Virus record (IMG/VR): IMGVR_UViG_3300025162_000174
Span: 1 to 24,153 of that record
Length of the DNA: 24,153 bases
Reading direction: 5' to 3' (one strand)
DNA from: a virus
Part shown: piece by piece, positions 1-24,153 of the stretch
Numbering within the stretch: position 1 is the first letter of the stretch
Layout: each line of letters begins with the position of its first letter
Translations under genes and position numbers: made by a program
Notes under the pieces: generated by a model
What the model was told of the DNA's origin: nothing
The model's input: only the letters and a program-made list of their open reading frames with translations
Databases searched by the model: none

Positions 1-71
1 AAGTAGAACTGCAAGACAAAGTCGGTGGAGTTCACGGTCAAGCCACCGTGCGCGGCATAGCGAAAGCCTAG
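1..71 (+). CDS. 3' end of an upstream gene (partial), probably a head or portal-region protein
   Basis: One frame is open from the window edge (first full codon at 3) to a TAG at 69-71, reading VELQDKVGGVHGQATVRGIAKA at its end (shown here as the last 22 residues is avoided: key parts are VELQDKVGG and VRGIAKA). The other two forward frames are either closed at once (TAG at 4) or give an Arg/Ser-rich string typical of a shadow frame. Its position just upstream of the scaffold gene fits a portal or minor head protein, but the fragment is too short to assign a family. The end is supported by the SD-like AAGGGG at 97-102 that follows for the next gene. Confidence 0.5.
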   Translation, partial: VELQDKVGGVHGQATVRGIAKA

Positions 72-109
72 TAACCAGGGCGTGACGCCCACGACGAAGG
101 GGTGCAGCC

Positions 110-757
110 GTGACGGCTGAAGAACAAGCAGCGATAGATGCGGCAGCGGCTAAAGCAGCCGACGAAGCGAAGACAGCGGCGGACGCCGCAGCCAGCGCTG
201 GAACAGACGACAGAGACGCTCAAATTGCTCGCCTGGAAGCCGCAGTCAAGGCAGCTAACAAGGAGGCGGAGACCCGGCGTAGGAAGCTGAAGGACTTGGA
301 AGACGCGGATGTCACTCGACAGCAAGCTGAGCTATCTGAGACGGATAGACTCAAGGCAGAGCTTGATGCCGCTAAGAAGGCTATAGAAGTCGCTAACGAG
401 AAGGCACGCGACATGTTGATTCGTTCCGCATTCGTCGCCGAAGCTGCTAAGCTAGGCGCACAGCATCCGGAAGACGTCTATGTCCTGGCTGATAAAGCAG
501 GCGTAGACGTCAATGAGTCTGGTGTCGTAGAAGGTGTCGCAGACGCTGTCAAGGCTCTGGTAGACGCTGGACGTGTGACTCTCGGCGGTAAGCCCCGCGC
601 GCCTGAACTGAATAGTGGAGCTGGTGGTGGAGAGCGCAGTAGTGGCTCCACACAACTCACCGCTGGCGAGATCGAAGCTGCACGCTTGATGGGCATACCG
701 ATCGAACGTGCCCAAGCACAGAAAGCTGCTCTGATCGCGGAGCAGCAGGCTCTATAA
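110..757 (+). CDS. Capsid scaffold protein
   Basis: This 215-residue protein is very rich in Ala, Glu, Lys and Asp. Residues about 1-115 should form a long coiled coil; the C-terminal part (about 115-215) holds Gly/Ser linkers and a last helix rich in Ala and Gln. That composition, and its place directly before a capsid accessory gene and the major capsid gene, fit the internal scaffold that guides capsid assembly and is removed before DNA packaging. The start is the GTG at 110, with AAGGGG 8 bases upstream; the GTG at 102 leads straight to a stop. No protease motif is visible, so maturation would need another enzyme or no cleavage. Family assignment rests on composition and synteny, not on a diagnostic motif. 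Confidence 0.75.
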   Translation: MTAEEQAAIDAAAAKAADEAKTAADAAASAGTDDRDAQIARLEAAVKAANKEAETRRRKLKDLEDADVTRQQAELSETDRLKAELDAAKKAIEVANEKARDMLIRSAFVAEAAKLGAQHPEDVYVLADKAGVDVNESGVVEGVADAVKALVDAGRVTLGGKPRAPELNSGAGGGERSSGSTQLTAGEIEAARLMGIPIERAQAQKAALIAEQQAL

Positions 758-778
758 AACGAAAGGAAGTGACTCTCT

Positions 779-1216
779 ATGGCTGATACTTCGCTAGGCT
801 TCCGCTATCGTGGACGCCTTAGTGGTGGCCAGCCCACCATCGTGAATCTCTACAGCAAGGATACAGTCGTCCATACCAAGGGCGATCTGCTCATGCTGGA
901 TGGAGTGACGGGAGAAGTCCTGATCGCTGCCACCGATAGTAAGCTCATCATCGGTATGTGCAATGAGACTAAGTCTTGCACGGACTCGACCACGAAGGTC
1001 GCAGTCATCATCGATGAAGATGCGATCTACGGTGTCTACGATGCCTCCGCTCGTCACATCAACGCTCCACTGGATATCGCTGGCGCTACCGCAGCTATGA
1101 CGGTCGCCGCTGATTCCAACCACGACCTGCTTGTGATCGCTGAATCGTCTGCTGCGGAAGAGACGCTGGTCATGATCAAGCACGGTGCCCATCCGATGAA
1201 CGTCACTGTTACCTGA
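779..1216 (+). CDS. Capsid decoration/accessory protein
   Basis: A 145-residue beta-rich protein with little charge clustering. It lies between scaffold and major capsid genes, where many siphoviruses encode a head decoration protein that stabilises the expanded shell. The N-terminal region (residues 1-60) reads as short strands (for example TIVNLYSKDTVVHTKGDLL), a pattern seen in small capsid-binding proteins. ATG at 779 follows AAGGAAG at 763-769, about 9 bases away. No catalytic motif is visible. The role is inferred from position and size; a small head-assembly protein of another kind is possible. Confidence 0.6.
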   Translation: MADTSLGFRYRGRLSGGQPTIVNLYSKDTVVHTKGDLLMLDGVTGEVLIAATDSKLIIGMCNETKSCTDSTTKVAVIIDEDAIYGVYDASARHINAPLDIAGATAAMTVAADSNHDLLVIAESSAAEETLVMIKHGAHPMNVTVT

Positions 1217-1228
1217 GAGGGGTGAGTC

Positions 1229-2131
1229 ATGCCACAGATCAAACAAGATTGGGCAGAAGCACTCCTTCTCGGTATTCGCGAGTGGTTCCAGGTCGGCTAT
1301 GCTAAGCGGCCGATCATGTTCCCGGAGCTCTTCAGCATGCAGACGTCCAATTCGGACAGTGAGTTCTACCACAGCTTCGGCGCTGTTTCGCCGGATGCGT
1401 GGGCGGACTTCAAGAACACCGGTCGAGTCGCTTCTGTCGGGTTTGACAAGGGTTACAAGACCACGTTCACTCATGAAGAGTACGTGGTCGAGTTGCCAAT
1501 TCGTCGTACCTTGATCGAAGACAACAAGTATCCGCAGATCATCGATGCTACGCAGCAGCTGGGTGACTCGGCTGCTCTCAAGCGTGAACACGATGCGGCT
1601 TCGGTGTTCAACAACTGTTCGGCAGCTGCTTATGCAGGTGGTGACGGTGTGCCGCTGACGGACGCTGCTCACCCAGCGAGTCCTACCAAGGCTGCTACTA
1701 CGCAGGCCAATGAGGCCACTTCGGCACTGAGTGCGACTGCTCTCGCCGCTGCTCGTCTGGCCATGATGGCGTTTACGGACGATGTCAATGAGCTCGCAGG
1801 TGTCATTCCTGATCTCCTGCTCGTCGGTCCGTCTCTGGAGGATAGCGCGAAAATCCTCTGCCAGACGCCTACCAAGACCAGTAGTGCTGATGCGGACATC
1901 AACCCTCGGTATGGGCTCCAGTACAAGGTGTGGCCTTACCTGACGTCCGCTTCTCAGTGGTTCCTGATCGACTCCATCAAGATGAAGCAGTCGTTGATCT
2001 GGTTCGATCGTTCGCCTGTCAGCATCGTCCCGAAGGTGGAGGATAAGACCCTCTGGGCTACCTACATCTCTGAGATGAGGTACAGCTACGGTTGGCGCGA
2101 TTGGCGTTGGATTTATCGCGGCAACGCCTGA
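1229..2131 (+). CDS. Major capsid protein (Mu gpT-like, HK97 fold expected)
   Basis: This 300-residue protein forms the head shell. Residues 137-149 contain GGDGVPLTDAAHP, the Gly-Asp-Gly-x-Pro-Leu...Ala-His-Pro motif seen in Mu gpT-type major head subunits. A preceding helix with an FNN motif (127-129), a later PDLLLVGPSLE segment (194-204), and the aromatic C-terminal domain (WFDRSP, YGWRDWRW) also fit that family. ATG at 1229 follows GAGAGGGG and sits 12 bases after the accessory gene stop. There is no long N-terminal delta domain, which fits a separate scaffold gene. The synteny scaffold-accessory-capsid makes the call firm; the Mu-like subfamily is from motif memory only. Confidence 0.88.
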   Translation: MPQIKQDWAEALLLGIREWFQVGYAKRPIMFPELFSMQTSNSDSEFYHSFGAVSPDAWADFKNTGRVASVGFDKGYKTTFTHEEYVVELPIRRTLIEDNKYPQIIDATQQLGDSAALKREHDAASVFNNCSAAAYAGGDGVPLTDAAHPASPTKAATTQANEATSALSATALAAARLAMMAFTDDVNELAGVIPDLLLVGPSLEDSAKILCQTPTKTSSADADINPRYGLQYKVWPYLTSASQWFLIDSIKMKQSLIWFDRSPVSIVPKVEDKTLWATYISEMRYSYGWRDWRWIYRGNA

Positions 2132-2167
2132 GCGAGTGTCATGACTCGGACTGGCATACATATGCTG

Positions 2168-2196
2168 GGGGTAGCGGGCCTCGTGTCCGCTGCCCC
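2168..2196 (+). terminator. GC-rich hairpin after the capsid gene, possible attenuator or terminator
   Basis: GGGGTAGCGG at 2168-2177 can pair with CCGCTGCCCC at 2187-2196, giving a 10-pair stem with one G-U pair and a 9-base loop. No T-run follows, so a classical intrinsic terminator is not shown. It fills the 88-base gap between the capsid gene and the next gene, the only gap of this size in the head operon. It could lower transcription past the capsid gene or protect the capsid mRNA 3' end. Confidence 0.55.
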
Positions 2197-2219
2197 TGGT
2201 CCGAACTGGAAGGTATACT

Positions 2220-2750
2220 ATGACTGACACTACGTCAGGTTATACGCACTACAAGGGCATTGATGCTGAACATCTGGCTATCGCCGGTACGGAAGTCACT
2301 GTACATCTCGGCATCGACGGTGTTACTGCTACGCAGCCGGAAGTCGACGTGCTCGCAGGTGTTACCGCAGGTACTGCTCTTGCGAGTAAGGGTGTCGTTC
2401 TCGATGCCAACAAGGATGTTGTCGGCATTCGTCATCTGCTCCAGGACGTGCAGGCTCTGGCTGCCGCAGGTACCGGTGTAACGAATGCGGATGCGGGAGC
2501 GATTACCAAGGCGATCGTAGCTATCACGGCTGCTGATGATACCAAGGCTGTCAAGCTTCCGACAGCTATCGCAGGTATGAGAGTCACCGTCATCAATACT
2601 GTCGCTAACAAGCACCTGCACGTCTTCCCGGCAACGGGAGGGCAGATCAACGCGCTCGGTGGAGACGCCGCGTATCAGCAGGCTCAGGCCATTACAGTGA
2701 CCTACATCGCTACCAGTACGACTCAGTGGTACACGCTGGTTGGCGCGTAA
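2220..2750 (+). CDS. Head fibre-like / virion surface protein
   Basis: A 176-residue protein made of two stretches that recur in phage virion proteins. Residues 34-75 contain DGVTA, AGVTAGTALASK and VVLDANKDVVGIRHL, the pattern also seen in tail or head fibre proteins as a 'GVTAGT..ASKAVVvDaNKDi' unit. Residues 103-175 read TAADDTKAVKLP, VFPATGGQINALG and STTQWYTL, a beta-rich segment common in phage surface proteins. ATG at 2220 follows GGAAGG at 2208-2213 with a 6-base spacer. Its place after the capsid gene fits a capsid fibre or decoration, though it could also be carried elsewhere on the virion. No enzyme motif is seen. Confidence 0.65.
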   Translation: MTDTTSGYTHYKGIDAEHLAIAGTEVTVHLGIDGVTATQPEVDVLAGVTAGTALASKGVVLDANKDVVGIRHLLQDVQALAAAGTGVTNADAGAITKAIVAITAADDTKAVKLPTAIAGMRVTVINTVANKHLHVFPATGGQINALGGDAAYQQAQAITVTYIATSTTQWYTLVGA

Positions 2751-2755
2751 TAGTC

Positions 2756-3157
2756 ATGGCTTTCACTTACACAGATTCGCTGCTTCTCGACAGAGACCGG
2801 GTCCGGTTCTCGCTGGGCGATACGCTGTCGGCTGCCGGTCCTAAACCAGCCGACGCCAACTTCTCTGATGCGGAGATCGAAGGATTGATCTCCATTGAGG
2901 GTTCGTGGCAGCGAGCTGTTGCAGCAGGCTTCGAGACGTTAGCCTCGCTATGGGCCAGGCATGTCACTTTCACTGCGGAAGGGATGTCGTCTAATCAATC
3001 AGACATCTCTAAGCAGTACCGTGAATCTGCTATTGAGTGGCGCGATAAGTATGGCTACGGTGCTGGCTCTTCTGCGGGTACTGTACCGACTATTCGTGTA
3101 GACGCTTACTCGAATGACATCGATAACATAACGCTGTCTTCGGAGACTGATACATGA
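2756..3157 (+). CDS. Head-tail connector (adaptor) protein
   Basis: A 133-residue, mostly helical protein. Its opening (DRDRVRFSLGDT, residues 11-22) followed by DANFSDAEIEGLI is the usual N-terminus of phage head-tail adaptor proteins, which dock under the portal ring. I start it at ATG 2756, five bases after the previous stop; an upstream ATG at 2726 in the same frame lies inside the previous gene and gives an unlikely extension. No good SD is visible before 2756, so translation may be coupled to the preceding gene. Its stop overlaps the next start by 4 bases (ATGA at 3154). Confidence 0.75.
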   Translation: MAFTYTDSLLLDRDRVRFSLGDTLSAAGPKPADANFSDAEIEGLISIEGSWQRAVAAGFETLASLWARHVTFTAEGMSSNQSDISKQYRESAIEWRDKYGYGAGSSAGTVPTIRVDAYSNDIDNITLSSETDT

Positions 3158-3498
3158 GCCTTACGGCTGCTCAGATAGCTCAAACACGGTTAGCGGCACT
3201 CGATACGATGGGCGCTATCGTCGTCGTCGAAACCTATACGGGTGACAGTGCTTATGGTCCGATCTACGCTGCACCTGTCAATGTGACCTGCAATGTTGAT
3301 ACTACGCGTCGACTAGTACGTGACGTGGCAGGCGAAGAGGTCGTATCAGAGTTCACACTTCATGCTCCTTACAGCCATGAAGCAGACTTCACGCCTCAGT
3401 CTCGTATTACCGTTGCAGGTCGCATTAGTACTGTACTCGCTGTCAGTCCGAAGCAGTTCAAGGCGCGAGTCGTTTACGTGAAAGTAGCCTGCTCATGA
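3154..3498 (+). CDS. Head closure / head-tail joining protein (stopper-like)
   Basis: A 114-residue protein with a short N-terminal helix and then a small beta barrel (residues 20-110: VVVETYTGDSAYGP, VTCNVDTTRRLVRD, EVVSEFTLHAP, SRITVAGRISTVLAVSP). This layout is that of SPP1 gp16-type stopper proteins, which close the head after packaging. It overlaps the adaptor gene by ATGA and is itself overlapped by the next gene. Position between adaptor and the minor capsid/neck genes supports the role. No specific catalytic residue is expected. Confidence 0.7.
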   Translation: MSLTAAQIAQTRLAALDTMGAIVVVETYTGDSAYGPIYAAPVNVTCNVDTTRRLVRDVAGEEVVSEFTLHAPYSHEADFTPQSRITVAGRISTVLAVSPKQFKARVVYVKVACS

Positions 3499-3848
3499 CT
3501 ATGATCGTGACAACGCGGTGGCTTGGCCTGGAAGTTGCGCTCAAAGAACGTGAGGGTGCCGCTAGGGGCCTCTACCTATGGGCGGAGGAAGTGCTCAAGC
3601 GGGCAGTAGATATCGTACCGTTGGACTTGGGTCCACTACTGGAGTCCGGCATAGCTTCGCCTCCGGACCCGGGTACGTTACGCGCTGCAGTTAGTTTCGA
3701 TACGCCTTACGCTTGTAGGCAGCATGAAGAACTCACTTGGGTACATGCTCCAGGGCGTCAAGCTAAGTATCTTGAACAACCGGCTAATGACTCTCGTGGC
3801 GTAGGACTCTTACTCGTACAACGCGAAATGAAGACGACGCTAACATGA
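3495..3848 (+). CDS. Minor capsid / neck protein (HK97 gp10-like)
   Basis: A 117-residue protein with an N-terminal helix, a VPLDLGPLLESG segment (residues 41-52), then VSFDTPYACRQHEEL and HAPGRQAKYLEQP. The sequence VP.D.G.L..SG ... YDTPYA..QHE ... G.AKYLE is the signature of phage minor capsid / gp10-like tail-completion proteins. These act at the neck and are needed to finish the tail. ATG at 3495 overlaps the previous stop; a second ATG at 3501 would remove two residues. The Gly-Pro instead of Gly-Ala after the 'D.G' step is a small departure. Confidence 0.75.
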   Translation: MTMIVTTRWLGLEVALKEREGAARGLYLWAEEVLKRAVDIVPLDLGPLLESGIASPPDPGTLRAAVSFDTPYACRQHEELTWVHAPGRQAKYLEQPANDSRGVGLLLVQREMKTTLT

Positions 3849-4285
3849 GCGGCTTCAACACTGACCTGTTGACTGGTCTGGCTGTTTACTTGCAGTCTAA
3901 CAGTATAGGCACCTGGAATTCGAGCGGCATTTACACTGCTCAACAAACGGGTATCGTACTGGGTAATGTACCGCAGTCTCCAGATCGTATCGTTACGCTA
4001 ACTACGTACGGTGTGCAGGACGCTCCTAGTCTCTCTGACTCAGTTATCGGTGTACAGATGCGTTGTCGCTGGTCAGGTTCAGACCCTCGTCTCGTGGATG
4101 ACTTATCTGACCTTATCTTCAATCTGCTTCATGGTAAGCTACATCTCGTCTTGACTACTGGCGTAATTATCGTACAGTCTTTACGTCAGTCAGCTGCTCC
4201 TCTTGGTCAAGACAGTAATAGCCGTTGGTCGAATGTGTCTAACTACTACATGTCCGTACACCGTCCTTCCACGAACAGAACCTAA
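3845..4285 (+). CDS. Tail terminator / minor capsid protein
   Basis: A 146-residue alpha/beta protein. An N-terminal helix (LLTGLAVYLQSNSIG) is followed by QSPDRIVTLTTYGVQ, then a strand GVQMRCRWSG, the helix DPRLVDDLSDLIFNLLHG, and a final strand ending NYYMSVHRP. That order (helix, 'PDr.i.l..yg', 'vqvr.Rg....a.dl...i...l', 'R.s.nyyv') is the pattern of tail terminator proteins, which cap the tail tube and join it to the neck. It is the last gene of the connector block and sits 12 bases before the tail tube gene. The start overlaps the preceding stop (ATGA). Confidence 0.72.
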   Translation: MSGFNTDLLTGLAVYLQSNSIGTWNSSGIYTAQQTGIVLGNVPQSPDRIVTLTTYGVQDAPSLSDSVIGVQMRCRWSGSDPRLVDDLSDLIFNLLHGKLHLVLTTGVIIVQSLRQSAAPLGQDSNSRWSNVSNYYMSVHRPSTNRT

Positions 4286-4297
4286 GGAGAGTGAGTT

Positions 4298-5074
4298 ATG
4301 CCTGCGACTACTAAGGTGCCGTTGGGCGCGTCTACGCTCAACCGTAAATGGTACCTGGATGTGAACACCGGTACTCACGCTGCTCCAACCTGGATTGGAG
4401 TGTTTGGCGTTGAGGACCTCAAGCCGGACTTCACTCCAACTGTGCAGCCGGACGATGATTACGATAGTGAGGGCTACAAGAGCTCCACGGTCACAGCCGT
4501 TGCCTGGGGTCTGACCCTCAAGTTGGCCAGGAAGGTGCAGGCGTCTAGTGCTACTACGTACGATCCCGGCCAGGAAGTCCTTCGTGCTGCTTCCCCGCAC
4601 ATGGGTGCAGCGAATCGCGTAGAAGTGCGCTGGTACGAGATGGAGCCCAGTGGGCCTCGTGTGGAAGCCTATCAGGGTTACGCAGCTGTCTCCTGGTCAG
4701 ATGATGGTGGAGCCATGGACGCGAATTCCACGGTGTCTGTCGTCCTCACAGGTCAGGGCGCTCGTACTTCGATCACGCATCCGGATGGCGCCTTCGCTGC
4801 TCCGGTGATCTACTCTATCACGCCGAGTACGGTAGCGGCCGCTGGCGGTACGCTGGTGCACGTTATCGGTACTAACTTCTTCAAGGCAGGTGTCAACGAT
4901 GTTGTCGCTACTACAGGTGTCTGCCTCGTAGCGCACAACTTCACCTCGTGGGTCGTCGAGAACAACAACAGCATTTGGGGTATCACGCCGGCAGAGACGG
5001 CGGGTGCCTCGTACATCAAGGTTACGAACTCGGCGGGAGCCAGCAACATTGACATCGTCGTCACGGCTGTCTGA
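4298..5074 (+). CDS. Major tail (tube) protein with C-terminal IPT/TIG domain
   Basis: A 258-residue protein. Residues 1-160 read as a tail tube beta-barrel: RKWYLDVNTGT, WIGVFGVEDLKP, the DDDYDSEGYKS loop, and the YQGYAAVSWSDDGGAMD segment typical of siphovirus tube proteins. Residues about 168-258 form an immunoglobulin-like IPT/TIG domain (VIYSITPSTVAAAGGTLVHV, then strands to DIVVTAV). Such C-terminal Ig-like domains on tube subunits would stud the outside of the tail and may help binding to surfaces or glycans. ATG 4298 follows AAGGAGAG. It precedes the chaperone genes as in most siphoviruses. Confidence 0.88.
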   Translation: MPATTKVPLGASTLNRKWYLDVNTGTHAAPTWIGVFGVEDLKPDFTPTVQPDDDYDSEGYKSSTVTAVAWGLTLKLARKVQASSATTYDPGQEVLRAASPHMGAANRVEVRWYEMEPSGPRVEAYQGYAAVSWSDDGGAMDANSTVSVVLTGQGARTSITHPDGAFAAPVIYSITPSTVAAAGGTLVHVIGTNFFKAGVNDVVATTGVCLVAHNFTSWVVENNNSIWGITPAETAGASYIKVTNSAGASNIDIVVTAV

Positions 5075-5083
5075 GGTTAGACG

Positions 5084-5602
5084 ATGGCCTTCAGAGACCT
5101 AGACGACTTTCCGGCCGTCAAGCCGTTGGTGCTGCCTATTCGTGGCAAGGAGTATTCCTTCCCGGGCGATATTAGCGCGCGTACGTGGCTGAAGGTGCAG
5201 GCCTTGGCACCGCAGATAAATGCGGCCATCAAATCGGGTATGGAAGGAGAGGACTACGACGTAGATGCCGAGGTTCTCTCCGATATGGACCAGAACGAAC
5301 TAATGGAAGAACTCTGTGGCGATACGCTAACGGAAATGCTTGCAGACGGACTCATGGGTGCCCATCTCAAAGCAGTGTTGGCCACACTCATCGCGTTTCA
5401 TCTCTCCGGCAATCGTATGATAGCTGAGGCGGTCTGGAATAACCAGGGGGAAGCACCGGCCCCGAATCGGGCGAGTCGACGCAAGACGACGGCAACACCG
5501 TCAGCCCGATCACGGGGCTCTCACGCTGGATTGACAGACCTGAAGACGAAACGAGTAGCGAAGGCCGACCCTGGCGAGACATCCTCGGACGCTGGGACCT
5601 GA
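5084..5602 (+). CDS. Tail assembly chaperone, short form (gpG-like)
   Basis: A 172-residue protein, helical and acidic in its first 125 residues (FPAVKPLVLPIRGKEYSFPG near the start, then DAEVLSDMDQNELMEELCGD) and basic/Ser-Thr-rich after about 125. It lies between the tail tube and tape measure genes, the fixed place of the chaperone that coats the tape measure protein during tail assembly. The C-terminal 50 residues after the slip site look less ordered than the -1 reading of the same DNA. ATG 5084 has a weak SD (GAGGTTAG). It is the zero-frame product of the frameshift pair described next. Confidence 0.82.
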   Translation: MAFRDLDDFPAVKPLVLPIRGKEYSFPGDISARTWLKVQALAPQINAAIKSGMEGEDYDVDAEVLSDMDQNELMEELCGDTLTEMLADGLMGAHLKAVLATLIAFHLSGNRMIAEAVWNNQGEAPAPNRASRRKTTATPSARSRGSHAGLTDLKTKRVAKADPGETSSDAGT

Positions 5603-5760
5603 TCGAGGCCGACATGCAAGAGCACTATCACATCGATATGAGCGCCCCGGGCCTGGTTGACCAGCGCTCGGGGCGCTGGCTACGAGTTCGGATACTCGGA
5701 CTGCTCGGTATTGATTCACGTTTACGCTTCGCTCTGTTTCCTCCGGAAGAAGGTACGTGA
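5084..5760 (+). CDS. Tail assembly chaperone, -1 frameshift product (gpGT-like)
   Basis: The -1 frame is open from 5443 to a TGA at 5758-5760 and reads as a natural protein: SRWIDRPEDE, WRDILGRWDLIEADMQEHY, HIDMSAPGLV, then GRWLRVRILGLLGIDSRLRF. This is the usual gpT-like extension of phage tail chaperones. It has no SD-led start of its own, and a TAA at 5440-5442 closes this frame just upstream, so it must be reached by slipping between 5443 and 5602. Slipping at 5446-5452 would give about 225 residues. The extension runs to the tape measure start (TGATG overlap). Family behaviour is well known; the exact slip site is inferred. Confidence 0.8.
5446..5452 (+). other. Candidate -1 ribosomal frameshift site
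   Basis: GGGGGAA is read G GGG GAA in the gpG-like frame. A one-base slip keeps full pairing at GGG and allows GAA to re-pair on GGA with a G-U pair in the middle. It lies 4 bases after the -1 frame TAA at 5440-5442, so the extension frame becomes open exactly here. No better heptamer is visible before the zero-frame stop at 5602. It is less canonical than the lambda GGGAAAG. Confidence 0.65.
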
Positions 5761-8700
5761 TGGCACTGACTGTAGGCGAACTCGTAGCGTACCTGGACAT
5801 CAATGATGCTGCTTTTATAGCTAAGCTTGATCGCGATAAAGCAGCGTTGACAGGTATGGCTGCTGAGACTCAGATGACTTGGTCTAAAGCTGCTACGGCT
5901 GCTGGTATTACGGGTGGCGTTATCGCGGCAGCCATTGGACTAAGCGCTAAGTCTTACGGTAACTTCGCTCTGCAGTCTGCTAAGTTTCAAGCTCAAACTA
6001 GTATGACTGCTGAAGGAGCTTCTCGACTGGTCGGCCAGTTCCAGATGATGTTCGTCAAAGGCAACGTTACGAGCATGGCCATGAAGACGTTGGAGAAGTC
6101 GCTATACGGCTTGCAATACGGTGAGAAGGTAGCGGCAGATGCCTATGAGCATCTAGGTCTTACCTGGCAGGACTTGAAAGACCTCAAGCCGGAAGAACAA
6201 ATTGCTCTTATCAGGGACCGGTTGTCGGAGACGGTAGACCCGGCTACTAGATCAGGAGCTGCGACTCTGATACTAGGACGTGGTGCAGCTTCCATGGCGT
6301 TGTGGTATTCGGCTTCTGCTACGCAGATTGATAAGGTCAACGCTGCCCTCGAACGTAACGGTCAAATACTCAATCAAGATCAGTTGGATGCTGCTAAACA
6401 GTCATTGATCGCATGGCAGAACCTTGTCGGTGCCTTCAAGGGTCTTGAGTACGCGATAGGTAAAGCCGTAATACCGCAGTTGACTAACTTGGCTAAGGCT
6501 CTAGCGGTCGTATTCAATATCTTACGACCCTTCGCAGGAGTACTATGGCCTGTCGCTACCGCTTTGATCGCTTTCGCTGTAGCCGTCAAGGGCGCTATCT
6601 TCGTTCAGACTACATGGGGACAAGCCGCTGCGCTTATGGGACGAGGTATAGTAAGTACTACGACGTCTCTCGCTTTGGAGACTACAGCACTTGAAGCAGA
6701 GACTTTAGCGCTCAAAGCTAACGCGGCAGCGTTAGCTACTAGAGGTAGTGCTGCTGCTGCAGGTGCTACTATACATACGATGCCTATCGTGCCTTTCACA
6801 GGCTTCGGCCTGGCAGGCATGGCTCTCATGAGCGCTGGAGGCGCGGGAGTAGAAGTACGTAATCTGCCAGATCAGATGGTACGCGACTTGGAGAAAGCGG
6901 AGCCTGAACTCAAGTCTGCTATCAAGTCGTTTCAAGATATAATGGCAGGTATAAACGACGTACAACCAGGCGCTGAAGGTGAGAAGGCTCTCGAAGATTA
7001 CATGAATCAGCTACGCAAGTTGCGTGATCAGTTCCCCGGTACTCAACTAGCTAAGGATATACAAGCGTTACTCGATCAAGTGAATAAGACTAAGCCTGCT
7101 TTCGAAGAAGCCTCAGCCGCTGCGATCGCGTGGGCTAAGGTTATCGGAGACATAATCAACGTACAGATTCCAGGCATGTCCGGTCCGATAGCGATGACGA
7201 AGGGACAGGCAGTACTGAGCGGCTGGATGGACCAAGCAGGCAATATGCTCAAGGGCGCTACGCTCGTTGAGGATATCAAGAAGACAGCGCAGGAGACTGC
7301 TGCCGCAGGCGCAGATCTAGCGCTCAAGCTTGCTTCCATCCCGAAGAATATCAAGCAGGTACTCAATCGTGATTGGGTTGGCATAGGCGCTGCTTTCCAG
7401 AAGGCTATGCTAGAGTTCAATCAGGGTATGAGTGCTGGAATGAGTGACGCTTTAGTAGCTGCTTACGCGACTCGTGTCTCTAACCTCGCTTCTATCGCTT
7501 CCTCGTTGGGTACTGTACTCAAGTCTCTATCGGACGCTCCCAAGAAGGTCATTAGTCCTACTAGGCAGAACTGGACTGCTTTAGGTCAGGCATTACTCGT
7601 AGGTGTTTACGAGATTTTAGCTGTCTTCTCTTCCCTCGACGATAAGATGCTCGATACTGAGGGTACGCGTATGGGGTCCATCGGGTCGATGGCTGGAGGA
7701 CTTGGTAGCTTTATCGGTGCTCTCAGTAAGATGCCTAAGAAAGCTGTTAGTCCTACTAAGCAGGCTTGGACTTCGCTAGCTAATGTACTCAGAGTATCTA
7801 TTGCAGAAGTATTAGCAGTCTTCAACGATTCCAAGAACAAGGACTTGGCTAAGCAAGCTACGCGCGCTGGCTCTGTAGGGTCCATGGCTGGCGGCTTGGG
7901 CTCCTTCATCGACGCTTTGTCAAGCATGCCGAAGAAGGCTACTAAGGTAATACCTCAAGCTTGGACTAGTTTAGCTCAGGTATTGTCGGCTGCTCTCGCG
8001 TTGGTACTCAAGGTATTCGAGAGTCCTACAGCTAAGCAACTAGCCTCTACCGCTACTCGTATGGGTAGTGTAGGGTCCATGGCTGGAGGACTCGGCTCCT
8101 TCATCAGTGCACTATCCAGTATGCCAGATCATGCTGTCTCAGTTATTCCGCAGAAGTGGCAAGCGTTAGCTCGAGTTATCGAGGCTGCGGTAACCGAAGT
8201 ACTTACTGCTTTCAAGGAAGCTACTACTAAGCAGCTGGGTGATACTACTACGCGTGCTGGAGACGTCGGTAGTATAGCAGGCGCGCTAGGTAGTATAATC
8301 GATTTCTTCGTTAGCGCACCTACGGAGGCTGTAACTGTCGTACCGCAGAAATGGCATGCTCTTGCTTCCGCTATCAGAAGTGCGATTACGGAAGTCATGG
8401 AGGTCTTCGTTACCGTTGCTGATAAGCTACTGGGTACGCAAGCAGACCGCATGGGCAAAATCGCTACGTTGGCTGGGGCGTTGGGAGATATTCTCAGCTT
8501 CTTCGCTAATGCTCCTGCATCTGTACTCTCTGTTACTGAGCAGAATTGGACAGCCTTTGGAGCCGCGTTAGCTACAGCTATCGATAATATCCTGTCTCAG
8601 TTCGACAGGTGGGACGACAAAGCGTTGGAGAAGCTGAGTACTAGATCAGGCTTCATCTCTACGATGGTCCAACTGGTACAGGATATCGCTAACCTAGCTG

Positions 8701-9146
8701 CCAGTCTACCTGACTTGACGAGCAATCTACAAGAATTCAGTCGTATGAGTTTGAGCTTCGGGGATATGTGGACGAATATAGGTAATGCGCTGGCTCAGAT
8801 GATAGACGCTATCGCTGGAGCGTTAGACCATTTGCCAGGCATGACTCGTATGAAGGAAGCTCAGGAAGCGATAAGTACGTTGAGCGATATCTTCTCGTCT
8901 ATGTCTGCTATCTCACAGAGCCTTTACAGCGGCGGTTATACTACACCCACAGTTCCTCTACCTACTACTGCTACTAATAACAGTAGTGGAGCTCCTGCCT
9001 TGTCAGGAGCTGGAGGCGATACTTATATCGTACAGTGGTCTACATTTACGAGTACTCCGTCCGCTCGTGAAGCTAATGAACTAGTCGATCTACTAGAGCC
9101 TATCTTGACTAAGCGTAAAGTACGTAAAGCGGGGTCAGCCTTCTGA
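5760..9146 (+). CDS. Tape measure protein
   Basis: A 1128-residue protein, the longest helical protein of the tail module, directly after the chaperones. Residues 1-80 include the Ala/Gly-rich hydrophobic segment AGITGGVIAAAIGL; residues about 235-275 hold a second set of hydrophobic stretches (LRPFAGVLWPVATALIAFAVAV), as usual for tape measure proteins. Residues 597-986 are six tandem 65-residue repeats. No lytic transglycosylase or peptidase motif is seen. I start at ATG 5760, which shares its A with the previous TGA and has GAAGAAGG a few bases upstream; a GTG at 5757 is the alternative. By the usual rule of about 1.5 angstrom per residue the tail would be roughly 170 nm; this is inference. 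Confidence 0.9.
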   Translation: MALTVGELVAYLDINDAAFIAKLDRDKAALTGMAAETQMTWSKAATAAGITGGVIAAAIGLSAKSYGNFALQSAKFQAQTSMTAEGASRLVGQFQMMFVKGNVTSMAMKTLEKSLYGLQYGEKVAADAYEHLGLTWQDLKDLKPEEQIALIRDRLSETVDPATRSGAATLILGRGAASMALWYSASATQIDKVNAALERNGQILNQDQLDAAKQSLIAWQNLVGAFKGLEYAIGKAVIPQLTNLAKALAVVFNILRPFAGVLWPVATALIAFAVAVKGAIFVQTTWGQAAALMGRGIVSTTTSLALETTALEAETLALKANAAALATRGSAAAAGATIHTMPIVPFTGFGLAGMALMSAGGAGVEVRNLPDQMVRDLEKAEPELKSAIKSFQDIMAGINDVQPGAEGEKALEDYMNQLRKLRDQFPGTQLAKDIQALLDQVNKTKPAFEEASAAAIAWAKVIGDIINVQIPGMSGPIAMTKGQAVLSGWMDQAGNMLKGATLVEDIKKTAQETAAAGADLALKLASIPKNIKQVLNRDWVGIGAAFQKAMLEFNQGMSAGMSDALVAAYATRVSNLASIASSLGTVLKSLSDAPKKVISPTRQNWTALGQALLVGVYEILAVFSSLDDKMLDTEGTRMGSIGSMAGGLGSFIGALSKMPKKAVSPTKQAWTSLANVLRVSIAEVLAVFNDSKNKDLAKQATRAGSVGSMAGGLGSFIDALSSMPKKATKVIPQAWTSLAQVLSAALALVLKVFESPTAKQLASTATRMGSVGSMAGGLGSFISALSSMPDHAVSVIPQKWQALARVIEAAVTEVLTAFKEATTKQLGDTTTRAGDVGSIAGALGSIIDFFVSAPTEAVTVVPQKWHALASAIRSAITEVMEVFVTVADKLLGTQADRMGKIATLAGALGDILSFFANAPASVLSVTEQNWTAFGAALATAIDNILSQFDRWDDKALEKLSTRSGFISTMVQLVQDIANLAASLPDLTSNLQEFSRMSLSFGDMWTNIGNALAQMIDAIAGALDHLPGMTRMKEAQEAISTLSDIFSSMSAISQSLYSGGYTTPTVPLPTTATNNSSGAPALSGAGGDTYIVQWSTFTSTPSAREANELVDLLEPILTKRKVRKAGSAF
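7548..8717 (+). repeat. Six tandem 195-bp (65-residue) repeats in the tape measure gene
   Basis: Six units with the same 65-residue length and no gaps start at 7548, 7743, 7938, 8133, 8328 and 8523. Each has W at unit position 9 (WTALGQAL, WTSLANVL, WTSLAQVL, WQALARVI, WHALASAI, WTAFGAAL), TR near 40-41 in most, and an AGGLGSF or AGALG block near 49-55. Units 1-3 are most alike, units 4-5 form a second group, and unit 6 is the most diverged. A looser copy (residues about 539-596, with WVGIGAAFQK) precedes the array with a one-residue length difference, and a weak one (WTNIGNALAQ) follows. Confidence 0.9.
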
Positions 9147-11209
9147 TGATTTGGTCTCGTGATGATAGAGTACTGATAGCTTGGGACGATATGCGAGGTC
9201 CGTCTTGGCGTAACTCGGATGAGCCTATGTTCCGGCACTATATTGTTTATCGTGACGGTCAGGAGCTTGATCGTACGTACGCGGAAGCTTACTTGGACAT
9301 TGACGTATTGCCCGCTAGGCATTATCGCTATGAAGTATTCGGAACGAATGAAGCTAATGAGTCGGAAACTGAGATGATATCGTGTTTCGAGGTCAGTACT
9401 ACTTCTCGTCCAGTCCTGGACTTGTGTTCCCCTACGCCTCCTACAGGTTTGTCCGCTGATGGTACGCCTGCTGGTATATTGTGGCAGTGGAACCCTAGTA
9501 CTAAACTGGAAGTCACGGACTTGCTGGGCTACATAATCGAGAGGGATGACGTAGGCTATGTAGGACCTGCTCGAGCTATGATATGGGAAGGTAGTCCGAC
9601 TGTCTCTTGGGAAGAGAAGGTGCCGACCGGACAAGCTCGTTGTTATCGCGCTCGCGCTATCGATAAGAACCTCAACGTCTCCGAGCCGTCAGATATAGTT
9701 GTAGGCGTGGCCGGTAGTGGTGGCTGGCGTGCTTATACGTTTACGCAAGACATGGATTTTACTGTCGATAGTGCTGTACGAGGTGTCGACGTCTTGCTGG
9801 TGGCGGGTGGAGGAGCTGGTGGTGGCGGTATTATGGGTGGCGGTGGAGGCGCTGGGGGCTTCGTAGACGTTCATAATCTCACTATACGTCCAGGTGTAAA
9901 CGACGGTCCTGTTGTAGTAGGACAAGGCGGTAGTACAGTAGAGTGGGATAATCCTATGGATACACCCGAACTGCGTTACGCAGCTATGGGTAAGAACTCT
10001 TCGTTCGGAGGCTTAGTTGCTTATGGTGGAGGCTATGGAGGCCGTGTACAGGGTATCGCTAATTACCGTGCAGCTAATGGAGGCTCTGGTGGAGGCGCTA
10101 TCCCAGATGTACAAGATTACTGGGCGCAACCTGGCGATTATGGCGGCAATCATTACGTTGGAATCCCTGGAGCAGCTGTTCATAATACTGACGAATTCGT
10201 ACTAAGTGACGCAGAGGTAGTTGCTCAAGGCGAGACTAATCCTATTAGGTGCTACATGATTCCAGATATAGTCGACGTAGATCATCCTCCAGAAGCAGAC
10301 TTCGTTATTTCGTGCTCAAACGCTTTTGACATAAAGTTTTACGGAGCGTCTTACGCTTTTACAGACACGGGCATGGCAGATGAATTAGTAGACTATACGG
10401 CGTTATCGCAGCCTTCTACTTACGAACGCGCTTTCGTCATTCCGATAGTCGACGGCTATAATTATCGTATAGCTCCAGTAGTTACGAACCTAGGTCCCGG
10501 TTCATGTATCGTCTCTATTCGAGCTACAGGTAAGGGTCCGGATATGGAACAAGGTCATTCTGGCGGCGTGGGTTCCTCGTGGGATGCGTGGTTGAATCAC
10601 ACTTGTGGCGGCGGAGGCGGGTCTCAATGGCCCGCTAACGGTGGTTGGGGACGTAATGGCGGTCTCGGGCGTCCTTGCGATATTGCAGGTAAGGGACCAT
10701 ATTGGAAGTATATAGACTGGTCTCTCGTACAATGGTATGGTGGTGGTGGCGCAGGTAAAGAGCGTCCAAATTTATGGAGTAATCCGGATGGTCAGCCAGG
10801 TTACGGTGGTGGCGGAGGATGCGGAAGTCCAGGTGACCTTCATACTGGTGGCGGTGGCGGCGGAGGAGGTTGGCTCGGTTTCGGCATGCCTAATGGTCAG
10901 GCTCCAGGGCCTCTAGGAGGCTCGGGCGTCGTAGTAATACGCGTTCCATTGCTGTATATCGATAAAGTTACTGCACCTTTGCAGGAGCGTAATGAAGACG
11001 GTTCTCTGAAGGTAGTTACTGTGCATAACGTTTTCGCGGATGCTGATGAAGATATTCCTGTGTATCCTACAGGCGTCACTGTCAAAGACCTTGAAGCCGA
11101 CGAGACGCATGACGATCAGATGGGAGATCTCGACGAGGCAGTCATTTGGGCTTGGCCTTACGATCATTTCCATCATTGGGGTTGGGAAGGTAATACGCCC
11201 GGTATGTAA
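9146..11209 (+). CDS. Tail-tip protein with FnIII-like and glycine-rich adhesin domains
   Basis: A 687-residue protein. Residues 1-90 and 98-190 are two FnIII-like segments (RVLIAWDDMRG...HYIVYRDGQEL...YRYEVFGTN and GILWQWNPSTK...GYIIERDD...CYRARAIDK). Residues about 212-600 are a glycine-rich domain that begins VDVLLVAGGGAGGGG and ends GGSGVVVIRV, the boundary pattern of phage Gly-rich adhesin domains. That domain is split by a non-Gly-rich insert at about 342-469. The C-terminus (655-687) is acidic, then Trp/His-rich (AWPYDHFHHWGW). ATG 9146 shares its A with the tape measure stop. Position and domains fit a baseplate-proximal receptor-binding or tail-tip protein; the receptor is unknown. 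Confidence 0.75.
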   Translation: MIWSRDDRVLIAWDDMRGPSWRNSDEPMFRHYIVYRDGQELDRTYAEAYLDIDVLPARHYRYEVFGTNEANESETEMISCFEVSTTSRPVLDLCSPTPPTGLSADGTPAGILWQWNPSTKLEVTDLLGYIIERDDVGYVGPARAMIWEGSPTVSWEEKVPTGQARCYRARAIDKNLNVSEPSDIVVGVAGSGGWRAYTFTQDMDFTVDSAVRGVDVLLVAGGGAGGGGIMGGGGGAGGFVDVHNLTIRPGVNDGPVVVGQGGSTVEWDNPMDTPELRYAAMGKNSSFGGLVAYGGGYGGRVQGIANYRAANGGSGGGAIPDVQDYWAQPGDYGGNHYVGIPGAAVHNTDEFVLSDAEVVAQGETNPIRCYMIPDIVDVDHPPEADFVISCSNAFDIKFYGASYAFTDTGMADELVDYTALSQPSTYERAFVIPIVDGYNYRIAPVVTNLGPGSCIVSIRATGKGPDMEQGHSGGVGSSWDAWLNHTCGGGGGSQWPANGGWGRNGGLGRPCDIAGKGPYWKYIDWSLVQWYGGGGAGKERPNLWSNPDGQPGYGGGGGCGSPGDLHTGGGGGGGGWLGFGMPNGQAPGPLGGSGVVVIRVPLLYIDKVTAPLQERNEDGSLKVVTVHNVFADADEDIPVYPTGVTVKDLEADETHDDQMGDLDEAVIWAWPYDHFHHWGWEGNTPGM

Positions 11210-11221
11210 AGGAGCTATAGA

Positions 11222-11338
11222 ATGAAAGCTGGAGAGGAAGACGAAGTGCTTATAGGTATCAAAGTGAAGATGAAGGGTCGAGGCGTCGTGATCAATCCTC
11301 CGGAGACGGAAGAGACTACAGAAGAAGGAGAAGAATAA
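11222..11338 (+). CDS. Small acidic 38-residue protein, function unknown
   Basis: ATG 11222 follows AAAGGAG at 11208-11214 with a 7-base spacer, an excellent site, and the ORF ends in TAA at 11336-11338 that shares an A with the next ATG. The product begins MKAGEEDEVLIGIKVKMKG and ends with a run of Glu/Thr (EETTEEGEE). The tight fit between two tail genes, the strong SD and the coupled stop/start argue that it is translated. Its strand-like centre and acidic tail suggest a small structural or bridging protein, but no family is recognised. Confidence 0.72.
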   Translation: MKAGEEDEVLIGIKVKMKGRGVVINPPETEETTEEGEE

Positions 11339-11781
11339 TGGCTGCTCATCATTGTCGTATCTCTCAGGTCGCTGCCGTCGCTATGTGTAACGCGTTGGTA
11401 GATCTGATCGACGCAGGTTCTCCGCCCGGCCATATCATTCTTTATACAGGTACTGAGCCTACACACGCTAACGATGCTGCAGGTACTGAGGTCGCGACGT
11501 GTACTCTGAACGCTACAGCATTTAGCGCCGCTTCTTACAACGGTACGAATCATGCTGCTGAGGCTACGTTGACGGCTACTGCTACGGACGCGGAAGCTAC
11601 AGGTAATGTTGCAGCTGTTACGTATTTTCGTATCTGTAATGCGGCAGGTACTGCGATCTTGCAAGGTACATGCTCTGCTACTTCTGGTGACGATCTCGTT
11701 CTCACCACTGCAGTTATCGCTACGAACGCTGAAGTCAACATCACTGATCTTACTGTCGCCGTACCGATCGATCAAGCGTAA
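11338..11781 (+). CDS. Conserved virion-type protein, paralogue of the gene at 19364
   Basis: A 147-residue Ala/Thr-rich, beta-rich protein. After a helix (SQVAAVAMCNALVDLIDAG) come GHIILYTGTEP, ATCTLNATAFSAAS, and VTYFRICNAAGTAILQGTCS, then TSGDDLVLTTAVI and a final strand. This 'l.iYtGt.P...da....l....f..' and 's.fRi...dGt.v..G.v.tsg.dl.l....i..g..v.it' order recurs in many phage virion genes of unknown exact role. The second copy at 19364-19795 keeps the same blocks. It starts on the A of the preceding TAA. A tail-tip or fibre-associated role is inferred from neighbours. Confidence 0.65.
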   Translation: MAAHHCRISQVAAVAMCNALVDLIDAGSPPGHIILYTGTEPTHANDAAGTEVATCTLNATAFSAASYNGTNHAAEATLTATATDAEATGNVAAVTYFRICNAAGTAILQGTCSATSGDDLVLTTAVIATNAEVNITDLTVAVPIDQA

Positions 11782-11796
11782 AACAGGAGTAGGGTC

Positions 11797-14700
11797 GTGA
11801 CCTACTTCGGCGAAACCCCGACGACGGACGGTGACTACACCGTCGTCCGCTTCCTGCAGGCGGGCGAGTTCGTCACGCCCTATGGTGTCAGCGAGGGCGA
11901 GGTCCTGATCGTCGGCGGTGGTGGTGGCGGGTCCTGTGGTGGCGGAGGCGGCGGGGGAGTGCTCACCGGCACAGAGTGGGTCAGCGGCACGATGCCCGTC
12001 ACGGTCGGTGATGGAGGGCCAGCGGGCGGTTCTTACGTCCCAGGGACAATCGGTGGCCTCAGTGAGTTCGGCTCTCTCGTTGCCCGCGGTGGTGGCTACG
12101 GAGGCAACTACGGGGCCAGCGGTGGAAACGGCGCCTCGGGCGGCGGCCAAGGCGGCACCGGAGGCGGCGGTGACCACGGACTGGCGACCGGCTCTCCCCT
12201 GCAAGGGTACGACGGAGGCTGCCCAGACTACTCGGCTCCGTACCCCGGCGGCGGCGGCGGCGGCGCCGGAGGAGCAGCAGAGCACAAGGCCGCAGCTACT
12301 TACGGTGGCGCCGGCGGCATAGGAGTCGAGAGCGACATCAGCGGAGCCACTGTCGGCTACGGCGGTGGCGGAGGCGGCGGGACGTTCCAGGGCACCGACG
12401 TTGCCAAAGTCGGTACGGCTTCGCATGGTGGCGGCGCGGGCGCTATCGCTGGCTACGCTGGAGTTCCAGGTACTGCGAATACCGGCGGTGGCGGAGGCGG
12501 CGGGGGAGATGGGTACGGTGGTGGAGCCGGCGGCTCCGGCATCGTCGTCATCCGCTACCTCACCCTTCGTATAGGGGCTGTCTCTACAGCACCAGTTGCC
12601 ATTGTGTCTGGTTCTGGTACCATTCTCACCCATAGTGCTGTCTCTACAGCACCAGTTGCCATTGTGTCTGGTTCTGGTACCATTGTCGACAGTTTCCCTG
12701 AGATCACGATTGATGGTGAGTATACAGTATGGGAGTTCGCTACTCCTGGTAACGGTAGATTTGTAGTACCTCCTGCTCCTGATGGTCATCTAACTGCTGA
12801 GGTTCTAATTGTTGCTGGTGGTGGTGGAGGCGGTACGGCCGTTTCTGGCGGTGGGGCTGGCGGTGGAGCTGGCGGTTATCTTGCATATTCTAGTGTAGAT
12901 ATTTATGCCAATACAGATATCCTTATAGGGCGGGGCGGTGCTGCTCAAGAGAATGGCTTGAATAGTTCTTTTGCAGATCTTGTTGCTATTGGCGGTGGAG
13001 CCGGCAGTCATTCTTATGATACTGGTGTAGGCCAATATGGTGGTTCTGGTGGCGGCACTGAAGGTAGTGCTTTTGGCGGCGCTGGCGGTTTAGGGGAGCC
13101 AGGACAGGGATATGACGGTGGTGGTGGTTCCGATTATTCTGCGCATTATCCCGCCCGTGGCGGCGGTGGCGGTGGTGCTGGTGGAGTGGGCCAGCATGGC
13201 AGTGGTACTCATGAAAGCGATACCACTACTCATGCTGAGGGCGGTGTAGGTGTAGCCAACGATATCACAGGTTCGTCTGTTACTTATGCCCATGGTGGTC
13301 AGGGTGCTCCGTTCTTGGCTGGTGATGGTGCTGATGGTGTAAATCCTGGAGATGGTGGTGACGGTACTTGGGGTGGTACCCCTGGCTCAGGTGCCTCTGG
13401 TATTGTAGTTATCCGCTTCTTGACTCCGACTATTTATGGTTCTCTTACTACTGCCGCTTCTCAAGTTAGCGGTGCTGTACTTGTTCATAATATATATGGG
13501 GCTTACGGTCGTCTTGATGTTGCAGCCGCTAAGTTTGATCCCGCTGGTGCCGGTGGAGGTAATTGGTCTTCTGTAGAAGGAAAGCTTATTGCTCCTTCCG
13601 CTATCGTACATGGCTGGGGCTCTGAGCCTGTTTACGTAGATTATGGCGCTATGCGCTCCGGACGTACTAATGTAGCAGGTCTCGGTGCGATCGTTCCTTA
13701 TACTGGGGAACAGCTAGGACACGGTAAGTCTACTATCGAAGCTGCGCGTATTTACGGTGTAGGCAATTGTAATCTCGATGGCGTACTTCCGCCGCCTGAC
13801 GTGCCTCCGGTGCCGATAATCACTTGGCCTCCATTGCCTCGAACTACTTTACTGGAGAAGGGCCTACATACGCTTATCGGTAAGATAGCTGTGAGTATTG
13901 GCGGCGTGAACTATACTCCGTACGCAGAGAACCTGGAGTGTGATTCTAACGTAAGCGGTGGTTACGGTACTTGTACTATGTTATTGAGGCCTCCTACCCC
14001 TGTACCGAATTTTGATGATGAAGTACTCGTAACGTGCGATACAGGCGAGATATGGCGTGGCAAGGTCGTCAATACTCCGGGTATTACGTATACAGGCGAA
14101 TTCGCACGATTCCAAGTAGTCGCGGAAGGTCCAGCGAAGGAACATGGACGCCGAGAAGACTTCTCGTGGACAGGTAGCGATTCTAATGTAGGTAGTTGGA
14201 AGCAGCTTGATTGTCAGAACTGGAACTCACCTGCAGGCAGTAAAGGCTTTCAGATAAGTGCAGATACGGCTAATGGCTTGAGATTCCAGAGCGCAGACCT
14301 GGAGATAGGTGCTCGTCCGTCTCATTACTTTACACCGTCGGAAGCAGCCGTGCATTATGACTACTACGGTAACCATCCTTCGGATATACCTGCGCTTTCG
14401 CACTTAGAAGGTCAAACTGCTTGGCAAGGCGATTGTCCGGCTCCTGAGATACTATGGTCCGCTCATTACTATCAGATAGGTGATGGCCTATCGAAAGAGA
14501 AGGCTACGGGTCTTACCGCTAAGGCTAGGTACGACTTCCGTACTCCTATCATAGACGCATTGACGATAGCGAACCTAGACGCAGGTACCCGTAAGGTACT
14601 AGAGGACTGGCCTCTTGATTGGGCTTGGGCCGACTATGAGCAGATCAACGTATGGACAGACTTCTATAAGATGCCAACGCCTGGCTCGCTTTGGGCAGGC

Positions 14701-15963
14701 TTATATGTCTGCGATGAGCCTTGGCAACTTCCTGTGCAGGACCCTGTCGCAATGTTGACGGACCCTCATTGCGTCAAGCTATTCGAACGTACTGCGTTGG
14801 GTAAGCAGTTCACTACTCCTGCAGTCTATTCTAAGGTAGACCCAGTAACAGGCTTGCCTATTGACCCAGTTACTCAGCCTGAAGCTTACGCTAATGGTGA
14901 TTACGTATGGGACGAGAACGGCTATCCTGTCGTTCTGCTTGAAGCGGACGATGACGTACTTACTCTTAGTTTCAGCGGTAAGATGATCGTCTTCTACAGT
15001 ACCTTCAAGGTTATGCAGCATCCTTACTCTTCTAATTACGGATGGCAGACTCTGTTAGCGCCCCATCAAGTACGTCCTACTCCGCCTAAGTGGAAGAACT
15101 GGTATGCTGCTAATGAGATGTATAGCGAGGGTAAGCAGTTCGTGGAGCTACGCGAAGTCAAGGTACTCGCTAACGGTCTACTATCTGGCCCGGGCGACCT
15201 TACAGCTGCTATCGTAGCAGCTTCCGGTGGAGGCGATATTAGTGTTCTTACTGTCAAGGATGGCGTCGATGTCAAGATAGACCCTTTCATGACAGATCTT
15301 GCGGCTATAGAGACTCTCGTAGGCATGAGTGCCGAGACTCTATATTGGGGGTGGGATCCAACGTTCTTCTGTACGCCTGTTAGAGGTACGTACGCGTTGG
15401 ACGGTACTCAGCCAGGCGTTACAGTATCTGCTGGTATCAAGAATGAGGGTACGATCGATACTGCTACTGTTATCTATTCTGATAGCTCTAATCCTACAGA
15501 GAATAGGCGAGTCCTAGCCGCATGGGTGCCTAAGAGTATGACTTTCGACGTCAATGGTGACCAAGTCGCCCTACTGGGGCTCAATTCAGAGTCCAGTGAA
15601 TACAGCGGCCTCATTGACGGTAGTTACCGACTACATAAGGCAGCGGCAGCTGCTGACGCTGCCCAGTCATATATCGTACAGCGTGGCATCTCTGGTGATG
15701 GCCCTCAATGGGAAGGCACAGTTACGCTCATCGGCATCAAGGGTGCAGCTACTATGAAGGTAGGTTGCGCTCTGAATGTAGGAGACGTAAGTGGAGCTAT
15801 CATTACGGCCGTGAAGTTGAATGTAGATACAGATACCGTAACGCTGTCGCTTGGCGGTACAGGCTATCAGGGACGGTTCCCCGATATCGTAGGTCGCGCT
15901 AATTCAGCTGCTCCTGCTAATGCGCTTCAGCGTCCGCCACTACCGTACAAGACAGGGAGGTGA
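11797..15963 (+). CDS. Large tail-tip (hub-like) protein with two N-terminal glycine-rich domains
   Basis: A 1388-residue protein. Residues about 33-256 are a first glycine-rich domain (VLIVGGGGGGSCGGG to SGIVVIRYL). Residues 261-296 hold two copies of AVSTAPVAIVSGSGTI. Residues about 305-545 are a second glycine-rich domain (VLIVAGGGGGG to SGIVVIRFL). A Pro-rich linker (VLPPPDVPPVP, about 663-673) leads to a C-terminal half with no low complexity: about 690-790 reads as a beta-rich tail hub segment (IGKIAVSIGGVNYTPYAE, DDEVLVTCDTGEIWRGKV, ARFQVVAEGP), and 1170-1388 as a second structured part. I infer a baseplate hub or minor tail protein fused to two adhesin domains. GTG 11797 follows CAGGAG. 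The first Gly-rich domain uses far more G/C-ending codons than the rest. Confidence 0.72.
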   Translation: MTYFGETPTTDGDYTVVRFLQAGEFVTPYGVSEGEVLIVGGGGGGSCGGGGGGGVLTGTEWVSGTMPVTVGDGGPAGGSYVPGTIGGLSEFGSLVARGGGYGGNYGASGGNGASGGGQGGTGGGGDHGLATGSPLQGYDGGCPDYSAPYPGGGGGGAGGAAEHKAAATYGGAGGIGVESDISGATVGYGGGGGGGTFQGTDVAKVGTASHGGGAGAIAGYAGVPGTANTGGGGGGGGDGYGGGAGGSGIVVIRYLTLRIGAVSTAPVAIVSGSGTILTHSAVSTAPVAIVSGSGTIVDSFPEITIDGEYTVWEFATPGNGRFVVPPAPDGHLTAEVLIVAGGGGGGTAVSGGGAGGGAGGYLAYSSVDIYANTDILIGRGGAAQENGLNSSFADLVAIGGGAGSHSYDTGVGQYGGSGGGTEGSAFGGAGGLGEPGQGYDGGGGSDYSAHYPARGGGGGGAGGVGQHGSGTHESDTTTHAEGGVGVANDITGSSVTYAHGGQGAPFLAGDGADGVNPGDGGDGTWGGTPGSGASGIVVIRFLTPTIYGSLTTAASQVSGAVLVHNIYGAYGRLDVAAAKFDPAGAGGGNWSSVEGKLIAPSAIVHGWGSEPVYVDYGAMRSGRTNVAGLGAIVPYTGEQLGHGKSTIEAARIYGVGNCNLDGVLPPPDVPPVPIITWPPLPRTTLLEKGLHTLIGKIAVSIGGVNYTPYAENLECDSNVSGGYGTCTMLLRPPTPVPNFDDEVLVTCDTGEIWRGKVVNTPGITYTGEFARFQVVAEGPAKEHGRREDFSWTGSDSNVGSWKQLDCQNWNSPAGSKGFQISADTANGLRFQSADLEIGARPSHYFTPSEAAVHYDYYGNHPSDIPALSHLEGQTAWQGDCPAPEILWSAHYYQIGDGLSKEKATGLTAKARYDFRTPIIDALTIANLDAGTRKVLEDWPLDWAWADYEQINVWTDFYKMPTPGSLWAGLYVCDEPWQLPVQDPVAMLTDPHCVKLFERTALGKQFTTPAVYSKVDPVTGLPIDPVTQPEAYANGDYVWDENGYPVVLLEADDDVLTLSFSGKMIVFYSTFKVMQHPYSSNYGWQTLLAPHQVRPTPPKWKNWYAANEMYSEGKQFVELREVKVLANGLLSGPGDLTAAIVAASGGGDISVLTVKDGVDVKIDPFMTDLAAIETLVGMSAETLYWGWDPTFFCTPVRGTYALDGTQPGVTVSAGIKNEGTIDTATVIYSDSSNPTENRRVLAAWVPKSMTFDVNGDQVALLGLNSESSEYSGLIDGSYRLHKAAAAADAAQSYIVQRGISGDGPQWEGTVTLIGIKGAATMKVGCALNVGDVSGAIITAVKLNVDTDTVTLSLGGTGYQGRFPDIVGRANSAAPANALQRPPLPYKTGR
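12577..12684 (+). repeat. Exact 48-bp direct repeat, period 60, within the tail-tip gene
   Basis: Copies at 12577-12624 and 12637-12684 are identical by eye over 48 bases and separated by 12 bases. They encode two AVSTAPVAIVSGSGTI units joined by LTHS. The repeat lies at the junction between the two glycine-rich domains. Perfect DNA identity suggests a recent duplication. Confidence 0.92.
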
Positions 15964-15967
15964 AGAG

Positions 15968-16420
15968 TTGGCTGGAAAGGTAACACGTACTGTGTTCAAG
16001 ATTACCGCTGTTACTACCGCGAACGATTACAACAACGGTACTACTACCTTCCTGCAATACGGGCACGTGTTGCCAGCTAGGAAGATGCTGTTCGACCCTG
16101 TTCGTTCTTATACAGGCAGACTTCGTCAGGTAGATATACACCAGGATCTCGTTCAGGCTACGTTCGGTCTCAAGTTCGTCGGCGCTACTATGGACGCGCT
16201 TGAAGCTCTGATACTACAACTAGAAGCAGACCTGATTACTGGCGGCACCCTGGAATACCGGGAGCTGGGCGGCTACGCTTACATGTTCGCTATGGGCGTA
16301 TCTGATGGCCCGGAAATAAAACGAGACGAAGCTTTCCGTAATGGACTTATTGCACACTTTGAGATCTCGCCTAATCTAGCTCCTTGGTGGTCCGCTACAC
16401 CTCCCGAGGAGGCGGAATGA
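15968..16420 (+). CDS. Minor tail protein, probable baseplate component
   Basis: A 150-residue protein read from TTG 15968, which follows GGGAGGTGA at 15955-15963 with good spacing. The same frame is open further upstream to 15920, but that part overlaps the previous gene and is not needed. The sequence is alpha/beta: VFKITAVTTANDYNN, a strand LRQVDIHQDLVQATFGLKF, the helix MDALEALILQLEADL, and a strand ending AHFEISPNLAPWW. It has the size and the setting of a small tail or baseplate subunit. I do not recognise the family. Confidence 0.62.
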   Translation: MAGKVTRTVFKITAVTTANDYNNGTTTFLQYGHVLPARKMLFDPVRSYTGRLRQVDIHQDLVQATFGLKFVGATMDALEALILQLEADLITGGTLEYRELGGYAYMFAMGVSDGPEIKRDEAFRNGLIAHFEISPNLAPWWSATPPEEAE

Positions 16421-16938
16421 ATGAAGCTCTTTACTCGCGTGATCATGCTGAGCAGGAACGCACTGGCGAAGAGCGTATGTGCGATCTACGACATCACTCG
16501 TTAGAAGCGCGTATCGACGAACTTCAGAAGACTTGTGAAATGCGTTGGACTACGGAAGAGAAGGCTATGATAGCGCGCTGGGCAGGACTGGAACGTCGCT
16601 TCGAAACCAACGATAAGCGTGTTTATGAGGCCAAGCTCGTCGCCGACAAGGCTATCGACAAAGCCGAAGCGCTGGCTACGCATCGCGCTATGCAGCAGAA
16701 CGAGTGGCGCGCGACTATCACTGAGATCATGACTTCGATGGTGCCGCGCACTGAGTACGCGGTGCAGCACCAGATACTCGCGGAGAAGGCCGAGACGAAC
16801 GCCAAGAACATCGACCGCGAGATGAGCGGGATGCGGGAGCGCGCCAACTCCAGCCGCATCCAGACCCTCATCCTCACGGGCCTTATGACGGCCGTGTTTA
16901 CGATGCTGGTGTATCTTGTTTTCATTCATATCCGGTAG
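16417..16938 (+). CDS. Coiled-coil protein with C-terminal membrane anchor, possible lysis or holin accessory
   Basis: A 173-residue protein read from ATG 16417, which overlaps the previous stop (ATGA) and follows GAGGAGGCGG. Residues 1-145 are highly charged and helical, with coiled-coil heptads; residues about 148-170 (IQTLILTGLMTAVFTMLVYLVFI) exceed a membrane span and are followed by HIR (the hydrophobic core is LILTGLMTAVFTMLVYLVF). This coiled-coil-then-membrane layout resembles XhlA-type lysis accessory proteins, but it is longer. It opens the lysis block. An anchor of another membrane-bound phage protein is the alternative. Confidence 0.6.
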   Translation: MNEALYSRDHAEQERTGEERMCDLRHHSLEARIDELQKTCEMRWTTEEKAMIARWAGLERRFETNDKRVYEAKLVADKAIDKAEALATHRAMQQNEWRATITEIMTSMVPRTEYAVQHQILAEKAETNAKNIDREMSGMRERANSSRIQTLILTGLMTAVFTMLVYLVFIHIR

Positions 16939-16948
16939 GGGAGGCGAG

Positions 16949-16999
16949 GTGACACACGACGCGAGAAAGAGTAGAGAGCTCAAGAGGGCGCAATTATAG
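16949..16999 (+). CDS. Possible 16-residue peptide
   Basis: GTG 16949 follows GGGGAGG at 16938-16944 by 4 bases and opens a 16-codon frame (MTHDARKSRELKRAQL) ending TAG at 16997-16999. It is the only frame in the 98-base gap with an SD. It is very basic and far too short to test, so it may be a leader peptide or chance. Confidence 0.2.
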   Translation: MTHDARKSRELKRAQL

Positions 17000-17036
17000 A
17001 TCGTATCTGTGTGTACCTGAGGAAGCGGGGCGATGA

Positions 17037-17717
17037 ATGACTAAATACGTTATGCACGGTCTTGGACGTTTGCCTTCTCCGCCGGACGCACGCGACTATC
17101 GTATGTCGGATGCTGTACGCGAGCTGGAGAAGGTAAGCGCGCCACGACCTGTCAAGCGTTGGAAGTCTTCCAAGGTACTTGATCAAGGCGAGACGCCGCA
17201 TTGTGTCGGTTTCGCCTGGGCTGGATGGGGCATTAGTGCTCCAATCGAAGACCCTTGGTGTGACCTCACGGGTCACGATATTTACAAGGCATGTAAGGTT
17301 CTCGACGGTGAACCTGATATGCAGAATGGCTCTACGGTACGTACGGGAGCTAAAGTACTGATCGCGCGTAAACGCATCAAGACGTACTTCTTCGCTCAAG
17401 ACGTAGATGAAGCTCTTGACTTCGTAGCTCGCTTCGGTCCTGTCGTTTTCGGTACTATCTGGACTGAAGGTATGTCTAAGCCTTCTTCCGTCGGTCATGT
17501 AATACGCGTTATCGGCAAGGTGCTAGGAGGGCATGCCTATGATGTGGTAGGAGTCGATTCCAAATACGCGCTTATCAAGCAGTCTTGGGGTACAGGATGG
17601 CTCCACAGCGATAGCGGTTACGCGCGTATATTGATCACAGACTTGAAAGCTGCGTTTAGAGAAAGCGGCGAAGCTTGTGCTGCTACCGAACAGCTTTTGC
17701 CGGTCGGAGGCGTGTGA
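17037..17717 (+). CDS. Papain-like cysteine protease (peptidase C1A-type)
   Basis: A 226-residue protein. The N-terminal GRLPSPPDARDYRM (residues 10-23) is the lead motif of microbial and phage C1A-like proteases. DQGETPHCVGFAWAGWG (49-65) carries the oxyanion Gln50 and the catalytic Cys56. GGHAYDVVGVD (164-174) carries the catalytic His166. The third motif reads KQSWGTGW (181-188), so the usual Asn of NSWG is Gln182. There is no signal peptide. It lies 5' of the CHAP endolysin and overlaps it (TGATG), so it may help degrade cell wall peptides or act on host or virion proteins. ATG 17037 follows GCGGGG by 6 bases; an ATG at 17033 stops after three codons. Confidence 0.82.
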   Translation: MTKYVMHGLGRLPSPPDARDYRMSDAVRELEKVSAPRPVKRWKSSKVLDQGETPHCVGFAWAGWGISAPIEDPWCDLTGHDIYKACKVLDGEPDMQNGSTVRTGAKVLIARKRIKTYFFAQDVDEALDFVARFGPVVFGTIWTEGMSKPSSVGHVIRVIGKVLGGHAYDVVGVDSKYALIKQSWGTGWLHSDSGYARILITDLKAAFRESGEACAATEQLLPVGGV

Positions 17718-18406
17718 TGGTACTGCTTTTCGACCCTGCAGCTCAGCGTAAGAAGTACGCGCTCGTAAAGTTCGTACGTAGCTGGAATGAGAAGAATCCA
17801 GGTCATCAGATCGTTAGGCCTCCTGGCTTCGACCCTGAGACAGACGTAATCGGTACACCTGCTCGCGAGTTCGTCAAGTCGTTACAACGTGAGACGCGCT
17901 TGACTGTGACAGGTCAGTTCGATCTTGCTACGATGCTTATGATACTTCCGCCAGGTATTCGTAGTGAAGTCATGGCTTTGGCTCATACTCAGCTCGGCAT
18001 GCATGAGTGGCCAGACGGCTCCAACATGGGCGAGATCGTCAAGTACCTCAACGCTGTGGGACTCGGTGGTGGCTATCCTTGGTGTGCAGCCTTCGTCACT
18101 TGGGACCTGAAGAAGAACGGCTTCACGCACTTCCCCCCGAACCCGGCCTACGTGCCCTCGTACCATGACTGGGCGCAAGCTAAGGGCCTACTCAAGCCTG
18201 TGTCCGAGAGTAAATTAGGCGATCTCTGGATATGGTGGCAGAATCAGCACATTGGCTTCTGTGATGACACCAATCCGAAGGACTGGATTGCTTATGGGCT
18301 CGATGGCAACGTCGGAGCTCATGGCGGTAGTGTAACGCAGGTCAGGCGCACGAGTCAGGAAGTCACGGCCTGCATCGATATCGTAAAGATGAAGGCGCTC
18401 AAGTGA
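17717..18406 (+). CDS. CHAP-domain endolysin with N-terminal peptidoglycan-binding segment
   Basis: A 229-residue cell-wall hydrolase. Residues about 46-80 (TPAREFVKSLQRETRLTVTG, then FDLATMLMILPP) resemble a peptidoglycan-binding type 1 unit. Residues about 86-229 form a CHAP domain: QLGMHEWPDGSN, then GYPWCAAFVTWDL with catalytic Cys123, and NQHIGFCDD with His178; a DGN at 196-198 may supply the third residue. CHAP enzymes cut peptide stems or act as amidases; which bond is cut cannot be told here. No signal peptide is seen, so a holin is needed. ATG 17717 shares its A with the previous stop; GTG 17714 is an alternative. Codon use becomes G/C-ending around 18000-18180, within the catalytic core. 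Confidence 0.85.
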   Translation: MVLLFDPAAQRKKYALVKFVRSWNEKNPGHQIVRPPGFDPETDVIGTPAREFVKSLQRETRLTVTGQFDLATMLMILPPGIRSEVMALAHTQLGMHEWPDGSNMGEIVKYLNAVGLGGGYPWCAAFVTWDLKKNGFTHFPPNPAYVPSYHDWAQAKGLLKPVSESKLGDLWIWWQNQHIGFCDDTNPKDWIAYGLDGNVGAHGGSVTQVRRTSQEVTACIDIVKMKALK

Positions 18407-18822
18407 TTGCTCGTTATACTGATCTAGGGCCGAACGCTCTCGAAGTCGTTATCGAAGGCGAGGTTACGCGTCTTGATATCAACGTACTGTCGAGTCAAGA
18501 GTCGTCGCCCATGGAATCGCTCAACGTACCGACCGTCTGGACTGACCCTCCGCCTGAACAGCTTACTTCGGTACTAACTACAACAGAGGATGCGGTATGT
18601 GCAGCTGTGTCACCGCCGAGGCTCGCACCTGCCGCTTCTAGCGGTTTCAAGGCGGGACTAGCTTCTTTCGGTGGAATGATAGCTGCTGCTCTACTTTACG
18701 TACAGCAGAATTTCGGTTCCGTTACGGACATCTCTATCAAGAACGTGCTTCTCGTAGCCGTGGGAGCTATTATCTCCGGGCTTCTCTACTTCCTTTACAG
18801 GTATTACAAACCTCATACGTAA
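18403..18822 (+). CDS. Holin candidate, two membrane segments
   Basis: A 139-residue protein. Residues 1-80 are soluble, beta-rich then Pro/Ser/Thr-rich. Residues about 84-101 (AGLASFGGMIAAALLYV) and 114-134 (NVLLVAVGAIISGLLYFLY) are membrane spans with a short loop, and the tail is basic/aromatic (RYYKPHT). Two spans next to an endolysin fit a class II holin. GTG 18403 overlaps the endolysin stop (GTGA). The long N-terminal domain is unusual for a holin; the alternative is a membrane-anchored lysis regulator. Confidence 0.65.
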   Translation: MIARYTDLGPNALEVVIEGEVTRLDINVLSSQESSPMESLNVPTVWTDPPPEQLTSVLTTTEDAVCAAVSPPRLAPAASSGFKAGLASFGGMIAAALLYVQQNFGSVTDISIKNVLLVAVGAIISGLLYFLYRYYKPHT

Positions 18823-18831
18823 GGAGCTATC

Positions 18832-19056
18832 GTGAACAAGCTACGCGCATTCCTCATTATCGTTATCGGAGTGTTCATTGCTAGTGCTGGTCCGATCTTC
18901 ATCAGCAACGGCCTCAACATCTTCGAGTTCTCGCTCTCCACGTGGGAGATCATCGTGAGCGCTGGCTGCTTCGGTATGGTCAGCTACCTGATGGTCGCTG
19001 TGGCTCCGGTCGCTATTCAGCCTTCGGCAAAGTTCAAGCTGCCTGAGGTGGGTTGA
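18832..19056 (+). CDS. Small two-span membrane protein, second holin or antiholin candidate
   Basis: A 74-residue protein with spans at about 6-24 (AFLIIVIGVFIASAGPIF) and 38-60 (WEIIVSAGCFGMVSYLMVAV). A basic start (MNKLR) and a short charged tail are present. GTG 18832 follows AAGGAG at 18821-18826, overlapping the previous stop region. It is the right size for a holin. With the gene at 18403 it may form a holin/antiholin pair; which is which cannot be told. Confidence 0.6.
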   Translation: MNKLRAFLIIVIGVFIASAGPIFISNGLNIFEFSLSTWEIIVSAGCFGMVSYLMVAVAPVAIQPSAKFKLPEVG

Positions 19057-19061
19057 CCTTT

Positions 19062-19112
19062 AGGAAGGTTTCCTATAAGCTCTCTATAGAGAGCAGAGCA
19101 GAGAGCAGAGCA
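19062..19112 (+). promoter_or_regulatory. Operator-like cluster: hairpin, 16-bp palindrome and tandem 12-mer
   Basis: AGGAA at 19062-19066 pairs with TTCCT at 19070-19074 around a GGT loop. GCTCTCTATAGAGAGC at 19079-19094 is a perfect palindrome. GAGAGCAGAGCA occurs twice in tandem at 19089-19100 and 19101-19112, sharing the right arm of the palindrome. These lie directly upstream of TATAAT. A protein-binding operator or RNA structure is plausible. Confidence 0.5.
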
Positions 19113-19118
19113 TATAAT
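19113..19118 (+). promoter_or_regulatory. Candidate promoter -10 element
   Basis: A perfect TATAAT lies 21 bases before the start of the zinc-ribbon gene, in a GC-moderate phage where such a hexamer is uncommon. No good -35 is found at the usual distance (the tandem GAGAGCAGAGCA is there instead), so an activator-dependent promoter would be needed. A second weak candidate is TTGACC at 19053 with TATAAG at 19074, spaced 15 bases. Confidence 0.4.
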
Positions 19119-19139
19119 CCACGAAGTTAGGAGAAGGAC

Positions 19140-19364
19140 ATGGCAGATCCGACACCGCAGATCCCAGATATCGAGCCCGTCAAACACTGTGGCAGTTGCG
19201 GCAGTACGGAAGGCTTCATCGATTTGCCTCTCGATTACGCAGAGAAGCGCTGGCCGGATGCCACGCACTGGCATGGTCAGCAGCGCACGCAGTGCAAAGC
19301 GTGTGGAGCTACCTTCAACGTCTATGCAATCCACGAAACCGTTAGGGAGCAGGTGAGTGAGTAA
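19140..19364 (+). CDS. Small zinc-ribbon protein
   Basis: A 74-residue protein with two CxxC knuckles, CGSC at 17-20 and CKAC at 52-55, the spacing of a zinc ribbon. The stretch between is rich in Asp/Trp/His. ATG 19140 follows AGGAGAAGG at 19129-19137. Zinc ribbons of this size bind nucleic acid or mediate protein contact; the role here is unknown. It ends in TAA sharing its A with the next ATG, so the two are co-translated. It follows the operator-like gap and may be the first gene of a separate late transcript. Confidence 0.65.
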   Translation: MADPTPQIPDIEPVKHCGSCGSTEGFIDLPLDYAEKRWPDATHWHGQQRTQCKACGATFNVYAIHETVREQVSE

Positions 19365-19795
19365 TGGCACTCGATCCCAAAGTCACCTGGGCGGAAGTCC
19401 AGGCTATGATGGACGCCTTTGGGGCGACCTTCGATACCAGTGGCGTGCTGCGTATCTACGATAACACGGGCGCGGTTCCTACGAACGCGGACGATGCTGC
19501 TAACGTCAACGGTGCAGTTTTGCTCGCAGAGTTGGCGCTGGCTGCAGACGCTTTCGGAGCTTGCTCAGGTGCAGGCGTGATCACTGCTGGTACGATCTCC
19601 AACGATACTTCGGCTAATGCTGGCGGTACGGCTGCCTTCGCTCGTTACTTCAAGACCGGAGGTTCAGTATGTGGCTTCCAGGGCCTCTGTGCCTTGACTA
19701 GTGGTGGCGACTTCAATATCGCTACCTCGCTAGCTATCTCTCTTGGAGCTGTCGTCTCCTGCTCCGCTGCTACGATTACGATGCTCAGGGAATAG
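19364..19795 (+). CDS. Conserved virion-type protein, paralogue of the gene at 11338
   Basis: A 143-residue Ala/Thr/Gly-rich, beta-rich protein. Its blocks GVLRIYDNTGAVPTNADDAA, LLAELALAADAFGAC, NDTSANAGGTAAFARYFKTG and LTSGGDFNIATSLAISLGA match in order those of the 11338 gene (ILYTGTEPTHANDAAG; TCTLNATAFSA; TGNVAAVTYFRICNAAG; SGDDLVLTTAVIATNA). This family is frequent in phages near tail fibres. It sits just before the 811-residue fibre gene, whereas the other copy sits before the 1388-residue tail-tip protein. Cysteines at about 85 and 112 are extra. Confidence 0.65.
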   Translation: MALDPKVTWAEVQAMMDAFGATFDTSGVLRIYDNTGAVPTNADDAANVNGAVLLAELALAADAFGACSGAGVITAGTISNDTSANAGGTAAFARYFKTGGSVCGFQGLCALTSGGDFNIATSLAISLGAVVSCSAATITMLRE

Positions 19796-19823
19796 ATTGG
19801 ACTAAGGTAGAGCAGAGGCTGAT

Positions 19824-22259
19824 ATGGCATATCGTTCCGTAAGCGGGAACGTCTCGGCGGCGGCGACCGTCGCCGTCACGAAGCCGACCGGCATCATCAA
19901 GGGCGACATCATCATCGCCCATTGTGCCTCCTACCGCTCAACCTCCGCCGCCCCCACGCTGGCCACCATCGCCAACACGGGCGGCTCTGGCGGCGCGTCG
20001 TGGAATACCGTCGTTTCCGTGACCACGGGCACCTACTACAAATCCGCCTACGCTTGGAAGCTCGCCACGACTGACGGCGACGGCACCGTCGTCTCCTACA
20101 CGTGGTCGGCGACCTACGCCGCGAACATGACGGCCGAGGTCATCGTCCTCAGCGGGCGCAAGGCCGTCGCTCCGACGTTCATGGCGACCGCCTATACCAC
20201 GTCGGACACCATCATCCGGGGCGTCAGCGGCCTCACCGCCCTCCTGCACGACGATCTGGTGTGGATGGGCTTCAACTACCGCTCCACCGTGCAGGCGTCC
20301 GTTATGCCCAGCGGCTTCACGAACGGCATCACGGAGACAGCGGCGGCGGCTATCGCTGGCGACATCGCCTACTTGCTTGACCTAGCCGCTGGAGCCGTTG
20401 GAGCGAAGGACGGCTCTATGGCGAACGCCGTCGCCACGAAGCACGCCTTCATGGCGCTCTGTACGCGCCAGATCCTCCCCACGGTGACAAGTCTGGACGT
20501 GACTCACGGCCCGGCCTCCGGCGGTACGTCGGTGACTATCACCGGGACCGGCTTCTACGGGGCTACCGGAGTCACCTTCGGGGGCACGGCGGCGACGAGC
20601 GTGGCCGTGGTCAACGACGCATCCATCACCTGTGTCTCGCCTGCGCACGCCTCCGCCGACAACGTACAGGTGCAAGTCACCGGCCCCGGCGGCTCGTCTG
20701 CGGACGTGGCCGGGGACAACTTCACCTTCGATACCACGTCACTCGCTGCCGCGTCTACCCTGACGGCATTTACATCGTCAAGTGCTAGCCTTTCTTGGAC
20801 GGCTGCTACGGCGACCGCGCTCACTGCCAGCTCCACCCTCACTGCCTTTACATCAAGCGCTGCCAGTGTGAGCTGGCAGGCACAGACTTCGTCGCTAGCA
20901 GCTAGTTCTACGCTTACCGCATTTACATCAGGAAGCGCAAGCCTCTCATGGGTTTCTGCGACTCCGACTACTCTAGCAGCCGCGTCTACATTGACAGCAT
21001 TTACCGCTGCTAGTGCTTCTTTGTCCTGGACAGTCGCTCCGGCCCGAGCCATTACAGCTGCTTCTACTCTTACAGCGTTTACGGCCGGTAGTGCTAGTAT
21101 CTCATGGACAGCTGCCACTGCTACTTCGCTTTCGGCAGCTTCCGCGCTAACAGCGTTCACCGCAGGGTCCGCTTCTCTTTCATGGACTGCGGCACCTGCT
21201 CGTAGCCTTACAGCAGCCTCTACGCTTACAGGTTTCACAGCAGGTTCCGCGTCGCTATCCTGGACGGCAGCGACTGCTACAGCGCTTACCGCTGCTTCTA
21301 CTCTTACAGCGTTCACCTCAGGTAGTGCGAGTCTAGTTAGTATCCCTTCTACGTCGGTAACGGCTACTTCCACTCTAACTGCTTTCGCTACGGGGACTGC
21401 TTCGCTCTCTTGGATAGCCGCTACAGCTACTACGCTAGCCGCTGCGTCTACTATTACAGCATTTGTAGCTGCAGCTGCTTCTCTATCTTGGACTCCTGCC
21501 ACTCAGACTACGCTAACGTCGGCATCTATTCTGACAGCCTTTACGTCTGCTATCGCTTCGCTATCGTGGAGTCCTGCTACTCCTACTTCGCTGTCTGCTT
21601 CCTCTACGCTCACGTCCTTCTTGTCAGGTACGGCTTCGTGTTCATGGAGTCCTGCGGCTCCTACTAGTCTGAGTGCCGCGAGTACGCTGACTGGCTTTAC
21701 GTCTTCGTCTGCTAGCCTAACTAATACTGCGCCTGGTATCCCCGTAACTGGTGATAGTACACTTACAGCTTTCGTGAGCAGTAATGCTAGTCTTACTAGT
21801 ACGCCGGCTACTCCGACAGCTTTGATAGGTGGCTCTACTCTAACGGGCTTCGTAAGTGCTTCGGCTTCGCTGAGTTACTCCGTTTTTACTACGATTACCG
21901 CTGAGAGTACTCTTACTGCTTACGTTTCGTCTAGTGCAGCTCTTTCGCGTATAGCGCCTACAGCAGTTACGGTAACTGCCGCTAGTACTCTATCTGCTAT
22001 CGTTTCATCTAGTGCTTACGTAACTGCTTCAGTCAGTGTTACTATGACTGCTGCGAGCGTACTTACTAGCCATTTGTCAGGTTACTTTGCTGACTATATC
22101 CTAGGTGTTATCGGCCTAACGTCTAGCGGTATGTCTGTAGGTTATGTCTCTACTAGTAATATACGAGGTCTCGTGTCTACGAATGATCGTGGTCTTACAG
22201 ACGTGCCTAGTGAACGAGGTCTGGTGTCCGAAGGACTCAGACGGGGGGAGGAACAATGA
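19824..22259 (+). CDS. Tail fibre or surface protein with TIG domain and 18 Ser/Thr/Ala repeats
   Basis: An 811-residue protein. Residues 1-217 form a beta-sandwich-like N-terminal domain with G/C-ending codons. Residues about 218-303 are an IPT/TIG domain (PTVTSLDVTHGPASGGTSVT, GTGFYGATGVTFGG). Residues 306-757 are about 18 units of 24-26 residues on the theme LTAASTLTAFTSGSASLSWTA. The C-terminus has short RGL repeats (RGLVSTNDRGLTD, SERGLVSEG). There is no signal peptide or membrane span. It lies after the lysis block and is followed by a small beta-rich protein with a 4-base overlap. A long thin fibre or capsid/tail decoration with a terminal domain is inferred. AGAGG 5 bases before ATG 19824 supports the start. 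Confidence 0.7.
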   Translation: MAYRSVSGNVSAAATVAVTKPTGIIKGDIIIAHCASYRSTSAAPTLATIANTGGSGGASWNTVVSVTTGTYYKSAYAWKLATTDGDGTVVSYTWSATYAANMTAEVIVLSGRKAVAPTFMATAYTTSDTIIRGVSGLTALLHDDLVWMGFNYRSTVQASVMPSGFTNGITETAAAAIAGDIAYLLDLAAGAVGAKDGSMANAVATKHAFMALCTRQILPTVTSLDVTHGPASGGTSVTITGTGFYGATGVTFGGTAATSVAVVNDASITCVSPAHASADNVQVQVTGPGGSSADVAGDNFTFDTTSLAAASTLTAFTSSSASLSWTAATATALTASSTLTAFTSSAASVSWQAQTSSLAASSTLTAFTSGSASLSWVSATPTTLAAASTLTAFTAASASLSWTVAPARAITAASTLTAFTAGSASISWTAATATSLSAASALTAFTAGSASLSWTAAPARSLTAASTLTGFTAGSASLSWTAATATALTAASTLTAFTSGSASLVSIPSTSVTATSTLTAFATGTASLSWIAATATTLAAASTITAFVAAAASLSWTPATQTTLTSASILTAFTSAIASLSWSPATPTSLSASSTLTSFLSGTASCSWSPAAPTSLSAASTLTGFTSSSASLTNTAPGIPVTGDSTLTAFVSSNASLTSTPATPTALIGGSTLTGFVSASASLSYSVFTTITAESTLTAYVSSSAALSRIAPTAVTVTAASTLSAIVSSSAYVTASVSVTMTAASVLTSHLSGYFADYILGVIGLTSSGMSVGYVSTSNIRGLVSTNDRGLTDVPSERGLVSEGLRRGEEQ
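20739..22094 (+). repeat. About 18 degenerate repeats of 24-26 codons in the fibre gene
   Basis: By eye there are 17 full units and a partial 18th, in residues 306-757. Most are 26 residues; some are 24 or 25. The core STLTAF is nearly constant and [AS]ASLSW is common; the last third drifts. The DNA is not identical between units, and codon choice moves from G/C-ending at the start of the array to T/A-ending later. Confidence 0.88.
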
Positions 22260-22564
22260 GTTACTACCCGGCGCCTGTGCACATGGGTCAGTTCGGTGCA
22301 GTAAAGGCAGGCGATATCGTCGACCTGTATCTCGATATTGCTGCCGACTTGGCTGCCGGAGAGACGATCTCGTCTGTCGATTTCGAAGTAGTCAATGTGG
22401 CAGGCGTCATCATGGTTGGAGCCGTCGGTTCGCATACTGAGACGGATTCGCGTACAGACTTTCGACTCACTGCACCTGTCGAAGGCTCGTATCAATTAGC
22501 TGCTGTGTTTACTATCTCGGATGGTCAGAAGCTAACGCGTGTCGCAGACCTATCTATCGTTTGA
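22256..22564 (+). CDS. Small beta-rich fibre-associated protein
   Basis: A 102-residue protein whose ATG overlaps the fibre stop (ATGA). It reads as a single immunoglobulin-like beta sandwich: VKAGDIVDLYLDIAADLAAGE, ISSVDFEVVN, RTDFRLTAPVEGSYQLA, and ISDGQKLTRVADLSIV. The pattern 'l..GetIssv.v.v' to 'f.l.ap..G.Yql....tsDGq.ltr...l.v' recurs in phage fibre accessory proteins. The tight link to the fibre gene suggests the two act together. Good SD (GGGGGGAGG) lies just upstream. Confidence 0.6.
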   Translation: MSYYPAPVHMGQFGAVKAGDIVDLYLDIAADLAAGETISSVDFEVVNVAGVIMVGAVGSHTETDSRTDFRLTAPVEGSYQLAAVFTISDGQKLTRVADLSIV

Positions 22565-22598
22565 GGTCTGCAGTTCTGTAGGCTACGAAAGGGGAGGC

Positions 22599-23261
22599 AT
22601 GAAATATGCTACCTCATCGTTCGTCCTTACTGTGGTTCTGTTTGGGAGTGTCTTCCTGGTGTCTTCTCGTCCTGTCGCTGCGTCTGCTTCGCCCTCGTTC
22701 TCAGCCTTCTCCAGCGAAACTACCGCAACTCCAGCCGCTCTTATCGTCGTTACCCAAGCGCTCCACGTCCGCAGTCTCGCCTTGGTCGCCGGTCGTAGAT
22801 ACCGACGCGCCGCACGTTGTTTCGGGTATAGTCCACGACTACACCTGGGTAAACGGCCACCTCGTCAAGCTTCCTTCGTCTTCTGGCAGGACGCTAAATG
22901 TGGATGGCAGTCACAGTTGGTGACTTATCGTACTAAGTTCGCTAAGCTCTGGCATAGGATGAACTATCCTGGCGGCTCCGGATGGGAGCGTTGGCGTCCA
23001 TTAGTACGCTGGGTATGGCCAGCCAGATTAGTCAATACCGTTATTCAGATTATGCATTACGAGAGCGGTGGAGCTGAACATCGCTGGAACCTCGCAGGGT
23101 CTGGCGCCTTCGGCTTCTTGCAACTACTTCCTAAGCCTGCTGGAGTATGGACAGCTTTCCAGCAACTTACTTACGCTTATTGGCATAAGTACGTGGCTGC
23201 AGGTTGCTCCTGGTCTCCATGGGCAGGCTGTAGAGCCTTCGCCTATTGCTCGTACTGGTAG
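22599..23261 (+). CDS. Secreted lysozyme / transglycosylase-like protein, with a possible frame switch
   Basis: The long frame encodes 220 residues. Residues 1-30 form a clear signal peptide (MKYATSS, then hydrophobic LTVVLFGSVFLV, ending VAASA). Residues about 118-220 resemble an SLT-type lysozyme: HYESGG with catalytic Glu155, then WNLAGSGAFGFLQLLPKP, and SWSPWAGCRAFAYC near the end. From about residue 65 to 107 the composition is Arg-rich and unlike the rest, and the overlapping frame 22606-22923 looks more natural there. ATG 22599 sits only 1 base from GGGGAGG. A GTG at 22920, overlapping the other frame's TGA, could start the lysozyme part alone (113 residues). The domain call is firmer than the gene limits. 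Confidence 0.6.
   Translation: MKYATSSFVLTVVLFGSVFLVSSRPVAASASPSFSAFSSETTATPAALIVVTQALHVRSLALVAGRRYRRAARCFGYSPRLHLGKRPPRQASFVFWQDAKCGWQSQLVTYRTKFAKLWHRMNYPGGSGWERWRPLVRWVWPARLVNTVIQIMHYESGGAEHRWNLAGSGAFGFLQLLPKPAGVWTAFQQLTYAYWHKYVAAGCSWSPWAGCRAFAYCSYW
22606..22923 (+). CDS. Overlapping alternative-frame ORF, 105 residues
   Basis: ATG 22606 has GGGGAGG 8 bases upstream, a better distance than for ATG 22599. The first 60 codons mostly begin with a pyrimidine and give a Leu/Ser/Pro/Arg string, which is a shadow-frame sign, although a hydrophobic N-terminus is present. The last 40 codons (VVDTDAPHVVSG, HDYTWVNGHLVKLPSSSG) look like real protein. The TGA at 22921-22923 overlaps a GTG of the other frame. 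It may be real in its 3' part only, joined by a frameshift to the signal peptide upstream. Confidence 0.35.
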   Translation: MLPHRSSLLWFCLGVSSWCLLVLSLRLLRPRSQPSPAKLPQLQPLLSSLPKRSTSAVSPWSPVVDTDAPHVVSGIVHDYTWVNGHLVKLPSSSGRTLNVDGSHSW

Positions 23262-23292
23262 AAGACAGGACCCTCGACGTACATCAGTGGCT

Positions 23293-23370
23293 GCTCCCCA
23301 CTAAGTCGATAGGGTCCTAAGTGGGGAGCGGCGCTCCGGGTAATCCTCGGCCCGTGAGCAGCCGCTCCCC
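23293..23370 (+). terminator. Three-arm inverted repeat after the lysozyme gene
   Basis: Arm 1, GCTCCCCACT at 23293-23302, can pair with AGTGGGGAGC at 23320-23329 (10 pairs, 17-base loop). The same centre, read as GGGGAGCGGC at 23323-23332, can pair instead with GCCGCTCCCC at 23361-23370 (10 pairs). The two stems exclude each other. No T-run follows. It marks the end of the late operon and could be a terminator or an attenuator. Confidence 0.6.
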
Positions 23371-23394
23371 GCACTCTCCTAAGTCTACTCCTAC

Positions 23395-23410
23395 TCTAAA
23401 ACTCTTTAGA
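23395..23410 (+). promoter_or_regulatory. Small AT-rich hairpin
   Basis: TCTAAA at 23395-23400 and TTTAGA at 23405-23410 form a perfect 6-pair stem with an ACTC loop, just upstream of the TTGACC element. An operator or the end of the upstream transcript is possible. Confidence 0.35.
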
Positions 23411-23418
23411 AATACCGA

Positions 23419-23447
23419 TTGACCTTCCTTACCAGGAGGACTAGCAT
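23419..23447 (+). promoter_or_regulatory. Candidate sigma70-type promoter for the nuclease genes
   Basis: TTGACC at 23419-23424 and TAGCAT at 23442-23447 are 17 bases apart, the ideal spacing; five of six and four of six bases match the consensus. It lies 48 bases before GTG 23495, in the only large gap near these genes. Confidence 0.4.
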
Positions 23448-23486
23448 TGCTACCAATGGCGTATACCGAGTTAGCTTGAAGGAAGG
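23423..23486 (+). promoter_or_regulatory. Inverted repeat covering the nuclease ribosome-binding site, with a possible leader ORF
   Basis: CCTTCCTT at 23423-23430 is complementary to AAGGAAGG at 23479-23486, which overlaps the SD of the GTG at 23495. The loop holds AGGAGGA at 23434-23440 followed by TTG 23447 and a 10-codon frame (MLPMAYTELA) ending TGA at 23477-23479, next to the right arm. If the RNA starts upstream of 23423, this could act as a translational attenuator; if the TTGACC promoter is used, the left arm is not transcribed. Confidence 0.3.
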
Positions 23487-23494
23487 AGGACTAC

Positions 23495-23929
23495 GTGGCA
23501 GACAAGCCGTGGAAGCGTGCTGAACGTGTAGCAGCCGCGCTCTTCGGTGGACTCAGGAATCCACTGTCGGGCTCTAATAGTTATCACACTTCCGGCGATG
23601 TTATACATCCACAGCTTTACGTAGAGGTAAAGCATAGGAAGCGACAGGCGGTTATCTCGTTGATGCGAGATACAGTCGCTAAGGCAGTCAAAGAGCGTAA
23701 GCTACCTGTTATGACTGTCTCTGAGCCTAACATGAAGTGGAGCCTGGTCTGTATACGCAGTATCGACCTGGTGAAGCTCGTTACTATCCTTCACGCTCAA
23801 TGGGCCGATGAGCCTAATTTAGAGCTCATTGGAGACATATTGTCCACGTCTACTGAGCCAGACGAGGGCGTTTCGGAATCTATGCAAGCGAAGACAGGCT
23901 TGCGTAGACTCCCGAGGAGGCATTCGTGA
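23495..23929 (+). CDS. PD-(D/E)XK nuclease, Holliday-junction-resolvase-like
   Basis: A 144-residue protein. The core is ERVAAALFGG (Glu10), then SGDVIHPQLYVEVKHRKR with Asp35, Glu44 and Lys46: the D-x8-ExK pattern of a PD-(D/E)XK nuclease. The helix after it (DTVAKAVKERK) and PVMTVSEPN fit the fold. Small phage proteins with this pattern are often called Holliday junction resolvases. The role here would be in recombination, replication or cutting branched DNA before packaging. GTG 23495 follows GGAAGGAGGA at 23481-23490. It overlaps the next gene by GTGA. The C-terminus is basic (RRLPRRHS). Confidence 0.72.
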   Translation: MADKPWKRAERVAAALFGGLRNPLSGSNSYHTSGDVIHPQLYVEVKHRKRQAVISLMRDTVAKAVKERKLPVMTVSEPNMKWSLVCIRSIDLVKLVTILHAQWADEPNLELIGDILSTSTEPDEGVSESMQAKTGLRRLPRRHS

Positions 23930-24153
23930 GCTTTACGATCGACGCTAAGATGTCATCCAGCCAGTTGACTACGCTGCATACGTGCAGGCTCAAGTGGTGG
24001 TTCGGTTATGGAAAGCGCTATAAGCCAATGGCCCGTTCTGAACATCTCGACTTGGGTACAGGTATACATGAAGGTTTGGCTGCGATGTACAAGACGCAGG
24101 CAGATCCTATTCACGTCTTCAACGTTTGGATGGATAAGCAGATATCGGCCGTG
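23926..24153 (+). CDS. RecB/Cas4-like PD-(D/E)XK exonuclease, N-terminal part (cut by window end)
   Basis: 76 codons are present, open to the window end. GTG 23926 follows CGAGGAGG at 23913-23920 and overlaps the upstream TGA. MSSSQLTTLHTCRLKWWFGY and then HLDLGTGIHEGLAAMYK form the opening of RecB/Cas4-family nucleases ('S.s.l..l..C..kw.f.y....rP......l..GtgiHegLa..y'). The catalytic D-ExK would lie beyond the window. These enzymes act in phage recombination or replication. With the preceding nuclease it begins a DNA-metabolism block. Confidence 0.68.
   Translation, partial: MSFTIDAKMSSSQLTTLHTCRLKWWFGYGKRYKPMARSEHLDLGTGIHEGLAAMYKTQADPIHVFNVWMDKQISAV

Follow-up and report, generated by a model that had tools for sequence, protein, structure and literature searches.

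A codon-usage break at the end of a glycine-rich domain in a putative mosaic tail-tip protein gene of an uncultured phage

Which host a phage can bind depends largely on its adhesin domains. In the stretch of viral DNA analysed here (the window, a virus record of 24,153 bases), one open reading frame (ORF), 11797-15963, opens with two glycine-rich domains that differ in their choice of codons, and the question is how these domains came to stand in one gene. A sequence-only reading had proposed the recent join of an imported adhesin domain. The reading favoured here, with a probability of about 0.6, is that the ORF encodes a mosaic siphophage tail-tip protein in which a GC-rich domain 1, the newcomer, is joined at its domain end to a body of low GC3. 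Recombination between phage lineages would most likely have placed or replaced domain 1, and the low-GC3 body would consist of a short repeated linker, glycine-rich domain 2 and a hub-like tail part. Readable in the codons, such a join would be an example of domain-precise adhesin shuffling in an uncultured phage.

Organisation of the locus

The same sequence is found inside a 48,869-base IMG/VR contig, IMGVR_UViG_3300022555_000089 (G001, the parent contig). All stretches compared between the two are 100% identical, so G001 is not necessarily an independent assembly. A siphophage structural module surrounds the ORF, with matches to the families of the major head protein and the major tail protein. 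The order in the module is a tape measure gene (5757-9146; weak family match, E 4e-7), the gene at 9146-11209, a phrog_3758 gene and ORF 11797-15963. The features are as follows.

9146-11209, plus strand: FN3-like N-terminus and interrupted glycine-rich domain; homologues in both relatives
11338-11781, plus strand: small gene directly upstream of the ORF, phrog_3758 (virion structural protein)
11797-15963, plus strand: ORF of 1388 codons with a GTG start; glycine-rich domain 1, repeat linker, glycine-rich domain 2, linker, hub-like C-terminal part
11797-12564, plus strand: glycine-rich domain 1 (PF21722); GC3 0.71, model pLDDT 80
12559-12583, plus strand: support interval of the codon-usage break (best position 12565)
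12577-12624, plus strand: 48-bp exact direct repeat, copy 1; 16 codons, in frame
12637-12684, plus strand: 48-bp exact direct repeat, copy 2
12688-13431, plus strand: glycine-rich domain 2 (PF21722); GC3 0.29
13432-13833, plus strand: linker with a Pro-rich stretch at its end
13834-15963, plus strand: hub-like part; 27-30% identity to a separate gene of two relatives, function suggested by position
19824-20765, plus strand: second fibre-like ORF, N-terminal part (TIG domain); GC3 0.86
20766-22256, plus strand: second fibre-like ORF, repeat array (STLTAF / SASLSW units, ~26 aa); GC3 0.37

The name hub-like for 13834-15963 is given by position only, and the label FN3-like for 9146-11209 stands for a sub-threshold Pfam match (E 0.15) together with reading of the sequence. 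The glycine-rich domain of 9146-11209 is interrupted by an insert of ~120 residues; one glycine-rich domain of the relative C101 (L171) is likewise interrupted, but by a different segment. In the parent contig beyond the window, AMP-binding enzyme, beta-ketoacyl synthase and NAD-dependent epimerase/reductase-like genes are clustered (L010:10620-14185), a cargo unusual for a phage. A 908-aa ORF (L010:6639-9365) comprises a uracil-DNA glycosylase domain, a family A DNA polymerase and a 3'-5' exonuclease. The phage records nearest to the large terminase (L011:3373-5352) are the methanogen viruses psiM2 and psiM100 (48-47% over 60%) and Gordonia phages; the best matches leave the first ~200 residues of the terminase uncovered.

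The two adhesin-type domains that had been proposed at the start of the ORF both match PF21722 (Gly_rich_2), in two stretches and with 88.2 bits against a gathering cut-off of 24.3. The model of domain 1 and the repeats has a mean pLDDT of 80.4, with low confidence in the repeat linker, and the last strand of domain 1 comprises residues 249-255, ending one residue before the codon-usage break. The best solved matches of the domain 1 fold are the fibre of cyanophage Pam3, 7ypx_A (Z 14.3, rmsd 2.6, 173 residues), and the tail tip of mycobacteriophage Bxb1, 9d93 (Z 14.3). The position in the tail module beside the (weakly matched) tape measure gene fits a tail-tip adhesin, and the order is the same in the relatives C101 and G004. 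On fold and gene order, both glycine-rich domains are putative adhesins on the tail-tip protein; their variable loops probably face the host surface, and the C-terminal part probably anchors the domains to the tail tip.

Codon usage across the join

GC3 is 0.71 in 11797-12570, where glycine is encoded by GGC at 0.52 (n=98), valine by GTC at 0.75 (n=20) and alanine by GCC at 0.39 (n=23). The corresponding GC3 in 12691-13431 is 0.29, with GGT at 0.59 for glycine (n=75) and GCT at 0.62 for alanine (n=26), while valine (n=16) is GTA at 0.56 and GTT at 0.38 and GTC is absent. The repeat linker between these regions (12571-12690) has a GC3 of 0.33 and the remainder of the ORF after domain 2 has 0.44. 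For the whole ORF the maximum-likelihood break is at 12565 (LLR 39.7 vs a highest value of 12.2 in 200 codon permutations); GC3 drops here from 0.71 to 0.28, coinciding with the end of domain 1. The described shift from G/C-ending to T-ending codons across the junction is thereby confirmed. Cutting the ORF at 13596 gave the break an LLR of 57.5 and the support interval listed above, and a second change, from 0.28 to 0.46, is found at 13597.

Alignment of the two domains gave 114 identical residues out of 224. At these shared residues GC3 is 0.70 in domain 1 and 0.29 in domain 2, and of the discordant sites 59 have G/C in domain 1 where domain 2 has A/T, against 12 with the reverse. The difference is therefore one of synonymous choice, and amino-acid content does not explain it. 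A 524-codon antisense ORF on the minus strand (11215-12789) extends across domain 1; it is most likely no gene but a shadow cast by the GC-rich codons.

As background, 79 windows of 250 codons were taken from the called genes of at least 200 codons in the 48.9-kb parent contig, minus the two fibre ORFs. GC3 of the parent contig is uneven, with gene values of 0.41-0.78. Domain 1 is above 78 of the 79 background windows and domain 2 is below all 79. The sole background window above domain 1 (0.80) is L010:4838-5701, an ORF without a firm family match that may be no gene.

Loci retrieved by pattern matching and by searches, excluding duplicates from the parent contig, were surveyed with a home-made glycine-rich profile; the tandem glycine-rich arrangement itself proved to be common in other phages. 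The same break was not found in these more distant ORFs. Besides the two in the window, seven ORFs had at least two matched glycine-rich stretches, and within these GC3 differs by at most 0.07, compared with 0.42 in the window (L018, 0.81/0.79; L040, 0.65/0.61/0.63; L057, 0.17/0.20; L139, 0.72/0.69; L145 ORF 15, 0.83/0.87; and L029, 0.11/0.15, and L145 ORF 13, 0.78/0.85, both resembling one domain split by an insert). Among 42 glycine-rich ORFs of at least 350 codons the step in the window is second by LLR (40.7), after L098 (45.2). L098 was considered as a second independent join and dropped; its step comes from a Ser/Ala-rich repeat tract.

The direction of the event could be the reverse, with a GC-rich N-terminus that is resident and a low-GC3 linker and domain 2 inserted or replaced between this N-terminus and the hub. 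The position of domain 2 below every background window would agree with this, as would the second change at 13597, which closes the low-GC3 block, and the longer branch of domain 2 in the tree described below. However, tail parts nearby are also low in GC3 (0.37 in the glycine-rich part of 9146-11209 and 0.44 in the hub), so of the two domains it is domain 2 that matches its surroundings more closely. The reverse direction is accordingly regarded as unlikely, and domain 1 as the favoured newcomer.

Relatives, trees and the repeat linker

Two relatives have the tail module in common with the window, at low identity: C101, a contig in a Phycisphaerales MAG titled AlinenSedimentsCore3 (L145, L170, L171), and G004, IMGVR_UViG_3300021075_000001 (L037, L173). 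The order in both is tape measure, FN3 and glycine-rich gene, separate hub-like gene, 179-codon ORF and glycine-rich fibre ORF. The glycine-rich domain opens the fibre gene in C101 and is preceded by ~230 other residues in G004; the sequence after the domain is different in each phage. The small gene upstream of the relatives' fibre was tried as a homologue of the phrog_3758 genes of the window and dropped, as no similarity was found.

From residue ~680 on, the window protein is homologous to the separate hub-like gene of the relatives. This part shares one open frame with the glycine-rich part in the window, and the window protein is therefore a fusion, of the putative adhesin with a tail part that has its own gene in the two relatives. 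The TTG codon at 13834 is in principle a possible internal start, with no evident ribosome site before it by reading. No Pfam, PDB or PHROG match was found for the hub-like part, and its model (pLDDT 31.9) is unusable. A hub profile was run against 392 Planctomycetota genomes and against 114 of the order; it found only G002 itself. A match of 27% over 155 aa (E 2e-4) is suggestive of a similar glycine-rich/hub fusion in L018. The L018 contig also has an ORF with 45% identity to the peptidase-like gene at 17037-17717 (phrog_16701); other tail genes are far more distant.

The identities of the three phages differ between parts of the module. For the pairs window-C101, window-G004 and C101-G004 they are 0.27, 0.30 and 0.77 in the hub and 0.32, 0.29 and 0.88 in the FN3 part, but 0.60, 0.57 and 0.51 in the fibre glycine-rich domain, domain 1 in the window (0.41, 0.38 and 0.29 without Gly:Gly columns). 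Domain 1 is thus no further from either relative than the relatives are from each other, although hub and FN3 are distant. Residues 1-28 of domain 1 are 64% identical to C101 and 79% to G004, and the fibre domain has a GC3 of 0.84 in C101 and 0.80 in G004. The first 400 residues of the tape measure ORFs (0.28, 0.24 and 0.33) do not follow the hub and FN3 pattern. The glycine-rich domain of 9146-11209 has a pattern similar to that of domain 1 (0.50, 0.45 and 0.48) without a codon break, which means that such incongruence can arise wherever domains of this type evolve fast or are exchanged. The rapid divergence of glycine-rich domains makes identity a weak guide.

The sharp step at the domain edge and these identities fit an exchange of domain 1 between lineages, and to that extent the proposed domain join stands; the word imported is a reading of codon style, which the trees neither show nor reject. 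The proposal that the join is recent did not hold. Where domain 1 and a relative have identical residues, the codons agree at 67 of 146 sites for C101 (expected 65.3) and at 58 of 126 for G004 (expected 59.1). This is no better than chance, so C101 and G004 are not recent donors and the event is not datable; shared synonymous sites were dropped as proof of recency for the same reason. No close donor for domain 1 was found in the searches run. Searches with tblastn against 50,697 phage records gave no match for the whole ORF 11797-15963, with a low-complexity filter that masks much glycine-rich sequence. The G004 hub-like part, the L018 ORF, the second-fibre N-terminus and the FN3-like part likewise gave no match, with the same filter on. 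Scans of IMG/VR proteins with the hub and each domain found the parent contig alone.

An old tandem duplication in place, which would make domains 1 and 2 paralogues whose codon usage drifted apart without import, is somewhat less likely again than the reverse direction. In a tree of 49 rows the two domains are sisters (96/80) within a group of otherwise GC-rich members, with the longer branch on domain 2. This relationship fits duplication and counts against import of domain 1. Motifs common to both domains, such as QGYDGG..DYSA.YP and DI.G..V.Y, and the frequency of tandem copies in other phages point the same way. The pair is, however, not kept in a tree of 25 rows, where p-AU is 0.265 for a grouping of domain 1 with the C101 and G004 domains, which is thus not rejected, and the halves of other tandem ORFs have not diverged in GC3. 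We know of nothing that drives adjoining halves of one gene to GC3 values of 0.71 and 0.29. The trees do not settle the choice between import of domain 1 and old duplication; exchange of domain 1 between lineages is favoured on the codon step and the pattern of identities.

The two copies of the repeat are identical at 48 of 48 bases, in frame and 12 bases apart. The 12-base blocks before, between and after them are unmatched (3-4/12). The identical repeats had been placed exactly between the domains; they are exact and at the junction, but both copies sit at or past the break, on its low-GC3 side, and the break is not between them. A search for degenerate copies of the unit elsewhere in ORF 11797-15963 gave a best score of 32, inside the shuffle range (maximum 39); the best score against 19824-22259 is 29, a value with no shuffle baseline for comparison. 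The linker peptide retrieved only three weak Rhizobium phage records (E 6) among the phage records searched. A 40-bp exact direct repeat (offset 239) is found in the parent contig at L010:4703-4742.

The repeat could be a working site of exchange or slippage, where members of the population would gain and lose adhesin domains or linker units, a possibility compatible with the favoured newcomer domain 1. The pair is the only exact direct repeat of at least 24 bases in the 24-kb window, and the stretch after a glycine-rich or TIG domain varies between phages, often with short repeats. The one other copy of the region that was found, in the parent contig, is 100% identical with both units present, the repeats are confined to one side of the join, and no reverse transcriptase or site-specific recombinase was matched among the parent-contig proteins scanned (small ORFs partly covered), all of which makes such a site improbable. 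The target of a diversity-generating retroelement involves a reverse transcriptase and an adenine-varied repeat; this candidate was rejected, the copies being identical and no reverse transcriptase being matched among the proteins scanned. On the preferred reading, the 48-bp repeat belongs to a flexible linker of the native side, one unit of which was copied or homogenised recently; it is not a proven recombination site.

An assembly chimera of two phages is very improbable, since the frame is open across the join, the join lies on a domain end and the 48.9-kb contig reads the same, even if the sequence represents a single metagenomic lineage and G001 may not be independent.

The second fibre ORF and known systems

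The fibre-like ORF 19824-22259 has a break that is stronger than that in 11797-15963. GC3 is 0.86 up to 20766 and 0.37 after (LLR 100.3, support interval 20727-20769), and the break is close to the start of the array of ~26-aa repeats. The gene upstream of this ORF (19364-19795) is also phrog_3758 and is 30% identical to the gene at 11338-11781. With two joins of this kind in the same phage a one-off accident becomes less likely, although one contig cannot show a system. It is a doubtful extension that at least two tail fibres carry exchangeable GC-rich N-terminal caps (11797-12564 and 19824-20765), each after a phrog_3758 gene and each ending at a phage-specific short-repeat linker, the linker repeats being a standard joining point for adhesin modules and one module being fused to the tail hub.

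Sak4-like annealing proteins promote exchange between diverged sequences. The parent contig encodes a Sak4-like ssDNA annealing protein, which would be a possible agent of the exchange. Literature searches on intragenic mosaicism and codon usage in phage tail fiber genes and on PF21722 found no paper.

Domain-level mosaicism of a phage adhesin is a known and well-described process, and tail-fibre domain shuffling is well documented (PMC10684548). An adhesin role of glycine-rich domains of this type is described in PMC9608196 and PMC6851490: in Pam3 the domain is described as the tip that recognises the host, its stem being conserved and its distal loops variable (PMC9608196), and S16 gp38 is a polyglycine sandwich with hypervariable loops (PMC6851490). 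PMC13252515 mentions polyglycine-rich domains associated with the Bxb1 central fibre protein.

The Pam3 gp24 fibre and the Bxb1 tail-tip chains resemble the window ORF in PF21722 match and fold. The window ORF has two glycine-rich domains in tandem ahead of a hub-like part, whereas in Pam3 gp24 the part in front is an alpha-helical shaft (PMC9608196). Adhesins of the T-even gp38 type, such as that of S16, are like the window ORF in having glycine-rich motifs parted by variable segments, and serve in host recognition (PMC6851490 and PMC9229481); S16 gp38 is not among the fold matches listed, which is no evidence of absence. In tail-fibre mosaicism as presented in PMC10684548, homologous fragments occur with different partners, as in the window ORF. 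Unlike the cases described there, the join in the window is also marked by a step in codon usage at the domain end.

Follow-up and report, generated by a model that had tools for sequence, protein, structure and literature searches.

An inverted codon signal in a phage lysozyme-like gene: very probably a single gene whose linker is conserved but of unusual composition

Gene layout of the locus

The window analyzed here (i.e., the whole stretch of 24,153 nucleotides, positions 1 to 24,153 of IMG/VR record IMGVR_UViG_3300025162_000174) is a fragment of a tailed phage with genes for a scaffold, a major head protein, and tape-measure-like, fibre-assembly-like and adaptor proteins; a nucleotide search of phage records returned nothing matching. 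The adaptor gene (22256-22564; Pfam Gp77) is followed by a ribosome-binding site and then by a lysozyme-like open reading frame (ORF) on the plus strand, which runs from ATG 22599 to TAG 23259-23261 (220 aa, read from the sequence; referred to here as the long frame). The +1 frame is also open within this gene, from ATG 22606 to TGA 22921-22923 (105 aa), and its TGA overlaps GTG 22920 of the long frame. Both sets of coordinates and the TGA/GTG overlap had been described in an earlier note on this DNA and were found to be correct when re-read from the sequence. The features of the locus are as follows:

22587-22598, plus strand: purine-rich ribosome-binding site GAAAGGGGAGGC, directly 5' of ATG 22599 (read from the sequence)
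22599-23261, plus strand: one 220-aa gene for a probably exported SLT-type lysozyme-like protein (unbroken in-frame homology to the relatives L003 and L011)
22599-22700, plus strand: hydrophobic N-terminal signal/anchor segment MKYATSSFVLTVVLFGSVFLVSSRPVAASASPS (sequence; matching N-termini in L003 and L011; N-terminal helix in both structural models)
22731-22964, plus strand: Arg-rich conserved linker, residues 45-122, predicted to form a two-helix hairpin (two- and three-sequence models; conservation)
22791-22919, plus strand: residues 65-107, the part of the linker in which the codon signal is inverted (attributed to its abundance of Arg and Pro)
22968-23240, plus strand: SLT-like putative catalytic domain, PGGSGWERWRPLV ... 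YESGG ... GSGAFGFLQ ... AGCRAF (invariant residues; a related domain occurs in the phage Soos tape-measure protein)
22606-22923, plus strand: 105-codon ORF in the +1 frame that most likely does not represent a gene (open length P = 0.003-0.006; no conservation; absent from L003)

Several other observations were made in the window. The fibre-tail adaptor gene at 22256-22564 is 61% identical to positions 4680-4985 of another contig, L010, in which the gene after the adaptor encodes 446 aa, appears portal-like by eye and is not the lysozyme; gene order around the adaptor differs between the two viruses. Directly 3' of the lysozyme-like gene, positions 23262-23386 are predicted to form a very stable multi-stem RNA (minimum free energy of -72.3 kcal/mol over 159 nt, z = -6.45, 0 of 200 shuffles as stable), for which neither an Rfam match nor a simple terminator was found. 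Elsewhere, a minus-strand ORF of 524 aa (11215-12789; no PHROG match) lies partly opposite a 1388-aa plus-strand ORF, and its 331 codons inside the 1388-aa gene exceed expectation (P = 0.022, overlap test).

Protein architecture and catalytic domain

From its N-terminus, the predicted protein would begin with an export segment, continue through a stretch rich in Ser, Thr and Ala and an Arg/Pro-rich linker in the form of a helical hairpin, and end with the catalytic domain. The hydrophobic N-terminus is common to all three relatives, in which residues E155, S156, G158, G169, G172 and Q175 are also invariant, so that an E-S-x-G motif is followed by G-x-x-Q throughout. Searches of Pfam, NCBIfam and solved structures with the window protein gave nothing significant; one relative matched PF01464 weakly (E = 0.15), one family member matched a PHROG transglycosylase at 0.0048 and two matched a tape-measure PHROG (best 4.2e-4). 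The catalytic part did match a stretch of a tape-measure protein, that of Gordonia phage Soos (OR475291); this stretch itself scores above the Pfam SLT cut-off, and a profile of the three sequences aligns to it across the catalytic motifs. As in SLT/transglycosylase (lysozyme-fold) domains (PF01464) such as that of Soos, the window protein presents PGGxGxERWRP, ESGG (with the presumed catalytic Glu) and G-x-L-Q in the same order; unlike the Soos-type domain, it stands alone, carries an export segment and a linker, and falls below the Pfam threshold.

AlphaFold2 modelling with two sequences yielded confident linker helices (block means of pLDDT 70-93 in residues 41-120), with the hairpin helices at about 45-73 and 93-122; the three-sequence model was less confident. 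The catalytic part of the models had pLDDT under 50 and no confident fold, and fold searches with the low-confidence model and against the PDB were empty, as were searches for the hairpin linker in the libraries used. Overall, the most likely product of the gene is an SLT-type lysozyme that is exported and carries a helical-hairpin linker.

Codon signal along the gene

The earlier note had proposed that coding signal passes from one frame to another within this gene. We scored both frames with codon log-odds trained on the window's 20 other genes, using leave-one-out scoring for the controls. Mean log-odds for the long and +1 frames, respectively, were 0.21 and -0.25 over 22599-22790, -0.14 and +0.20 over 22791-22919, and 0.08 and -0.10 over 22920-23258, where the catalytic end scores as coding in its own frame, if weakly. 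The +1 signal peaks at about 22767-22874 and is already declining before 22919. Among 1176 windows of 43 codons from the 20 other genes, none showed a frame difference as negative as that of the linker (leave-one-out); the local codon skew in 22791-22919 exceeds window-to-window noise, and the proposed change in codon signal is thus real.

Arg and Pro are abundant in the linker (GRRYRRAARCFGYSPRLHLGKRPPRQ...), and the linkers of L003 and L011 are likewise Arg-rich. When the long-frame linker residues were recoded with the codon usage of the phage (back-translation), the long frame scored -0.11 ± 0.07 and the +1 frame 0.04 ± 0.10, as compared to observed values of -0.14 and +0.20. The observed frame difference had P = 0.07 against this expectation and P = 0.29 against permutation of synonymous codons within the gene; the +1 codon score alone was borderline (P = 0.05, usage model). 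As back-translation also inverts the codon signal, the inversion is mainly an amino acid effect, i.e., it comes mainly from the Arg/Pro-rich composition of the linker under the codon usage of the phage. Arginine codons of the CGN type, when shifted by one base, read as GNN codons, which resemble ordinary purine-first codons and contain no stops.

Conservation of the long frame in other viruses

In two distant viruses, one uninterrupted ORF encodes this protein, i.e., L003 (IMGVR_UViG_3300048592_000709; 236 aa), which matches the window protein at 39% over residues 8-214 (8e-38, blastp), and L011 (IMGVR_UViG_3300037468_000470; 246 aa), which matches at 42% over residues 40-214 (tblastn). The long frame aligns to both without a shift across residues 65-107, and A61, R70, C74, R80, P88, W96, A99, W103 and R111, in or beside the linker, are invariant in all three relatives.

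The contribution of the linker to these alignments was assessed by shuffling residues 65-107 inside the full protein 2000 times, with full-length alignment to each relative. Alignments with the true linker scored 340 and 346 as compared to means of 293 and 296 for the shuffled linkers (standard deviation about 9, maximum 334); this excess of 47-50 points over the mean was reached by none of the 2000 shuffles for either relative. Alignments with the +1-frame linker swapped in scored 273 and 284, which is no improvement on shuffled +1 linkers (P = 0.69 and 0.51). On its own, the linker shows no more than weak similarity to those of the relatives (P = 0.007-0.03 in local alignment), so that the argument depends on its being colinear between ends that are conserved.

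When viral contigs and cellular genomes were searched for further relatives with patterns of peptide and degenerate DNA sequence, only the same three viruses were recovered; the pattern matches in cellular genomes were not relatives by tblastn. Contig L010, which was reached through the upstream adaptor protein, has no lysozyme at the corresponding position and is hence uninformative.

Because two other viruses conserve the entire protein in frame, we consider it very probable that a single gene, read in one frame from ATG 22599, occupies the region and encodes a lysozyme whose linker is of unusual composition but conserved. The earlier note had left three readings side by side (a single gene with an odd linker, a frameshift or indel followed by a separate lysozyme, and overlapping genes) and had named long-frame conservation through residues 65-107 as the observation that would refute a change of frame. 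This conservation is present in the two independent relatives L003 and L011, which supports the first reading and contradicts the second; the third has no conservation support but retains a small probability, since the +1 ORF is longer than expected in two of the three relatives. As judged from these sequence comparisons, the codon skew marks neither a frameshift nor a gene boundary.

An improbable second gene in the +1 frame

The best surviving alternative is that a second gene is overprinted in the +1 frame (ATG 22606 to TGA 22923) on the signal segment and linker of the lysozyme, with which it would share the ribosome-binding site. The gene for the phage spanin subunit Rz1 sits within Rz in this manner. 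Like Rz/Rz1, the window has an open +1 frame within a phage gene of probable lysis function; unlike Rz/Rz1, it has no conserved second protein. We regard overprinting as improbable, although some of the evidence is in its favor. Given the long-frame protein, the open length of the +1 ORF in the window is greater than expected (P = 0.003-0.006, synonymous permutation), and in the L011 lysozyme gene an ATG at +7 opens a +1 frame of 134 codons (L011:4215-4626, minus strand; P = 0.01), which ends near the boundary of the linker and the catalytic part. However, 2 of 105 gene-frame tests in the window gave P ≤ 0.01, which is about the number expected by chance, and L003 has no such ORF, with stops at +1 codons 4, 42 and 98 (open-length P = 0.51).

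In residues 1-64, the +1 translations of the window and L011 are closer than under a codon-permutation null (P = 0.003), but the window and L003 are equally similar there (P = 0.005) even though L003 has no +1 ORF, which indicates a composition effect. No similarity was detectable between the +1 proteins of the window and L011 (P = 0.13 for the whole, 0.31 for the second half), and the +1 protein has no family match. The +1 frame does score as coding in about 22767-22874; however, only 0.43 stops are expected in the +1 frame of the linker, so that its openness there is no evidence for a gene, and the excess openness sits in codons 1-64, where +1 codons score poorly. Long openness and good +1 codons thus fall in different parts, while a real gene would have both together. 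Overall, conservation of a second-frame protein was not found, the frame is broken in L003, and the +1 ORF most likely arose by chance, although a slight probability of overprinting is left. It is improbable that the window virus and L011 use the ATG seven bases into the lysozyme gene to make a further small protein that is membrane-associated, is overprinted on the signal segment and linker, and has been lost from L003.

Frameshift and indel

It is highly improbable that a programmed +1 shift near 22740-22790 fuses the signal-peptide part to the +1 frame and that the lysozyme is made separately from GTG 22920. The passage of the codon signal to the +1 frame near 22767 and the overlap of TGA 22921 with GTG 22920 would fit such an arrangement, but the +1 linker suits neither L003 nor L011, and both relatives carry signal segment, linker and catalytic domain in one frame. 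A programmed frameshift would be expected to give a product with homology in two frames, whereas L003 and L011 align in a single frame over their full match. Nor is there any need for a lysozyme that starts separately at GTG 22920, as homology extends upstream through the linker.

A one-base sequencing or assembly indel that splits one frame into two would explain why the codon signal changes abruptly, but it can be dismissed with near certainty, as the long frame is unbroken and retains its homology on either side of the supposed indel and inside the stretch, and because a near-identical contig, IMGVR_UViG_3300022555_000089, is identical in the lysozyme region (its sole difference from the window in 6234 bases is at 24027), although the reads of the two contigs may not be independent.

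Implications for exported phage lysozymes

Exported phage endolysins with a signal peptide or SAR segment include Lys44 of phage fOg44 and the SAR endolysins of phages P1 and 21 (PMC7143992). With its N-terminal hydrophobic segment ahead of a predicted peptidoglycan-degrading domain, the single-gene product described here resembles these enzymes, and by analogy to signal-peptide endolysins it is most likely an exported lysozyme that acts on the host wall. The N-terminal segment would export the enzyme via Sec, and the hairpin would act as its spacer or regulator in host lysis. As compared to the known exported endolysins, the hairpin linker is unmatched in the libraries searched, and cleavage, membrane release and a role in lysis are putative here.

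These data indicate that frame-wise codon statistics can deceive over an Arg/Pro-rich linker, even where the signal lies beyond all 1176 controls. The +1 ORF, if real, would represent a spanin-like gene overprinted inside a lysozyme. Overall, the gene belongs to a rare lysozyme family, found in three viral contigs in IMG/VR, with a linker hairpin that is uncatalogued but conserved.
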